Assembly: GCF_011058315.1 (NCBI RefSeq)
Contig: NZ_CP049298.1
Coordinates: 1,426,001 to 1,490,000 of the forward strand
DNA: 64,000 bases
Origin: Chryseobacterium sp. POL2
Lineage (GTDB): Bacteria > Bacteroidota > Bacteroidia > Flavobacteriales > Weeksellaceae
Reading direction: 5' to 3'
Part shown: positions 1-64,000 of the stretch, one piece after another
How the letters are laid out: the number at the start of each line of letters is the position of its first letter
Numbering within the stretch: position 1 is the stretch's first letter
The notes under the pieces: model-generated
Database searches by the model: none
What the model saw: the letters and a program-made list of their open reading frames with translations, nothing else
Told to the model about the DNA's origin: nothing
Made by a program: the position numbers and the translations under genes

Positions 1-1066
1 TGTCTGAGAAAACACCGTCATTATTATAATCAATCCACACAGCCGTTTTATCTGAATCAAACTGACTAATTGTTACAGAAATTGGGTAAGCCGCTCCTCT
101 ATTAACAGTTCCAAGAACGCCTGCCGTATTAGTAAAATCCTCATAACCAGCCGTTGATGTAGAACTATTATCAATACCTGCAAAAACTACTTTAGAAATC
201 TTTTCATATTGTGTACTTGTTGCACCTGCAGCACAATAAGCTTTAGTAGAGTTAGTAGTGAATGTTACCTCTTGACATCCAACTGCATCTCCAACTGCAT
301 TCGAAGGAACTATTTTAGCATAATATGTCTTGTTAACTTCTAATGGTACATACTGGGAAGTTATAGAACCTGCAACAGTTTGGTTGTATGCGTCGTTACC
401 TCCAGGAGTTGTTCCAATAGATATTTTAAAATTAGTAGCTCCAGATACTGCGTTCCATTTCATTTCATAACCTCCTGCATTAACTTCAGCTCCAGCTGTA
501 GGCGCAGTAATTGTGGTACATGTCGGTACGCTAGTTACTACCTCTTGTTTAATATCTATATCGTCAACAAAAATATTACCACTACCCGAAGTTCTCACAT
601 AAAACGCTCCAAAGCCAACAATTTGTCCTGGCATAATTGTTCCTGCAGGAATTGTTCTTGTAGCAGTTGTACAAGTTGTTGTCGCCCCAGAAGTCAAAGA
701 AATTGCTGCTCCCACAGGTACAACACTCCATTGATCAGAATCTTCATTATAAACGAAGTAAGCAACATACAAACTCCCAACAGCACCAGCCGCCTTTTTG
801 TAACTGATTTTAAGATCAACTTTTTGACCGTTAGTAATTTGTCCTGTTTCCTCCATCATAACCATCCATCCCGTTTGCGATACTGATGCACTTGTTGCGA
901 GCTGCCCTCCATACGTTCCTGTACAAGCAGCTGCAGTAGTAATAGTTCCTCCACCAAATTGTGCATAGTAACCATCTGCCGCATCTTCAAAAGTCCCGGT
1001 AAAATTAAATTGTGCATTTGCTACAAAACCTAATCCTAGCAATGCCGAAAATAAAATTTTCTTCAT
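1..1066 (-). CDS. Secreted multidomain protein with FN3-like and GEVED-like regions, 3' end cut off by the window
   Basis: The gene reads leftward from an ATG at 1064-1066 and runs off the window edge, so about 355 residues are visible. It opens with a signal peptide (MKKILFSALLGLGFVANAQ). Next comes a region resembling a cleaved-adhesin/MAM-like beta-sandwich (about residues 20-160), then a fibronectin type III-like segment (about 165-260). The visible end contains WIDYNNDGVFSD, typical of the GEVED domain of large Bacteroidota surface proteins. Such proteins usually end in a type IX secretion sorting domain, but that end lies outside the window, so export by T9SS is inference. The substrate or ligand is unknown. 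The opposite-strand frame at 380-886 is low-complexity and is not taken as a gene. Confidence 0.8.
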   Translation of the reverse strand, partial: MKKILFSALLGLGFVANAQFNFTGTFEDAADGYYAQFGGGTITTAAACTGTYGGQLATSASVSQTGWMVMMEETGQITNGQKVDLKISYKKAAGAVGSLYVAYFVYNEDSDQWSVVPVGAAISLTSGATTTCTTATRTIPAGTIMPGQIVGFGAFYVRTSGSGNIFVDDIDIKQEVVTSVPTCTTITAPTAGAEVNAGGYEMKWNAVSGATNFKISIGTTPGGNDAYNQTVAGSITSQYVPLEVNKTYYAKIVPSNAVGDAVGCQEVTFTTNSTKAYCAAGATSTQYEKISKVVFAGIDNSSTSTAGYEDFTNTAGVLGTVNRGAAYPISVTISQFDSDKTAVWIDYNNDGVFSD

Positions 1067-1346
1067 AATTATTAAATTGTTTAATGAACGCCAAAAATAG
1101 ACAATAAGTAGCATTTTGCAAATTTTAACAATCAATAAATAAATAAAAAATAATAAAACCCCAATAACAACACTATAAACAGGCATTTTAATAAAAATTA
1201 AAAAAATATTAAATATTATCAAATTCTTAATACTTTAAAATATATAGTTGATATATCTTAAAAATAGAGCTGTTACAGAAAAAAAATCTATCTCGGGTTT
1301 GTCTAGAAAAAACCACTATTCCCTAAAAAAGACAACAAAACCAATG

Positions 1347-1501
1347 TCGCGTGAGGGATCGCCGTGGAAATCCTTATGCATGACGCGAGGCGGCGGAGCG
1401 TAGCGGAGCCGTCCGAGGGTCATGCATAAGATTGAAACAAAGAGCCCGACCACAAGATTTTCGACTTGGAAATAGCCTTGGAAAATCTTGTGGGCACGCC
1501 C
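1347..1501. repeat. Structured intergenic element, copy 1 (downstream of dnaE)
   Basis: GCGTG at 1349-1353 can pair with CACGC at 1495-1499. Inside are a 12-bp perfect stem (CTTATGCATGAC with GTCATGCATAAG) enclosing a GC-rich GGAGCGTAGCGGAG core, and a 13-bp perfect terminal stem (1450-1462 with 1481-1493). Copies 2 and 3 at 16121-16285 and 43461-43642 keep the same plan, while the terminal-stem sequence differs and still pairs. In the direction of dnaE it begins about 22 bp after the stop codon. It could be an RNA element, a 3'-UTR structure or a small non-autonomous mobile repeat. The rest of 1067-1523 is AT-rich with no gene seen. Confidence 0.7.
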
Positions 1502-1523
1502 AAAAAAATTTAGTTAAAAATAT

Positions 1524-4500
1524 TTAGTTTAGGAAAACTTCGTAGTTGTTAACATCGTGTACTATGCTGAGCAATTCATCGTTGATCTTGATGCGATGTT
1601 GCATGGATACCAATTCGATAACGCTGTTATCTTCAGGGTTTTTGACAAAGAAGCTTAGTTTTTGATCACCATAATCGTGTCCCAAAAATGAGTTTTTGAA
1701 AAAGTTAATATCCGAAGGGCGCAAACTATCCAGACTAACCACCACCGACATACTTTTTGCAAACTTGTCAAAAGCTTCTTTAAGTTCAATAACATCGTTA
1801 ACATTGACAAATACACGACCGTCTTTAACTTGCGCAAATTTGATTTTCAAAATGACAAATCGCTGAACTTCCAATTTTTCTTTCAGTTTCATATAATCGC
1901 GATCGCCCAACCGAAAAGAGTAAGAGCCTGTATAATCCTCCAAGGTTACAAACGCAACTTTCTCACCACTTTTGAAGCCATCCTGCACACGATATTCTGT
2001 GATAAGTCCCGCCACAGAATATTCTTTCCCTGTGTCTTTATCACGGTTGCGCCAATCTTTCTTTTCTTCGGCTGGTTTTGCCAACTTCGGGAATACATTG
2101 TCTTTAAAATAATCTAACTCGTCGAGATTAAAGAAATTAAAACTGCCTTTTGGCTCTGCTTGTTTTTTAGAAGTTTCTACCAATTCTGAAGTACCGTCTG
2201 GATCTTCAACATCGATATCAAAACTAACATCATCTTCTTTATCTTCTTCTAAACTTAATAAAGCATCCATTGTATCTTGAGGCACCTCATCGTTCTGACT
2301 TTCCAAAACTGCTTTTTTGGACAAAACCCCTTGTATAAACTGAAACTGATATTTGAATTCATCCAAAGGATGCGCCGAAAGGTAGAAACCGATACTTTCT
2401 TTTTCTTTATTCAGCTTGTACATGTTTGGCCATTCTGCACAAGGCAAAAGTTTTGGCTTTTCTATTTGGATTTCGTCAGCAAAATCAGCAAACAAAGAGT
2501 TTTCGACTTCATTTTTACCTTCATGGAAACTTTGTCCATAGCGGATCAGCCGTTCCACATTGGTTTTGCCAGAATTATCGATATCAAAATATTGCGCACG
2601 ATGATAATCATCCAAACCATCGAAAGCACCAGCGATTACCAAACTTTCGACAACACGTTTGTTAACCTGCGAACTTGGTACGCGCTCAAAAAACTCATAT
2701 ATATTTTTGAATTTTCCATTTTGTCGCTCTTCATAAATCGCCTCGCTTGGTCCTTCTCCAATACCTTTAATCGCTCCCAAACCAAATCGAATTTGACCTT
2801 TTTCGTTAACTGCAAATTTGTACTGCGATTCGTTAACATCTGGTCCCAAAACATCAACGCCCATACTTTTGCAATCTTCCATGAACATGGTAATCTGATC
2901 CGTATTGTTGATGTTATTACTCATCACACTCGCCATATATTCTGCGGGATAATTGGCTTTAAGATAAGCCGTTTGGTAAGCAATAAACGCATAACATGTA
3001 GAGTGCGACTTGTTAAAAGCATATTCTGCAAAGGCTTTCCAGTCGTTCCAAATTTTTTCTAAAGGTCCTTCATCGAGATTATTTTTTCGTCCGCCTTCTA
3101 TGAATTTCGGATACATTTTATTAAGAACATCAATTTGCTTTTTACCCATTGCTTTTCTTAACGTATCGGCCTCCCCTTTTGTAAAGTTTGCCAACTTCTG
3201 CGACAGCAACATTACCTGCTCTTGATACACCGTAATACCGTAGGTTTCTTTAAGATATTCTTCGGTTTCTGGTAAATCATAAACGATTTCCTCAATCCCG
3301 TGTTTACGATTAATAAAGTTCGGGATATACTTGATAGGGCCTGGACGGTAAAGTGCATTCATGGCAATAAGGTCAGCAAAAACCGTTGGTTTCAGCTCAC
3401 GCATATATTTTTGCATTCCGGGACTTTCGTATTGGAAAATTCCAACCGTTCTTCCTTCTTTAAATAATTGATAGGTTTTGGCATCATCCAAGGGAATAAG
3501 ATCGGGATCAATATCAATATCGTATCGTTGTTTTACCAACTTCAAAGCATCTTTAATAATCGTAAGCGTTCTTAATCCTAGGAAGTCCATCTTCAAAAGA
3601 CCGGCACTTTCCGCCACCGAGTTATCAAATTGTGAAACCAAAATATCAGCGTCTTTTGCAGCAATAGTTACAGGAACAAGATTGCTAACATCTTCTGGCG
3701 TAATAATAACCCCACAAGCATGAATCCCTGTATTTCTTACGCAACCTTCCATTTTTTTTGCACTAGCCAAAACCTGGTGACGATGATCATTGGGATCATC
3801 CAACACCATTTTCATTTCATCCACCAAAAGCTGTTCTTCTGGTTTTAGTTTATCATACTTTGCTAAAGCTTTAGCGATGTTCATTCCTGGTGTGGAAGGA
3901 ATCAATTTAGCGATATTGTTGGTATCGGGAATTGGAAGATCCAAAACCCTTCCAGCGTCTTTAATCGCCGACTTACCCCCAAGAATTGAATATGTAATGA
4001 TCTGCGCAACTTGCGTTTTACCATATTTTTCAACCACCCATTTGATAATTTTGTCACGGCCTTCATCATCAAAGTCGATATCAATATCTGGCATCGATAC
4101 ACGCTCTGGATTAAGAAAACGCTCAAATAGCAAATCATATTTAATGGGATCAACATTGGTAATTCCGATGCAATATGCCACCGCCGAACCTGCTGCCGAC
4201 CCACGTCCTGGACCAACCCAAACGCCCATATTTCTAGCTTCGTTACAGAAATCCTGTACAATCAAAAAGTAACCCGGATAACCTGTATTCGCGATAACAT
4301 CGAGCTCAAAATCAAGACGTTCTTTGATCTCATCGGTAATGCCCGTTTCGACATATCTTTTCTTAGCTCCTTCATAAGTCAAATGGGTCAAATATGCCAT
4401 TTCGCCACGCTTTCCACCATCAACCTCATCTTCTGGATGGACAAACTGTTCTGGAATATCGAACTTCGGAAGCAAAACATCACGTTTCAAACGATAAGGT

Positions 4501-6170
4501 TTAAACTTTCCTACAAACTCTTCATAAGCATCAAAAGCATCAGGATAATCCTGAAATGCACGTTTGAGCTCATCACCAGTTTTTATATAATATTCTTGCG
4601 TGTTAAGACCTTTACGTTTCCCAAAACCTTTACCAACAGGCGTTGACAATTTTTCACCATCTTTTATACATACCAAAATATCTTGGATATTGGCATCTTC
4701 TTTATGGGTATAAAAAGTTTCGTTTTGTGCTAAAATTTTAACTTCATATTTCTCAGCAAATTGCAAAAGTACGTCGTTGAGGTGTTCTTCTTCTGGCAAA
4801 TTATGATTCTGAATCTGAACATAAAAATCATCCCCAAACTCCTCTTTCCACCATTTGAAACGCTCCTCACCTTTTTGTTCCCCTATGTTAAGAATCGCAT
4901 CTGGAATATCACCATTAATACTTGAGGTTAAAGCAATCAAGCCTTCTTTGTATTGGGAAATAACTTCTCGACTAATTCTTGGAACACCAAAATAAAATCC
5001 CTTAACAAAACCGATACTAGACAGTTTTGCTAAATTTTTATAACCTTCAAAATCCTTGGCAAGAAGCACCATTTGTGTTCTTTTATCTGGATCATCTTTG
5101 GTAAATTGTTTTTGCTCGTACCGATCTGATATAAAAAACTCGCAACCGATAATCGGAATCAAAGGTTCTTTGTTAGGTTCTTCCTCTGTAAAATCTTCCG
5201 ACTTTTCTTCCGCTTCTTGTTTCTTTTCAAGGTAAGATTTATAGGCTTTTTCGCGATCGCCATTAACAGCTTCCACAGCAGAAACAAATTTGAAAGCGCC
5301 CATCATATTCCCAATATCCACCATCCCAACTGCAGGATAATTTTCTGTGGTTGCGATTTTAATTAAATCGTTAATACTAGACGACGCTTGCAATGTGGAA
5401 TAAACACTGTGACTATTAAAGTTGAAATATTTACCAAGATCAATCTCGTCAATACTTCCAAAATCTTGCTTTTTCTTTTTGTTATTAAACCCAGCTACCT
5501 GCCGACGAATAACAATATCAAAAGGCTGGATCGGCTCTGGATGTAATTTTTGATAAAGCTTAAGTTGATCTTCCGAAATCTTTAATAGATCTGCTGGGAT
5601 AAGACCAATTCTCATCATCTCAAAAAAGACCTGTGCCGTCGCATTAACATCGGCTGCGGCATTGTGCGCTTCATCGAAATCGGTTCCATAGAGTTTTTCG
5701 TAAAGCTCACCCAATTTCGGCGATTTGTACCTTCCATTTCTACCGCCACCTAATTTACAAAAGCCGGTCCCCAAATGCATGGTATCCGCTTTTGGTTTTT
5801 CTTGCAAATTATCGGTAATTTCTTTTCGGAAAAATTCTGCGCCAACAATATTGTAATCGAATTCTACATTATGACCAGACACAACTTTAGAACGACTCAA
5901 GACTTCAGAAAATTCTAACAAAACCTCCTGAAGATCACGACCTTCTTCCTGCGCCATTTTCGTGGAAATACCATGAATTCTTGTTGCATTAAACGGAATA
6001 TCATAAGCCTCAGGCTTTATGATATAATCCTGATTTTCTACAAGATTACCTTCTTCATCGTGTAATTGCCAAGCAATCTGCACCATGCGCGGCCAGTTGT
6101 CCGAGTCTGATAAAGGAGCGTTAAAATTCTTTGGTAAACCAGTTGTTTCGGTATCGAAAACTAAATACAT
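1524..6170 (-). CDS. dnaE: DNA polymerase III subunit alpha with N-terminal proofreading exonuclease domain
   Basis: This is the replicative DNA polymerase catalytic subunit, 1548 residues, longer than the roughly 1160-residue E. coli DnaE. Residues 1-200 form a DEDDh 3'-5' exonuclease (FDTETTG at 5-11; HNVEFD and HNAAADVNAT further on), an activity supplied by a separate DnaQ in enterobacteria. A PHP domain follows from about residue 245 (SHSVYSTLQ). The polymerase core carries PDIDIDFDDEGRD near 691-705, and an OB-fold lies near 1390-1460. Fused exonuclease-DnaE proteins are common in Flavobacteriia. The ATG at 6170 begins directly at the exonuclease fold. The gene is followed after 22 bp by structured element copy 1. 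Confidence 0.97.
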   Translation of the reverse strand: MYLVFDTETTGLPKNFNAPLSDSDNWPRMVQIAWQLHDEEGNLVENQDYIIKPEAYDIPFNATRIHGISTKMAQEEGRDLQEVLLEFSEVLSRSKVVSGHNVEFDYNIVGAEFFRKEITDNLQEKPKADTMHLGTGFCKLGGGRNGRYKSPKLGELYEKLYGTDFDEAHNAAADVNATAQVFFEMMRIGLIPADLLKISEDQLKLYQKLHPEPIQPFDIVIRRQVAGFNNKKKKQDFGSIDEIDLGKYFNFNSHSVYSTLQASSSINDLIKIATTENYPAVGMVDIGNMMGAFKFVSAVEAVNGDREKAYKSYLEKKQEAEEKSEDFTEEEPNKEPLIPIIGCEFFISDRYEQKQFTKDDPDKRTQMVLLAKDFEGYKNLAKLSSIGFVKGFYFGVPRISREVISQYKEGLIALTSSINGDIPDAILNIGEQKGEERFKWWKEEFGDDFYVQIQNHNLPEEEHLNDVLLQFAEKYEVKILAQNETFYTHKEDANIQDILVCIKDGEKLSTPVGKGFGKRKGLNTQEYYIKTGDELKRAFQDYPDAFDAYEEFVGKFKPYRLKRDVLLPKFDIPEQFVHPEDEVDGGKRGEMAYLTHLTYEGAKKRYVETGITDEIKERLDFELDVIANTGYPGYFLIVQDFCNEARNMGVWVGPGRGSAAGSAVAYCIGITNVDPIKYDLLFERFLNPERVSMPDIDIDFDDEGRDKIIKWVVEKYGKTQVAQIITYSILGGKSAIKDAGRVLDLPIPDTNNIAKLIPSTPGMNIAKALAKYDKLKPEEQLLVDEMKMVLDDPNDHRHQVLASAKKMEGCVRNTGIHACGVIITPEDVSNLVPVTIAAKDADILVSQFDNSVAESAGLLKMDFLGLRTLTIIKDALKLVKQRYDIDIDPDLIPLDDAKTYQLFKEGRTVGIFQYESPGMQKYMRELKPTVFADLIAMNALYRPGPIKYIPNFINRKHGIEEIVYDLPETEEYLKETYGITVYQEQVMLLSQKLANFTKGEADTLRKAMGKKQIDVLNKMYPKFIEGGRKNNLDEGPLEKIWNDWKAFAEYAFNKSHSTCYAFIAYQTAYLKANYPAEYMASVMSNNINNTDQITMFMEDCKSMGVDVLGPDVNESQYKFAVNEKGQIRFGLGAIKGIGEGPSEAIYEERQNGKFKNIYEFFERVPSSQVNKRVVESLVIAGAFDGLDDYHRAQYFDIDNSGKTNVERLIRYGQSFHEGKNEVENSLFADFADEIQIEKPKLLPCAEWPNMYKLNKEKESIGFYLSAHPLDEFKYQFQFIQGVLSKKAVLESQNDEVPQDTMDALLSLEEDKEDDVSFDIDVEDPDGTSELVETSKKQAEPKGSFNFFNLDELDYFKDNVFPKLAKPAEEKKDWRNRDKDTGKEYSVAGLITEYRVQDGFKSGEKVAFVTLEDYTGSYSFRLGDRDYMKLKEKLEVQRFVILKIKFAQVKDGRVFVNVNDVIELKEAFDKFAKSMSVVVSLDSLRPSDINFFKNSFLGHDYGDQKLSFFVKNPEDNSVIELVSMQHRIKINDELLSIVHDVNNYEVFLN

Positions 6171-6329
6171 TGAGGCGTCTTTTTATTCTAATGAGATGTA
6201 AAGTTAAGATATAATTTGTCAGAAAAAAAGTGACAGAAATTTGATTTTATAAAAAAAACACAAAAGTGTTAATCTCGGTTAAATATCACTGAAGTTTTAG
6301 TTTTAAATTTAATTTTAAGAAAAAATAAC

Positions 6330-7064
6330 GTGAGGATAATTTTACTATTATTTCTATTTGTATTCGTTCAATTGGCAATGGCTCAAAACATTTCGGGAAG
6401 GCTTTTCTATAATCAGATTCCAGTAAAATCAGCTTTAATAATTAATTTAAAAACGGATCAAAAAACGCTCACAAATGACAAAGGAGAATTTATAATCCCA
6501 GCAAATACAAATGATAAAATAAGAATTACAAAAGAAGGTTTTGAAATAATTGAATTCCGAAGTTCCGAAGATAGTAGCAGCAAAGATTATATTCTAAAAC
6601 CTATACCTACAGAAATTGAAGAGGTAAAAATCACTTATCTACCAACGGGCAATCTAAAAAAAGACAGCGAATATTATGGTGCAAGTCTTAGAGAACGACG
6701 TGTTAATACTGGTTTGCGCAAATATTTCAAAAAACCTTCCGACTTATCGGTTTTACAACCAAAACCTGGCGAATTTATCCAACCTGTTGGCTCTGGATTT
6801 AGCTTTGGAAAAATTGATGATAAGTGGGCGCTTAGCGATTTTGTCATGTGGTTACATGCAGAACTGTCTGACGAATACTTTGCTGAATTTGAGATTTCTC
6901 CCAATGATATCGATCGTTTTATATACTTTTCTTTAAGCAGTTTTAATCAAAAAGAAAAACAGAATATTTTGAAATACGGCTATTGCAGTAATTTTAATAT
7001 TGGCCAACTAAAACTTCTTTTTGAAAAAACGATTTTAAATTTCAAAAAAAATGATTCCAAATAA
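6330..7064 (+). CDS. Secreted carboxypeptidase-regulatory-like domain protein
   Basis: A 244-residue protein with a GTG start and a signal peptide ending at AMAQN. Residues 20-90 resemble the CarboxypepD_reg-like beta-sandwich common in Bacteroidota surface proteins, with the pattern NISGRLFYNQIPV followed by NDKGEFIIPA. The C-terminal 130 residues have no motif that I recognise. The protein is probably periplasmic or envelope-associated. Its molecular role is unknown. It is divergent from dnaE, with 159 bp between the starts, and is convergent with the L,D-transpeptidase gene. Confidence 0.8.
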   Translation: MRIILLLFLFVFVQLAMAQNISGRLFYNQIPVKSALIINLKTDQKTLTNDKGEFIIPANTNDKIRITKEGFEIIEFRSSEDSSSKDYILKPIPTEIEEVKITYLPTGNLKKDSEYYGASLRERRVNTGLRKYFKKPSDLSVLQPKPGEFIQPVGSGFSFGKIDDKWALSDFVMWLHAELSDEYFAEFEISPNDIDRFIYFSLSSFNQKEKQNILKYGYCSNFNIGQLKLLFEKTILNFKKNDSK

Positions 7065-7101
7065 ACCTAGAATCATCTTCCTGTTATATGTCAGCTTCAA
7101 A

Positions 7102-8127
7102 CTAAATGGCAATATCCAAAGAGTCTTGTCTTTTCTTTTCGGCTTTTTCAATAAGAACTTGTGCCGCAACTTGATCGCGATTCTCTTGTTCTTTTAAGAT
7201 TTTTTCTAGCTCAGGTTCAATAATTTTGGTCATATCATCCACCGAAATATCATTAGCTTTTGGGTTTTCCATAAGATTGTACCACGGTTTTCTGCCGCCC
7301 CATTTGTAATCTCCATAGACATAAACTGGTGTTCCGTTTGCGCGCACCGTTGCCCCACCTGGGTTAAGAATCCATGTATCCGCAAAAGTGTACATCCATT
7401 TGGCATCTTTTTCCAAAAGGCGCAGGCAAGAATGTGACGCTGGATAACCTGGCATTTCATATTGATGCCAGCCAATTCCTCTGAAATTGCTGATATTAAA
7501 ATTCCATCTCAGTTTCCATTCGTCGCTAACCGTTGAGATGGAAACTTCTTTTTTCCAATTCGCAAAATGTAAACCGCGATCCGTTTGCGTTGACTTTTTC
7601 CCCATAGAGGTTGGTCCCCATTTAATCAAATTTCCATATTCATAAACCCCAAAAGCCTGAATAGGATATGAGAAAAATACAAATTTCTTAACATCTTTCA
7701 ACACAGGCAAATTGCCAGGAAATGGCGAATAACGGAGAAAATCTTTCTCAACTACGCTTGGCACGACCAAAGTGTCTGCACGATAAAGATTTTTTTTATC
7801 CAAACGGTTGATTGCCAAAATCGTGTAAAGTTCTTCTGCGGAATATTTCTTTTTGAAGTCTTTGGCTAAAGAATCATTTTTTTTGTAAGGCAAAGCTGTG
7901 TAATGAAAATCTTTGTTAGGGATAATTTTCTTCTCGATTTCTTTTTTAAGCTCAACCTGTTTGCCTTTAATAACAGTATCAATCTTCACAACATGTATGT
8001 TGGGATTGGTTTGCAAAGTTGCGGAAGGCCTAGAGATATTGTCAGCCAAAGCCTCTTCTTTTTTACATTGAATAAAAACAAAAACTGAAGAAAGAAGCCA
8101 AAACACTGGTTTAAAATAGTTTTTCAT
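7102..8127 (-). CDS. L,D-transpeptidase (YkuD-family) lipoprotein
   Basis: A 341-residue envelope enzyme predicted to form or edit 3-3 peptidoglycan cross-links or to attach proteins to the wall. The N-terminus has a lipobox-like sequence (SSVFVFIQC), so it is probably a lipoprotein. The catalytic motif of the YkuD fold appears as PASHSCLRLL with the nucleophile Cys near residue 233, preceded by GIGWHQYEMPGY. The C-terminal tail is charged and may be coiled coil. The family assignment is firm from the SHSCLR signature. The cellular substrate cannot be read from sequence. Confidence 0.88.
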   Translation of the reverse strand: MKNYFKPVFWLLSSVFVFIQCKKEEALADNISRPSATLQTNPNIHVVKIDTVIKGKQVELKKEIEKKIIPNKDFHYTALPYKKNDSLAKDFKKKYSAEELYTILAINRLDKKNLYRADTLVVPSVVEKDFLRYSPFPGNLPVLKDVKKFVFFSYPIQAFGVYEYGNLIKWGPTSMGKKSTQTDRGLHFANWKKEVSISTVSDEWKLRWNFNISNFRGIGWHQYEMPGYPASHSCLRLLEKDAKWMYTFADTWILNPGGATVRANGTPVYVYGDYKWGGRKPWYNLMENPKANDISVDDMTKIIEPELEKILKEQENRDQVAAQVLIEKAEKKRQDSLDIAI

Positions 8128-8191
8128 ACGCGTTTTTTAACAATTCTTTAACATTCAAAAACCAGACCAAGTTCAGTTGGGCAAACCGCTA

Positions 8192-9145
8192 TTAAGAATT
8201 TGTAATATGCTTAATAATCTTCTTCGCGTGAATTCTGGAATTCTCTATAAACCACAAATGCGTGTTGCGTCCACCACAAACTACGCCTGCAAGATACAAA
8301 GATTTAACATTGGTTTCCATTGTGTTATCATCATGTACGGGAATATCGGCATCACCTTCCAAAATAATTCCGGCGTTTTTTAAAAATTGAAAATCTGGTA
8401 AATAACCTGTCAACGCGAGTACAAAATCGTTTTCAATATCTTGTTCTCCATTTTCGTTTTTAAATTTAACAGCAGATTCAGTAATTTCTGTCAACTCAGA
8501 ATTGAAATAAGCTTTAATACTTCCTTCTGCTATTCGGTTTTCAATATCTGGTTTCACCCAATATTTCACGCGATTCCCTATTTCGGCCCCTCGAATAATC
8601 ATTGACACCTCGCCTCCTTTTCGATAAATTTCCAAAGCAGCATCCACTGCCGAATTGCTGGCGCCGACAACCACAACTTTTTGTTGCGCATAGGGATACG
8701 GTTCGGTGTAATAATGATGGACTTTTTGTAAATCTTCGCCTTTCACGTGTAACAAATTCGGGATATCATAAAAACCAGTTGCAATGATGACATTTTTCGC
8801 TAAATATCCGGTTTTGGACGTTGTCACCTGAAAGTTGTTTTTATCTTTTTGAATCATTAAAACTTCTTCGTAAAGTTTAATATTCAGTTTTCGTTGACGT
8901 GTAATGCCTTGATAATATTCTAAAGCATCTTGTCTGCCAGGTTTTGGCGAGCTTGTAATAAATGGAATTTCGTCGATCTCCAATCGTTCAGCAGTTGAGA
9001 AAAACCGCATATACAAAGGATAATTGTACAAACTATTGGCAATGCTTCCTTTTTCTAAAATGAGATAAGAAAAGCCTTTTTTTTCGGCTTCTATCGCACA
9101 TGCAATTCCAATTGGACCACCGCCTACAATGATAATATCAAGCAT
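8192..9145 (-). CDS. ypdA: YpdA-type NAD(P)H-dependent bacillithiol disulfide reductase
   Basis: A 317-residue flavoprotein with an N-terminal FAD-binding Rossmann motif (VGGGPIGIACAIEAEKKG) and a second nucleotide-binding motif (VVVGASNSAVDAALEI) near residue 155. It lacks a CxxC redox pair, as the YpdA family does, unlike thioredoxin reductase. The family reduces bacillithiol disulfide and contributes to thiol redox balance; its action here on bacillithiol is inferred from family membership. The gene follows cbpM by 32 bp on the same strand and may be cotranscribed with the cbpA-cbpM chaperone pair. Confidence 0.87.
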   Translation of the reverse strand: MLDIIIVGGGPIGIACAIEAEKKGFSYLILEKGSIANSLYNYPLYMRFFSTAERLEIDEIPFITSSPKPGRQDALEYYQGITRQRKLNIKLYEEVLMIQKDKNNFQVTTSKTGYLAKNVIIATGFYDIPNLLHVKGEDLQKVHHYYTEPYPYAQQKVVVVGASNSAVDAALEIYRKGGEVSMIIRGAEIGNRVKYWVKPDIENRIAEGSIKAYFNSELTEITESAVKFKNENGEQDIENDFVLALTGYLPDFQFLKNAGIILEGDADIPVHDDNTMETNVKSLYLAGVVCGGRNTHLWFIENSRIHAKKIIKHITNS

Positions 9146-9177
9146 TTTTGTTTTAATTTAATTTAAATTTCAAAAAC

Positions 9178-9492
9178 TTAAAAATTATCATCCGCATCTT
9201 CCCACTCTAGCTTTGTTATGCCTAAACGTTGTGTGAGATTTCTGTTTTCCTCTTGTAAATGTCTTAGTTTTTTTAACATTTCATGAATGATCTCAATGCC
9301 TTGCAAATTGACATCGAGGTCGTAATGCCAATTGATAAAACGCTCGAAATCCGACAATTCATCATGAACGATATAACGAATGCTGTTATCAATCTGGGGA
9401 TGCAACAATTCTGAATCGATGAGATCATCTACAAAACTGTAATCAACTTTATAAATTCTAATAATTTCTTCTATGGATATTCTGTCAGACAT
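9178..9492 (-). CDS. cbpM: Chaperone modulator CbpM
   Basis: A 104-residue protein with a MerR-like fold at the N-terminus (ISIEEIIRIYKVDYSFVDDL) and a C-terminal helix rich in Leu and charged residues (EMLKKLRHLQEENRNLTQRL). CbpM binds the J-domain of CbpA and restrains both its co-chaperone and DNA-binding activities. The start lies 3 bp after the stop of the adjacent DnaJ-like gene, which matches the cbpA-cbpM pair known from other bacteria. Both size and context support the call. Confidence 0.85.
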   Translation of the reverse strand: MSDRISIEEIIRIYKVDYSFVDDLIDSELLHPQIDNSIRYIVHDELSDFERFINWHYDLDVNLQGIEIIHEMLKKLRHLQEENRNLTQRLGITKLEWEDADDNF

Positions 9493-9494
9493 GC

Positions 9495-10409
9495 TTAGCT
9501 ATTTTTAAGTTGTTCTACTAATTCTTTTTGTTTTTCGTTGAGTTCTTTTGGGAAATCAATGCGGTAAGTCACGAACAAATCGCCATAATGACCTTCTTTT
9601 TTATAAACTGGAAAACCTTTGCCTTTGAGGCGTACACTGGTTCCGGGTTGTGTTACAGATTTCACTTTCAGTTTGACTTGCCCGTCCAAAGTCGGCACCA
9701 TGACATCGCCACCCAACAAAGCTGTGTAAAGATCAATGTTAACATCAATTTTTAAATCGTCGCCATTTCTTTTGAAAACGGAATCTTCAGCGATATTAAA
9801 AGTAATATACAAATCACCATGTGGACCGCCGTTAACACCAGGATTTCCATGGCCTTTCAGTTTTATCTGTTGACCATCGTAAATCCCCGCAGGAATGGTA
9901 ATTCTAACTTTTTTGCCATTGATTTCAAAAGTTTGTTGGTGGGTCGTTGCTGCATCACGTAAAGTTAAATTAAGTTCTGCGGCAATATCTTGGCCTTTGA
10001 ATTTTCCAGATGCGCTACCTCGGCTACTACGTCCAAAACCGCCACCAGAAGCACCAAACATGGATTGGAAAAAATCCGAAAAATTGTCGTTCTCTCCAAA
10101 GTTAGCCCCTTGAAAACTGCCACCGTCATAATTTTGAGAATATTGACGCTGTTGTTGCTTTTGAGCTTTTTCAAATTCTTCGCCGTGTTTCCAATTTTCG
10201 CCGTATTTATCATATTTTGCACGGTTTTCTGGATTTGAAAGAACTTCGTTAGCTTCGTTAAGATCTTTGAATTTTTTTTCCGCTTCTTTGTTGTTAGGAT
10301 TAAGATCGGGATGTAGCTTTCGCGCTAGCTTGCGGTAAGCTTTTTTGATGTCATCTTGGCTAGCATTTTTGTCAACACCAAGTATTTTGTAGTAATCTAT
10401 AAATGCCAT
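9495..10409 (-). CDS. cbpA: DnaJ-family co-chaperone CbpA
   Basis: A 304-residue Hsp40 protein. The J-domain occupies residues 1-70 with the HPD motif in [13 protein letters not shown] Gly/Phe-rich linker follows (about 85-140), then the two beta-sandwich substrate-binding domains of DnaJ. It lacks the zinc-finger cysteines of classical DnaJ, which places it in the CbpA class. It should stimulate DnaK and, by family analogy, may bind curved DNA. It is directly followed by cbpM. The upstream 187 bp to the divergent symporter gene should hold both promoters, though I see no perfect -7 motif there. Confidence 0.92.
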
Positions 10410-10596
10410 ATTTCTAGGTTATTTTATTAATCATCGACCACAACAGACTTGCAATAACTGTTCCTTATAAGGCTTTTCTCATCATTAATTTTAAAAAGAA
10501 AAGTTATATCATTTTTTTTAATTTCTTTATAAATTAATTAGCATAGTTCAATAATCAAAAACATAATTAACTTTACTTATATAAAAAAATTAAAGA

Positions 10597-11841
10597 ATGT
10601 CTTTTACCCAATCGACTTTTTGGCAAAGCTATTCCAATATCATTCTTTTGTTAATAGGGATTAGTTTCGGTAGTATTGTAGGAATCTTTTTTCCCAACAT
10701 GGTTAATTTTCTGAAACCAGTTGGTGATATTTTCCTGAATTTACTTTTTGTAACTGTCATACCCTTGGTATTTTTTGCAATTGTAACGTCTGTATCTTCT
10801 ATCGAACAAGGTAACAAACTTGGCAAAATTCTTTTTGCAATGATGTTTACTTTTCTGGCTTTTGTATTGATTGCGGCTTTATTTAGTATTGTCGCTGTTT
10901 ATCTTTTTCCTACCGAACGTCCTACTGGGAACATGGCAACTGTTGTTGTGGAAAATATTACCGATACAGAATCTTGGGGCGATCGCATTGTACGTTTCTT
11001 TAGTGTTGGTGAATTTTATATGTTGCTTTCTCGACAAAATATGTTAGCACTTTTGATTTTTTCTTTTTTAGTAGGAATTTCGATTCGACAATCCAATCCA
11101 GAAAAGGTGAAAACCTTTAAAAGCTTTATCGAAGGTGGCAACGAGATTATGAAAAATCTTCTTCTATTAATAATGAAAGCTGCGCCAATTGGTCTAGGTG
11201 CTTATATTGCTTATCAAGTCGGCACTTTGGGGCCACAACTGGTCGGCTTTTACGCCAAACCTTTGGCTGTATATTATGGTGCTGGGTTGGTGTACTTTTT
11301 TGTATTCTTCAGTCTTTATGCTTTTATTGGTCGTGGTTCAAAAGGTGTCACTTTATTTTGGAGAAATAATATTTTACCGAGTTTTACAGCGATAAGTACT
11401 TGTAGTAGTCTTGCAACAATGCCTGTCAATCTGGATGCGGCAAGGAAAATAGGTATTCCTGCATCTGTAGCCAATGTTGTGATCCCCATCGGAACAAGCA
11501 TTCATAAAAACGGTTCTTCCATATCTTCGATTGTCAAAATATATGTCGCTTTTCTTTTGTTGGGTTGGGAGTTTTTCACGTTCAACAACCTGATTATTGC
11601 ATTAGGAATAACTGTTTTTGTTAGCGTGGTGGCTGGAGGCATACCAAATGGCGGTTACATTGGAGAAATGTTGATGATTTCGGCCTATCAACTTCCGCAA
11701 GAAGCCATCCCAGCAGTAATGATTATTGGGACATTGGTTGACCCTTTAGCAACTGTTCTCAATGCTACAGGAGATACGGTAGCCGCGATGGTGACAGCAA
11801 GGCTTATCGGTGAAAAATACGATCCGCCCAACGAAGTTTAA
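10597..11841 (+). CDS. Dicarboxylate/amino acid:cation symporter (DAACS family)
   Basis: A 414-residue inner-membrane transporter with about eight hydrophobic segments plus re-entrant loops. The hairpin HP1 serine-rich motif appears as STCSSLATMPVNL and HP2 follows (NGGYIGEMLM). The usual NMDG signature in TM7 is replaced by HKNG (PIGTSIHKNGSSIS), and the TM8 substrate motif reads DPLATVLNATGD instead of the common DRxRTxxNVxGD. This suggests a divergent subgroup with uncertain substrate (glutamate, aspartate or a C4-dicarboxylate). It is monocistronic and divergent from cbpA. Confidence 0.9.
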   Translation: MSFTQSTFWQSYSNIILLLIGISFGSIVGIFFPNMVNFLKPVGDIFLNLLFVTVIPLVFFAIVTSVSSIEQGNKLGKILFAMMFTFLAFVLIAALFSIVAVYLFPTERPTGNMATVVVENITDTESWGDRIVRFFSVGEFYMLLSRQNMLALLIFSFLVGISIRQSNPEKVKTFKSFIEGGNEIMKNLLLLIMKAAPIGLGAYIAYQVGTLGPQLVGFYAKPLAVYYGAGLVYFFVFFSLYAFIGRGSKGVTLFWRNNILPSFTAISTCSSLATMPVNLDAARKIGIPASVANVVIPIGTSIHKNGSSISSIVKIYVAFLLLGWEFFTFNNLIIALGITVFVSVVAGGIPNGGYIGEMLMISAYQLPQEAIPAVMIIGTLVDPLATVLNATGDTVAAMVTARLIGEKYDPPNEV

Positions 11842-11907
11842 ACTTCAATTTTATTTTTTTAAATTTTATTTAAATCGATTTTAAATCAAGACAATTAAGA
11901 TCAAAAG

Positions 11908-12447
11908 TCAAGGGATTTTCATTTCAAAAATTAAGTTATCGAGATTGTCGTCATCGACTCTTGATTCGTTCAAGACAAAATCATTATTCGTCAACAATTT
12001 TATTGAGGCCTCATTATATGTACTTGTAAAGGCTTCTATTAAATTAAGTTTTAATTCCTCCCGACCATATTTAATAATGGCATTAAGCGCTTCTGTCATA
12101 TAGCCTTTTCCTTGATGTATAGGTTGAAGATCATAACCAATTTCTGCTGTTTTGCGATCTTCAGAAAAATTCCAAAAACAAATTGACCCCAACAAGTCGC
12201 CTTCTTCTTCGAAACGCAGCGCCCAAGTTATTGATAAATCATTTTCAAACTGATGGCTTATCATTTTAATAAAATCTTCGGCTTGTTCAATACTTGTATA
12301 AGGATCTCGTTTGATGTATTTTGTAACTTCGGGACTAGAGCGCAGAAAAAACACTACTTCCGCATCCGTAGGTTTGTAAGCGTTCATGACTAGGCGTTTG
12401 GTTTTCAACTGTGGAAAAACATTCATTGATTTCATAATTTTAATCAA
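11908..12447 (-). CDS. GNAT-family N-acetyltransferase (RimJ/RimL-like)
   Basis: A 179-residue protein of the Acetyltransf_3 type. The N-terminus carries the usual LKTKRLVMNAYKPTDAE entry, and the acetyl-CoA loop reads LQPIHQGKGYMTEAL near residues 110-125. Family members acetylate N-terminal amines of ribosomal proteins or small molecules; the substrate here is not predictable. Three Met codons near the start leave the true N-terminus open by up to seven residues. It converges with the upstream symporter gene. Confidence 0.85.
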   Translation of the reverse strand: MIKIMKSMNVFPQLKTKRLVMNAYKPTDAEVVFFLRSSPEVTKYIKRDPYTSIEQAEDFIKMISHQFENDLSITWALRFEEEGDLLGSICFWNFSEDRKTAEIGYDLQPIHQGKGYMTEALNAIIKYGREELKLNLIEAFTSTYNEASIKLLTNNDFVLNESRVDDDNLDNLIFEMKIP

Positions 12448-12536
12448 AAATAGGAATTTGTTTAAAATAAAAACTTGCTTTGCAAGCTCGCATTTAATTC
12501 TTAAATTGAAAACTTAAATGTATAAAAGAATAGTGT

Positions 12537-14084
12537 ATGAAAATCAACATGAAAACGAGTTTTGCAACTTTGCTATTGTCCTCACAAATAGTTTTTGCAC
12601 AACAACATGTCTCAGAAGAAAAACTAGATCCCATCGTCCAAAGCATCGTCAACGAAGTTAATAATAACTCGCAGCTAGAGCAACTTGCTTTTGAGCTTTT
12701 GGATGTTATCGGTCCACGTCTTGTAGGCTCTCCTGCGATGGAGCAAGCCAACAATTGGTCGGTTGATAAATTTAGATCTTGGGGTATTGAAGCCAAAAAT
12801 CAACAATTCGGAGAATGGGCTTCTTGGCAGCGTGGCATCACTCAAGTTGAAATGACCTATCCTAGAATAAAAAGTTTAGAAGCCATGCAGTTGGCGTGGT
12901 CACCATCTACTAAAAAACCTGTAGAAGCTGAAGTTGTGGTTTTACCAAGAGTGAATAACGCACAAGAATTCAGTAATTGGTTGAAAAACGTTAAAGGAAA
13001 AATAGTGTTAATTTCCCAATATCAAAGATCTGGACGCCCAGATCATCAAATTAAAGAATTTGCTACTCCAGAATTGTACGAGCAATTCAAGGCGCAACGA
13101 GCAAAAGATACGGAAGATTTTAAAAATTTAATCAAGCACACAGGTTACGACAACAACAGCTTACCTGAAGCTTTAGAAAAAGCAGGTGCCGCTGGCATCG
13201 TTATTTCTAATTGGACAGGAATCATGGGAGCCAACCGTATATTTGGTGCCAAGACCAAGACAATCCCAACTATAGACATTGCAGTAGAAGATTATGGTAT
13301 GCTTTATCGGATGGCATCCAATGATAAAAAACCAAAAATAAAAATCAATACTGAATCTAAAAACTTAGGCAAAGCAAAATCGTTTAATACCATTGCTACA
13401 ATACCTGGTAAAGAAAAGCCTAACGAATATATTATTCTGTCTGCACACCTTGACTCTTGGGACGGCGCACAAGGCGCTACAGATAACGGAACAGGCACCA
13501 TTACTATGATGGAAGCTGCACGTATTTTAAAAAAATATTATCCCAATAACAAGAGAACAATTATAGTAGGACTTTGGGGAAGCGAAGAACAGGGACTTAA
13601 CGGCTCTCGAGCTTTCGTAAAAGATAATCCCGAAATTATCAACAATACGCAAGTGGCTTTTAACCAAGACAATGGGACTGGCCGCGTGGTCAACATCCAA
13701 GGTCAAGGTTTTGTTGATGCCTATGACTATCTCGGAAGATGGATGGCGGCTTTACCAAAAAAAGTTAGCAAGCACATAGAAACAACTTTCCCTGGTACAC
13801 CAGGTGGCGGTGGGTCCGACCATGCTTCTTTTGTTGCGGCAGGAATTCCAGGCATTTCTCTAAGTTCACTCAATTGGGGATATTCGGGTTACACTTGGCA
13901 TACCAATAGAGATACTTATGATAAAATAATGTTTGATGAAGTTAAAAATAATGTCATTGCGGCAGCTGTTTTAGCCTATATGGCTTCTGAAGATCCTGAA
14001 CAAACCAGCAAACAGAAAAGAGTACTTCCAGCTGGACAAACTTGGCCAGAAATAAAAGAGCCAAAAAGAACTGGAACAAATTAA
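12537..14084 (+). CDS. Secreted M28-family zinc metallopeptidase (carboxypeptidase Q-like)
   Basis: A 515-residue exported protease with a signal peptide ending near IVFAQQ. A PA-type insert (about residues 120-265) precedes the catalytic domain. Metal ligands of the M28 fold are visible in LSAHLDSWDGAQGATDNGTG (His and Asp), in WGSEEQGLNGS (catalytic Glu and ligand Glu), in NQDNGTG and in GGGSDHASF; a final ligand is likely in YTWHTNRDT. It probably acts as an aminopeptidase or dipeptidase in the periplasm or outside the cell. A strong terminator follows directly. Confidence 0.92.
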   Translation: MKINMKTSFATLLLSSQIVFAQQHVSEEKLDPIVQSIVNEVNNNSQLEQLAFELLDVIGPRLVGSPAMEQANNWSVDKFRSWGIEAKNQQFGEWASWQRGITQVEMTYPRIKSLEAMQLAWSPSTKKPVEAEVVVLPRVNNAQEFSNWLKNVKGKIVLISQYQRSGRPDHQIKEFATPELYEQFKAQRAKDTEDFKNLIKHTGYDNNSLPEALEKAGAAGIVISNWTGIMGANRIFGAKTKTIPTIDIAVEDYGMLYRMASNDKKPKIKINTESKNLGKAKSFNTIATIPGKEKPNEYIILSAHLDSWDGAQGATDNGTGTITMMEAARILKKYYPNNKRTIIVGLWGSEEQGLNGSRAFVKDNPEIINNTQVAFNQDNGTGRVVNIQGQGFVDAYDYLGRWMAALPKKVSKHIETTFPGTPGGGGSDHASFVAAGIPGISLSSLNWGYSGYTWHTNRDTYDKIMFDEVKNNVIAAAVLAYMASEDPEQTSKQKRVLPAGQTWPEIKEPKRTGTN

Positions 14085-14089
14085 AAAAC

Positions 14090-14121
14090 GTTCGCAAGCC
14101 AAAAGCTTGCGAACTATTTTG
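14090..14121 (+). terminator. Rho-independent terminator after the M28 peptidase
   Basis: A perfect 10-bp stem (GTTCGCAAGC at 14090-14099 with GCTTGCGAAC at 14105-14114) encloses a 5-nt loop and is followed by ATTTTG. It separates the peptidase gene from the CRISPR array. Confidence 0.85.
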
Positions 14122-14230
14122 TTAAAAGTTACTAGATTCTAATTCTTCTTTAGATTAAGTTTTACTTATAACTACGTATACCAATTTTTAGTCTATCATT
14201 TTACGAGATATAATTAATAATTACACAGAT

Positions 14231-15484
14231 TTCTTTCGATATCTTTGGGATACAACACAACTGATTATTATGAGGAATATTGGGACAAAGAGTTGTGAAT
14301 TGCTTTAGCTCAGCCTATACTGTTTTCCATTGCATTTCGCTGAATCCCATCCGCCGCATTCCCATATAGGATTTCATTTTTCAGTATCTTTGGGATACAA
14401 CACAACACATTATGAATTGGACAGAACCAAAACCACGTTGTGAATTGCTTTCATTTTTCAGTATCTTTGGGATACAACACAACGGGAATTAACCGTTTTA
14501 AAATAGATTGTAAGTTGTGAATTGCTTTCATTTTTCAGTATCTTTGGGATACAACACAACATCGCTGTAACGCTTACGGATGAAGAAAAAGTTGTGAATT
14601 GCTTTCATTTTTCAGTATCTTTGGGATACAACACAACATACCCCAATCTTTTAATTCAGCTTCATCCGTTGTGAATTGCTTTCATTTTTCAGTATCTTTG
14701 AGATACGACACAACTAAAAATGGTAATACTTCAATTTACCCACAGTTGTGAATTGCTTTCATTTTTCAGTATCTTTGAGATACGACACAACAGTACTAAG
14801 TTTCGGAAGTGATGTACTATCGTTGTGAATTGCTTTCATTTTTCAGTATCTTTGAGATACGACACAACTAAAAAAATAATCTTAAAAGAACTTTCTGAGT
14901 TGTGAATTGCTTTCATTTTTCAGTATCTTTGAGATACGACACAACCAAACAAGATTAATCATACAAAAACATGGCGTTGTGAATTGCTTTCATTTTTCAG
15001 TATCTTTGAGATACGACACAACTATCCCTTACATACGTTTGTAGCTATATGCGTTGTGAATTGCTTTCATTTTTCAGTATCTTTGAGATACGACACAACT
15101 ATTAACACTTACCCAACTTTCACATGGTGGTTGTGAATTGCTTTCATTTTTCAGTATCTTTGAGATACGACACAACCAAGCGCAAAATATAGAGCTCGAT
15201 ATTTATGTTGTGAATTGCTTTCATTTTTCAGTATCTTTGAGATACGACACAACAAAGTCGGATGTTTTACCTGTGGCACGACCGTTGTGAATTGCTTTCA
15301 TTTTTCAGTATCTTTGAGATACGACACAACTATGGCAGGAACTTTAATTGATATTCCAACGTTGTGAATTGCTTTCATTTTTCAGTATCTTTGAGATACG
15401 ACACAACTTTTTGATAAAAGAAAATACATGGGTAACCGTTGTGAATTGCTTTCATTTTTCAGTATCTTTGAGATACGACACAAC
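14231..15484 (+). CRISPR. Type II-C CRISPR array: 47-nt repeats, 15 spacers of 30 nt
   Basis: Fourteen intact 47-nt repeats start at 14437 and then every 77 bp up to 15438. Left of them is an interrupted repeat (14292-14406) and a half repeat (14231-14261). All 15 spacers are exactly 30 nt. The crRNA strand is plus, because the first 17 nt of the repeat pair with the tracrRNA anti-repeat. Repeats exist in two versions: the left ones (through 14591) end GGGATACAACACAAC, and the eleven from 14668 on end GAGATACGACACAAC, which makes GTATCT-TTG-AGATAC a perfect hairpin. The same segment contains TATCTTTG (repeat positions 26-33), an exact Bacteroidota -7 motif, with TTG at repeat positions 2-4. 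Decay on the left suggests that new spacers enter at the right, cas-proximal end. Confidence 0.98.
14292..14406 (+). repeat. CRISPR repeat interrupted by a 68-nt insertion (left)
   Basis: Positions 14292-14306 match repeat positions 1-15, and 14375-14406 match repeat positions 16-47 of the older repeat version. Between them lie 68 nt (14307-14374) that contain AGCTCAGCCTATACTG and a possible AATCC/GGATT stem. The -7 motif half of the repeat is intact, so the following spacer could still be transcribed. A related insertion occupies the same position in a degenerate repeat at 15585-15694. Confidence 0.9.
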
Positions 15485-15494
15485 CTCAATGCTT

Positions 15495-15517
15495 AACCTT
15501 CTGTTTTTCAGAAGGTT
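15495..15517 (+). terminator. Hairpin after the last CRISPR repeat
   Basis: AACCTTCTG at 15495-15503 pairs perfectly with CAGAAGGTT at 15509-15517 across a TTTTT loop and is followed by TATTTGTTTTAT. It could end array transcripts running on the plus strand. It sits 11 bp after the last repeat, inside what would be the leader if spacers enter at this end. Confidence 0.6.
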
Positions 15518-15584
15518 TATTTGTTTTATAGGATTTTAAAAATGGGATTTGTCCCCTTAATCATTTACATTTTTAAAGATTTTT

Positions 15585-15694
15585 GAATTGCTTTAGTTCA
15601 GCCTATACTTTCACCTTTGCATTTCACTGAATCCCGTCCGCAGCATTCCCTTCCGGGATTTCATTTTTTGAGTTGCTTTAAAATACAACACAAC
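15585..15694 (+). repeat. Degenerate CRISPR repeat with a 67-nt insertion (right flank)
   Basis: GAATTGCTTT at 15585-15594 matches repeat positions 6-15. A 67-nt insertion follows at 15595-15661, and then a decayed copy of the repeat's 3' half that ends AATACAACACAAC. The insertion is about 85% identical to the one at 14307-14374 by eye and has a better stem (AATCCCG with CGGGATT). The TATCTTTG motif is lost here. The flanking stretch 15485-15754 holds no gene. Confidence 0.8.
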
Positions 15695-15705
15695 CTCAAA
15701 AGGTA

Positions 15706-15732
15706 AAAACCACTGTTCATCGGTGGTTTTTT
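15706..15732. terminator. Bidirectional terminator at the 3' end of cas2
   Basis: AAACCAC and GTGGTTT arms flank a short loop with T-rich sequence on both sides. It lies 22 bp beyond the cas2 stop and would end the minus-strand cas operon. Confidence 0.65.
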
Positions 15733-15754
15733 GGTGTTTTTAGGATTCGAAAAA

Positions 15755-16108
<354 letters not shown>

Positions 16109-16120
16109 TTACACAGTCTT

Positions 16121-16285
16121 TCGCGTGAGGGCGAAGTGCATTGTTGGAGCTCGTGTGAGGTGAGGCGGAGGAGCGAAGCGCAGCCGACGAGCCGAACACA
16201 GCGACTGCACGTAGACCGACCCTTTGTTTTCGTGCTGGGGAAAACCTTATTGGTTTAAGCGTTGGAAAAACAAAGGGGCACGCCC
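16121..16285. repeat. Structured intergenic element, copy 2 (between cas1 and cas2)
   Basis: GCGTG at 16123-16127 pairs with CACGC at 16279-16283. The terminal stem is CCCTTTGTTTT (16210-16220) with AAAACAAAGGG (16267-16277), different from copies 1 and 3 but paired. GTGCA/TGCAC and GCTCGT/ACGAGC arms enclose the GGAGCGAAGCG core. In operon direction it begins about 16 bp after the cas1 stop. A frame crossing it at 16074-16349 is not a credible gene. Confidence 0.75.
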
Positions 16286-16300
16286 AAGTAGCAAAAATAG

Positions 16301-17194
16301 TCATGGCAATTCTGGATAGGAAATTACTCTTTTTTCTCCCGTGTAACATTTATACAAAGAAGAAACGCTTGTTTTTAAAGCCACCATCAGCGGTCTTTTC
16401 TTGTCTTCAATTTGCACATCCATGGTTGCGATTTGAAGAAGATGGGCTTTAAATTCTTTAGTCAAATCCTCTGTTTCTGGGTTTTTATCCAACCATTGCA
16501 TCACCAATAAATCGACAAAAGGGCGATACGGCTCCATCACATCATCTGCCAAACAATACGGATTGTATTTGTTTTTGTGAAAGATTCCCAAAACGGGCAG
16601 CAAACCCGTTTCTACAATAGCTCTCGCCACCATTGACCGTAGCACCGCATATCCGAAATTGAAAAACTGATTGGGAGAATCGCCAAAGCGTTGCCTTAAA
16701 AAATCGTGACTGATAAGGTATTTCCAATAATGTTGCGCCGCAATGCCTTCCATATTGGTGCTATCGCCACTTTTTACATTATTTTTGTACTCGAGCATGG
16801 GCTCGAAATAATTCCCTAATCTTTTTAGGATTTCAGTTTGGTTTTCAATTTTGCATTCTATGGTTTGTTTCCACAGTTGCTTTTTCAGCGGTTCGCTGGC
16901 TTCTAATTGATCTTTTACGCGGTCTGAATGTTCGGAATGTCCATACAAAGGCAACATAATTCCGTGTGGCAAATGATGCGCATCGCAACTAATGACCACC
17001 ACATTATTGCCCATCATTTTCTGAATGAGCTGGTGCGAAACTGTAATCTGAAAATGATCCAACATCAGCAATCCCAAATCCTCCACAGGAACTTTCCCTT
17101 TTGTTTCCTTGGTTTGGGGACACAAAATATGCATCTGCTCATCTTTGAGTTTCAGATAGGCGGGATTTCCGATGTAAATGGAGCGGGTAATCAT
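16301..17194 (-). CDS. cas1: CRISPR-associated endonuclease Cas1 (type II)
   Basis: A 297-residue spacer integrase with the N-terminal beta-domain (SIYIGNPAYLKLKDEQMHI) and the alpha-helical catalytic domain. Likely metal ligands are Glu in NMEGIAAQHYW, His in GIFHKNKYNPYCLADD and the following Asp pair. Length and motifs fit type II Cas1. Its ATG overlaps the cas9 TGA as ATGA, which implies translational coupling. Acquisition in type II systems also needs Cas9. No csn2 or cas4 is present, as expected for type II-C. Confidence 0.97.
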   Translation of the reverse strand: MITRSIYIGNPAYLKLKDEQMHILCPQTKETKGKVPVEDLGLLMLDHFQITVSHQLIQKMMGNNVVVISCDAHHLPHGIMLPLYGHSEHSDRVKDQLEASEPLKKQLWKQTIECKIENQTEILKRLGNYFEPMLEYKNNVKSGDSTNMEGIAAQHYWKYLISHDFLRQRFGDSPNQFFNFGYAVLRSMVARAIVETGLLPVLGIFHKNKYNPYCLADDVMEPYRPFVDLLVMQWLDKNPETEDLTKEFKAHLLQIATMDVQIEDKKRPLMVALKTSVSSLYKCYTGEKRVISYPELP

Positions 17195-20100
17195 GGATTA
17201 TAATTTTTCCAAGTTATTTGTCCGTCTATTGACATATTGAAATCCTCTCCTTCAAAAAGATAATTCCAATTTTCTTTTGACATTTTAAGTAAAGGTGTAC
17301 TACCTTCTACCTCGATAAACGAAGACTGTTTTTTAAATTGGTCAAGTTCTTTCTTTAATTTTTTAACTCCTTCTATTCCCATAAAAGGAATTAATCGTTT
17401 TAGTCTGTTATCATTTAATCCTACAAAAGAAAATTTGTCTTTTTCAAACTTTTTCTTTCGATCTACAACATTATTTATTGATTCATCCTCAATAATATCA
17501 GGAAGGTTATATTTTTTATCATATTCAAAAACTATTTGATCTTTTTCTAATTTTACATTTTTATCAATATCACCATCCTCAGTAGCTTCCAAGTGATACT
17601 TCAAATAAATACTTCCATCAGCCAATTGTGTTATCTTATAAAGTCTATTCTTTTGAAATTCTATATTTTTTCTTTCCTCAAAATCTTCATCATTATTTAA
17701 AACAATTACTCGTTGCCCTACATTTAGTAATTGTGCCTTATCCCATTTCGAATAATTTAATTTGTTAGTAGCGTCATATCTACGAAGATAATTTTGCACA
17801 TCAAACTTATGGTTTGTTTTATACTCTTTTGCGATTTCAAAAGAAGGAACTAAAATCAAGTCTTTTTCTAATTTATCTCCAACAATCTTTTGAACTAAAA
17901 TTGCATAAGGAACAGAACCTGCTTCCGAATAGAACTTATTCTTATATTCATATTTGGATTGATAGTTAAGTCTTTCTTTAACTTCTCTTCCTGATTTAGT
18001 TTTAATTCTAACGTGACGTATAATATTTCCTTGATAATCCTTAATAACCTGATTATTTTTTTGAGCCCTTACAAGTTCTTTAATGACAGGATCTACAATA
18101 TCTTCAATTTTAGAAAGTACATCTGCAATTGGCTTCCTAACTACAAATAAAAATTCATCTTTGCCTGTTTTGTACTTCCAATCGCCATCTTCTCTTTTTG
18201 CTTTATTATTTTCATCTCTTTCTACATCTTTTATTTTTCCGATATAGGTTTGCGCAAAAAGTGAACTTCGTACTGTATCACCTTTAGCTATTTTAACAAT
18301 TTTATTTCCTAATTCATCTTTAACATACTCTCCATCCTTATTTTTTACAAACTGAACTTTGCCACGATGTCGTACAACTTTACTTGTTTGTTGTAAGATT
18401 TTATCTTTGCGGTAATTAACTACTAAAGTGGTATTTTCAATTTCTTTTATTAAATCTTGCGAGTTAAAACCATAAGGAATTAACTTTCTTCTTACCTCAG
18501 CTAATTTTCTTTTATCGTTATTTTCTACTGAAGAGTAATATTCTTTCAAAATTTCTTCTCTGTAACTACTATTTGTAGGTATCATTGTAAGTACAGCGGC
18601 ATCTACAATATGATGGGTATGTTTATTTCTGCTCTTAATTTCATCTTGTTCCTGAAATCCAAAAATTTTCCTGAAATCTGCTGTCACACTACCTTTTTGT
18701 ACTGCAACTTTTTTGAAATATAGTTTTAGATATTCCCTTGCATATTTACTCACCATTTGGGTATCTACCAATTGTCTTCTTGCCCAACTGTCTTTTATTT
18801 CTTCTGCTTCAAAACGACTTAGTTTATCATCCCAATATTCAAAATGCATTTTATAATAATGCTTATCCTGAATTCTTTTGTTTTTAGCAGCTTCATCTTC
18901 TGGTCCTTTTGCTTTTTTTCTGCTATTATATTGAATTTCATAGTAATTTCTCAACTTTCGCCAAATTCCTAATCTTGGAGAAATACTTGTTCCATTTGGT
19001 GTATCTTTTGAATAATTTTCGCAATAATACGGAGTTCTTGCCTCTTTTATATCTCGATTGTATTTTGCAAATGCAACCGTTTGATTTGCCATTGTATTAT
19101 CTGGTAGAATACTTCTTGGAATTGTATGTTCAACATCAATTTCATTGGAAAACAATTGTGCTATTGAAATCATTTTACCAGTATACATACACTGCCCTTT
19201 TTGTTCCATCCAAAGCTCATATCGTTTTACATCTTCTTTTTCTTTTAATATCCTTATTCTATTTTCGTTCTTTACGATATTTTTATTTTCATCTTCAGTT
19301 TCTTCAAAAATTTGTTCCGACCACAATTCGAAAATCGCAATATTATCTTCAACATTTAAAGATTGATTTTCCTCTGATTTGTATTGTTGCAAAAAACGTC
19401 GTATTTTCTCTCTGTTATCTGCTCTTTCCTTTTGATACTTTTCAATGGCAATTCGCTTATTATTATCATTCAACTCTCTAGCTAACTCAATCACTACTTC
19501 AGTATCTTGGTCTATATCGCCATTAATAATTAACTTATTCAAGAGTTTTCTTACAACGCTCATCGATTTGTTGAACATTGCGTTTTTAATACTATCAATA
19601 AGAGGAATTGGAAGAATTTCTATATTGGTATTTTTATCCTTAGGAAGAAACTTTTCTCCAGTTTTGAAATTGGTTACCAAATTTCTGTTGTATAAATTTT
19701 CTCTGTTGGAATGATGATACAATTCTCCATTTAGATTAATTCCTTTGTCGGAAAGAAATGTTTTGAATATTTCAGTTATTGTAGGTACTTTCCTATACGC
19801 TCGTTTTGAATCGAAAAAATATTCTTGATATTCAAGACCAACATTCCGTATCAGATTATCTTTATCATCAAATTTCTCCCAAGTTTTCTCCCCAAAATGA
19901 GCAATACAGGCTTCATTTATACTTTTAACATCATCATCTTTTAATAGATATGAAGAATCTTTATAAGCGAAGGTAGAATCTTCGTTACCATCAATCATTG
20001 CTCTAGTTTGCCCTTTATGTTTATCTACTAAATTATTGGCAATGGTTGCAATAAGTTGTTTTCTTTTGTATTCTTTATTCGTATCAGACAAGCAATCCAA

Positions 20101-21573
20101 TATTGTATTTCGAGAAGCTTCCCAATCTGTTTTCAATAATTCAGGAATTTTCGCAAGTACAACTGCTTCATTGTAAAGAAAACCTTCTTTCAAAAACGGA
20201 ATAACTTTATTAATAGCTTTTATACTCAAATCTGCATAACCTTGTAGAAATTTTCTTTTTAATTCAACTAGTGGTGAGATTTCGTAATGTTCGTCCTTTC
20301 GTTTTCTTTTAACATTTTCTAATTGTAATTTTTCAATTGCAAATGTTGCTAAGTACTGTTCATTCGAACCAAATACTATATGCCATAAATCATAGATGGA
20401 ATATCCTTTAATTACTTTTGGTGCTGTAGTTATATTATATTGTTCAATTTCTCCAATGGCAGTTTTCGCAAAATCTCCAAACAAAGAAATCAAACCTTTG
20501 CAAACAGGCATTCCAGAAATAGAAGTTTCATATTTTCCATTTTCGGGATTGATGGGATAATTGTATTTATAAGGTTTTTCTGTTTTTTTATCCAATAAAT
20601 CTTTAACTTCTTGAAATTTAAAATTTCCTTCAGCTTTCAAAAACAAATTATTGAATAACAAACTTTTCAACTCCTCATTAATACTTTGTTTTTCGTTATT
20701 TACATCAAAATATTTAATGGTATTAATAAACTGCAATGCTCTAAAAATTTCAAAAGCGGGATGCGAAATAGGACAACGTAATTTTGAAGGTTCCAATGTG
20801 CATTTCCCAATACTTCCTTTTTGGCTTTTTAAAGGACGCTGCCAAATTATCGCCTTCCAAAGTTTGTTTACAAAATCATCTTTATAAACTTCTTTTTTTA
20901 TCTTTTCTATAGAGTAACCTTGTTTACTGCATATCAAATTGAACTCATTTTCATATTCCTCACGAAGAGGATACTGATTTCTTGCTCGTCTTCCTTTATA
21001 TAGAAAATCATTTAGTAAAGCCTCTGCTATAGACCTGTTATTTTCCAAAGAAGCCTTAAAGCCATCTTCAGTACGACGTTCTAACTGCTTTTCAGTTTCT
21101 TTGTCCGTTTCTCCAATATCTTTATAGCCTCTTCTTTGCACCAAATGATACAACACCCTACCAAATTCGTGATTTGTCAATTTTCCATCCAATGCTTTTA
21201 CCCTTAATTCATATGGATTTTTATATTTTTCTCCATTTTCATAAGTGAAATCACAAGCTAACCATTGCAAAAACTTTTTACTTTCAGGAAACTTTCTTTC
21301 TTTTCCTTTTTGGTATGAACTCCAATTCAAAACTTCGTTTTTAGCAAGAGGAGCATAATTCTCAGCCAAAACTTTCAACAACTCCCATTTTCTATATTTA
21401 CGAGCCTTTATCAGATTTCGTTTAGAACGATCTTTCCTTCTATCTTTTGTAGGTGATGTATAACCAGAAGTTCCTTTAGTCATTCCCGTATTAAATGTTA
21501 CAACTCCTTTTTTATCTTTATCTATAAACCAGCCAGCTGACGAACTTCCAATATCTAGTCCAATTTTTGCCAT
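17191..21573 (-). CDS. cas9: Type II-C CRISPR effector nuclease Cas9
   Basis: A 1460-residue RNA-guided DNA endonuclease, in the length range of the larger Bacteroidota II-C proteins. RuvC-I is at the N-terminus (MAKIGLDIGSSSAGW, catalytic Asp7), followed by an Arg-rich bridge helix (KDRRKDRSKRNLIKARKYRK). RuvC-II reads VVIELARELN near residue 697. The HNH domain begins with IDVEHTIPRS (catalytic His near 814), and RuvC-III reads HTHHIVDAAV near 987. All catalytic residues appear intact, with no frameshift. The C-terminal region should read the PAM, whose sequence cannot be deduced here. It is transcribed divergently from the tracrRNA. Confidence 0.99.
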   Translation of the reverse strand: MAKIGLDIGSSSAGWFIDKDKKGVVTFNTGMTKGTSGYTSPTKDRRKDRSKRNLIKARKYRKWELLKVLAENYAPLAKNEVLNWSSYQKGKERKFPESKKFLQWLACDFTYENGEKYKNPYELRVKALDGKLTNHEFGRVLYHLVQRRGYKDIGETDKETEKQLERRTEDGFKASLENNRSIAEALLNDFLYKGRRARNQYPLREEYENEFNLICSKQGYSIEKIKKEVYKDDFVNKLWKAIIWQRPLKSQKGSIGKCTLEPSKLRCPISHPAFEIFRALQFINTIKYFDVNNEKQSINEELKSLLFNNLFLKAEGNFKFQEVKDLLDKKTEKPYKYNYPINPENGKYETSISGMPVCKGLISLFGDFAKTAIGEIEQYNITTAPKVIKGYSIYDLWHIVFGSNEQYLATFAIEKLQLENVKRKRKDEHYEISPLVELKRKFLQGYADLSIKAINKVIPFLKEGFLYNEAVVLAKIPELLKTDWEASRNTILDCLSDTNKEYKRKQLIATIANNLVDKHKGQTRAMIDGNEDSTFAYKDSSYLLKDDDVKSINEACIAHFGEKTWEKFDDKDNLIRNVGLEYQEYFFDSKRAYRKVPTITEIFKTFLSDKGINLNGELYHHSNRENLYNRNLVTNFKTGEKFLPKDKNTNIEILPIPLIDSIKNAMFNKSMSVVRKLLNKLIINGDIDQDTEVVIELARELNDNNKRIAIEKYQKERADNREKIRRFLQQYKSEENQSLNVEDNIAIFELWSEQIFEETEDENKNIVKNENRIRILKEKEDVKRYELWMEQKGQCMYTGKMISIAQLFSNEIDVEHTIPRSILPDNTMANQTVAFAKYNRDIKEARTPYYCENYSKDTPNGTSISPRLGIWRKLRNYYEIQYNSRKKAKGPEDEAAKNKRIQDKHYYKMHFEYWDDKLSRFEAEEIKDSWARRQLVDTQMVSKYAREYLKLYFKKVAVQKGSVTADFRKIFGFQEQDEIKSRNKHTHHIVDAAVLTMIPTNSSYREEILKEYYSSVENNDKRKLAEVRRKLIPYGFNSQDLIKEIENTTLVVNYRKDKILQQTSKVVRHRGKVQFVKNKDGEYVKDELGNKIVKIAKGDTVRSSLFAQTYIGKIKDVERDENNKAKREDGDWKYKTGKDEFLFVVRKPIADVLSKIEDIVDPVIKELVRAQKNNQVIKDYQGNIIRHVRIKTKSGREVKERLNYQSKYEYKNKFYSEAGSVPYAILVQKIVGDKLEKDLILVPSFEIAKEYKTNHKFDVQNYLRRYDATNKLNYSKWDKAQLLNVGQRVIVLNNDEDFEERKNIEFQKNRLYKITQLADGSIYLKYHLEATEDGDIDKNVKLEKDQIVFEYDKKYNLPDIIEDESINNVVDRKKKFEKDKFSFVGLNDNRLKRLIPFMGIEGVKKLKKELDQFKKQSSFIEVEGSTPLLKMSKENWNYLFEGEDFNMSIDGQITWKNYNP

Positions 21574-21578
21574 AATTA

Positions 21579-21609
21579 TTTGTTTTTAAATTTATTTTTA
21601 TTATATTTG
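21579..21609 (+). promoter_or_regulatory. Bacteroidota-type promoter of the tracrRNA
   Basis: TTTG at 21579-21582 and TATATTTG at 21602-21609 (exact TAnnTTTG) are 19 bp apart, the arrangement of the primary sigma factor promoter in Bacteroidota. Transcription would start near 21613-21617, right at the anti-repeat. The motif lies only 6-36 bp upstream of the cas9 start codon on the other strand. Confidence 0.75.
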
Positions 21610-21613
21610 TAAC

Positions 21614-21704
21614 TGAAAGACAATTCACAACAAGGCTATAAGCAGTAGAAAAATTATCTATTCTTAGATATCTAAGCAACTACCTCGGCAGTTGCTATTT
21701 TTTT
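21614..21704 (+). ncRNA. tracrRNA of the type II-C system
   Basis: The anti-repeat at 21614-21631 is complementary to the first 17 nt of the CRISPR repeat, with one bulged A (TGAAAGACAATTCACAAC). Downstream are a short nexus-like GGCTATAAGC, a 6-bp hairpin TATCTA-TTCT-TAGATA at 21655-21670, and a terminator with AGCAACT (21675-21681) paired to AGTTGCT (21690-21696) followed by seven T residues. The predicted primary transcript is about 90 nt and begins at the anti-repeat, so little 5' processing would be needed. It pairs with pre-crRNA for RNase III cleavage and loads Cas9. Confidence 0.93.
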
Positions 21705-21770
21705 GTTTAAATTTTTTTAAAAAATCATTTTTGAGAAATGTTAAAAATAATAATAATTTATTGAATATCA

Positions 21771-21838
21771 TTACGGTTTTCCGTAAATATCACCTATAAA
21801 AATAAAAACATTCAAGGTGGGGCAACTCGCCTTTTTTT
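21771..21838 (+). ncRNA. Possible small RNA or second terminator downstream of the tracrRNA
   Basis: Two hairpins follow each other: TTACGG-TTTT-CCGTAA at 21771-21786, and an 8-bp stem AAGGTGGG/CTCGCCTT with two wobble pairs around a GCAA tetraloop at 21814-21833, followed by T residues. I see no reading frame. It may be a back-up terminator for the tracrRNA or an independent small RNA. Confidence 0.4.
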
Positions 21839-21954
21839 ATGTCTAAATGTTTCGTGAATTCTTAAAACGAAATCAATTATAAAATTCGAAAGTGCAGTGA
21901 ATCGTAAAAACTGTAAGAATTGAAAATATTGAAAACTGTATTTGTTAAATAAAA

Positions 21955-21983
21955 AATTCAGCTCCTGCGGAGCTGAATTTTTG
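21955..21983. terminator. Duplicated ClC-gene terminator
   Basis: An 11-bp perfect stem AATTCAGCTCC/GGAGCTGAATT with a 3-nt loop and flanking T-runs. It matches the terminator after the clc gene at about 41562-41588, where the stem has one mismatch. Confidence 0.75.
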
Positions 21984-22073
21984 TTATTTATTACTTTCTA
22001 AATTGTAGGTGTAAACATTGTAAGTAAGAAGTTGTTGAGCAAAAGATAACCAGTTATAAGATTCGTTTTCTCC
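21984..22073 (-). pseudogene. 3'-end remnant of a ClC chloride channel gene
   Basis: On the minus strand, positions 21984-22043 encode FAQQLLTYNVYTYNLESNK and a stop. This is nearly the same as the C-terminus of the ClC protein at 41590-42867 (FAQQLLPYNVYTYNLETNK). Upstream the similarity ends within about 5 bp. Together with the matching terminator this forms an approximately 93-bp diverged duplicate (21954-22046 versus 41562-41654). No full channel gene remains here. Confidence 0.8.
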
Positions 22074-22136
22074 TACCACCTAATAATTAAATAGTCCAAA
22101 ATGACTAAACAATTAAATAAAAGTATATTTATATTC

Positions 22137-22163
22137 TTTTATTACAATAAAAAGGTATATTTG
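22137..22163 (+). promoter_or_regulatory. Carotenoid operon promoter with possible MarR operator
   Basis: TATATTTG at 22156-22163 is an exact TAnnTTTG -7 element, 20 bp before the marR ATG. Immediately upstream, TTTTAT-TACA-ATAAAA at 22137-22152 is a perfect inverted repeat placed in the spacer of the promoter, a plausible autoregulatory binding site for the MarR protein. Confidence 0.55.
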
Positions 22164-22183
22164 TACTCTAAAATACTTTCAGA

Positions 22184-22840
22184 ATGAATTATCTTTTAAT
22201 CAAAGAGATCATAAATTTAGTTGAGGAATTTGAGACTGAAACAAAAAACAATCCTGTTTTTGAAGCATCTATTCATGGTTTTAAAAGCTGGATATCGAAA
22301 AATAATAACACTATCGTTACTGAACCCACTTGGGTAGGAAAAGAAACGGGAAGAAGTGCGGAAAGTTATATTAATACTTTGATTGTTCATCTGAACAGAT
22401 ATGCGAAAAGCTATTCCAAGTCTGCCATTATTGGGTCGGGTTTTTCTACGCAGGAAGATTTCATTTATCTTATTAATTTAAAAGCATTTGGCGAAATGTC
22501 AAAAATAGATTTAATAAAAAAAAATGTACATGAAAAACCCGTCGGAATGCAGATTATCAATCGTTTGATAAGTCAGGGTTGGATTGAACAACGGAATTCT
22601 AAAACGGATAAACGCAGCAAAGTGATTTCCATTACGAAAACAGGTCTTCAATCCTTAGAAAACATTATGGATAAAATACGGCAAGCAACTACCATCGTTA
22701 CTGGAAATTTATCGCAAAATGAAAAAATGGAATTAATACGCTTACTCGATAAGCTTGATAATTTCCATCAAAACATTTATGATAAAAATATTGAAACAGA
22801 GAATTTATTGGAAGAAGCGTTTAAAAATTTAAACAAATGA
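22184..22840 (+). CDS. MarR-family transcriptional regulator of the carotenoid operon
   Basis: A 218-residue winged-helix regulator. The HTH region lies near residues 90-165 (MSKIDLIKKNVHEKPVGMQI for recognition; RNSKTDKRSKVISITKTG for the wing). It is longer at the N-terminus than typical 140-150-residue MarR proteins. It is the first gene of the operon, and its last codons overlap the crtI start (ATGA). It probably represses or tunes pigment genes and itself; the ligand is unknown. Confidence 0.85.
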   Translation: MNYLLIKEIINLVEEFETETKNNPVFEASIHGFKSWISKNNNTIVTEPTWVGKETGRSAESYINTLIVHLNRYAKSYSKSAIIGSGFSTQEDFIYLINLKAFGEMSKIDLIKKNVHEKPVGMQIINRLISQGWIEQRNSKTDKRSKVISITKTGLQSLENIMDKIRQATTIVTGNLSQNEKMELIRLLDKLDNFHQNIYDKNIETENLLEEAFKNLNK

Positions 22841-24309
22841 AAAAAAAGGTAGCTATAATAGGTTCAGGATTTTCAGGATTATCGGCCGCTGCTTATACAG
22901 CAAAAGCAGGCTATGAAGTCCATGTGTTTGAAAAGCACAATCAACCTGGGGGTAGAGCAAGACAATTCACCACAGAAGAAGGATTTGTGTTTGACATGGG
23001 CCCCAGTTGGTATTGGATGTCTGATATTATGGAAGATTTTTTTGCTGATTTCGGCTACCAAACTTCTGATTTTTTTGATCTGATTTCCTTAAACCCTCAG
23101 TTTGAAATGATTTTTTCCGATGAAAAAATGAGTATTCCTGAAAATTTCGAAGAGCTAAAAATCCTGTTTGAAAAAACCGAAAAAGGCGCTGGAGTTCAAT
23201 TGGAGAAATTTATGCAATCGGCAAAGTACAAATACGAAGTTGGAATGCAGGATTTTGTTACAAAACCTTGCCACAGTTGGTTAGAATTTGTATCGCCTAA
23301 AATTGCTAAAAGCGCATTGAAGCTAGATTTACTGACAAATTTTAGAAGCTATGTCGGCAAATATTTTAAAGATGAAAAATTAAGAACGCTGATGGAATTC
23401 CCTGTTATTTTCTTAGGTGCTTCGCCCCAAAATATTCCTGCTTTGTATAGTTTGATGAATTATGGCGGTTATGCGTTAGGAACTCATTATCCGATGGGAG
23501 GATTTTATCAATTAGTATTAGCGATGCAGCAGGTAGCAGAAAAGCAAGGAGTTATCTTTCACTTTAATAAAACGGTTGAGAAAATCAATACAAACAATAA
23601 CAAAATAACTTCTTTGCAAATAAACGGTGAAAATATAGCTTTTGATACCGTGATAGCTTCTTCAGATTATCATCACACCGAAACGCTTTTAGATGAAAGT
23701 TTAAGAAATTACACACAAAAATATTGGCAGAGTAGAACTTTTGCCCCCTCCAGTTTAATATTCTACTTAGGGATTAACGAAAAAATCCCTCACCTCAAGC
23801 ATCATACACTATTTTTTGAAAACGATTTAGACGAGCATATTGATTGTATTTATGGAGAAAAAAGATGGCCCAAAAATCCCCTATTCTATGTTTGTTGTCC
23901 ATCTAAAACAGATGATAGTGTTGCTCCTAAAGGAAAAGAAAACTTGTTTTTGTTGATGCCTTTGGCTATAGACATGCACGACAATAAAGCCATTAGGGAG
24001 AAGTATTTGAGAGAGATGCTTTCGAGAATTGAAAAACATACAGGAATTAATGCTTTGGCTTCCAAAATTGAGTACCAGAAAAGTTATTGCGTAAACGACT
24101 TTGTGCAAGATTATAATGCCTACGGCGGGAACGCGTATGGCTTGGCAAATACGTTGCATCAAACAGCGGTTTTGAAGCCAAAAATGAAAAATAAAAAGTT
24201 GAACAACCTTTTTTATACTGGTCAGTTGACTGTTCCTGGCCCTGGCGTTCCACCATCAATTATTTCGGGGAAGATTGTAGCAAACGAAGCAACCAAATTT
24301 AAGAAATGA
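22837..24309 (+). CDS. crtI: Phytoene desaturase CrtI
   Basis: A 490-residue FAD-dependent desaturase that converts phytoene to lycopene. The FAD-binding motif is at the N-terminus (VAIIGSGFSGLSAAAYTAKA), followed by HNQPGGRAR. The C-terminal CrtI signature reads YTGQLTVPGPGVPPSIISGK. The start overlaps the marR stop and the end overlaps crtB by 4 bp, which implies translational coupling. The number of desaturation steps cannot be read from sequence, but the CrtZ and CrtY partners fit a four-step enzyme making lycopene. Confidence 0.96.
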   Translation: MKKKVAIIGSGFSGLSAAAYTAKAGYEVHVFEKHNQPGGRARQFTTEEGFVFDMGPSWYWMSDIMEDFFADFGYQTSDFFDLISLNPQFEMIFSDEKMSIPENFEELKILFEKTEKGAGVQLEKFMQSAKYKYEVGMQDFVTKPCHSWLEFVSPKIAKSALKLDLLTNFRSYVGKYFKDEKLRTLMEFPVIFLGASPQNIPALYSLMNYGGYALGTHYPMGGFYQLVLAMQQVAEKQGVIFHFNKTVEKINTNNNKITSLQINGENIAFDTVIASSDYHHTETLLDESLRNYTQKYWQSRTFAPSSLIFYLGINEKIPHLKHHTLFFENDLDEHIDCIYGEKRWPKNPLFYVCCPSKTDDSVAPKGKENLFLLMPLAIDMHDNKAIREKYLREMLSRIEKHTGINALASKIEYQKSYCVNDFVQDYNAYGGNAYGLANTLHQTAVLKPKMKNKKLNNLFYTGQLTVPGPGVPPSIISGKIVANEATKFKK

Positions 24310-25151
24310 ATAATATGAAACAACTATTTGACGAACTTTCTTACTCAGTAAGTAAGATAACAACGCAGAAATACAGTACGAGTTTTTCTTTGGGAATTTT
24401 GGCATTAAAACCTTCGATCCGCAACGCTATTTATGCAATTTATGGCTATGTGAGATTGGCTGATGAAATTGTAGATAGTTTTCATGAATATGATAAAGAA
24501 AAATTGCTAAAAAGACTGAGAATGGAAACTCAAAACGCCTTAGAAGAAAAGATCTCACTTAATCCAATTTTACAATCTTTTCAGGAAATAGTGCATAAGT
24601 ATCATATTGATCCCGTTCTTATCACTCAATTTCTCAATAGTATGGAAATGGATTTACAAAAAATTGATTACAATTCAGAATTGTACCACGACTATATTTT
24701 TGGTTCTGCTGAAGTTGTAGGCTTGATGTGTTTACAGGTTTTTACCGAAGGAAAAAAAGAGAAATTTGAAGAGCTAAAACCTTATGCAATGAAATTAGGC
24801 TCTGCTTTTCAGAAGATAAATTTTCTAAGAGATCTAAAAGATGATTATCAAATTTTAGGCAGAACCTATTTTCCCAATGTTGATATGGGTGTGTTTGATA
24901 ATTGCATAAAGTGTCAAATTGAAAAAGAAATAGAAGAAGAATTTAAAGAAGCATTAATTGGCATCAAAAAACTTCCAAATTCGTCTATGTTCGGTGTGTA
25001 TTTGGCGTATAAGTATTACATCTCCTTGTTTAAAAAAATCAAAAGCAAAACTTCCTCAGAAATATTAAATAAGCGGATTAGAGTGTCCAATTCCCAAAAA
25101 GTTTTTGTTGCTTTTAAAAGTTATGTACGTTATAAAGTAGCCATTTTATAA
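24306..25151 (+). CDS. crtB: Phytoene synthase CrtB
   Basis: A 281-residue trans-isoprenyl diphosphate synthase that joins two GGPP molecules into phytoene. The two Mg2+-binding Asp-rich motifs appear as RLADEIVDSF near residue 55 and FLRDLKDDYQILGRTYFP near residue 180. It overlaps crtI by 4 bp and shares its last base region with the next gene. No crtE (GGPP synthase) is in the window, so the precursor must be supplied from elsewhere; HMG-CoA synthase for the mevalonate route is at 46.4 kb. Confidence 0.95.
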   Translation: MNNMKQLFDELSYSVSKITTQKYSTSFSLGILALKPSIRNAIYAIYGYVRLADEIVDSFHEYDKEKLLKRLRMETQNALEEKISLNPILQSFQEIVHKYHIDPVLITQFLNSMEMDLQKIDYNSELYHDYIFGSAEVVGLMCLQVFTEGKKEKFEELKPYAMKLGSAFQKINFLRDLKDDYQILGRTYFPNVDMGVFDNCIKCQIEKEIEEEFKEALIGIKKLPNSSMFGVYLAYKYYISLFKKIKSKTSSEILNKRIRVSNSQKVFVAFKSYVRYKVAIL

Positions 25152-25603
25152 TGAAAGTTTTTATATCACTTCTATTGGTTTTTATGATGCTAGTTTCTTA
25201 TAACAATCCAGATATAAATTTAGTAAGAACAAACTACAGTATAGCCGTTCAGGATAAAAATTTGTGCAAAAGGATGATAGAAGAATTAGAGCAATCAAAA
25301 GAAAAATCAGCGGTATATTTAGCCTATCTGGGCGGTTATCAAACGATTTGGGCTCATCATGTTTTTAGTCCGATGAGCAAATTTAGTACTTTTAAGAAAG
25401 GAAAGAAAAACATTGAATTAGCGATCAGTAAAGAGCCTGAAAATGTTGAAATTAGATATATCCGGTTTTCGGTTCAGAAAAATTCACCTTCTTTTTTGGG
25501 GTACAACAACAACTTAAAAGAAGACAAGGATTTTCTTGTTAAAAACAAAAAAAACATCAATTCAGATTTTCTTCAAAAAAATATTGAAACACTCTTAAAG
25601 TAA
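25151..25603 (+). CDS. Conserved-type hypothetical protein in the carotenoid operon
   Basis: A 150-residue protein with a signal peptide or membrane anchor (MKVFISLLLVFMMLVSYNN). The remainder is helical and TPR-like: SAVYLAYLGGYQTIWAHHVF followed by NIELAISKEPENVEIRYIRF. I recognise no catalytic motif. It is translationally coupled to crtB (it starts at the last base of crtB) and lies 6 bp before the SRPBCC gene, so it almost certainly belongs to the pigment operon. It may help localise or stabilise the enzymes; this is inference. Confidence 0.75.
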   Translation: MKVFISLLLVFMMLVSYNNPDINLVRTNYSIAVQDKNLCKRMIEELEQSKEKSAVYLAYLGGYQTIWAHHVFSPMSKFSTFKKGKKNIELAISKEPENVEIRYIRFSVQKNSPSFLGYNNNLKEDKDFLVKNKKNINSDFLQKNIETLLK

Positions 25604-25609
25604 TTAAGT

Positions 25610-26071
25610 ATGAAACATGAATTATACAGAGAGCAACAATTGAATTGTGATTTACAAACCGCTTGGGATTTTTTTTCATCACCGATGAATTTACCAAAAA
25701 TAACTCCAAAAGATATGGCATTTACCGTGTTATCTGAACAAAAAACAAATAAAATATTTGAAGGAATGATAATCGATTACACTGTTTCACCATTGCTTGG
25801 CATTCCCTTGAAATGGAAAACAAGAATTACCGAGGTAATTCCTAATAAGAGTTTTACGGATTTTCAGGAAAAAGGGCCTTACAAATTATGGAACCATCGC
25901 CACGAATTTATACCCAACGAAAAAGGTGTGTTAATGATAGATAAAGTCGATTATGAATTGCCTTTCGGACTTTTAGGAAATCTTGCTCACCGTTTATTTG
26001 TAAAAAAGAAATTAGATAAGATATTTAATTACCGTTTTCATATTTTAGAAAAACTATTCAACAAAAAATAA
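25610..26071 (+). CDS. SRPBCC (START-like) domain protein of the carotenoid operon
   Basis: A 153-residue protein with a helix-grip fold: an N-terminal Trp-containing strand (CDLQTAWDFFSSPMNLPKIT), a central KWKTRITEV strand and a long C-terminal helix. The fold binds hydrophobic ligands, so a role in holding or presenting a carotenoid or its precursor is plausible but unproven. It sits between the TPR-like gene and crtZ, with 1 bp before crtZ. Confidence 0.8.
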   Translation: MKHELYREQQLNCDLQTAWDFFSSPMNLPKITPKDMAFTVLSEQKTNKIFEGMIIDYTVSPLLGIPLKWKTRITEVIPNKSFTDFQEKGPYKLWNHRHEFIPNEKGVLMIDKVDYELPFGLLGNLAHRLFVKKKLDKIFNYRFHILEKLFNKK

Positions 26072-26072
26072 A

Positions 26073-26531
26073 ATGGAAATATTAATTGTAATACTTGTTT
26101 TTACGCTTATGGAAGGAGCCACTTGGCTTATTCACAAATATATTATGCACGGATTTTTATGGATTTTACACCGAGATCATCATGACCACAGCAACGAAGG
26201 TGATTTAGAAAAAAACGATTGGTTTTTTGTCATTTTTGCAGTGCCCACTATTGCGTTGATGTATTTTGGATCATTAGAAAATTTCAATTATTTATTTTTT
26301 ATAGGGTTGGGTATTATGCTCTACGGAATGGCTTACTTTTTTGTGCATGATATTTTTATTCATCAACGGATAAAGTTTTTCACACACACCAAAATCTCTT
26401 ATTTTTTAGCACTTCGCAGGGCTCACAAACAACATCACAAACATTTAGGAAAAGAAGAAGGCGAATGTTTTGGATTTTTATATGTGCCTTTTAAGTATTT
26501 AAAAATGTATTTAAAATCGGCGAAATCATGA
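26073..26531 (+). CDS. crtZ: Beta-carotene hydroxylase CrtZ
   Basis: A 152-residue di-iron membrane hydroxylase of the fatty-acid hydroxylase superfamily, with about four transmembrane helices. Histidine clusters that bind iron are visible as HKYIMHG, HRDHHDHSNEG, HDIFIHQR and RAHKQHHKH. It adds hydroxyl groups to the beta-rings, giving cryptoxanthin and then zeaxanthin. It overlaps crtYcd by 4 bp. Confidence 0.95.
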   Translation: MEILIVILVFTLMEGATWLIHKYIMHGFLWILHRDHHDHSNEGDLEKNDWFFVIFAVPTIALMYFGSLENFNYLFFIGLGIMLYGMAYFFVHDIFIHQRIKFFTHTKISYFLALRRAHKQHHKHLGKEEGECFGFLYVPFKYLKMYLKSAKS

Positions 26532-27226
26532 TGGCTTATACTTACTCACTCATATTGTTTTTCACGATCATCATTTGTTTTATAGCATCTTTTGACAAAA
26601 GAATTCAATTCCATCATCAATTTGGTTCATTCCTAAAAGCTTCCATCATTGTTGCTATTCCTTTTATCGCTTGGGACGTATGGTTTACGGCTCACGGAGT
26701 ATGGTGGTTTAATACAAATTACACACTTGGAATTTCATTTTTGGGTTTGCCTTTGGAAGAAATTTTATTTTTTATTTTTATTCCGTTTTCTTGCATTTTC
26801 ACCTATTACACCATTGACAAATATTACAATTGGGAAGTTTTAAGTGCTTTTAATAATCTATTGGTCTTTATAAACATTATTATTTTGTCGGTTGTAGGTT
26901 TATTGCATACAGATAAAATTTACACCCTTATTACTGCCATAGTTACAATACTTGCATTGATCTATTTGCACTTTATTGCCAAAGTAAATTGGCTGACTAA
27001 AGCATCTTTGGTTTTCACGCTTCTTATGCTTGGTTTTTTCCCAGTTAATGGGATTTTAACCGGGAGTTTTATTGATAATCCGGTTGTTAATTATAATCCA
27101 AAAGATTTTTTGGGAATCCGAATGTTTACCATTCCCATTGAAGATGCCGTTTATGGATATACTCAATTTCTTTTGGTGCTTTATTTCTTTAAAAAATTTC
27201 AGACACAGAAAAATAAAATAAAATAA
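26528..27226 (+). CDS. crtY: Lycopene cyclase, CrtYcd heterodimer-type fusion
   Basis: A 232-residue integral membrane protein with about seven hydrophobic segments and two related halves. Each half has the lycopene cyclase domain signature: WDVWFTAHGVWWFN with LPLEEILFF in the first half and RMFTIPIEDAVYGY in the second. It closes both ends of lycopene to beta-carotene. It is unrelated to the FAD-dependent CrtY of proteobacteria. Last gene of the operon. Confidence 0.93.
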   Translation: MMAYTYSLILFFTIIICFIASFDKRIQFHHQFGSFLKASIIVAIPFIAWDVWFTAHGVWWFNTNYTLGISFLGLPLEEILFFIFIPFSCIFTYYTIDKYYNWEVLSAFNNLLVFINIIILSVVGLLHTDKIYTLITAIVTILALIYLHFIAKVNWLTKASLVFTLLMLGFFPVNGILTGSFIDNPVVNYNPKDFLGIRMFTIPIEDAVYGYTQFLLVLYFFKKFQTQKNKIK

Positions 27227-27284
27227 AACAGAGCCTTAAAATACGGAACGGAATAGCTATTTTAGAACCTTAATTATAGGCGAA

Positions 27285-27578
27285 ATGTATTATACGAGCA
27301 TATTCAACGGTCAAAAAATGGCTGTGTATCTCCCGAATATTTTTTACTGCTATTGGATAGGCCTTTTCCATTTAAGATTTGATTTATTTTGTACTTTATT
27401 TCGGAATAAGTTTATTAAGTATGGATATAAAAGAAAAAATACCGTAAAGCTGGCCAGTTTGTTTTTTTCTTTCGTGGTTTGCCAAAAACCTTTGGATAAT
27501 CGTCTGATACATGACTACACTTTAGCTTCGGTTGTTTTAGTAATTTTATTTTTTACCGTGCCGAAAATTGTAATATAA
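27285..27578 (+). CDS. Doubtful short ORF downstream of the carotenoid operon
   Basis: A 97-codon frame that is hydrophobic near the N-terminus and the C-terminus (LASVVLVILFFTVPKIVI). I do not recognise a family. The codon pattern is irregular and other frames here also show hydrophobic runs, so it may be the decayed remnant of a membrane-protein gene rather than a working one. Confidence 0.25.
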   Translation: MYYTSIFNGQKMAVYLPNIFYCYWIGLFHLRFDLFCTLFRNKFIKYGYKRKNTVKLASLFFSFVVCQKPLDNRLIHDYTLASVVLVILFFTVPKIVI

Positions 27579-28200
27579 ACAAGATGGAAAAATCGATCAT
27601 GAAAATATTAGTCAAGTAAATAATTATGCAAGAATAAAGTTTTAAAAGATAATTTCAAATCTAAAATGCTCAATTCCAAATTATTGATTGTTTTATCATG
27701 TATTTTGAATATAGAAACTTCACTAAATTTTCACAAATGCTGTTTTTAAGGAAATAAACTAAAAATAAATAGGCAAAATTTAGCATGTACATGTGAAATC
27801 TATCAATGATTATCGTTAAGACTAGAAACTGCTATATATTTAATTTACAGAAATATAGAAATAAAAAATAGAACAAATACAATTTCTATATTATCAATAA
27901 AAAATACCTAAGCCTTTATCCATCGACGTGCGCCACGACGAAATTTCAATACAAATTTAGAAAGAAAACTCTTGCAGCAGCTTAATCTTATGCTACTTTT
28001 ATACGCCTTTACTATATCTCAGTAGCTTTATTTTAGATTCTGCATCGGAGACTAAGTTTAGAGAAAACAGGAATTTAAAGGAAAAGCGAAAACATTTTTT
28101 ACTGATATAGGTTTCAGATTTTTTCGCAAAATTTCCAAGTCAATCAGAGATTAATTTCCCTAGACAAAAAATGATAAATCATCACTTGTGTTTTTAATTG
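27579..28200. other. Gene-free AT-rich spacer
   Basis: About 620 bp between the carotenoid operon and the catalase 3' end. All frames have frequent stops and I see no RNA gene or strong hairpin. A short GC-richer patch near 27922-27942 may be leftover coding DNA, but I cannot assign it. Confidence 0.6.
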
Positions 28201-30318
28201 TTATTTTTCCATATCTAGCTCACGTTGCCAATAACGGTGTTTTTTCATGAGATCAATCAACTGTGTGGTCCATTCTTTAGCATCTTTTTCTTGAATAATT
28301 CCTTTATCCACTTTTATATCAGACTTTTCTATTAATTTTTCAGTTCCTGAAGCAAAAGCAATGGCCTTGCAGTGCATAAATGCATCTTTTAACCATTCAA
28401 AATAATCAGGATTATTATAAAGCGTATCAACGGATGGTCCATTAGGCGTGTACAATGCGTCATACAGTACAGATGCATCAGTTTTATACGTGTTTTTGAT
28501 AGTGGTAGTTTCTCCTTCTTCAAATTTTAAAGCCCCCACTTTTTCTCCAATGAGTACAGCTTCAGCCCCTTGATTTTCTAAAATTGTTTTCAAAGCATCT
28601 ATACTTTTTTTCGAAACTCCGTCTGCTACCAAAAAAGCTACTTTTCTAGTTGCGATACTCCCCTCACCGTCTTTCACTTTCATGCTAAGCGCTTCAGATT
28701 TTTCAACCTCTAGCTTTTTGCCTTCAATAGGATAATTAGGGTGATTCTGACGAGCAAATTGCAATGTCAATTCATCTAAATCTTTTGGCGGCGTAATGTT
28801 TAAATTCTTTCCGACCTCTGACGCTAATTTGGGATCAATTTGATTAAGAATAGCGACTTGTCTTTCTCGAATTTTGGTATCTTTTACTTTAGACAATTCA
28901 AATGATAAAGCTTTAATGATGTGCAATTGTTCAATTTCCGATTGAGAATTAAAAAACAACCTCGCCTGAGAAAAATGGTCTGCGAAAGAATCTGAACGCT
29001 CACGCACTTTTCTAGCATTTATTTTTTCCTGATGCGACTGAAAACCCGTTTCACCTTTTAACATAGCATGATAAGGACATCCCGAAGCTTGGCTGTTGGG
29101 GAAATAAGAAACATTTCCTTTCAAGATATCTATCCTAGAACTTCCATCTTTCTGATTGTTGGATTTTTGGTTTACAGATCTATTGATTGGAATTTCGTGG
29201 AAATTACCACCCAAACGATAATTTTGCGTGTCCATATAAGAAAAAATTCTTCCTTGCAATAGAGGATCATTAGAAACATCTATTCCTGGAACCAATCTGC
29301 CTGGATCAAAGGCTGCCTGCTCCGTTTCTGCGAAGAAATTTTCTGGATTTTTATTCAACGTCATGGTTCCTAAAATTGTTACAGGAACCAATTCTTCGGG
29401 CACCAATTTTGTAGGATCCAAGATATCGAAGGAATATTTTAATTCATCCTCTTCTGGAATCAATTGTACGCCCAAATCCCATTGTGGAAAGTTAGCCTTG
29501 TCGATATTTTCCCACAATTCTTCGCGATGAAAATCTGAATTGTAGCCCGAAATTTTTTGGGCCTCATTCCAAGCTACGCCATGAACTCCCAATTTGGGTT
29601 TCCAATGGAATTTCACAAAAGTGCCTTTTCCTTCTTTATTCACCAATTTAAAACTGTGAACTCCGAAACCTTCCATCATTCTTAGAGAACGTGGTATTGC
29701 ACGGTCCGACATTATCCACATAATCATGTGCGCAGATTCTGGAATTAAAGAAATAAAATCCCAAAACGTATCATGTGCGGAAGCCGCCTGAGGAATTTCC
29801 TTATTGGGCTCTGGTTTTACAGCATGTACTAAGTCTGGAAAATTCATGGCATCCTGTATAAAAAACACAGGAATGTTGTTTCCTACCAAATCATAATTGC
29901 CTTCCTCGGTATAAAATTTTACCGAAAATCCTCTTACATCTCTCGCTAAATCTGTAGACCCTTTGAAACCTGCAACCGTTGAAAATCTTACGAACACTGG
30001 TGTTTTCACTCCCATTTGAAGGAACTGTGCAGTAGTATATTGCGAAATATCGGCTTTCATCTCGAAAACGCCATGAGCTGCACTTCCTCTCGCATGTACC
30101 ACACGTTCCGGAATTCTTTCGCGATCAAAATGCATCATTTTATCGAAATAGATATGATCCTGTTGCAAAGACGGTCCTCTATTACCAACCTTCAAAGAGT
30201 TGTTATTGTCATAAATAGGAACGCCGTCATTGGTGGTTAATATCTTCCCTATATTATCAGTCAGATGCTCCTCTAGCTGATTAGTTTTTATATTATTTTT
30301 ACCTGTATTTTTTTCCAT
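28201..30318 (-). CDS. katE: Large-subunit (clade 2) monofunctional catalase, HPII-type
   Basis: A 705-residue heme catalase that dismutates hydrogen peroxide. The catalytic His lies in VVHARGSAAHGVFE near residue 75, with an Asn in the NYDLVGNNIPVFFIQD region. The proximal heme Tyr is in RIFSYMDTQNYRL near residue 361. The extra C-terminal domain (from about residue 555; KVAFLVADGVSKKSIDAL) has the flavodoxin/DJ-1-like fold typical of large catalases. It follows the DUF892 gene by 31 bp, probably in one operon. Confidence 0.95.
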   Translation of the reverse strand: MEKNTGKNNIKTNQLEEHLTDNIGKILTTNDGVPIYDNNNSLKVGNRGPSLQQDHIYFDKMMHFDRERIPERVVHARGSAAHGVFEMKADISQYTTAQFLQMGVKTPVFVRFSTVAGFKGSTDLARDVRGFSVKFYTEEGNYDLVGNNIPVFFIQDAMNFPDLVHAVKPEPNKEIPQAASAHDTFWDFISLIPESAHMIMWIMSDRAIPRSLRMMEGFGVHSFKLVNKEGKGTFVKFHWKPKLGVHGVAWNEAQKISGYNSDFHREELWENIDKANFPQWDLGVQLIPEEDELKYSFDILDPTKLVPEELVPVTILGTMTLNKNPENFFAETEQAAFDPGRLVPGIDVSNDPLLQGRIFSYMDTQNYRLGGNFHEIPINRSVNQKSNNQKDGSSRIDILKGNVSYFPNSQASGCPYHAMLKGETGFQSHQEKINARKVRERSDSFADHFSQARLFFNSQSEIEQLHIIKALSFELSKVKDTKIRERQVAILNQIDPKLASEVGKNLNITPPKDLDELTLQFARQNHPNYPIEGKKLEVEKSEALSMKVKDGEGSIATRKVAFLVADGVSKKSIDALKTILENQGAEAVLIGEKVGALKFEEGETTTIKNTYKTDASVLYDALYTPNGPSVDTLYNNPDYFEWLKDAFMHCKAIAFASGTEKLIEKSDIKVDKGIIQEKDAKEWTTQLIDLMKKHRYWQRELDMEK

Positions 30319-30349
30319 AATTAAGATTTTAGTGTTGTGTGTGCGTGTG

Positions 30350-30892
30350 TTATTTAGCTTTAATATTAATTTCAGAAGTAGCTAATTTCGAAAGTAATTT
30401 GTCCGCATTTTTTTCTTGCTTTAAGATAGAATTAAGCAATTTTTTGGCTTCCGTATGTTTTAGTAATCCCGCATAAGAAATCATAGTTCCATACGATGCA
30501 ATTTCATAGTGTTCGGCTTTTTGACAAGCAGCTATAATACCTGCATCACGCACTGCTCCAAGCTGTGTTTCTTCTAAAACACCTTTACCCTCTTCTATAA
30601 TACCTGCCATGGCATCGCATTTTTCTTCTTCATCTTTTACTCCTCCAATAGATTTGAATACTGCTTTTAATATTTTTATGTGTTCAGCAGTTTCCTTTCG
30701 ATGGTCATCGAGTGCTTTTTTCAGATGGGTTGAGGTTGCATTTTTAGACATTTTGGGTAAGGTTTTGTACAAGGCATTCTCTGCCAATAGTGCATCTTTC
30801 AGACAACTTTCAAAAAGATCATCCAAAGTTGTAGCGGCATCTTTCTTAGCTGCTATTTTTGAGGTTGATTTTAGAAGGCGATTTTTTCCCAT
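30350..30892 (-). CDS. DUF892 (YciE/YciF-type) ferritin-like protein
   Basis: A 180-residue four-helix-bundle protein. The helices LFESCLKDALLAENALYKTL, KALDDHRKETAEHIKILKAV and CQKAEHYEIASYGTMISYAG provide Glu and His residues in the pattern expected for a di-iron site. The first 20 residues are Lys-rich and may be flexible. Family members are stress-induced, but their reaction is not established. Placement directly upstream of catalase points to an oxidative-stress role. Confidence 0.88.
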   Translation of the reverse strand: MGKNRLLKSTSKIAAKKDAATTLDDLFESCLKDALLAENALYKTLPKMSKNATSTHLKKALDDHRKETAEHIKILKAVFKSIGGVKDEEEKCDAMAGIIEEGKGVLEETQLGAVRDAGIIAACQKAEHYEIASYGTMISYAGLLKHTEAKKLLNSILKQEKNADKLLSKLATSEINIKAK

Positions 30893-31107
30893 TAGATATG
30901 GACTTCTTGGTTACTTTCATAATTATCATTTAAAAGTTTAATTTATGACGAAACTGTGGAATACACAGTGGAATTAATGGAATACAAAACATCTTTATTA
31001 TCATAAAACATCAATTAATGTGCCGAAAAAATGATTTTTTGTTAACAAAAACATAATTTAAATATTAATAATTTAAATTACTAAAGGCATAGTAATTGTA
31101 GGGTAAA

Positions 31108-31638
31108 ATGAAAATTAACAATATGGGAAATGCACAATCTCCAACAGAAAATCTTAGCGGAACTAAGGCTATCAGTAAAATTAAAGACATTGCAGAGGGG
31201 GCAGGTACATGCTTCTTCACAACCTTAATTGGTGAAAATTCTTCGAGCAGACCAATGGCCTTACAATCAGTAGATGAGCAAGGAAATCTTTGGTTTCTGA
31301 GTGATATTACGTCGGACAAAAATCAAGAAATTGAACACGACAATCATGTGGAATTGTACTTTATGAACAATTCAAAATATGAATATATAATGGTGAAAGG
31401 AAATGCTGTTGCTACTCAAGATAAAACTTTGATAGATAAATATTGGTCAAATTTTGCCAACGCATGGTTTGAAGGCAAAGACGACCCCAATGTTAGCCTT
31501 ATAAAGGTTACCCCCAAAGAAGGATATTATTACGAAACTAAAGAAAATAAAATAGTAGCAATGTCTAAAATGCTTTTCTCCGCGGTCACGGGAAGTAGTA
31601 TAGAAGATGGCGGTGTGGAAGGTCAATTGAATTTATAA
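31108..31638 (+). CDS. Pyridoxamine 5'-phosphate oxidase-like flavin protein (general stress protein 26 type)
   Basis: A 176-residue split-barrel FMN-binding protein: GTCFFTTLIGENSSSRPMAL, NLWFLSDITSDKNQEIEHD and HVELYFMNNSKYEYIMVKG follow the strand order of the family. The C-terminal extension (MSKMLFSAVTGSSIEDGGVE) is typical of the GSP26 group. Its physiological reaction is unknown. It ends 3 bp before the ligase-associated exonuclease, which suggests it is the first gene of that DNA-repair operon. Confidence 0.87.
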   Translation: MKINNMGNAQSPTENLSGTKAISKIKDIAEGAGTCFFTTLIGENSSSRPMALQSVDEQGNLWFLSDITSDKNQEIEHDNHVELYFMNNSKYEYIMVKGNAVATQDKTLIDKYWSNFANAWFEGKDDPNVSLIKVTPKEGYYYETKENKIVAMSKMLFSAVTGSSIEDGGVEGQLNL

Positions 31639-31641
31639 TTA

Positions 31642-32646
31642 ATGCTGCTAAAATTCACTTCTAAAGGCATTTACTGTATTCCTGGAAAATTTTATATAGA
31701 CCCTTGGAAACCAGTTGATTTAGCTGTTATCACTCATGGTCACGCCGATCATGCCCGAAGTGGAATGAAAAAATATTTATGCCATCACTTTACCAAACCT
31801 ATTTTATATTCCAGAATTGGTAGTAACATTGAATGTCAAAGTGTGGAATATGGAGAAACTCTCAATATTAATGGAGTAAAAGTTTCCCTTCATCCCGCTG
31901 GTCACATTATTGGTTCAGCACAAATTCGCATGGAATATAAAGGCTATGTTTCCGTCATTTCTGGTGATTATAAAATTCAAAATGATGGTATTTCCACCCC
32001 TTTTGAATCTGTAAAATGCAACGAGTTTGTCTCTGAAAGCACCTTTGGACTTCCCATCTACAACTGGTTTTCTGTGGAAGAACAGGAAAAACAAATGCGC
32101 AACTGGGTACAACAGAATAAAGCCAATGGGAAAACCTCCGTATTCATCGGCTATTCTTTAGGTAAATCGCAAAGAATTATGAAAGCTTTGGAAGGTTTGG
32201 ATGAATTGAATGTGCATTATTCCATCGCAAAGCTCAATGAAGCCTATAAAAGTGTTGGTGTAAATCTACCCGACTACAAAACCATCGATTTACGAGAAGA
32301 TAAAAAACATCTGGACGGAAAAATTGTATTACTTCCACCCGCTCTCATTGATAATCCTGCCATGAAGAAAATTCCCAATTTGGCGTATGCCATTTGTTCA
32401 GGATGGATGCAGATTCGAGGAGCCAGACGTTGGCGAAGTGCAGATGCAGGTTTTGCCATAAGCGATCATGCCGATTGGCAAGGTCTCATTACTGCCATCA
32501 AAGCTACGGAAGCGGAAAAAGTACATATCACACACGGACAAACCGCTGTTTTTTCAAAATATTTGAATGAAATTGGAATTTTTGCTGATGAAGTGAAAAC
32601 CGAATACGGAAATGATGAAGAAACTCCAGAATTAGAGTCAGAATGA
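31642..32646 (+). CDS. Ligase-associated DNA exonuclease, metallo-beta-lactamase fold
   Basis: A 334-residue nuclease of the beta-CASP/SNM1-like class found with ATP-dependent ligase and Lhr helicase genes. The metal-binding HxHxDH motif reads THGHADHARSG near residue 36. A further His is in HPAGHIIGSAQIRM, with SGDYK after it. It probably trims DNA ends before ligation. It overlaps the ligase gene by 4 bp. Confidence 0.93.
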   Translation: MLLKFTSKGIYCIPGKFYIDPWKPVDLAVITHGHADHARSGMKKYLCHHFTKPILYSRIGSNIECQSVEYGETLNINGVKVSLHPAGHIIGSAQIRMEYKGYVSVISGDYKIQNDGISTPFESVKCNEFVSESTFGLPIYNWFSVEEQEKQMRNWVQQNKANGKTSVFIGYSLGKSQRIMKALEGLDELNVHYSIAKLNEAYKSVGVNLPDYKTIDLREDKKHLDGKIVLLPPALIDNPAMKKIPNLAYAICSGWMQIRGARRWRSADAGFAISDHADWQGLITAIKATEAEKVHITHGQTAVFSKYLNEIGIFADEVKTEYGNDEETPELESE

Positions 32647-34223
32647 AAGATTTTGCCACTTTAATAAACGCTTTTGATAGCACTAATAAAACTTCCTTGA
32701 AACAGGAAGCTATTTTACGTTTTTTGGATGAAGCGAGCTCTCAGGATAAATTGTGGTTTTTGGCTTTGTTTACGGGTAAAAAGCCCAAGCGGAATGTCAA
32801 TTCTACTTTTATGAAGCAATGGGCGATGGAAGTGGCAAATATTCCTGAATGGCTCTTTGTTGAAAGCTATTCTTCCGTTGGAGATTTGGGAGAAACCATT
32901 TCACTTTTGCTTCCCGAACCTAGTCATAAAATTGAACTTTCTCTTTCGGAATGGATGGAGAAAATTATGGCATTAAAAGACTTTTCGGAAGATCAAAAAA
33001 AACAGTTTGTATTAGAGGCGTGGAGAAGTTTAAATTCCATTGAGCGGTTTATTTTTAATAAATTATTAGGTGGAAGCTTTAGAATTGGTGTTTCCTCCAA
33101 AACTTTAATTAATACCTTAGCTAAATACTATCAATTGGATGCCACAGCCGTTGCACATAGCATTATGGGCGATTGGAATCCGCAAGAAATTGATTTTGAT
33201 GCATTAATAAAAGGCGAATATACCGACACCAATTTATCAAAACCTTATCCTTTTTGTTTGGCGTATGCTTTGGAAAAAAAATTGGAAGATTTGGGTTCCG
33301 AAGACGAGTGGCAGGTGGAATATAAATGGGACGGAATCCGAGGACAAATGATTAAAAGAAATGAGGAAATTTTCATTTGGTCCCGTGGTGAAGAATTGGT
33401 CACTGCACAATTTCCTGAAATTGAAGATGAACTCAAAAGTTGGAAGGGAAATTTTGTTTTGGATGGTGAAATTTTAGCATTTAAAGACAATTCCGTACTC
33501 AATTTTAACGAATTACAAAAACGTTTGAACAGAAAATCTTTAACCAAAAAAATGTTGGAAGAAATTCCCATAGTGGTTTTTGTATATGATTTATTGGAGT
33601 TTGAAGGTGAAGATTATCGTGAAAAGCCACTTAGTTTAAGACGAGAAAAATTAGAAAAGCTTCTTCAAAATAATCCTTCAGAAAGAATAGTTCTTTCAAA
33701 AATTATCAATTTTAAAAACTGGAATAATCTTCCTGAAATTCGGGAAAATTCCAGAGAAATTAACAGCGAGGGTTTAATGTTAAAAAAAAATTCTTCTCCG
33801 TATCACACGGGCAGAAAAAAAGGCGATTGGTGGAAATGGAAAATAGATCCTTTAACTCTTGATGCCGTGCTTATTTACGCCCAAAAAGGGAGCGGCAGAA
33901 GAAGTGCTTATTACACCGACTACACTTTTGCCGTAAAAAAAGAAGGTAAACTGGTCACTATTGCCAAAGCGTATTCTGGCTTAACGGATAAAGAAATTCA
34001 GGAAGTCAGCAAATTTATTTCTAAAAATGTATTGGAGAAATTTGGTCCCGTAAGAACCGTAAAACCCGAACTCGTTTTTGAAATCGCTTTTGAAGGAATT
34101 GGCTACAGCAGTCGTCACAAATCGGGAGTAGCATTGCGTTTTCCAAGAATTGTGCGTTGGCGAAGAGATAAAAAAGTAGACGAAATAGATGATATTGAAG
34201 ACATTAAAAAACTAATAACGTGA
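32643..34223 (+). CDS. ATP-dependent DNA ligase of the Lhr-associated repair cluster
   Basis: A 526-residue ligase. An N-terminal DNA-binding domain (about 1-200) precedes the nucleotidyltransferase domain, with motif I EYKWDGIRGQ (the AMP-accepting Lys) and motif IV EGLMLKK. A C-terminal OB-fold ends with RWRRDKKVDEID. Bacteria also have the NAD-dependent LigA for replication; this family is linked to repair. It is coupled to both neighbours by overlapping start and stop codons. Confidence 0.94.
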   Translation: MKDFATLINAFDSTNKTSLKQEAILRFLDEASSQDKLWFLALFTGKKPKRNVNSTFMKQWAMEVANIPEWLFVESYSSVGDLGETISLLLPEPSHKIELSLSEWMEKIMALKDFSEDQKKQFVLEAWRSLNSIERFIFNKLLGGSFRIGVSSKTLINTLAKYYQLDATAVAHSIMGDWNPQEIDFDALIKGEYTDTNLSKPYPFCLAYALEKKLEDLGSEDEWQVEYKWDGIRGQMIKRNEEIFIWSRGEELVTAQFPEIEDELKSWKGNFVLDGEILAFKDNSVLNFNELQKRLNRKSLTKKMLEEIPIVVFVYDLLEFEGEDYREKPLSLRREKLEKLLQNNPSERIVLSKIINFKNWNNLPEIRENSREINSEGLMLKKNSSPYHTGRKKGDWWKWKIDPLTLDAVLIYAQKGSGRRSAYYTDYTFAVKKEGKLVTIAKAYSGLTDKEIQEVSKFISKNVLEKFGPVRTVKPELVFEIAFEGIGYSSRHKSGVALRFPRIVRWRRDKKVDEIDDIEDIKKLIT

Positions 34224-36682
34224 CCCAAAAATTTGAGCAATCCGAAGGTTTTCAAATCATCCAAAAATGGTTGAATGAGAAAGGAATGTCGCCATTTTCT
34301 TTTCAGAAGGAAACATGGCAACGCTTTTCTAATGGTTACTCTGGAATGGTGATTGCGCCAACAGGTTTTGGGAAAACTTATTCCGTATTCATTGCGATAC
34401 TCATCGATTTTTTTAATCAACCCGAAAAATATAAATCAGGTCTAAAACTGCTTTGGGTCACACCACTCCGTTCATTAGCAAAAGACTTGGCAAGAGCCAT
34501 GCAAGAAGCCATTGACGAAATTGGTTTAGATTGGACCGTTGAAGTGCGAAACGGCGATACCGATCCCCAAATAAAGCAACGACAAAGCAAAATCATGCCC
34601 GATATTTTGCTCGTAACTCCCGAAAGTTTGCATCTGCTATTGGCTCAAAAAGACAATCAAAGATTTTTTAAAAATCTAAAATGTATCGCCGTTGATGAAT
34701 GGCATGAGTTGTTGAGTACCAAACGTGGCGTCATGGTGGAATTGGCTTTGGTTGTTCTTAAACATCGCAATCCACTCATTAAAATTTGGGGAATCACAGC
34801 AACCATTGGAAATCTTGATGAAGCTTTAGAAGTTTTGATTCCCAATTCCCATAAAAGAACAAAAGTGGTTGCCAAAGAGCAAAAGAAAATTGAAATCCTC
34901 TCCGTATATCCGCCAGAAGTTGAAATTTTACCTTGGGCAGGGCATTTGGGCGGGAAATTAATGAATGAAGTCGTACCCATTATTCTGAACTCCAAATCTA
35001 CTTTGGTTTTTACCAACACTCGAAGTCAGGCAGAAATGTGGTATCAACTTTTGTTGGAAGTCTATCCTGATTTCGCGGGTCAAATTGCTCTTCATCACGG
35101 TTCTATTGATGTGGATTTGAGAAATTGGGTGGAAGAAAATCTTAGTAATGGAACTTTAAAAGCCGTAGTTTCTACCTCGTCTTTGGATTTAGGTGTGGAT
35201 TTTAAACCTGTGGACACCGTCATTCAAATTGGTTCTAGTAAAGGTGTTGCGAGGTTTATGCAACGTGCAGGAAGAAGCGGCCACTCCCCTTTTGAAACTT
35301 CAAAAATCTATTTTGTTCCCACTCATTCTTTAGAACTTATTGAAGCTGCAGCGCTTAAAGAAGCAGTTAAAAATAAAGTGATTGAAAAACGTGAACCCTT
35401 TGTTTTAGCATATGATGTTATGGTTCAATTTCTAGTTAGTTTAGCTTTAGGCGGCGGTTTTTATGCGGATGAAATGTATCCTGTTATCCAAAAAACCTTT
35501 GCTTTTTCTGAAATGACTGAAGAAGAATGGCAATGGTGCATTTATTTCATCACACAAGGTGGAAAAACAGGAAAAAACTATGAAGAATTTCATAAAGTGG
35601 TAAAACAAGATGATGGAAAATTAGTGGTTGAAAAAAGGAAAATCGGAATGCTACACCGCATGAATATTGGCGTTATTGTAAGTGATTCCATGTTGAGGGT
35701 GAAATTTCTCTCTGGTGGTTATATTGGGATGATAGAGGAATATTTTATATCAAAACTACATAAAGGTGATAAATTTATTTTGGCCGGTCGGGTTTTAGAA
35801 TATGCAATGCTAAAAGAAATGACGGTTTATGTAAAATTATCCAGCGGAAAAGCTATCACTCCCAGTTGGTTGGGTGGAAGATTGCCTCTTTCTTCTAATC
35901 TCAGTTTTTTTTTAAGGAAAAAATTAGCCGAATCTTTATCTCCAAACTCAAGGGAAAAGGAACTGAAATTTTTGCATCCTTTATTGGCTAATCAAAATGA
36001 AAATTCCCACATTCCCAAAGAAGATGAATTTTTAGTGGAGCAAATAAAAACCAGAGAAGGCTATCATCTCTTTTTTTATCCATTTGAAGGACGTTTGGTG
36101 CATGAAGTGATGTCTGCATTATTGGCATATAGAATCTCAAAATTATACCCCATTAGTTTCTCAATGGCGATGAATGATTATGGTTTTGAATTGTTTTCTG
36201 ATCGGGAAATTATATTAACAGATGAAGAGCTGAAACAGGTTCTTTCCAGAGAAAATCTGATGCAAGATGTGGTTAGTAGCGTAAATGCTGCTGAAATGGC
36301 GAAACGGAAATTTAGAGATATTGCCGTCATATCGGGATTAGTGGTACAAACAATGCCAGGAAGACAGATCAATAATAAATCTTTACAATCCTCGTCGGGA
36401 ATTATATTTTCTGTTTTAGAAGAGCACGATCCCGAGAATTTATTATTGAGACAAGCTTACACGGAGGTTTTTAATCAGCAATTAGAAGAAGGACGGTTAA
36501 TCGCCGCATTTGACAGAATAGAAAAAAGTAAAATTATTTACATACATTCGGATCGATTTTCACCACTTAGTTTCCCTATAAAAGTGGATAGTTTGCGTCA
36601 ATCTTTATCCAGTGAAGATTTGGCAACGAGAATAAAAAAAATGCAAGAAGCCAACATAAAAAAGAAAAGTAAAACAAAATGA
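34220..36682 (+). CDS. Ligase-associated DEXH-box DNA helicase (Lhr-like)
   Basis: An 820-residue superfamily 2 helicase with a GTG start inside the ligase stop region (GTGA). Walker A reads APTGFGKTYS, Walker B AVDEWHELL, motif III ITATIGN, and motif VI MQRAGRSGHSP. The C-terminal half matches the Lhr-core extension. It likely translocates 3'-5' on single-stranded DNA and works with the neighbouring nuclease and ligase in repair. It overlaps pdeM by 4 bp. Confidence 0.94.
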   Translation: MTQKFEQSEGFQIIQKWLNEKGMSPFSFQKETWQRFSNGYSGMVIAPTGFGKTYSVFIAILIDFFNQPEKYKSGLKLLWVTPLRSLAKDLARAMQEAIDEIGLDWTVEVRNGDTDPQIKQRQSKIMPDILLVTPESLHLLLAQKDNQRFFKNLKCIAVDEWHELLSTKRGVMVELALVVLKHRNPLIKIWGITATIGNLDEALEVLIPNSHKRTKVVAKEQKKIEILSVYPPEVEILPWAGHLGGKLMNEVVPIILNSKSTLVFTNTRSQAEMWYQLLLEVYPDFAGQIALHHGSIDVDLRNWVEENLSNGTLKAVVSTSSLDLGVDFKPVDTVIQIGSSKGVARFMQRAGRSGHSPFETSKIYFVPTHSLELIEAAALKEAVKNKVIEKREPFVLAYDVMVQFLVSLALGGGFYADEMYPVIQKTFAFSEMTEEEWQWCIYFITQGGKTGKNYEEFHKVVKQDDGKLVVEKRKIGMLHRMNIGVIVSDSMLRVKFLSGGYIGMIEEYFISKLHKGDKFILAGRVLEYAMLKEMTVYVKLSSGKAITPSWLGGRLPLSSNLSFFLRKKLAESLSPNSREKELKFLHPLLANQNENSHIPKEDEFLVEQIKTREGYHLFFYPFEGRLVHEVMSALLAYRISKLYPISFSMAMNDYGFELFSDREIILTDEELKQVLSRENLMQDVVSSVNAAEMAKRKFRDIAVISGLVVQTMPGRQINNKSLQSSSGIIFSVLEEHDPENLLLRQAYTEVFNQQLEEGRLIAAFDRIEKSKIIYIHSDRFSPLSFPIKVDSLRQSLSSEDLATRIKKMQEANIKKKSKTK

Positions 36683-37326
36683 ATCTCGTAGAAAAAGAAA
36701 TTATCATCCGTAATCATCATTTTGTACTTACTAACCAGAGAGCTTTGTTCTGGAAAAATGAAAAAAGTTTAATAATTTCCGATTTGCATTTAGGAAAAAC
36801 TGCGCATTTCAGAAAAAATGGAATTGCATTACCTGCAGATATTATTCATCAGGATTTGCAGCGGCTGTCTTATTTAATTGAATTTTATATCTGCGAAAAA
36901 CTCATTATTGTTGGTGATTTTATCCATGCGGGGAAAAATTCAGAATTTGAAATTTTCAAAACTTGGAAAATGCAATTCCCCAATCTCAAAATTATTTTAG
37001 TAAAAGGTAATCACGACAAAATTTCTATTGAAACTTTGTACAATTTGGGCGTTTCTGAAGTTTATAAACAACTTAGAATAGATGATTTTATTTTCAACCA
37101 TGAAGACCTTGAAATGCAAGACTTTTTTGTGATTTCAGGTCATATACATCCTGGAGTAAGCCTGCAATCGACTGTGAGGAAATTTTTAAAATTTCCATGT
37201 TATATTGTTTCCGAAGACAAATTTATTTTACCCGCTTTTAGTTCGTTCACAGGTTTGGATACACAAGACTATTATCCCAATGCACAAAAATACATCTTTG
37301 ATGATGCTTGTATTTTAGAATTGTAA
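36679..37326 (+). CDS. pdeM: Ligase-associated DNA damage response endonuclease PdeM
   Basis: A 215-residue calcineurin-like metallophosphoesterase. The metal-binding motifs follow the family order: ISDLHLGKTAHFRKNG, VGDFIHAGKNSE, LVKGNHDK and ISGHIHPG. Last member of the exonuclease-ligase-helicase-PdeM set, joined by a 4-bp overlap. The exact DNA substrate is unknown. Confidence 0.93.
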   Translation: MNLVEKEIIIRNHHFVLTNQRALFWKNEKSLIISDLHLGKTAHFRKNGIALPADIIHQDLQRLSYLIEFYICEKLIIVGDFIHAGKNSEFEIFKTWKMQFPNLKIILVKGNHDKISIETLYNLGVSEVYKQLRIDDFIFNHEDLEMQDFFVISGHIHPGVSLQSTVRKFLKFPCYIVSEDKFILPAFSSFTGLDTQDYYPNAQKYIFDDACILEL

Positions 37327-37484
37327 ATCGTTTCAGCTGTACATGTTTTTATATAGATTTTCTGTTCTTAAATGTTCTTTTTTTTCATTTATAATGGTGA
37401 AAAATGACACAAAAAGCAACTACTTTCTAACATCTGTTTGGCTTAATTTTGGTTAATTTTACACCTCATAATTAAAAAAATACC

Positions 37485-38741
37485 ATGGATCGTATTCAAG
37501 AAAAATTAATGATATTGGCAGATGCTGCCAAATACGATGTAAGCTGTAGTTCTAGCGGAGGAAAACGCAAAAATAATGGAGGTATTGGAGATGCTTCGGC
37601 ATCAGGAATTTGTCATACGTATACAGAAGATGGGAGGTGTGTTTCTTTGTTAAAAATCCTTCTTACCAACCATTGCATTTACGATTGTGCCTTCTGTGTT
37701 TCCAGAAAAAGTAACGATGTAAAAAGAGCTGCTTTCACCGTTGATGAAGTGGTAGAATTGACGATTAATTTTTACCGCAGAAATTATATTGAGGGACTTT
37801 TTCTAAGTTCAGGGATTTTCAAAAGTGCAGATTATACCATGGAGCGATTGATGCGTATTGTGAAAAAACTTCGTGTGGAGGAGAAATACAATGGGTATAT
37901 CCATCTTAAAACCATTCCTGGTGCTAGCGAAGAGCTTATAAAAGAAGCTGGATTATATGTCGACAGAATGAGCATTAATCTTGAAATGCCTACAGAAGCT
38001 GGATTGAAGTTGGTAGCTCCAGAAAAAAATCACGATAGTGTAAGAAAACCTTTGGCTTTTGTTCAAAATCAAATTCAAGAAATCAAATCGGAATCAAAAT
38101 TAATAAAACATAAACCCTTATTTGTACCTGCGGGGCAAAGCACGCAGATGGTAATTGGCGCAACGCCAGAAAATGATTTTGAAATTATGAGTGTTGCCGA
38201 CGAGTTTTATAAAAATTACAATCTGAAAAGAGTGTATTATAGTGGCTACATCCCAATAAATTCAGAAAACACCATACTCCCTCAAGTGGGAACGCAACCT
38301 CCATTAATTAGAGAAAACAGGCTATACCAAACCGATTGGCTTTTAAGATTTTATGACTTTAAATTGGATGAAATTCTTAACCCAACCTTCACCAATCTAG
38401 ATATGGATATTGATCCAAAATTAGGATGGGCACTTAGAAATCCGCATTATTTCCCTATTGATATTAATACGGCCAGCTATCAAGAAATTATACGAATTCC
38501 GGGCGTGGGAAGAAAGTCTGCAATGAAAATGATTCAAAGTAGAAAATTTGGAAAATTGCGTGAGTATCAGGTAAGAAAAATGGGCATCAGCTTTAATAGA
38601 GCCAAATTTTTTATGGTATGTGCCGATACGTCTTTTGAAATGGGAGAACTTGCTCCGTTGAAGATAAAATCTCTTATTACTTCACCCTCTAAAAGTAAAT
38701 ATAAAAGTAATGTACCAAGTAATCAGCTTAGTTTATTCTAA
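37485..38741 (+). CDS. Putative DNA modification/repair radical SAM protein (TIGR03916 family)
   Basis: A 418-residue iron-sulfur enzyme. The radical SAM cluster motif is CIYDCAFCVSRKS (Cx3Cx2C) near residues 66-78, preceded by further conserved Cys residues. Near residue 330 a helix-hairpin-helix DNA-binding motif appears (DINTASYQEIIRIPGVGRKS). The combination suggests action on DNA, but the reaction is not known. It is followed by a lipocalin gene and by the TIGR03915 partner that accompanies this family in other genomes. Confidence 0.9.
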   Translation: MDRIQEKLMILADAAKYDVSCSSSGGKRKNNGGIGDASASGICHTYTEDGRCVSLLKILLTNHCIYDCAFCVSRKSNDVKRAAFTVDEVVELTINFYRRNYIEGLFLSSGIFKSADYTMERLMRIVKKLRVEEKYNGYIHLKTIPGASEELIKEAGLYVDRMSINLEMPTEAGLKLVAPEKNHDSVRKPLAFVQNQIQEIKSESKLIKHKPLFVPAGQSTQMVIGATPENDFEIMSVADEFYKNYNLKRVYYSGYIPINSENTILPQVGTQPPLIRENRLYQTDWLLRFYDFKLDEILNPTFTNLDMDIDPKLGWALRNPHYFPIDINTASYQEIIRIPGVGRKSAMKMIQSRKFGKLREYQVRKMGISFNRAKFFMVCADTSFEMGELAPLKIKSLITSPSKSKYKSNVPSNQLSLF

Positions 38742-38759
38742 GCTCGTAAAATATAAATT

Positions 38760-39311
38760 ATGAAAAACAAAAATTTAAAATATGCCCTATTTGCAATAGC
38801 TGCCTTGGGCATTACCGCAATTACCATAGCATGTTCTACAAAAAAAGGGAAAATGAGTTCTAAAGTAGTTGTAGTTCAAAACTTTGATGTTAATCGATAT
38901 GTGGGCCAATGGTATGAAATCGCAAGGCAGGATTTTAAACATGAAAAAGATTTAAAAAATGTTACAGCAAACTACTCCAAACGAGATGACGGTAAAATTG
39001 CAGTTGTTAATAAAGGCTATAACTATGTCAAGAATGAATGGGAAGAAGCCCATGGAAAAGCAAAATTTAATGGTCCAGAGAATAAAGGAGCATTAAAGGT
39101 TTCATTTTTTGGCCCATTTTATTCGGAATATAATATTGTGATGATGGATCCTTCGTATGAAACCGTACTTATTTTTGGTGAAAGCACGGATTATATTTGG
39201 ATACTTTCTCGAAACAAAACTATTCCTGAAGCAACCAAGCAAAAATTTGTAGCCTACGCCAAAGAGCAGGGTTATGATATTAAAAGATTAGTGTGGACCA
39301 TACAAGATTAG
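38760..39311 (+). CDS. blc: Lipocalin-family lipoprotein (Blc-like)
   Basis: A 183-residue protein with a lipobox (GITAITIACS) and the lipocalin GxW signature in NRYVGQWYEIARQDF. Later strands include SFFGPFYSEYNIVMMD and YIWILSR, matching bacterial Blc. It would sit in an outer membrane leaflet and bind lipids, possibly damaged ones. It lies 18 bp after the radical SAM gene and 1 bp before the next gene, so it splits a known repair gene pair. Confidence 0.9.
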   Translation: MKNKNLKYALFAIAALGITAITIACSTKKGKMSSKVVVVQNFDVNRYVGQWYEIARQDFKHEKDLKNVTANYSKRDDGKIAVVNKGYNYVKNEWEEAHGKAKFNGPENKGALKVSFFGPFYSEYNIVMMDPSYETVLIFGESTDYIWILSRNKTIPEATKQKFVAYAKEQGYDIKRLVWTIQD

Positions 39312-39312
39312 G

Positions 39313-40074
39313 ATGATTTATACTTTTGATGGCAGTTATTACGGCTTTCTTTCGGTGGTTTTTGAAAGTTTCGAAAGTAAAAAATTTGATGTAAAACCTC
39401 TTCTATCTAGTAATTTCACAGGAGAACTCTTTGAAGAAGTTTATGATGTAGTTACGGATGATATTAAAGCAAAAAGAGTCTTAAAGGGATTAAAATCCAA
39501 ATTAAAATCTACCGAAGTTCTCAATATTTTTAAAGTTTTTTTGTCGGAAGATGAAGCTGTATGGCAATCCCTTATCTATTGTATCCAGCAGATATTTCTA
39601 GGTAACGAAAAAATATTGACCAATTTTGGAAACTTTCATGTATTAAAATTCGACCAAGCCCTTACCCGCGTGAATCGAGAACGACACAGAATGAAGGCAT
39701 TCATCCGTTTTCAGAAAAGTTCAGATAATATGTTTCATTGCATGATTGAGCCAGATTTTAATGTATTGCCACTTATTGCAGAATTTTTTAGAAATCGTTA
39801 TACAGATCAAACTTGGTTGATTTATGATATTAAGAGAAACTATGGTCTTTTTTACGATTTAAAAAGTGTTTCCGAAGTTACTTTATCTCCTGTTCAGCAA
39901 AATGCATTATCTAAAACTGATGCTACAATACAGCTGGATGACATGGAAGAAAAGTACCAGAATCTTTGGCAGCAGTATTTTAAAAGCACCAATATTGAAG
40001 CCCGCAAAAATATGAAACTACATCTGCAACACGTCCCACGAAGATATTGGAAGTATTTGACGGAGAAAAGATAA
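39313..40074 (+). CDS. TIGR03915-family putative DNA repair protein (DUF4130)
   Basis: A 253-residue protein starting with the family signature YTFDGSYYGFLSVVFESFE. The central part (FDQALTRVNRERHRMKAFIR) and the end (HVPRRYWKYLTEKR) fit the family. It is the usual genomic partner of the TIGR03916 radical SAM protein. No catalytic mechanism is known. Members have sometimes been compared with uracil-DNA glycosylase-like folds, but I cannot confirm that here. Confidence 0.88.
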   Translation: MIYTFDGSYYGFLSVVFESFESKKFDVKPLLSSNFTGELFEEVYDVVTDDIKAKRVLKGLKSKLKSTEVLNIFKVFLSEDEAVWQSLIYCIQQIFLGNEKILTNFGNFHVLKFDQALTRVNRERHRMKAFIRFQKSSDNMFHCMIEPDFNVLPLIAEFFRNRYTDQTWLIYDIKRNYGLFYDLKSVSEVTLSPVQQNALSKTDATIQLDDMEEKYQNLWQQYFKSTNIEARKNMKLHLQHVPRRYWKYLTEKR

Positions 40075-40078
40075 TAAA

Positions 40079-40852
40079 AATCCGTTGTGCATTTTAAATA
40101 ATACTGGCTTTTAAGTTATTGATATTTCTGTTGAAATATTCTTTGTTGATGAATTGTACAACTGTTAACGCCGTTATTTTAGCTAATAATCTGGTTTTTG
40201 AAATCTTCAAAAGTTTTTGCATAATTACGTCTCACCATAAACTGGTCGCAGAATTTCGAGAACAAGGTTTAGATTGTCTTTCGTTGTTTTTTGAACCAAT
40301 AAAACTGAGGTTTATAATCCTTTTGATTGATTCTTTTGGAGTTTCCAATTCTATGTTTGGATAGTTGAACAAGTCAATTTGAATTTCAGAAGACAAACAA
40401 CCCTTGTCTACAAGCAGTGTACAAAGAGATAATTGCTCTCTGATATCCTTTAAATAATGGATATCCTACACAGAAGCTGGACTTAAATCAATACTTTGAA
40501 AAACACCACTTACAGAACAATCCGTATGAAGTTTGTAGCCATAAAAATGCATTTGCTGTGAAGTACAAAAACCTCTGATAAGATTACAATATTCAGCATA
40601 TTTACAGATTTTCGAAGTGCTACTTCTGGAAAGTTTGCAGTTTTGATGGTCGTCTTAGGTAGAGTAATAAATTTTCATTAGATATTTTTTTTCAAAACTT
40701 CCAAAATTACCTCCGTCGAACCTCTTGGTTAGGTACCTTTCGTAATCTGCAGCTAAGTTGCTCATTGTAAATGTTTTGCGATTAATTCAATTTACTGATT
40801 TTCAATCAAATGACAACTTTTAATTTTTTAATTCATAATGCACAACAGGTTA
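40079..40852 (-). mobile_element. Decayed IS982-family insertion sequence
   Basis: Imperfect terminal inverted repeats bound the segment: AATCCGTTGTGCATT at 40079-40093 and AATGCACAACAGGTT at 40837-40851. Length is about 0.77 kb against the roughly 1 kb usual for the family, so internal sequence has been lost. The transposase frame inside carries several stops. It lies in a stretch of decayed DNA between the repair genes and clc. Confidence 0.75.
40094..40765 (-). pseudogene. IS982-family transposase remnant
   Basis: Read leftward from ATG at 40763-40765, the frame keeps recognisable family segments: MHFYGYKLHTDCSVSGVFQS, LLVDKGCLSSEIQIDLF and ITALTVVQFINKEYFNRNIN. Stop codons interrupt it at least three times and the N-terminal part is mostly missing. 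It cannot encode an active transposase. Confidence 0.75.
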
Positions 40853-40917
40853 ATTATAAGCACATGCATTACTATCAACTTATTAATTTTTATACTAAAA
40901 AATATTTCGTAAAAAAA

Positions 40918-41046
40918 ATACCAAAAACTAATCTGATTATCCATTTTTAGTCCCATAGCTGTAATGTTCGCCATGAGGAGCCTTTCAAAAATTCTATCTC
41001 CACAATATCTTTGATTTAATTTATAGACCAATTCATTTAAATACAA
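40918..41046 (-). pseudogene. Fragment of a second transposase gene
   Basis: On the minus strand, YKLNQRYCGDRIFERLLMAN resembles the C-terminal end of DDE transposases common in Flavobacteriia. The fragment then loses similarity and runs into the end of the IS982 remnant. The family assignment is uncertain. Confidence 0.35.
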
Positions 41047-41086
41047 TTAAAGATATTTTCGTTTTTATTTTGCGGTAGCTTCCTAA

Positions 41087-41540
41087 CAGATATCTCTTGG
41101 TATACCTTAAGATTGGAAAACGATAAATATTTTGCAAAAGACGAAAACGCCAGCATCTTTATCGCGCAATCTAACGTGAATTTAGAGAAAAGTAAATTGA
41201 AAACGGGCTATATAATGATTCCTATTGGTTTTCATTATAATTTTTCTAAGCTAAAAACAGCGAGAGATATATAATAAGGACCCTATTATGATGCTTTTAA
41301 AGTTAGTGCCAATGTGTATGGAGGAGGTAAATTATGTAGCAATAATATTATAAAAACGACGATATTAAATTTAGAAACAGAGAAAATTTTGATATAAATC
41401 CGTTGGTGTAGGGTGCTCAAATTACTCTAGGATACGGACAGTTTAGTGTTTATGCAAAAAAAGATTTTAGCAATTTCTTTAAAGACAGTCATTTTAATAA
41501 CGATAAAATGTTGAATTTTGGAGTGGCTTGGGGTTTCTAA
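41087..41540 (+). pseudogene. Broken outer-membrane beta-barrel protein gene
   Basis: Three pieces in shifting frames look like one beta-barrel protein: SNVNLEKSKLKTGYIMIPIG, then YYDAFKVSANVYGGGKL, then ITLGYGQFSVYAKKDFSNFF ending FGVAWGF with the aromatic C-terminus expected for outer-membrane insertion. Stops and frame changes separate them, and the 5' half is missing. The function of the ancestor is unknown. Confidence 0.65.
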
Positions 41541-41561
41541 AATTAAATTCATCTTCATAAA

Positions 41562-41588
41562 AATTCAACTCGCAGGAGCTGAATTTTT
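41562..41588. terminator. Terminator of the clc gene
   Basis: AATTCAACTC and GAGCTGAATT form a 10-bp stem with one mismatch, flanked by runs of A and T on the two sides. A closely related hairpin stands at 21955-21983. Confidence 0.7.
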
Positions 41589-41589
41589 T

Positions 41590-42867
41590 TTATTTATTAG
41601 TTTCTAAATTGTAAGTGTAAACATTGTAAGGAAGAAGTTGTTGAGCAAAATATTTAGCAATAAAACTTCCCACCAAAATAGGAAAAAACAATGCATATCC
41701 GTTCGGAGCTAAATTACAGACTAAAAACAAAGCCGTGAAAGGCGCATAAATAGAAGCCGATAAAGTAGCTGCTGCACCTACCAAAATAAAATTAAGGTAA
41801 ATTAAAGACGTCCCGAAATAATGGTTGCAAAAAAATGCAAATCCAAAACCTAAAAATGCTCCCACCACAATACTAGGGGCAAAAACACCACCATCGCCTC
41901 CTGCACCAAGGGTTAAAGCCGAAGCCAAAGGTTTTAAAAATATTAACAACACCAAAAATAATAAAGAAAATTCATGTGGATGTTGCAAAAGTTCATTCAG
42001 GGAATGATAGCTATCGCCATACAGAAATGGAAACACAAAAATAAGCGAACCCACAACGAGAGCTCCTAAATTCACCCTCAAAAAGTTATTGTGAATTCCC
42101 GCAAACAAATCCTTAATCCTTGTTACTAAAAACGTGAAGTAAACCGATAAAACACCTCCCAATAAACTTAGAATAACAAAAAAAGGAAGTGCTGACCAAC
42201 TCCAATCTGTGATAGATGCCGAAAATACTGTTTCACTTTTCGTGAAATACAAGAAAACCCAAGCCACAAAACTCGCCGCAAAACAACTTAAAAATAAAGT
42301 TTTGGTAAGTTTCCTGGCTATTACTTCAACAGCGAATAAAAATCCTACAATGGGACTTCCGAATAAAACAGAAACGCCCGCTGCCACGCCTGCACAAATT
42401 AATTCCAATTTATAAACATTAGCAGAAAAACGCTTTTCGTAAGCTACATTTCCCACCGTAGCACTTGCAACTACTGTAGAAACTTCAATTCCTGTGGAAC
42501 CTCCAAAAATTACCGTAAGGAAACCATTTAAAAAATGGGACGGAATTTTAAAAGCGGGTAAATGATCTTTTCTTTGATCCACTGTTTTATAAATTTCAGT
42601 GATGCCTTTATTCTTGCGGTTTTTGAAAAGATATTTCCTTAAAAAATAAATGGCTGTAATCCCTATTGTTGGAAAAATAATGAACAGAAAAGATTTTTCT
42701 TTTGCAAAATCATATAAATATTCTTGAAAATAAATAGTAATAAACTTGAGCAACCAAGACATTGCCGAAGCCACCAACGCAACTATTATTGCAGAAACAA
42801 TTAATTTAAAATAATAATGTCTTTGAATTTTGAGTCTGTCCATATCTGAAATTGCAAATTTCAACAA
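41590..42867 (-). CDS. ClC-family chloride channel or transporter
   Basis: A 425-residue membrane protein with about ten hydrophobic helices. The selectivity-filter region with the likely gating Glu reads GGSTGIEVSTVVASATVGN, replacing the more common GREGP form. Another filter motif reads LGAGGDGGVFAPSIVVGAFL near residue 320. It lacks the C-terminal CBS domains of some homologues. Whether it is a channel or an H+/Cl- exchanger cannot be decided by eye. The 3' end is duplicated at 21984-22043. Confidence 0.92.
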   Translation of the reverse strand: MLKFAISDMDRLKIQRHYYFKLIVSAIIVALVASAMSWLLKFITIYFQEYLYDFAKEKSFLFIIFPTIGITAIYFLRKYLFKNRKNKGITEIYKTVDQRKDHLPAFKIPSHFLNGFLTVIFGGSTGIEVSTVVASATVGNVAYEKRFSANVYKLELICAGVAAGVSVLFGSPIVGFLFAVEVIARKLTKTLFLSCFAASFVAWVFLYFTKSETVFSASITDWSWSALPFFVILSLLGGVLSVYFTFLVTRIKDLFAGIHNNFLRVNLGALVVGSLIFVFPFLYGDSYHSLNELLQHPHEFSLLFLVLLIFLKPLASALTLGAGGDGGVFAPSIVVGAFLGFGFAFFCNHYFGTSLIYLNFILVGAAATLSASIYAPFTALFLVCNLAPNGYALFFPILVGSFIAKYFAQQLLPYNVYTYNLETNK

Positions 42868-42949
42868 AGGTAACTGATGATCAATTTTCTATCAAATATT
42901 TTTTAAGATATTATTGTTTTAGATTTCATTTAAAAGCTTCTTTTAAATC

Positions 42950-43324
42950 TTAATCATTTCTTTTTACAGGTTCTAAATCTTCCAACTCTTCTGACGTAAA
43001 AAGCCGGTAATGGACTTTGAAAGTCTTTCCTAACGGGCTCTCCAAAGAAAAACCACCAGGACCAAAACCGTCCAAAACATCCAACGTAAAATGTGAATAT
43101 TTCCAATACTCGAACAAATCTCTATCCACCCAAAACTCATAATCTTTTACATGACCTATTAAAACATCATTCATTCTTGGGAAAAAACCATCTTTTTCGA
43201 AGCACTGCGGTTGGGTTCCCTCGCAACATCCTCCTGCTTGATAAAACATTAAAGGACCGTGCTGTTCTTCCAATTGATGAATAACTTCTAAGGCTTTATC
43301 TGTAACATCTAATCTTGAAATCAT
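42950..43324 (-). CDS. DUF779 protein, aldehyde dehydrogenase partner
   Basis: A 124-residue protein with the conserved segment YQAGGCCEGTQPQCF and later DGFGPGGFSLESPLGKTF. This family is encoded beside acetaldehyde dehydrogenase genes in many bacteria; its own activity is unknown. Here it follows the aldehyde dehydrogenase on the same strand, 332 bp away, with structured element copy 3 between them. Confidence 0.88.
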   Translation of the reverse strand: MISRLDVTDKALEVIHQLEEQHGPLMFYQAGGCCEGTQPQCFEKDGFFPRMNDVLIGHVKDYEFWVDRDLFEYWKYSHFTLDVLDGFGPGGFSLESPLGKTFKVHYRLFTSEELEDLEPVKRND

Positions 43325-43460
43325 TTTATTTTTATTTAAAGTTAATGAAAAAGACCTGACTAATTTCTAGCCAGGTCAAAAACACAAATTACATAATTAC
43401 ATACAAGTGATAAGCAACATTCTACCACTTGCACCTGGCTTAATTTTTAACAAATTTTGT

Positions 43461-43642
43461 ACGCGTGAGGGCGAAGCGCATTGTGGGAGCTCGTGGGAGG
43501 CGAGGTTCCGGAGCGTAGCGGAGGAAACGAACCTCCCACAGCGACTGCGCGTAGACCGACACTTGGTTGCAAACTAATTATTATAACAAATCAAATCAAC
43601 AATAATATATAAGTCTACATAAAGCAACCAAGTGGCACGCCC
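43461..43642. repeat. Structured intergenic element, copy 3 (between aldehyde dehydrogenase and DUF779)
   Basis: GCGTG at 43463-43467 pairs with CACGC at 43636-43640. TGTGGGAG/CTCCCACA and GCGCA/TGCGC stems enclose a GGAGCGTAGCGGAG core. The terminal stem is CACTTGGTTGC (43560-43570) with GCAACCAAGTG (43624-43634), with a long AT-rich loop. In gene direction it begins about 15 bp after the aldehyde dehydrogenase stop. It shares GCGACTGC and GTAGACCGAC with copy 2. Confidence 0.75.
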
Positions 43643-43656
43643 CAATTAATTATTAA

Positions 43657-45168
43657 TTAGAAAAAGCCTAATTTATTTTTATTGTAAGAAATCAACATAT
43701 TTTTGGTTTGACGATAGTGATCCAACATCATTTTATGGTTTTCTCGACCGATACCCGATTGTTTGTATCCACCAAAAGGCGCTCCTGCTGGATAAGAATG
43801 ATATTGATTTACCCAAACTCTTCCCGCTTGAATAGCTCTTGGCACGGTATATAGCTGATGGGCATCACGCGTCCAAACTCCAGCCCCTAATCCGTAAATG
43901 GTATCATTAGCAATTTCTATTGCTTCGGCTTCATCTTTGAAAGTGGTTACTGCTAAAACAGGTCCGAAAATCTCTTCTTGAAAAATTCTCATTTTATTGT
44001 GCCCTTTAAACAAGGTTGGCTTAATATAATAACCACTCTCACAACCATCTCCAAGATTATTTGCGTCTCCTCCAGTCAGCACTTCTGCTCCTTCTTCTTT
44101 GCCTAATTGGATGTAAGACATAATTTTATCTTTTTGAATTTGTGAAGCTTGTGCTCCCATCATCACCGTTGGATCCAATGGGTTTCCTGTTTTAATGGCA
44201 TTTACTCTTTCAACAACTCTCGCGATAAATGCTTCATAAATATCTTCTTGAATTAATAATCTTGATGGACAAGTACAAATTTCACCCTGATTTAAAGCGA
44301 ACAAAACAGCTCCTTCAATGGCTTTATCTAAAAACTCATCATCATGATCCATCACCGAGCTAAAAAATACATTTGGAGATTTTCCTCCCAACTCTAAAGT
44401 TACGGGAATAATATTTTCTGTGGCATATTGCATTACTAATCTTCCCGTTGCTGTAGAACCTGTAAATGCTGCTTTTGATACTTTTGGATTGGTTACTAAA
44501 GCTCTTCCCAATTCTGCTCCAAAACCATTAACAACATTAATTACGCCGGCTGGAATTAAATCGCCTATTAATTCCATTAACACCATAATAGAAACTGGTG
44601 TACTTTCTGCAGGTTTTAAAACCACACAATTTCCAGCAGCTAAAGCTGGAGCCAACTTCCAAACCGCCATTAATATTGGAAAATTCCAAGGGATAATTTG
44701 AGCAATTACTCCTAAAGGTTCATGAACAATCAACGAAACGGTATCTTTATCCAACTCGTTATGAGAACCTTCTTCAGCACGAATAACACTCGCAAAATAC
44801 CTAAAATGATCCACCGCCAAAGGTATATCCGCATTGAGCGTTTCTCGCACCGCTTTACCGTTATCTATAGTTTCCACAGCTGCGATGTATTGAAGATTTT
44901 CTTCTATTCTATCTGCAATTTTGTTCAAAATAATACTGCGTTGTGTTGCAGAAGTTTTTCCCCAGGTTTCAAAAGCTTTTGCAGCAGCATCTACCGCCAA
45001 ATCTAAATCTTCTTTTGCAGAATGTGCAACTTGCGTAAACACTTTTCCGTCAACTGGCGAAACGACATCAAAATACTTTCCCAAAACGGGCGCCGTAAAT
45101 TTTCCACCGATATAATTGTCATATTTAGCTTTAAAATCTGGTCTTTGTATTACATTGCTTGTGCTCAT
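43657..45168 (-). CDS. NAD-dependent aldehyde dehydrogenase (ExaC/acetaldehyde dehydrogenase type)
   Basis: A 503-residue oxidoreductase that converts an aldehyde, probably acetaldehyde or a related short-chain one, to the acid. The catalytic Cys lies in [13 protein letters not shown] near residue 300, and the general-base Glu in [12 protein letters not shown] near residue 265. NAD-binding follows the FTGSTATGR pattern. The CTCPSR form and the DUF779 neighbour support the ExaC-like group. It is divergent from the AraC regulator. Confidence 0.93.
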
Positions 45169-45423
45169 AATGATTTTATTTTTGTATTGTTTGTATTAAT
45201 TCTATATCTTAAATTACTTTTGGAAAAGTCATAATTTTTCGCAGAATAACTTTCAGAATACCGAAGTTAACTTTAAACTTATAAATCACATAGCACAATC
45301 CTACATATTTATAGCAAAATTCTATTTTTAATATAAAATTTAGAATTTCATTAACAAAACTTTAGAAGTATTTTCAATAAATATTTTATATTTTTATCAA
45401 ATAAGTTTTTAAGAAAAGACATT

Positions 45424-46347
45424 ATGGCTCGCCAGAAATCATACATTTATCAACCAGCTTTATTAAAGGAAAAACAACTCGGCAACTTGGTTGAAAACAA
45501 AACCTCGTACACGCTGGAAAATTGTGAGTTTAGTATTTATGAAACCCACCAAAGTGCTTTTAATGTAAGATTACATTTTAATGAACTTGCTTTTACTGCG
45601 ATGCTGCGTGGGAAAAAACGATTAAAACTAGATGGCAAATCAGACTATTTTGAATATCTCCCAGGAGAAAGTGTTTTAATGTCGCCAGGCGGTACCATGA
45701 TTATCGATTTTCCAGAAGCAGACCTATCGCCTTCGCAATGTATTTCTTTGAGCCTTAATGCGGAATTTATAGAAAACACGCTCCAAAACCTTAATCTGTA
45801 TAATCCAAAAGTTGATGAAAGTAACTCTTGGGACCTTCAACACGACGAGTATTTTCTGTTCAACACGCCTTCTCTAGCTTCTGCAACTAATAATCTTATG
45901 CGGATTGCCATGGACGATAACACGCACAAAGATCTGATGGCAGATTTTGCTCTAAAAGAACTTCTTATTCGGTTAATGCAAACGCAAGGCAGCAAAATGC
46001 TAGAACAACATCTTAATAAAACCCAATCGCGGATGGGCTTTGTAGTCGATTATATCAGAAAAAATCTTCACCAAAAACTCAATATCGACCAAATGGCAAA
46101 AATGGCTTACGTGAGCCATTCGAATTTCTTTAAAATGTTTAAACAAGAATTTGGACTTTCTCCGAATGATTTTATTTTAAAAGAACGGATAAACAAAGCC
46201 AAAGAACTTCTAAAAAACCAATTTAGCATCAAAGAAGTAGCCTTCCAAACAGGTTTTACAGACACCAATTATTTTACTAGAGTTTTTAAGCAATTTGAAG
46301 GAACAACGCCCAAATCCTTTCAAAACAAGAGTATAATATTACAATAA
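45424..46347 (+). CDS. AraC-family transcriptional regulator, likely of the aldehyde dehydrogenase gene
   Basis: A 307-residue regulator with an N-terminal cupin-like sensing domain of the AraC_N type (YLPGESVLMSPGG) and a C-terminal pair of HTH motifs (IDQMAKMAYVSHSNFFKMF; FSIKEVAFQTGFTDTNYFTR). It is divergent from the aldehyde dehydrogenase gene with 255 bp between the starts, the arrangement expected for local control. The inducer is presumably an aldehyde or alcohol, by inference. Confidence 0.9.
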   Translation: MARQKSYIYQPALLKEKQLGNLVENKTSYTLENCEFSIYETHQSAFNVRLHFNELAFTAMLRGKKRLKLDGKSDYFEYLPGESVLMSPGGTMIIDFPEADLSPSQCISLSLNAEFIENTLQNLNLYNPKVDESNSWDLQHDEYFLFNTPSLASATNNLMRIAMDDNTHKDLMADFALKELLIRLMQTQGSKMLEQHLNKTQSRMGFVVDYIRKNLHQKLNIDQMAKMAYVSHSNFFKMFKQEFGLSPNDFILKERINKAKELLKNQFSIKEVAFQTGFTDTNYFTRVFKQFEGTTPKSFQNKSIILQ

Positions 46348-46369
46348 AAGCCCCACAATGAGGCTTTAT
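46346..46369. terminator. Terminator between the AraC gene and HMG-CoA synthase
   Basis: AAAGCC pairs with GGCTTT across a short loop, with A- and T-rich flanks. The two convergent genes share it. Confidence 0.6.
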
Positions 46370-46398
46370 ACTTTTATAATAAATCGGTATATTTTGTA

Positions 46399-47724
46399 TT
46401 AAAACTTATAATATCTCGCGCCTTTCAAAACAGGATTTTCTTGTTCAATAAAATCTAATCTGAACGCTTTTCTCTCAAGATTAATAGAAGTTTCTAATTG
46501 TTTACGGTGAAGCTTTTCGTAGGTTTCAAAATCAATACTTTGACGATTTTTTAACACCTCAAACAAATCCCAAGTCGATACCACCGATTTCCAATTCTCA
46601 CCAATTTTGGCTTCAAAAACTTTGGCCTTCGACCCACTTCCATACGCGAAGAATCCTAGTTGTTGACCCGATAATTCTTCATGTTCGTTAAAAGCAGTTT
46701 GTAGCGCGGACAATAATGCCATAAAAATTGAAGCCGTGTACATATTTCCGATTTCGGAAGAAGCACGCTGAGAATATTCTATTTTTTGTTGGACAAGATC
46801 TTTATAAACGTCACTATTGGAAACTGCTTTCAGCGCTTCATTCGACTCGTATTCTAGGTTGTTTTCTATGGCAAACAACTCTGGAAATACACGTTTTCCA
46901 TGAAAAGCATAAGGCAAATGGAAAATCAAAAAACGCCAATCTTCAAAAGCCTTTGTTGCTATATTTTTTTCTTGTTTAAAATGATTGTAAGCCTCTTTAA
47001 TTCGGTTTTTAAAACATTCATTAGAATAATGTCCATCGAAAACAGGTTCGTCAGAAAAAACTTCTATTTTGTCAGGAAAAGTTTCTGGGGCATTTTGGAG
47101 GTCTTCTTTTTTGAAAGCACGACGGGGCTTGAAGAAGTCGTAAACACTTTCTGTCCCGACGCCCCAAAAATTATCAATCTGCAAAAGATCTGGTTTAGCA
47201 GAAATTAACAACGCCACAGCGCCAGCGCCTTGGGTATATTCGCCTCCCGAAGCCAACTCGTATTTAGCATAATCGGAAGCCACAACAATCGCCTTTTTAG
47301 TAGGATTAACGCGCACAAAATCGAGGGCATTTTGCAACGCATCCACACCGCCAATGCATGCAAAAGTCATGTCCACCACATCGCAATTTTTGAAACATCT
47401 TTCTCCAAAGCTTTCTGACAAAGCCTTTTCTAACATACTAACAGCAATCGTCGCCGTAGGTTTTGCAGCATCTAGCGCACTTTCTGTACCTAGATAGAGC
47501 CGTGCAATGTCTTTGGGATTAATTTTAAAATCTTGAATAAGTTTCAGAAGCGCTTCTGCCGCCATTGTCGCGGTATCCTCGTGGACATCGGGCATGGCCA
47601 TCTTGTGTAGGCCTAGGCCTTTTTCAAGTTTTAAAGGGTCAATATTTCTTTGATTTGCAAGTTCTTTTATTTCTAAATATAAATGTGGGATGTAATAACT
47701 CGCTGCTTCAACACCAATGTTCAT
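46399..47724 (-). CDS. mvaS: Hydroxymethylglutaryl-CoA synthase
   Basis: A 441-residue thiolase-fold enzyme that condenses acetoacetyl-CoA with acetyl-CoA to HMG-CoA, the first committed step of the mevalonate route to isoprenoids. The catalytic Cys is in VDMTFACIGGVDAL near residue 118, with the catalytic Glu expected in the LYLGTESALDAAKPT region and the His in FHLPYAFHGKRVFPE. It supplies precursors for menaquinone and the carotenoids encoded at 22-27 kb, though the genes are not linked in an operon. Confidence 0.95.
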   Translation of the reverse strand: MNIGVEAASYYIPHLYLEIKELANQRNIDPLKLEKGLGLHKMAMPDVHEDTATMAAEALLKLIQDFKINPKDIARLYLGTESALDAAKPTATIAVSMLEKALSESFGERCFKNCDVVDMTFACIGGVDALQNALDFVRVNPTKKAIVVASDYAKYELASGGEYTQGAGAVALLISAKPDLLQIDNFWGVGTESVYDFFKPRRAFKKEDLQNAPETFPDKIEVFSDEPVFDGHYSNECFKNRIKEAYNHFKQEKNIATKAFEDWRFLIFHLPYAFHGKRVFPELFAIENNLEYESNEALKAVSNSDVYKDLVQQKIEYSQRASSEIGNMYTASIFMALLSALQTAFNEHEELSGQQLGFFAYGSGSKAKVFEAKIGENWKSVVSTWDLFEVLKNRQSIDFETYEKLHRKQLETSINLERKAFRLDFIEQENPVLKGARYYKF

Positions 47725-47831
47725 CTTCTTAAAATTTGTACGAAGTTATAAAATACCGCAATTTTAAACTTAAAAATAAGTGAGAAAAATATAGAAATTC
47801 CATATTTTAGGATCGCAATGGACTAATTTGT

Positions 47832-47867
47832 TTCCAAAACCTGACGCTCTCTTTCCTTGTTTTGGAA
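47832..47867. other. Inverted repeat upstream of mvaS
   Basis: TTCCAAAAC at 47832-47840 pairs perfectly with GTTTTGGAA at 47859-47867. No gene overlaps it, and its role is unclear. Confidence 0.5.
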
Positions 47868-47882
47868 GCGAATTTTATTCTC

Positions 47883-47970
47883 TGCGCACAGAAGGCTTAA
47901 CGGATGCGCATCGGTGACTTGACGCGTGCGCACAGACGAGACAACGCGTGCGCACCAACTGACGGCTTTG
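47883..47970. repeat. Four tandem 22-bp units beginning TGCGCAY
   Basis: Units start at 47883, 47905, 47927 and 47949, each with TGCGCAC or TGCGCAT followed by 15 variable bases; units 2 and 3 end ACGCG. The period is exactly 22 bp, two turns of the helix. The patch is far richer in GC than its surroundings. It lies in the intergenic space between mvaS and the integrative element. Confidence 0.75.
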
Positions 47971-48115
47971 CTTTTTAGCTGTATTTATCGGGCTTTATAG
48001 CGCTTATACAACTACAAAACAGATCGCACAACAATTAGGAATAATCAAAAACCGTATTATAAAAACTTGACAAACTTATACTTTTTTCAATCGGTTGGAA
48101 TTTGGTTGGAATTTC

Positions 48116-48182
48116 CAACAAACAAAAAACCCTACATTATTTGTTATCAATAGATTAGGGTTTGTAATTTAGGTGCCTAGCG
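48116..48182. repeat. Left attachment site of the tRNA-Cys element
   Basis: Sixty-seven bases match 53804-53870 with about five differences. The right part (AGGTGCCTAGCG) is the 3' end of tRNA-Cys, and the rest includes the tRNA terminator hairpin. This copy has no tRNA body attached, so it marks the distal end of the inserted DNA. Confidence 0.9.
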
Positions 48183-48290
48183 TACCTAAATAACGGTTTT
48201 TGTTACTTTTTCATAAAATCAAAAAACCTTTTCAAACTCCCATTAATAAAGGATTTTTTATTGTTTTGGATTTTATGGGATTGCATAAGA

Positions 48291-48334
48291 TTTCAAAATT
48301 ATCGGGAAAATATCGGGAAAGTTTTTTATCTTTG
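48291..48334 (+). promoter_or_regulatory. Integrase arm-site pair and integrase promoter
   Basis: Two ATCGGGAAA boxes 11 bp apart (48301-48309 and 48312-48320) lie directly before TATCTTTG at 48327-48334, an exact Bacteroidota -7 element. Integrase bound at the arm boxes would cover its own promoter, which suggests autoregulation. An identical box pair stands at 53772-53801. Confidence 0.65.
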
Positions 48335-48354
48335 ATTTGTTCAAAATCAATACA

Positions 48355-49647
48355 ATGGCATCAATTAAATTTTTCATTCGTTCAAAAACGGATAGTTCTC
48401 AAATTTATCTAAGGTTTACGGTCGGATATAGAAATGAATATCAACTAAAGACAGGTTTTAAAATCAACGTTAACGATTGGAGCAAAGAAAAATCTTTACC
48501 AAAACAAAATGCCCCACAAAACAAACAAATAACAACCCAACTAAAAGGATTAGAAACTCATATTTTAAACGAATATAATTCTGATTACTCAAAAGGTGTA
48601 ATTTTCTCAAAAGAATGGTTGTCCGAAAAGATAGATTCTTTTTTCAATCGTATTGAAGTCAAAACAGACGATTCCGTATTTCTTAATTACTTACAAAACT
48701 TCACCGATTTTAAACGTAGTACATCATCATATACCGAATGTACACTAAGGAAATACAACAACCTCAACGACCGTTTTTCTGACTATCAAAAAAAGAAAAA
48801 GAAAACTTTCTTACTGCAAGATATTGATGCAAAAACATTAATTGACTTTAAAAATTATTTGGTTAATAGTTGCGACCTTATGGAAACCACAGCAGTACGA
48901 TTTATTAAGAATTTCAAAACGGTAATATTTGATGCAGAAACCAACGGAAAACAAATACACCACCAAATAAGAGGTTTTAGTGCTGGAACAACAAACACCG
49001 AGTACAAAGTATTCTTATCATTTGATGAGATTGAAAGAATAAAGGAGGTACAAACTATTAATACAGATTGGAATACTGCAAGAGATTGGCTCGTTTTAGG
49101 ATGCTATTTGGGGCAACGTGCGAGCGATTTACTACGAATGACCAACCGCATGATTTACACCAAAACAGACAGCGAGGGAAACTCGTTTAGATTTATAGAA
49201 ATAACGCAGCAGAAAACAGGCGAAAAGGTTGTAATTCCGTTACATGATGAGGTGGAAACTATTTTAACAAAATACAATGGTGATTTTCCTCCTACATTCG
49301 CCAATAACTTTGATTCTAATGCAGTGCTATTTAATCGACATATTAAGAAAGTTTGTGAGCTGGCAGGGATCCACGAAATGATAAAAGGCAAAGTTTACGA
49401 TGAGGTAAAAAAGAAAAACGAAATTGTAGAAACTGAAAAATACAATCTAGTAAGTTCGCACGTTTGCAGACGTTCCTTTGCAACTAATTTTTACGGTAAC
49501 AAACTATTTACAACACCTCAACTGATGGCAATTACAGGACATAAAACAGAGTCTATGTTTTTAAACTATATCGGGAAAACTGCGGACGATTGGGCGATGC
49601 AAACCGCCAAAACTTTTAAAGAATTAAAAAATCAAAAAATATCATAA
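48355..49647 (+). CDS. int: Tyrosine recombinase/integrase of the tRNA-Cys element
   Basis: A 430-residue site-specific recombinase from ATG at 48355; an upstream TTG at 48337 in the same frame is too close to the -7 promoter motif at 48327-48334 to be the start. The N-terminal arm-binding domain (MASIKFFIRSKTDSSQIYLR) and a SAM-like core-binding domain precede the catalytic domain. Active-site residues are visible as Arg in LGQRASDLLRM, HxxR in SHVCRRSFATNF, His in ITGHKTESMF and the nucleophile Tyr in LNYIGKT. It should catalyse integration at, and excision from, tRNA-Cys. Confidence 0.95.
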   Translation: MASIKFFIRSKTDSSQIYLRFTVGYRNEYQLKTGFKINVNDWSKEKSLPKQNAPQNKQITTQLKGLETHILNEYNSDYSKGVIFSKEWLSEKIDSFFNRIEVKTDDSVFLNYLQNFTDFKRSTSSYTECTLRKYNNLNDRFSDYQKKKKKTFLLQDIDAKTLIDFKNYLVNSCDLMETTAVRFIKNFKTVIFDAETNGKQIHHQIRGFSAGTTNTEYKVFLSFDEIERIKEVQTINTDWNTARDWLVLGCYLGQRASDLLRMTNRMIYTKTDSEGNSFRFIEITQQKTGEKVVIPLHDEVETILTKYNGDFPPTFANNFDSNAVLFNRHIKKVCELAGIHEMIKGKVYDEVKKKNEIVETEKYNLVSSHVCRRSFATNFYGNKLFTTPQLMAITGHKTESMFLNYIGKTADDWAMQTAKTFKELKNQKIS

Positions 49648-49648
49648 G

Positions 49649-49951
49649 ATGGAAAAAGTTAACCCAATTTTATACAAAAATCTTACACCATTAGAATACG
49701 GAAAAGAGTTTGACCGTATTGATAAAGAAATTAAAGGTATGGATGATGTAGATTTTCAAATAATTATAAATACGGACATTCCATTTTATTTTGATTATAT
49801 GATAACCTATAATAAATACCGTAATTGTAAAGATTGTTACAATCCTACATTTAAGGAGTTTAAACAAAAACCAATATACGTTCAAAAGTCAGCATATACG
49901 CATTATTTAAAAATGTTATTTATGTTTCCTAGACGATTTCAACAAAATTAA
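49649..49951 (+). CDS. Small hypothetical protein of the integrative element
   Basis: A 100-residue protein whose ATG is 1 bp after the integrase stop, so it is probably cotranslated. It is rich in Tyr, Lys and Phe, with CKDCYNPTFKEF in the middle. No family recognised. Confidence 0.65.
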   Translation: MEKVNPILYKNLTPLEYGKEFDRIDKEIKGMDDVDFQIIINTDIPFYFDYMITYNKYRNCKDCYNPTFKEFKQKPIYVQKSAYTHYLKMLFMFPRRFQQN

Positions 49952-49982
49952 TCACAGGCAACCAATTACAAACGTTCAAAAT

Positions 49983-50762
49983 ATGTTTAGCAAAGACGAT
50001 ACATTAGATGAGTTCTACGAAAAATATCATAAAATAAGAGATGAGGATTACAAAATCAATTTACTACAAAATTATAATGATAGTGGTAATGATTATCATA
50101 CATTTCTAAATAATGAAAAAACAAAATTTACAAATTATTTAGAAACTATTGACGACATCCTAGACCCAATGTTAGAAAAAGGGTGGGACAAATTAAACGA
50201 ATTAGAACTGAATTTTTCGGACGATGAAATTAAGATAATCGAAAAAACAATCGAAGATTATTTTAAAGACATTCCCGAAATTAAGTTTATGGTAAGTTTT
50301 CTTTTGGTTGAAGAATTACTTCAAAAAATTAACATCCACCACTCAAAAGAAATATTAAAAGAATACTGCGAATATAGTGTAGGTGATAAATATGTAACCC
50401 TGCAACAAAATATAATTAAAGAAAAATGCAAAGAGGCGGTACTTTTTTTTAATGTAGAAATACAAAAAGAGCAAATAAAGGGATTAAATCAAAAAATTAA
50501 ATCCAAACCGAAACCAGCATTATCAAATCCGAAAAAACTAGCATTACTATATGAATTAGGAATATTTGATTTGCCAATTATGAAAAATTTAACGAGTGAA
50601 AAACAAAATGAAATTATTGGTTTACTGCTAGATGCTGACAAAATAGAATTTGTGTACAAAAACCGATTAAACATTGACTCAAAAAACCCTAGTTATCAAA
50701 TCGATAAATACGGAGCATACAAGTATTTAGAAGAAATGCAAAAATTAATTTCTGACATCTAA
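49983..50762 (+). CDS. Hypothetical acidic helical protein of the integrative element
   Basis: A 259-residue soluble protein with many Glu, Lys and Asp residues and long predicted helices (EKCKEAVLFFNVEIQKEQIK). The C-terminal third (PKKLALLYELGIFDLPIM and later YQIDKYGAYKYLEEMQKL) resembles the ends of several uncharacterised proteins in Bacteroidota mobile elements. No catalytic motif. It ends 35 bp before a GGGAGTG hairpin. Confidence 0.7.
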   Translation: MFSKDDTLDEFYEKYHKIRDEDYKINLLQNYNDSGNDYHTFLNNEKTKFTNYLETIDDILDPMLEKGWDKLNELELNFSDDEIKIIEKTIEDYFKDIPEIKFMVSFLLVEELLQKINIHHSKEILKEYCEYSVGDKYVTLQQNIIKEKCKEAVLFFNVEIQKEQIKGLNQKIKSKPKPALSNPKKLALLYELGIFDLPIMKNLTSEKQNEIIGLLLDADKIEFVYKNRLNIDSKNPSYQIDKYGAYKYLEEMQKLISDI

Positions 50763-50797
50763 TAAACCCCTTTACCATTCTTTATGGGAGCGATATG

Positions 50798-50817
50798 GGA
50801 GTGTTTATGCACTCCCT
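50798..50817 (+). terminator. GGGAGTG hairpin, copy 1
   Basis: GGGAGTG at 50798-50804 pairs with CACTCCC at 50811-50817 and is followed by TTAATTCGTT. A similar hairpin with similar downstream sequence stands at 51831-51850. It could be a weak terminator or a 5'-leader element of the HTH gene 53 bp further on. Confidence 0.5.
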
Positions 50818-50869
50818 TAATTCGTTATAAACAGACCTTTGTCTCATAGAAATTCAAAATATAGAAACT

Positions 50870-51154
50870 ATGAGTACAATCCAATTTATCGGAACAAATC
50901 CGACCGACCTAATTACGGAAATTAAAAACGCCTTAATTCCCGAACTAAAGGCGCAACTTTCCGCACAATTCCAACCAAAAGAGCCAACGGAATACCTCAC
51001 ACGTTCCGAAGTCTGCAAACTTTTAAAAATAGACCTTTCAAGTCTACACAGATGGAGAAAAGAGGGGAAGATACCTAGTTATGGCGTTGGGAATCGTGTG
51101 TACTTCAAACGTTCCGAAGTGGAGCAAATTATTAACAAAAACAAATTGAGTTAA
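50870..51154 (+). CDS. Helix-turn-helix protein, excisionase-like
   Basis: A 94-residue protein. The C-terminal half is a MerR/excisionase-type winged helix (YLTRSEVCKLLKIDLSSLHR and GVGNRVYFKRSEVEQII). In elements of this kind such proteins direct excision or control replication genes. It starts 53 bp after a hairpin and is followed 2 bp later by the next gene. Confidence 0.85.
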   Translation: MSTIQFIGTNPTDLITEIKNALIPELKAQLSAQFQPKEPTEYLTRSEVCKLLKIDLSSLHRWRKEGKIPSYGVGNRVYFKRSEVEQIINKNKLS

Positions 51155-51156
51155 TA

Positions 51157-51567
51157 ATGAAAACGGCAACCACTTACATACCCGACAGCTACAAGTTAGC
51201 CTATACCATAGATGAGGTAAAAAAGACCTTTGCACAATTCAAATTGCAGTCTGCAGAAAAACCGCTACTATCGGAACTTATCCGCCTAGAAAAAAATAAC
51301 GGATATAACAATACCACAGGGGCAAATTTACTTTTAAGAATCCGCAATGCTACCAATTGGAGCAAATGCACCTTAACAGGATTAAGACCAACAGGAACGC
51401 CCGATTTCTATTATTCAGATTTACCGATAAATGGCGTAAAATCTTTGTGCGTTATCAAATACCTTTCCGAAGCTGGAACAATTGAAATACGAGCCTGTAA
51501 ACAATTTTACCCACATACCCCAACAGACCGCACCCGATTAGTAAAACACCTAATACAACACTTTTAA
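51157..51567 (+). CDS. Hypothetical protein of the integrative element
   Basis: A 136-residue protein, no family recognised. Features include TGANLLLRIRNATNWSKCTL and a basic C-terminus with RTRLVKHLIQHF. It is tightly spaced after the HTH gene and 2 bp before the next gene, so the three probably form one unit. Confidence 0.65.
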   Translation: MKTATTYIPDSYKLAYTIDEVKKTFAQFKLQSAEKPLLSELIRLEKNNGYNNTTGANLLLRIRNATNWSKCTLTGLRPTGTPDFYYSDLPINGVKSLCVIKYLSEAGTIEIRACKQFYPHTPTDRTRLVKHLIQHF

Positions 51568-51569
51568 AA

Positions 51570-51812
51570 ATGGAATTGAGAAAATTAGCCACCGTAATGG
51601 ATAACGCCAAAGATGAGTTAAAAAAAGGCGTTACCGCAAATTTTGAAAAAGAAATACTTAACCAATCATTCAAAGAGTTTGCCGACTTGCATTATATCCT
51701 CACAGGGGAAGTATTGGGAGTTATGCAATTTATGGAGTATCGGGATTGGTTGGATTGGTACAATAGCGATACTAAAAAAGAATACCCTAAAAAAATAAAA
51801 ACCCCATTTTAA
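51570..51812 (+). CDS. Small hypothetical protein of the integrative element
   Basis: An 80-residue protein, no family recognised. The central part (FKEFADLHYILTGEVLGVMQ) is helical. Probably cotranscribed with the two genes before it. Confidence 0.6.
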   Translation: MELRKLATVMDNAKDELKKGVTANFEKEILNQSFKEFADLHYILTGEVLGVMQFMEYRDWLDWYNSDTKKEYPKKIKTPF

Positions 51813-51830
51813 AACTAAGTAACAAAAAAA

Positions 51831-51850
51831 GGGAGTGTAAAAACGCTCCC
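51831..51850 (+). terminator. GGGAGTG hairpin, copy 2
   Basis: GGGAGTG pairs with CGCTCCC (one wobble pair), followed by TAATTTGTTC. It is related to the hairpin at 50798 and stands 61 bp before the Rep-like gene. Confidence 0.5.
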
Positions 51851-51910
51851 TAATTTGTTCAAAATATGTAATAGTGGCAACCATTACAATATGCCAAAGA
51901 TAGAAAAATA

Positions 51911-53197
51911 ATGATAGATAATACTAAGTTTTTAACGGATAATCAAACCATAATTGAGAGGTTGCAAACGCACCCCGATTTTGTGGTATGCAGACCAAAA
52001 ACAAACAATTATTATTCATTAAGGCATAAAGATTTTGGTATAAAATTAAGTTTGGATTTTCGCAAGGCAGTAGAAAACGGAAAGGTAGTTGGTTTTTGTC
52101 ATTTGGAAATAAATGTAAGTCCGCACTACCATTTTAACCAATACCGCCACAATGGTAATGATTTTACGCCATTACAGGCAATTAGTACAATTTCCGATAT
52201 TTTGACCTACTTAGATGTAAAACAACGAGAATACAACGAATTAAATGTTTGTAATATCGAATTTGGTTTAAACATTATTCCTGATGCAGATACAAAAGAC
52301 CTCATCAATGGACTTTATTTTTATAAAAAAACACCCTTTACTATTCCCGATACCAAAAAACCATATTTTAAAAAAACTGATGCAACCAACTACAAACAAA
52401 TAAAGGCATACGCCAAAGGTTTGCAGTTTTTGGATGTTCCACCGTACGGAATCAATCCAAATACATTTCGTTTTGAAGTTAAGAGCAAACAGGCAAAGAA
52501 TATATGCAAGTATGGAATAAACACCGCTACTGACTTGCTGAATTTGGAAACCTACAACCGATTAGGACAAAGTTTATTAAACGAATGGGATTTTATTCTA
52601 TGCAGTAACAAAGAACCCGATTTGAGCAATGCGAACACCGATGAGGTATATTTTATTGAACAGGGGGCAAACGTTGAATTTTGGAGCAAATTAATAACCG
52701 AAAAACACCGAAATACTTTCCAACTAAATAGGGAAAAATACTACAAAATATTGGGGAGAAAAAACAACCTCCACCAACAAATAAAAACCAAAATTGTAGA
52801 TAAAATTTTCATTTACTCAAAATGTGCAAATTCCACACAGCGAACCCCCATTAATAGGGAAAAGTTACAAAATGGAAAAACCACCTCCACACTGATAAAC
52901 TTGGAATATGCACATTTTACTAAATGTTTAGTAACAGGATTAAATATATCAATGCAAAAAAAAGGAAGTAAATTTTTATGTTTTTCAGGTCTGAAATATT
53001 ACAAAGAAAATGCACCCGAAATTTATAAAAGTTTAAAGAAAAAATTTTTGTCTGAAAAAATGAAAACTGAAAAAACAGAAAGGCAATTTTATTACATGGC
53101 TCACAATATTAGAAACTCCAAAACCAACCCGATACACAATAGGAAAAGTTTTGAGAAAAGGAACTACAATACACAACAATTACAAATTAACTTTTAA
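51911..53197 (+). CDS. Putative replication initiator resembling phage gene II/X-type Rep proteins
   Basis: A 428-residue protein. CNIEFGLNIIP, then IKAYAKGLQF and then NTFRFEVKSKQAKNICKYGI follow the order of motifs in filamentous-phage gpII and related Rep proteins, in which a YxKG segment is followed by a basic RxE strand. A His-rich stretch (SPHYHFNQYRH) might be the HUH metal site. The assignment is by pattern only. If right, the element could replicate as a rolling circle, and the repeats at 53607-53760 would be candidates for its origin. Confidence 0.45.
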   Translation: MIDNTKFLTDNQTIIERLQTHPDFVVCRPKTNNYYSLRHKDFGIKLSLDFRKAVENGKVVGFCHLEINVSPHYHFNQYRHNGNDFTPLQAISTISDILTYLDVKQREYNELNVCNIEFGLNIIPDADTKDLINGLYFYKKTPFTIPDTKKPYFKKTDATNYKQIKAYAKGLQFLDVPPYGINPNTFRFEVKSKQAKNICKYGINTATDLLNLETYNRLGQSLLNEWDFILCSNKEPDLSNANTDEVYFIEQGANVEFWSKLITEKHRNTFQLNREKYYKILGRKNNLHQQIKTKIVDKIFIYSKCANSTQRTPINREKLQNGKTTSTLINLEYAHFTKCLVTGLNISMQKKGSKFLCFSGLKYYKENAPEIYKSLKKKFLSEKMKTEKTERQFYYMAHNIRNSKTNPIHNRKSFEKRNYNTQQLQINF

Positions 53198-53217
53198 TAT
53201 AATTTAATATCACTACA

Positions 53218-53565
53218 ATGGCAAAACAGAACACAAAAGAATTTGAGTTTGAAATTAGAATCAAAGACAAAGAACCGTTAACAATTCAAGATGTAGACCT
53301 AAGGCAATCGTACTGGGATTATATTTCAGAAATTGAGAGAATAAAACCGCAAACGGTTGAGGATTGGGGAGAATGCGACATGCTGGACGATTTAATGCAA
53401 AACTACTTCACATGGAAATTAATTCACAAAGAAAACAATTTGGATATTACGGAAGAAATGGGAGACATTGAGGATTTTATAACAAAGTATCTGAAAAAGT
53501 TTTATTTAGTAATGCAGATGGATGAACTTAACCGATTACCGCCAGCCTTTCAAATTACAGACTAA
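53218..53565 (+). CDS. Small hypothetical protein, last gene of the integrative element
   Basis: A 115-residue acidic protein (VEDWGECDMLDDLMQNYFTW) starting 20 bp after the Rep-like gene. No family recognised. It is followed by a short hairpin (CCACC/GGTGG) with a T-run near 53574-53597, which probably ends the transcript. Confidence 0.65.
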   Translation: MAKQNTKEFEFEIRIKDKEPLTIQDVDLRQSYWDYISEIERIKPQTVEDWGECDMLDDLMQNYFTWKLIHKENNLDITEEMGDIEDFITKYLKKFYLVMQMDELNRLPPAFQITD

Positions 53566-53606
53566 CAACAGAGCCACCCGATAAGGTGGTTTTTTTGTTT
53601 TCTACA

Positions 53607-53760
53607 AATTTTCGGAGTCCATAAAAAGGGAATTAGTTAATATTATTTAATATAGGTTCGCCCTATGATATGTAATATATGTTATATGGGTCATAGTTAA
53701 TATAGTTAATATCGGTTGGGGTTTTTTTATACCGAATTTTCGGACTCCATAAAAAATGAA
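53607..53760. repeat. Repeat cluster, candidate origin of the integrative element
   Basis: Two copies of ATTTTCGGAnTCCATAAAAA (about 53608-53627 and 53735-53754) flank a region with AGTTAATAT three times. Repeats near the end of a Rep-encoding element are typical of origins. The function is inferred. Confidence 0.45.
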
Positions 53761-53803
53761 ATTCTACACGATTTTAAAATTATCGGGAAAATATCGGGAA
53801 ACA

Positions 53804-53870
53804 CAACAAACAAAAAACCCTAAACTATTTGTTATCAATAGATTAGGGTTTAGAATTGAGGTGCCTAGCG
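53804..53870. repeat. Right attachment site, including the tRNA-Cys 3' end and terminator
   Basis: Sixty-seven bases match the left site. The hairpin ACCCTAA.../...TTAGGGT with a T-run on the minus strand is the tRNA terminator, so integration restores both the 3' end and the terminator of the tRNA. Confidence 0.88.
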
Positions 53871-53929
53871 GATTCGAACCGCTGTAGATGGTGTTGCAGA
53901 CCACTGCCTAGCCACTCGGCCAAAGCACC
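53859..53929 (-). tRNA. tRNA-Cys (GCA)
   Basis: A 71-nt cloverleaf on the minus strand with a 7-bp acceptor stem (GGTGCTT with AGGCACC, one G-U pair), anticodon GCA in CTGCAAC, a T-arm GCGGTTCGAATCCGC, and U73, the cysteine discriminator. CCA is not encoded. The gene is complete although the element is inserted at its 3' end. Confidence 0.96.
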
Positions 53930-54098
53930 CTTTATTTGGTTTGCAAATCTAATGAATATTTCTTGATTTCAAAAGGCTTTTGGATATTTTTTACTTCAAG
54001 CCCTGATTTTCAATGATAAAAAATCATTAGATGTGTTTTAACACCTACTATTAAAACTAATAGAGCGATTATATTAATAAAAATTATTACAATATCCT

Positions 54099-54106
54099 TA
54101 TCTTTG
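54099..54106 (+). promoter_or_regulatory. ribB(A) promoter -7 motif
   Basis: TATCTTTG is an exact TAnnTTTG motif 24 bp before the ATG at 54131. It overlaps the upstream TTG at 54104, which therefore cannot be the start codon. No FMN riboswitch is visible between it and the gene. Confidence 0.6.
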
Positions 54107-54130
54107 TATAATCAAAAATCTAAAATAAAA

Positions 54131-55252
54131 ATGGAAAAATTCCAACTCAATAACATCCCAGAAGCTCTCGAAGATTTGCGCCAAGGTAAAATGATTATCG
54201 TTGTAGATGACGAAAATCGTGAAAACGAAGGCGATCTAGTAGCTGCAGCGGAATTGATTACTACGGAAACTATTAATTTCATGACCATCCATGCAAGAGG
54301 TCTTATCTGTATGCCTCTTACAGAAAAACGTTGTGATGAGCTAGAGCTACATTCTATGGTGAGCAACTCTACAGATCCTAAAGAAACAGCCTTTACCGTT
54401 TCTGTTGACCTTTTAGGAAAAGGTACAACTACGGGGATATCTGCAAGTGATAGAGCCAAAACCATAAAAGCAATAATGGATCCTTCGACAAAACCTACAG
54501 ATCTTATGCGTCCCGGCCACATTTTCCCATTACGCTCGAAAGAAGGTGGTGTTTTGAAAAGAGCTGGTCACACCGAAGCAGCAATCGATTTAACAAAATT
54601 GGCCGGCCTAAAAGAAGGTGGTGTGATTTGTGAAATCATGAACGAAGATGGCAGCATGTCGCGTGTTCCAGATTTGATAGAATTCGGGAAAAAACATGAT
54701 TTAAAAATCGTTTCTATCGAAGACCTTATCCATTACAGACTAAGAAAAGGGACTATTGTAGAACGTATTGAAGAGCGTGATGTGAAAACACATTATGGCG
54801 AATTCAAATTCTACGCGTTTGAAGAAAAACCAACAGAGCAAATCCATTTTGCATTAACAAAAGGCTCTTGGACAGAGGATGAACCCGTTATGATCCGCGT
54901 ACAATCATCAAGCTCTTATTTTGACGTATTAAGCCGTCTTAACAATGGTGAGCAACTACTTTTAGAAAAAGTGACGGACCTTATCAACAAAGAAGGCAAA
55001 GGCGCAATTGTATTTATTAACAACGTATCAAATACAGAAACGACTTTAAGAAAGTTGCAACAATTTTTAAACTTCCAAAACGGGCACGAGCAATATCCGA
55101 CAATTCCTGCCAACTTCAGAGATTATGGTATCGGAACGCAGATTTTGAAAGATCTAGGCATTAACAAATTCAAAGTCATTTCTCAAAACCCAAATCTAAA
55201 ACCAATGATTGGCGGTTACGATGTCGAAGTCACCGAGATGATTCCTTTATAA
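54131..55252 (+). CDS. ribB: 3,4-dihydroxy-2-butanone-4-phosphate synthase with a degenerate GTP cyclohydrolase II domain
   Basis: A 373-residue riboflavin biosynthesis protein. The N-terminal RibB domain (1-200) has the acidic active-site loop VDDENRENEGDL, HTEAAIDL and RPGHIFPL. The C-terminal half aligns with GTP cyclohydrolase II in length and position but lacks the three zinc-binding Cys and the GDxxxSxxCDC motif; the corresponding region reads RVQSSSSYFDVLSRLNNGEQ. It therefore probably makes dihydroxybutanone phosphate only, and a separate RibA must exist elsewhere. Confidence 0.92.
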   Translation: MEKFQLNNIPEALEDLRQGKMIIVVDDENRENEGDLVAAAELITTETINFMTIHARGLICMPLTEKRCDELELHSMVSNSTDPKETAFTVSVDLLGKGTTTGISASDRAKTIKAIMDPSTKPTDLMRPGHIFPLRSKEGGVLKRAGHTEAAIDLTKLAGLKEGGVICEIMNEDGSMSRVPDLIEFGKKHDLKIVSIEDLIHYRLRKGTIVERIEERDVKTHYGEFKFYAFEEKPTEQIHFALTKGSWTEDEPVMIRVQSSSSYFDVLSRLNNGEQLLLEKVTDLINKEGKGAIVFINNVSNTETTLRKLQQFLNFQNGHEQYPTIPANFRDYGIGTQILKDLGINKFKVISQNPNLKPMIGGYDVEVTEMIPL

Positions 55253-55260
55253 AAAAACCC

Positions 55261-55287
55261 AAATGGCTTAGTTCAACTAAGCCATTT
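55261..55287. terminator. Bidirectional terminator between ribB(A) and fmt
   Basis: An 11-bp perfect stem AAATGGCTTAG/CTAAGCCATTT with a 5-nt loop and T-rich flanks. It overlaps the fmt stop codon region and serves both convergent genes. Confidence 0.85.
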
Positions 55288-56224
55288 TTATTTGATCAAA
55301 ATTTCTGAAACCATTTAAGAAATCCTTAAGAAACATTTTCTTTTTTCCTTGCAATTGCAATTCTTCAGGAAAATAATAACCATCTGGTGTTGCAATTTTA
55401 AATTCATTTTTCGAAATATGAATTGTTCCCGAAGTATCAGAATGCGATAGTTCTTCAAAATGGCCTTTGAAAATTTTCAAAGATTTTTTTTCATTATCAA
55501 TATTCAAAATCGTGAAAGCCGTCGGATAAGGCGACATTCCGCGCACGAAATTGTGAATAACTTCTCCTTTTTGATTCCAATTAATTTTTAAATCATCTTT
55601 AAAAATCTTGTAAGCCGTTTTGGGATGTTCTTTTTCTGGCTGCGGATGCTCTTTAAGATTGCCTTCTGCAAGACCATTCAAAGTTTTCACGACCAATTCT
55701 GCGCCCATTACCATCAGTTTATCATGAAGCGATCCCGCATTATCCTCGGGCAAAACATCAATATCTTGTTGAAGAAGAATATTGCCCTCATCAATTTTTT
55801 CATTAATAAAAAAGGTGGTTGCTCCAGTTTTGGCTTCGCCATTGATGACTGCAAAATTAATAGGTGCCGCACCGCGATAATCTGGCAACAAAGACGCATG
55901 CAAATTGAAAGTTCCCATCGTAGGAATCGAAAACAACATCTGTGGCATCATTCTAAATGCGACAACGACAAAAACGTCGGCATTCAGAGATTTTATTTCT
56001 TCCAAAAATTTCGGGTTTCTCAATTTTTCGGGCTGAAATAATTTAAGATTTTGCTCTTCAGCATAAATTTTGACAGGCGAAGCATTTACTTTTTGTCCTC
56101 TTCCACTGGCTTTATCCGTCGCTGTTACCACGCCAACCACTTCGTGATGCGATTTGTGGATGGCTTCTAGACTTGTTTTCGCAAATTCTGGTGTTCCTAA
56201 AAAAACAACTTTTAAACTTTTCAT
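55277..56224 (-). CDS. fmt: Methionyl-tRNA formyltransferase
   Basis: A 315-residue enzyme that formylates initiator Met-tRNA. The formyltransferase domain holds VVFLGTPEFAKTSLEAIH at the start and the catalytic segment SLLPDYRGAAPINFAVINGE near residues 110-130. The C-terminal OB-like domain is present. The ATG follows the recQ stop directly (TAAATG), so the two genes form an operon. Confidence 0.96.
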   Translation of the reverse strand: MKSLKVVFLGTPEFAKTSLEAIHKSHHEVVGVVTATDKASGRGQKVNASPVKIYAEEQNLKLFQPEKLRNPKFLEEIKSLNADVFVVVAFRMMPQMLFSIPTMGTFNLHASLLPDYRGAAPINFAVINGEAKTGATTFFINEKIDEGNILLQQDIDVLPEDNAGSLHDKLMVMGAELVVKTLNGLAEGNLKEHPQPEKEHPKTAYKIFKDDLKINWNQKGEVIHNFVRGMSPYPTAFTILNIDNEKKSLKIFKGHFEELSHSDTSGTIHISKNEFKIATPDGYYFPEELQLQGKKKMFLKDFLNGFRNFDQIKMA

Positions 56225-58126
56225 TTATGAATTTATAGTATAGGTTTTGTAATTCAACATTCTGATTTTTCCTAAATCTAAAAGGAAAATTAAATTTTCT
56301 AATATTTTTTCTCTCGAGTGAATTTTGAAAATAGCAACCAACTCTACCAAAGTTCTCGGTTGGTGTGTTAACTGTAATAAAATATCGTTGAGAAGCGTGT
56401 TAGATGCTATTGGCGATTTCTTTTGGCAATAATCACATTTGCCACAATCTTTCGCATTTTTCTCATCAAAATAACGAAGAATAAGCCTCATACGGCAATA
56501 ATCCTGGCTCGTTACATAAAACTTCATTTGTTTCCATTTTTTCAGTTTGTTCTGTTGAATTTCTGAAAACAATTTCCAATAGAAACCGAACAAACGATTT
56601 TCATCTCTTGGTTTTAAAAACCGAACCGCATGATTGGCTCCGTCAAAATATTCTAAATGTCCAGCTTTCTGCATATCTTCTAACCTTTCTTTAAAAAGCC
56701 CAGAATCAAAATGATGCTTCTCACAGAAACTTTTTTCACTGAAATGTACTTTTCCAGATCCTAAACCAGAAACCGTACGATACAAAAGTTCTAAAAAATG
56801 AGCGTCTTTTGCAGGCAACAAATCGATATTGTCTGCTTGTACCAAAGACTCAATCGTCGAAGGACTCCAGGTATTTTTGTAATAAATAAGCTCTTGATTG
56901 TGCAAGAAATTAAGAACATTCAGGATTTTTGCTCTTGAGGTTTTGCTTAGATTTTTGACACGGTCAATTTTCAAAGTGAACATTTTTTCTGGCAAATCAT
57001 GTTCTGCAATTTGGTAGATGGAATACAAATAACGAAGAATTGATTGATACTCAACTTTTGTCGGGATTTGATTTTTTAAAATAGCATCAAACTCCTGAAG
57101 TTCCTGATCATTCCAGAAAAGATAAGCAATCGACTCTTCTCCATCTCGACCAGCACGCCCAATTTCTTGATAATAATTTTCGATGGAAGCCGATGGTGAA
57201 AAATGAATAACAAATCGAACATTGTCTTTGTCAATCCCCATTCCAAAAGCATTTGTTGATACCAGAACTCTAGAATGACTAGCTTGCCATTGTTTCTGCA
57301 ATCGTTCTTTATCTTTTCTTGGAAGTCCAGCATGATAAAAATTAACCTGCTCCAAGCCAGAATTTTGAAGAAAATGAGAGAGTTCTTCAGCTTCTTTTCG
57401 GGTTCTTGTATAGATGATTCCTGCTGTTCTATTTTGAAGGAGAAAATCTTTTATTTTTTGATATTTGTCGGTGATGTTTACCGAAATAATATTGAGATTG
57501 TTGCGTTCAAAACTTTTTTTAAATATTTGAACTTTTTTAAGCGAAAGCTTGGCGACAATTTCTTCCACAACTTCTGAGGTTGCCGTAGCGGTTAAAGCCA
57601 GCAAAGGTACATTTTTAAATTCTTCTCGAAAGAATTTGATATTCTGATAACTTGGTCGAAAATCTTGTCCCCATTCTGAAATACAATGCGCTTCATCAAC
57701 GGCAATAAACGAAATATTAATCTCTGGAATTCGTCGTAAAAACTCCTGATTTTTGAGACGTTCTGGTGACACGTACAAGACTTTAGTAAAACCTTCGATA
57801 CATCTGGTGAAGACATCTTCAACTTCGGCATCATCAAACTCTGAACTAAGAAATTCTGCTTCTACCCCGAGTTCTTCTAAAGATGAAACTTGATCTTTTA
57901 TCAAAGCTAAAAGTGGCGAAATAACCAAACAAGTCCCTTCTAAAATAATAGCGGGCAACTGATAACAAAGCGATTTTCCACCGCCTGTTGGCAACAATGC
58001 CAAAACATCTTGCCCTTGTACAACAGAAGAAATAATGGCTTCCTGATCTTCACGAAACTGCGAATAGCCCCAATATTTTTGGAGATTTTCGTGTAATATA
58101 TTTGTTAAGTGACTATCGATATTCAT
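56225..58126 (-). CDS. recQ: RecQ-family ATP-dependent DNA helicase
   Basis: A 633-residue 3'-5' DNA helicase. Walker A is LLPTGGGKSLCYQLPA, Walker B AVDEAHCISEWGQDFRP, and motif VI IGRAGRDGEES. The RecQ C-terminal zinc site has CRMRLILRYFDE followed by CGKCDYC near residue 545, and a winged helix follows. It has no clear HRDC domain, as in the shorter Bacteroidota RecQ. Possible roles are fork repair and recombination. Confidence 0.95.
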   Translation of the reverse strand: MNIDSHLTNILHENLQKYWGYSQFREDQEAIISSVVQGQDVLALLPTGGGKSLCYQLPAIILEGTCLVISPLLALIKDQVSSLEELGVEAEFLSSEFDDAEVEDVFTRCIEGFTKVLYVSPERLKNQEFLRRIPEINISFIAVDEAHCISEWGQDFRPSYQNIKFFREEFKNVPLLALTATATSEVVEEIVAKLSLKKVQIFKKSFERNNLNIISVNITDKYQKIKDFLLQNRTAGIIYTRTRKEAEELSHFLQNSGLEQVNFYHAGLPRKDKERLQKQWQASHSRVLVSTNAFGMGIDKDNVRFVIHFSPSASIENYYQEIGRAGRDGEESIAYLFWNDQELQEFDAILKNQIPTKVEYQSILRYLYSIYQIAEHDLPEKMFTLKIDRVKNLSKTSRAKILNVLNFLHNQELIYYKNTWSPSTIESLVQADNIDLLPAKDAHFLELLYRTVSGLGSGKVHFSEKSFCEKHHFDSGLFKERLEDMQKAGHLEYFDGANHAVRFLKPRDENRLFGFYWKLFSEIQQNKLKKWKQMKFYVTSQDYCRMRLILRYFDEKNAKDCGKCDYCQKKSPIASNTLLNDILLQLTHQPRTLVELVAIFKIHSREKILENLIFLLDLGKIRMLNYKTYTINS

Positions 58127-58165
58127 GCTATAAAATTACGTAAAAGCTAAGTTTGAAAAAAATAA

Positions 58166-58194
58166 AAAACCGCTGAAAAAATCCAACGGTTTAT
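58166..58194 (-). terminator. Terminator after the second OmpA gene
   Basis: On the minus strand AACCGTTGG... and ...CAGCGGTT form an interrupted stem followed by TTTTTTATTTTTTT. It ends the folK-ompA-ompA unit. Confidence 0.65.
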
Positions 58195-58212
58195 AAGTTA
58201 TTTTTTTTAAAA

Positions 58213-59637
58213 TTATTTCGCTTCGAAATATACTCTTCTGTTTGCTCTATTTTTCCATTCTGGACATTTAGTTGCTGGTTCACATTCTGGATAAAGAAGA
58301 TCTTTTTCACCTTTACCGATTGTTTGAAGTTTAGAAGAATCTGCACCATTTTTCACCAAATAGTTTTTCACATTACCAGCTCTTCTTTCTGAAAGATTTT
58401 GGTTGTATGCTGTTGTACCTCTTGTATCTGTTGCTCCAACAATTAGATATGATCCACTAGATTGGTTAATGGTTTTAATAGCGTTCTGAAGAATTGGTGT
58501 ATTTGCAGGCAATATTTTGTCTGAGTTAAGATTAAACTCAATGCCTTTTAGTTCTAATACATTTTCAGTTACGTTATTATTATTTTTAATTTTCTCAATA
58601 GGACAACCATTGTTTTCCACAGGACCAGGAACGGTAACACATTTATCGTAAAGATCAATAACACCGTCTAGATCTGCATCTAATGCTACACCAGAACCAT
58701 CAACTCTTGCACCGGCGGGAGTGTCAAGTTGTCTATCCCAATCATCGCAAACGCCGTCGTTATCGGCATCACCTTTTTTACAAACTTCAACATCTTCTGA
58801 CTTGTCAGCTAATACGTCTAATTTGTAATAAATTTCTTGTAATGGGTCATGCCAGAATAAGTGAGATTGATGTTTTCCAATATTATATGTTACCCCAAGT
58901 GAAGCGGTTAGCATATTATCAGAAGTTTTATTGGTTTTTGTTTGATAGCCGTTGATAGCACCATCAAAAGTATTGTCATTTGTCACAACATACATTGCAC
59001 GGGCTTCCACATCCCAAGATTTTGCCATTCTGTATTTAACACCTGAACCAAACTGTGCGAACAGAGAACCTAGTTTAAAAGGTTTTACTTCTGTCACTAA
59101 GCTTTGGTTATATGCTTTACCTGGCTCTTGTAAATATGCACGGTAAGCCAAAGTACCTGCACCAACGTAGCCATGTAATGCCCATCTAAAGTTGGATTTG
59201 TTATCCACTCTTCTTAATAAATTAGAAATATTAACATCAGCTAATAAAGAGATAGCATCGTATTGTGTTCTACCAGCTAAACTATTATCAACATGATCTT
59301 TTGTATTGGCATTTCCTTGTCTTGTTTCTCCTTTATCGTATTGTAGCTTTAAGCCAAACGCGTGTGTAATTGCCTTGTCAACACTAAAATAGGCAGAGTA
59401 TCCAAACATATTCTTACCTGCCCCATTGTTAATTGAAGTTAGGTTACCTGTTTGTATCAAAGCTGTACCTACCCCTGCAGAAACTGCCCAATCATTAAAT
59501 CTTTTAGAACTTTGCGTAAATGGTTGATAAGCCTCGCTGGTTATACTATCTGTAGTTATACTATCTTGCTGAGCATTGTAACATACAGGTGATAATATAC
59601 CTGTAAGCACTACTAATGTGAATATACTTCTTTTCAT
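58213..59637 (-). CDS. OmpA-family outer membrane protein with thrombospondin type 3 repeats, copy B
   Basis: A 474-residue protein from ATG at 59637, where a signal peptide starts (MKRSIFTLVVLTGILSPVCY); codons further upstream lie in the preceding gene. An eight-stranded beta-barrel (about 40-270) precedes calcium-binding TSP3 repeats (DADNDGVCDDWDRQLDTPAG; DADLDGVIDLYDKC) and the peptidoglycan-binding OmpA domain, whose end reads NRANRRVYFEAK. It starts 11 bp after its paralogue and should tether the outer membrane to the wall. Confidence 0.93.
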   Translation of the reverse strand: MKRSIFTLVVLTGILSPVCYNAQQDSITTDSITSEAYQPFTQSSKRFNDWAVSAGVGTALIQTGNLTSINNGAGKNMFGYSAYFSVDKAITHAFGLKLQYDKGETRQGNANTKDHVDNSLAGRTQYDAISLLADVNISNLLRRVDNKSNFRWALHGYVGAGTLAYRAYLQEPGKAYNQSLVTEVKPFKLGSLFAQFGSGVKYRMAKSWDVEARAMYVVTNDNTFDGAINGYQTKTNKTSDNMLTASLGVTYNIGKHQSHLFWHDPLQEIYYKLDVLADKSEDVEVCKKGDADNDGVCDDWDRQLDTPAGARVDGSGVALDADLDGVIDLYDKCVTVPGPVENNGCPIEKIKNNNNVTENVLELKGIEFNLNSDKILPANTPILQNAIKTINQSSGSYLIVGATDTRGTTAYNQNLSERRAGNVKNYLVKNGADSSKLQTIGKGEKDLLYPECEPATKCPEWKNRANRRVYFEAK

Positions 59638-59648
59638 ATTTTTGTTTT

Positions 59649-61091
59649 TTATTTTGCTATAAAGTAAACGCGACGATTCGCTTCGTTTTTCCATTCTGGA
59701 CAATTACTTGCGGGATCACATTCTGGATATTTCAAATCAGATTTCCCACGACCTTCTGCTTGAAGCATGGACGCTGGCACGCCTTTATTTATCAAATAGG
59801 CAACAACAGCTTCTGCTCTACCTTTCGATAATTTTAAATTTAAAGGTACCGATCCTCTTGCATCGGTAGCTCCTATTACAAAAAATTGCTGTCCTTGTGC
59901 TCCTTTCAGAACATCTGCTGCGTTATCCAAAATGCCATAAGATGACTTTCTAATAACCGCTTTATTTAACTCAAAATCAATTCCTTGTAAAGATTTATTA
60001 ATTTCTTCTACAAGATTGTCTGACATGCTGGTCTGTGCTACAATAGGACATCCATTATTTTCTATTGGACCTGGTTCTGTCACACATTTATCATATAAAT
60101 CTATAACACCGTCCAAATCGATATCTAATGCGACCCCCGCACCATCTACTCTTGCACCAGCAGGTGTATCTAGCTGTCTGTCCCAATCGTCACAAACGCC
60201 ATCGTTATCTTTATCGCCATTTTCACAAACAACAAAATCTTTTATACGATTTTCTAGATTGCTTGTTTTGGCATATATATCTTGTAATGGATCAAACCAA
60301 GCTAAATGTGTTCTATTACTTTTACCTAGTTTGAAACTTAATCCTAGATTTACAGTAAATGCGTTGTCGGATCTTCCTGGATGGATTTGCATATAAGTAG
60401 CAGGATCAAAATTTTCATCATAAGCTCTACCACCTTGCGTACCAGATCCGTCGAATGCATCATCTCCAGAGAAGACATACATTGCTCTTAACTCAAGATC
60501 GATAAGTCTTGATAGATTATATTTTAATCCTAAACCTGTTGTCCAAAATACAGACGCCTGATCTAGTGATTGTTTAATATAGAATGGATATTTTTTGTAC
60601 ATCCCTTCATCACGCATGGTTGAAGTAAATCCTTCAATCCCGACACCACCATATGCATGAAGTGCCCATTTGAATTCTGACTTGTTATCAACACGTCTCA
60701 TCAAATTGGAAAGATTAACATCTCCGAGAACTGCAATTTGGTCATATTTTGTATGGCCTACGGCAACGCCCCATTCTGGTCTTGCCATAATTTTTTGGTT
60801 AGTTTCACCTTTTGAGTAATTCAAACTAAGTCCAAAAGTATGTGTTATTTGTTTATCAATACTTACGTAAGCATTCCAACCCCAATTAATTTTCCCATCA
60901 TAAAAAGATGTTAAGTCTGCAGCTTGCATAAAAGCGCCTCCACCTCCTACAGAAATTGCCCAATCTTTAAAAAGGCGACTTTCATTATCAAATTTTTTCG
61001 TTTCGGTAGAACCTGATCCGTAAGGATTAGAATTCTGTGAAAAAATTAATACTGGTAGGGCGGCAGCCAAAAGAATTAATTTTTTTTTCAT
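59649..61091 (-). CDS. OmpA-family outer membrane protein with thrombospondin type 3 repeats, copy A
   Basis: A 480-residue paralogue of the next gene with the same domain order: signal peptide (LLAAALPVLIFSQN), beta-barrel, TSP3 repeats (DKDNDGVCDDWDRQLDTPAG) and OmpA peptidoglycan-binding domain ending NEANRRVYFIAK. The tandem pair arose by gene duplication; the TSP3 linker is the best conserved part. It lies 18 bp after folK, probably in one transcript. Confidence 0.94.
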   Translation of the reverse strand: MKKKLILLAAALPVLIFSQNSNPYGSGSTETKKFDNESRLFKDWAISVGGGGAFMQAADLTSFYDGKINWGWNAYVSIDKQITHTFGLSLNYSKGETNQKIMARPEWGVAVGHTKYDQIAVLGDVNLSNLMRRVDNKSEFKWALHAYGGVGIEGFTSTMRDEGMYKKYPFYIKQSLDQASVFWTTGLGLKYNLSRLIDLELRAMYVFSGDDAFDGSGTQGGRAYDENFDPATYMQIHPGRSDNAFTVNLGLSFKLGKSNRTHLAWFDPLQDIYAKTSNLENRIKDFVVCENGDKDNDGVCDDWDRQLDTPAGARVDGAGVALDIDLDGVIDLYDKCVTEPGPIENNGCPIVAQTSMSDNLVEEINKSLQGIDFELNKAVIRKSSYGILDNAADVLKGAQGQQFFVIGATDARGSVPLNLKLSKGRAEAVVAYLINKGVPASMLQAEGRGKSDLKYPECDPASNCPEWKNEANRRVYFIAK

Positions 61092-61109
61092 ATTGTGTTA
61101 TCTATGTTA

Positions 61110-61526
61110 TTATTTTAACTCTGCTAACAATTGTTGCGAAAACTCTCTTTCGTAGGCATGTTTTGCATGTGGGATATACAACTTTTTACAAGAAAAAGAT
61201 ATTTGATCATAAAATACAATATCAATGTCAATATCACGATCTTTATATTCTCCGAAATAACTACTGTCATGTATTCTTCCCATTTCGTTTTCTATTAACT
61301 TCATGGTTTTAAGTAGCTTAATAGGAGACAAAGTTGTGCTAATTTCCAATGCAATATTACAAAAAATATTATTACTTTCAAATTCGACAGGCAATGTTTC
61401 TATGATTTTTGACATATTAACAATTTGACATCCAGAATTTAAGATTTTACTTATTGCTTTATCAATCTGCTTCTTAGGATTATTTTTATTACTTCCTAGT
61501 AACAAAACGGCTATATGGTGCGACAT
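61110..61526 (-). CDS. folK: 2-amino-4-hydroxy-6-hydroxymethyldihydropteridine pyrophosphokinase
   Basis: A 138-residue folate biosynthesis enzyme that transfers pyrophosphate from ATP to the pterin. The N-terminus AVLLLGSNKNNPKKQIDKAI and the signature KDRDIDIDIVFYD (Mg-binding Asp residues) are clear. It is divergent from sppA with only 22 bp between the start codons, so each promoter probably lies inside the other gene. Confidence 0.94.
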   Translation of the reverse strand: MSHHIAVLLLGSNKNNPKKQIDKAISKILNSGCQIVNMSKIIETLPVEFESNNIFCNIALEISTTLSPIKLLKTMKLIENEMGRIHDSSYFGEYKDRDIDIDIVFYDQISFSCKKLYIPHAKHAYEREFSQQLLAELK

Positions 61527-61548
61527 ATTACAAAATACTAAGTTTTAT

Positions 61549-63297
61549 ATGAAATCTTTTTTCAAATATGTGTTAGCAAATATAGTTGCTTTCATCATTA
61601 TCGGCCTCATCTTCATAGGCGGATTTATATTTTTTGCCATTATGGGCGCTTTTATGGACAGTAGCGGATCTGTTAAGAAAAACTCCATTTTAACACTCGA
61701 TTTAAAAACAAAACTTATCGAAAGTCCTGGTGATGAAGAATTTTCCATTTTCAGTTTTAAAAATGAAGGAAAACAAATTACAAGCTTAGATGTTTTGGAA
61801 TCTATCAAAAACGCAAAAACAGATGATAATATCAAAGGCATCTCTTTAGAAATAGACAATTTTTATGCGGGAAGTACACAATTGGAAAGCATCCGCGAAG
61901 CACTATTAGATTTCAAAAAAAGCGGCAAATTTGTCTATGCTTATGGTAATAATGTTTCGCAAGGTGCTTATTATATAGGATCGGTTGCCGATCAATATTA
62001 CCTTAATCCAACGGGAGGTATCGAGCTGAAAGGCCTCTCAGCCGAAGTGGTTTATTTTAAAGATTTTGCTGACAAATATGGTATTAATTTCGAAGTGATT
62101 CGCCACGGGAAGTTCAAAGCTGCAGTAGAACCTTTTATGATAAACAAAATTTCTCCTGAAAACCAAGAGCAACTCTCAACACTTCTCAATGACATCTGGG
62201 GCAGAACATCAACGCAAATCGCGCAGTCTAGAAAAATGTCATCTGCTGAATTCAAAATTGTAACAGACAGCCTATACAGCTTTATCCCCGAAAATAATAT
62301 TAAATATAAGTTAGCGGACAAATTGATTCAAAAATCAGAATATGATGCTATTTTACGTCAAAAAATCGGCATTAAACAAAATCAAAAACTGAGCAAAATT
62401 TCGTTCCCAAAATATTATCAAACGATAGATTCTTCATCTGAAAGCAACCAAATCGCCGTTCTTTATGCTAGCGGAGAAATCAACAACGGAAAAGGCAACA
62501 ATGGTGTCTATGCTGAGAACATGATTAAGGAAATCAAAAAAATAAAAGACAATGACAAAATAAAAGCTGTTGTGCTAAGAGTAAATTCGCCAGGCGGAAG
62601 CGCCAATGCATCAGACGAAATACTTTTTGAACTAGAACAACTTAAAAAGAAAAAACCTTTGGTAGTGTCGTTCGGAGATTATGCAGCTTCTGGAGGATAT
62701 TACATCGCCATGGCAGCGGACAAAATATATTCCGAAGCTAATACCATAACAGGTTCTATCGGAGTTTTTGGATTGATAACTTCTTATAAAGATATCGCTA
62801 ACAAAAACGGAATCCGTAGCGATGTTGTACAGACTAATGCCAACTCTAACATGATTTCGGCATTACAAGGTGTAAGTCCCGGCACAATCACTATGATGGA
62901 AAAAGGTGTAGAAGGAACCTACAATCGCTTTGTGCATTTTGTAACCCAAAACAGAAAAAAAACTTTTGAGCAAATAGACGCAATCGGTGGTGGACGCATT
63001 TGGTCTGGTACAAAAGCGAAAGAACTAGGCCTTGTCGATGAAATTGGCGGTATCAACCAAGCAATTGCTGATGCGGCAAAACGTGCGAAAATATCAAAAT
63101 ATAGCATTAAAACTTCTCCAGCAACACCAAGCCCCTTCGAGGATATTTTTGGAAGTGTTGACGAAGAACAGATTTCAGCGAAATTGATTAAAAATAAAAT
63201 AGGCGAAAACAACTATAAAATCTTCCAACAAATAACAGATCCCAAATTACAAAATGGCGTCATGATGAAAATGCCTTATCTTTTGGAAGTGAAATAA
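61549..63297 (+). CDS. sppA: Signal peptide peptidase SppA, 67K type
   Basis: A 582-residue membrane-anchored serine protease with one N-terminal transmembrane helix (about 8-32). Two tandem SppA domains are present. The general-base Lys is expected in RHGKFKAAVEPF near residue 188, and the nucleophile Ser in GDYAASGGYYIAMAADKIY near residue 380, which is the Ser/Lys dyad arrangement of E. coli SppA. It degrades cleaved signal peptides in the inner membrane. Confidence 0.95.
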   Translation: MKSFFKYVLANIVAFIIIGLIFIGGFIFFAIMGAFMDSSGSVKKNSILTLDLKTKLIESPGDEEFSIFSFKNEGKQITSLDVLESIKNAKTDDNIKGISLEIDNFYAGSTQLESIREALLDFKKSGKFVYAYGNNVSQGAYYIGSVADQYYLNPTGGIELKGLSAEVVYFKDFADKYGINFEVIRHGKFKAAVEPFMINKISPENQEQLSTLLNDIWGRTSTQIAQSRKMSSAEFKIVTDSLYSFIPENNIKYKLADKLIQKSEYDAILRQKIGIKQNQKLSKISFPKYYQTIDSSSESNQIAVLYASGEINNGKGNNGVYAENMIKEIKKIKDNDKIKAVVLRVNSPGGSANASDEILFELEQLKKKKPLVVSFGDYAASGGYYIAMAADKIYSEANTITGSIGVFGLITSYKDIANKNGIRSDVVQTNANSNMISALQGVSPGTITMMEKGVEGTYNRFVHFVTQNRKKTFEQIDAIGGGRIWSGTKAKELGLVDEIGGINQAIADAAKRAKISKYSIKTSPATPSPFEDIFGSVDEEQISAKLIKNKIGENNYKIFQQITDPKLQNGVMMKMPYLLEVK

Positions 63298-63325
63298 ACA
63301 CACGTAACTAAATTATATTGTTAAA

Positions 63326-63365
63326 AGAAAGCCTGACATTCGTAACGGATGCCAGGCTTTTGATT
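63326..63365. terminator. Terminator between sppA and the DUF6048 gene
   Basis: AAAGCCTGACAT and ATGCCAGGCTTT form a stem with one mismatch and are followed by TTGATTTTT. It serves the two convergent genes. Confidence 0.8.
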
Positions 63366-63389
63366 TTTATATTTTAAGTGAAATAAAGT

Positions 63390-64000
63390 CTAAAACTTAT
63401 ATCCAATATTCCAGCTAAATCCGAATCCAAATTTTCCAGAACTTCTTCCAAATCCAGAAACCAGCATTGGAAATACATCTTCTTGCTTTGTCGTGTACAA
63501 CAGATATTTCGGTTGCACATTAACATCAATAAAAAAATTGGACCCAAACAATTGCACACGCCCTCCCACAACAGCTTCTATCCAATACGATGATTGTTGC
63601 GATTCTGCTAAAGATTGTGTCCCGTCTGCGCCACCACCCGTAGCCCGAACCGGAATTGCAAAATATTCTTGCTTATAAAATGTCCCCGCTAACTTTCCAC
63701 CGGCATAAAATCCGTTATAGATATTTTCGGAATCCTGAGAAAGCATGTAGAAACTTCCTAGTTTAAAAAATGTTCCATTAACTTTTGCATCGTAACCATT
63801 TTTCTGATAGATATTTTTATCAAAACCAACATCCGCAACAACATGCCATTTTTTTGTTAACCTAGACGAGACAAAAGCTTGCATCAATTTTCGGTCAGAA
63901 AAAGCACTTGTCCCCAAATTCAGCACATCAACACCGACTAGAAAATTAGGTTCGTATTTCCATGATTTTTTAATCGTATCAGATTGTTTTTGTTGTCCAA
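63390..64000 (-). CDS. DUF6048-type outer-membrane beta-barrel protein, 5' end cut off by the window
   Basis: At least 203 residues are visible; the frame continues through the Met codon at 63926 to the window edge (KKSWKYEPNFLVGVDVLNLG), so the start is outside. Alternating hydrophobic strands and the aromatic C-terminus (FSWNIGYKF) indicate a small outer-membrane barrel. The family name is from memory of similar Flavobacteriia proteins. Function unknown. Confidence 0.7.
   Translation of the reverse strand, partial: GQQKQSDTIKKSWKYEPNFLVGVDVLNLGTSAFSDRKLMQAFVSSRLTKKWHVVADVGFDKNIYQKNGYDAKVNGTFFKLGSFYMLSQDSENIYNGFYAGGKLAGTFYKQEYFAIPVRATGGGADGTQSLAESQQSSYWIEAVVGGRVQLFGSNFFIDVNVQPKYLLYTTKQEDVFPMLVSGFGRSSGKFGFGFSWNIGYKF

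Follow-up and report, generated by a model that had tools for sequence, protein, structure and literature searches.

The window analysed here, a stretch of 64,000 nucleotides from Chryseobacterium sp. POL2 (NZ_CP049298.1, positions 1,426,001 to 1,490,000), contains a CRISPR array whose repeats all carry the sequence TAnnTTTG, the -7 box of the Bacteroidota housekeeping (sigma-ABfr type) promoter. This raises the question whether each repeat serves as a promoter for the spacer that follows it, or whether the array is transcribed from outside and the box is present for another reason. An initial annotation of this DNA had favored the first possibility, with a -33 TTG at the repeat start as part of the promoter and with transcripts starting 3–8 nt before each spacer.

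Promoters inside repeats have precedents among type II-C systems. In Neisseria meningitidis a promoter reportedly lies within each repeat and directs transcription towards the leader; its -10 box is said to occupy the very end of the 36-nt repeat, so that transcripts reportedly start inside the spacer and 5' trimming is unnecessary. In Campylobacter jejuni, which resembles the present locus in its few cas genes and its separate tracrRNA, dRNA-seq showed that each crRNA has its own promoter, located in the 3' part of the repeat that precedes it (Dugar 2013, PMC3656092). For Flavobacterium columnare a repeat-encoded promoter was proposed from a -33 TTG near the repeat start, and RNA-seq (8 reads) supports transcription within the array and toward the leader (Hoikkala 2021, PMC8092290). 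In Flavobacterium psychrophilum one promoter element per repeat was claimed and RNA-seq shows transcription of the array (Chen 2023, PMC10309648). The idea of a repeat promoter had thus been put forward before for both of these species. The F. columnare proposal concerns shorter repeats, sized like the VI-B repeats of that species, and names the -33 TTG alone and no -7 box; the F. psychrophilum claim refers to a TTG lying 35 bp ahead of every spacer, and TAnnTTTG was applied there to cas9 only. In the literature searched, we found no mention of a TAnnTTTG box in II-C repeats.

Organization of the locus

The locus belongs to type II-C, with cas9, cas1 and cas2 following one another as judged by Pfam matches (Table 1). 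No csn2- or cas4-like fourth cas gene was found among the neighboring ORFs, judged by position and appearance. The Cas9 protein shares 68% identity with that of Chryseobacterium salipaludis, and a search for its relatives in viral contigs found none. A tracrRNA candidate consisting of anti-repeat and terminator, as expected for type II-C, is located beside cas9.

The repeat unit is the 47-nt sequence GTTGTGAATTGCTTTCATTTTTCAGTATCTTTGAGATACGACACAAC, and the oldest end of the array lies on the left, the newest on the right at the side of cas2. We found the box, in the form TATCTTTG, at repeat positions 26–33 of the crRNA strand in 16 of 16 repeats, as had been annotated, 14 nt ahead of the next spacer. 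The copies begin at 14240, 14385, 14462 and so on to 15463, with a period of 77 bp after a first step of 145. As a sequence, a promoter element facing the next spacer is present in every repeat. The TTG at repeat positions 2–4, separated from the box by 21 bp, was found in 14 of the 16 repeats, the exceptions being repeats 1 and 2. The extent of the array had been given as 14231–15484; its end stood, while its start lies slightly further upstream.

Table 1. Features of the type II-C locus in window coordinates; promoter, terminator and tracrRNA entries are predictions
Feature	Position	Strand	Description
Terminator-like hairpin	14090–14114		separates the array from the peptidase gene upstream; readable on both strands
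CRISPR array	14215–15484	+	16 repeats (47 nt) and 15 spacers (30 nt)
Repeat 1 (oldest)	14215–14261	+	5' half eroded, TTG gone; -7 box and 3' end retained
-7 box TATCTTTG, repeat 1	14240–14247	+	sole TAnnTTTG upstream of the first spacer
Repeat 2	14292–14406	+	68-bp insert (14307–14374) between 5' half (with TTG) and -7 half
-7 box, repeat 2	14385–14392	+	later boxes from 14462, every 77 bp to 15463
-7 box, last repeat (15438–15484)	15463–15470	+	predicted start at about 15474–15477
Terminator-like hairpin	15495–15517	+	10 nt past the last repeat; stem covaries in 13 family leaders
Second leader-like terminator	15705–15731	+	behind a degenerate, insert-bearing repeat (about 15579–15695)
cas2	15755–16093	-	Pfam PF09827
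cas1	16301–17194	-	Pfam PF01867
cas9	17191–21573	-	1460 aa; Pfam HNH_4, RuvC_III, Cas9_a
tracrRNA promoter (predicted)	21580–21609	+	TTG-N19-TATATTTG, 3 nt ahead of the anti-repeat
tracrRNA candidate	21613–21704	+	beside cas9; anti-repeat CTGAAAGACAATTCACAAC, conserved AAGGCTATAAGC tail

The insert in repeat 2 is one of two copies of a 68-bp element, the only ones genome-wide; the other, 85% identical, lies within the degenerate repeat. Together with the leader-like stretches after 15484 and 15695, this pair looks like the trace of an old tandem duplication of array and leader. Repeat 2 and its twin were also considered as tracrRNAs and dropped, the candidate with conserved tail and terminator being the one that adjoins cas9.

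The crRNA strand and the tracrRNA

The anti-repeat CTGAAAGACAATTCACAAC pairs with nucleotides 1–17 of the repeat only (-22.8 kcal/mol), which identifies the plus strand of the array as the crRNA strand and shows that the box faces the next spacer. The newest spacer lies at the downstream end of transcription, a reversed polarity that shows in 38 arrays, where the oldest repeat (upstream) is eroded and the newest (downstream) is perfect. The tail of the tracrRNA candidate ends in the terminator GCAACTACCTCGGCAGTTGC followed by a T-rich run, and relatives have the same anti-repeat plus an AAGG..TA tail. Nucleotides 18–47 of the repeat, including the box, stay outside the crRNA:tracrRNA duplex. 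Since the anti-repeats pair with repeat nucleotides 1–17 to 19 only, the motif is not maintained by tracrRNA pairing.

The stretch around the box might also be kept for a function as RNA, either as the hairpin GTATC-TTTGA-GATAC or as a processing site of the crRNA precursor. In the clade of the window the box indeed forms one half of a perfect 5-bp hairpin, with 5 of the 8 box bases paired in the predicted fold. This hairpin is limited to a subclade, though: over 38 box-bearing repeats mean pairing of the box is 42% and folding is barely above that of shuffled sequences (mean z -0.46). As the box also lies outside the tracrRNA duplex, we regard an RNA function as highly improbable.

The tracrRNA genes themselves carry the same box. 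TAnnTTTG was found directly ahead of the anti-repeat in 64 of 116 tracrRNA candidates from related loci, compared to a mean of 3.6 and a maximum of 10 in 500 shuffles, and the distance between TTG and box peaks at 19 nt. Two related loci (L098, L121) have 48-nt repeats with GCTCTTTGACATC near the end and without TAnnTTTG; their tracrRNA genes show a perfect TATCTTTG before the anti-repeat.

Promoter signals in the Chryseobacterium genome

We calibrated the promoter pattern on 1.26 Mb of the genome that contains the window, sampled in 60 stretches of 20 kb and with CRISPR repeats masked, the unmasked -33 profile having read GTTGTGA. Comparing gene-upstream regions with their reverse complements turned out to be an invalid control, as divergent genes place promoters on both strands. 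Intergenic TAnnTTTG occurred 562 times versus 274 times in a reversed-sequence control, an excess of about 2-fold. A TTG preceded these boxes at gaps of 18, 19, 20 and 21 in 24, 32, 23 and 22 cases (background 12.9), corresponding to a 1.7–2.5-fold enrichment over other gaps; at gaps of 22–23 there was none. In a wider Bacteroidota set the optimum was 19–20, with gap 21 at background. Both calibrations taken together, the gap of 21 in the repeat appears tolerable but at the edge of the preferred range of 18–21.

Box endings TTCG, TTAG and TTTC gave no spacing signal in either the own-genome or the wider Bacteroidota set, and in the window's own genome other boxes likewise lacked a TTG-spacing signal except for the rare TAnnCTTG. 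A scan for E. coli-type promoters revealed no excess. In F. johnsoniae the -33 motif was not found, according to work cited in PMC7366714.

Conservation of the box among relatives

A random 47-mer from one strand of this genome is expected to contain TAnnTTTG with p of about 0.032 and TTG-N18-21-TAnnTTTG with p of about 0.0016. A 47-mer copied 16 times is a single observation, and the weight therefore rests on the relatives. These were gathered with two queries that are blind to the motif, the Cas9 protein and the initial 16 nt of the repeat, giving a comparison set of 68 distinct Bacteroidota II-C repeats of at least 43 nt. The exact TAnnTTTG was present in 31 of the 68, versus 1.3 expected from shuffles (maximum 6 in 2000), and in 15 of 37 versus 0.83 expected once repeats were clustered at under 70% identity; on the opposite strand it was found in none of the 68. 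No more than one mismatch from the box at positions 21–30 was seen in 55 of 68 repeats, compared to about 8.5 in shuffles. Because all repeats are homologous, shared descent inflates these counts.

The position of the box is similarly constant: among the repeats with TAnnTT[T/C]G, 36 of 38 have it 17–22 nt after the TTG and 13–16 nt from the repeat end. T1, A2, T5 and T6 are nearly invariant, while the n positions read TC, TT, AA, CC, AC, CT, GC or AG. In three related loci (L039, L101, L134) we noticed GATCTTTG about 6 nt nearer to the spacer (positions 31–32), possibly a shifted box with starts closer to the spacer.

Not every relative keeps the exact motif. The 5' end of this repeat occurs in 139 of 320 family genomes. 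The pattern TAnnTT[T/C]G stands at the expected place in 123 of the 139, the exact TAnnTTTG in 58, so that the exact motif is not universal, while the relaxed pattern is largely kept. Loss of the exact motif from most related repeats, named beforehand as an outcome against the promoter reading, is indeed what the genome count gives (81 of 139), mostly through a single change to TATCTTCG in one large genus group, which is probably Chryseobacterium. Family repeats with TATCTTCG in place of TATCTTTG include those of L147, L149, L150, L161–L163 and L165. The oldest repeat of L149 has an exact box, TAGCTTTG, although TATCTTCG is the consensus of that array.

With homologous repeats, and with many Chryseobacterium repeats drifted to TTCG, the box might be a functionless relic of shared descent. 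Such a relic would not be expected to form the best preserved part of the 3' half of the repeat while the stretch downstream of it diverged, nor to survive in oldest repeats whose 5' ends are eroded beyond recognition, and the probability we attach to this explanation is close to nil. The comparative pattern instead suggests that the box is kept by selection.

Decay of the oldest repeat

The oldest repeat of a II-C array is the first one, ahead of the first spacer, and no crRNA requires its 5' part. Of 55 arrays, 34 have an eroded repeat lying one unit ahead of the first full repeat. Typically the first 10–18 nt or so are gone, while the box and the 3' end are intact, and repeat 1 of the window fits this pattern. 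In the 38 arrays with a box, the mismatch of the oldest repeat amounted to 25% in nucleotides 1–20, compared to 5% for the box and 3% for the final 6 nt, whereas the newest repeats of the same arrays showed zero mismatch. After clustering, the 5' part was worse in 28 arrays and the 3' part in 2. One clear opposite was observed in L051, where the unit preceding the first repeat has retained its 5' half but no longer has the box and the 3' half.

Loss that begins at the 5' end would also result from erosion of the oldest repeat at its outer side. According to a II-C survey (Feussner 2025, PMC12080349), mutations of the oldest repeat fall mostly in the first 15 nt, which is explained there as suppression of a useless extra crRNA while the promoter must remain, and terminators lie upstream of II-C arrays; in the sections consulted, neither a Bacteroidota -7 box nor a test of its retention was found.

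The -33 TTG is not supported as an essential component of the promoter. It is missing from the oldest repeat in nearly all arrays in which that repeat is eroded, and no replacement TTG at a gap of 18–21 was found there. As the TTG disappears together with the 5' part and has no replacement, we argue that the -7 half and not the TTG is essential; the TTG is also the less conserved of the two motifs.

In other CRISPR types, integration is guided by motifs within the repeat, and the box, placed mid-repeat at a near-constant distance to both ends, might likewise be a landmark by which Cas1-Cas2 integrate spacers or measure the repeat, with no role in transcription. The oldest repeat, which is no integration site, nevertheless keeps the box and the 3' end and loses the repeat start. 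In addition, which positions are fixed and which vary follows the promoter consensus, and the same box stands at tracrRNA genes, which are not integration sites. We consider a role in integration improbable.

Signals flanking the array

The array might also be read from outside as a single long precursor, with the box as an incidental feature. Reading from the leader is usual for most CRISPR arrays, and a study of Riemerella anatipestifer (PMC5006608), which reported no promoters within the repeats, proposed that the promoter lies in the leader. Its CRISPR1 resembles the present array in being type II-C with a 47-nt repeat starting GTTG and an anti-repeat, TGAAAGCAATTCACAA, upstream of cas9. 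In the region upstream of the present array, no TAnnTTTG was found outside the repeats; repeat 1 has the only one ahead of the first spacer. Among 53 related arrays, 8 have TAnnTTTG within 150 nt upstream, which is at chance level. A terminator-like hairpin readable on both strands additionally separates the window array from the upstream gene.

A promoter in the leader would transcribe opposite to the crRNA strand defined by the tracrRNA, and in crRNA direction a putative terminator follows the last repeat. In 13 family leaders the hairpin is found at the same place, with 98% of cells pairing versus 85% in shuffles and 18 two-sided changes versus 5.8. An incidental box would furthermore not hold a fixed place across divergent repeats. 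Transcription from outside is hence unlikely in our judgement.

The leader of the window array (15485–15525) starts with CTCAA, and its covarying hairpin lies no more than about 10 nt from the last repeat. The same combination of CTCAA leader and hairpin was seen in L051, L056, L059, L142, L145, L148, L150, L156, L159, L161, L164 and L166.

A probable promoter embedded in the repeat

In summary, a promoter embedded in the repeat is the best explanation of the box, and a probable one. It draws on the place and orientation of the box, conserved across Bacteroidota, on the match with the promoter grammar of the own genome, on retention in the oldest repeat and on the lack of any other upstream box. 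Not supported are an essential TTG, the universality of the exact motif, the novelty of the idea and the role given to the extra bases.

The latter had been suggested to hold the promoter and so to account for a repeat of 47 rather than 36 nt. In L072 (59% Cas9 identity) the repeat has 36 nt and GTTGTGAATTGCTTTC is joined directly to GATCTTTGACATC, with 10–11 nt absent between the 5' half and the box. The extra bases therefore space the box and do not hold it; Campylobacter also fits a promoter within its own repeat.

We propose that the repeat is a two-part element. The first 17 nt or so would become the portion of the crRNA that pairs with the tracrRNA, while the 3' part of about 30 nt would work as DNA, namely as a Bacteroidota housekeeping sigma-type promoter with the -7 box TATCTTTG; the -33 TTG at the repeat start would probably be a dispensable part of it. 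As every repeat carries a promoter signal facing the next unit, the guide RNAs are probably turned on individually. The box ends at position 33 and a start about 4–7 nt later is predicted, so that transcripts would begin within the repeat (positions about 36–41), about 8–11 nt before the next spacer and not 3–8 nt as annotated. A transcript would then extend across the spacer of 30 nt and enter the following repeat, and tracrRNA and Cas9 would capture the 5' part of that repeat. The tracrRNA beside cas9 would have a promoter of this kind as well, the terminator upstream of the array would stop read-through into it, and the one just past the last repeat would end transcription leaving it. What the sequences show is the box with its place and conservation, its position outside the tracrRNA pairing, the decay pattern of the oldest repeats and the terminator-like hairpins; use of the box by sigma factor and polymerase, the start sites and how the crRNAs mature afterwards are what we infer.

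The principle is the same as in the known II-C systems with repeat promoters. The array described here differs by its sigma consensus, the mid-repeat box and the predicted starts inside the repeat; in C. jejuni the promoters have a -10 box and were shown by dRNA-seq, whereas here the promoter is predicted from sequence. New is the proposed assignment of the promoter to a part of the repeat, the -7 half, and the comparative evidence for selective retention.

With slightly better than even confidence we extend this reading to Bacteroidota as a whole: a long two-part II-C repeat with a promoter half centered on TAnnTTTG, in which the -7 half is decisive, tagged crRNAs and a promoter grammar shared with the tracrRNA. 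If so, newly made crRNAs would, in contrast to those of Neisseria, start with a short 5' tag derived from the repeat, crRNA and tracrRNA would be under the same promoter grammar, and the TTCG variants of Chryseobacterium would mark arrays that are weaker or differently driven. The repeat promoter of Flavobacterium would be reassigned from the TTG named so far to the -7 half. For users of Cas9, 17 nt of the repeat would matter for pairing and the other 30 nt probably only for transcription. Each spacer would have its own start signal, so that old and new spacers could be expressed equally and an array interrupted by an insertion would still be functional.
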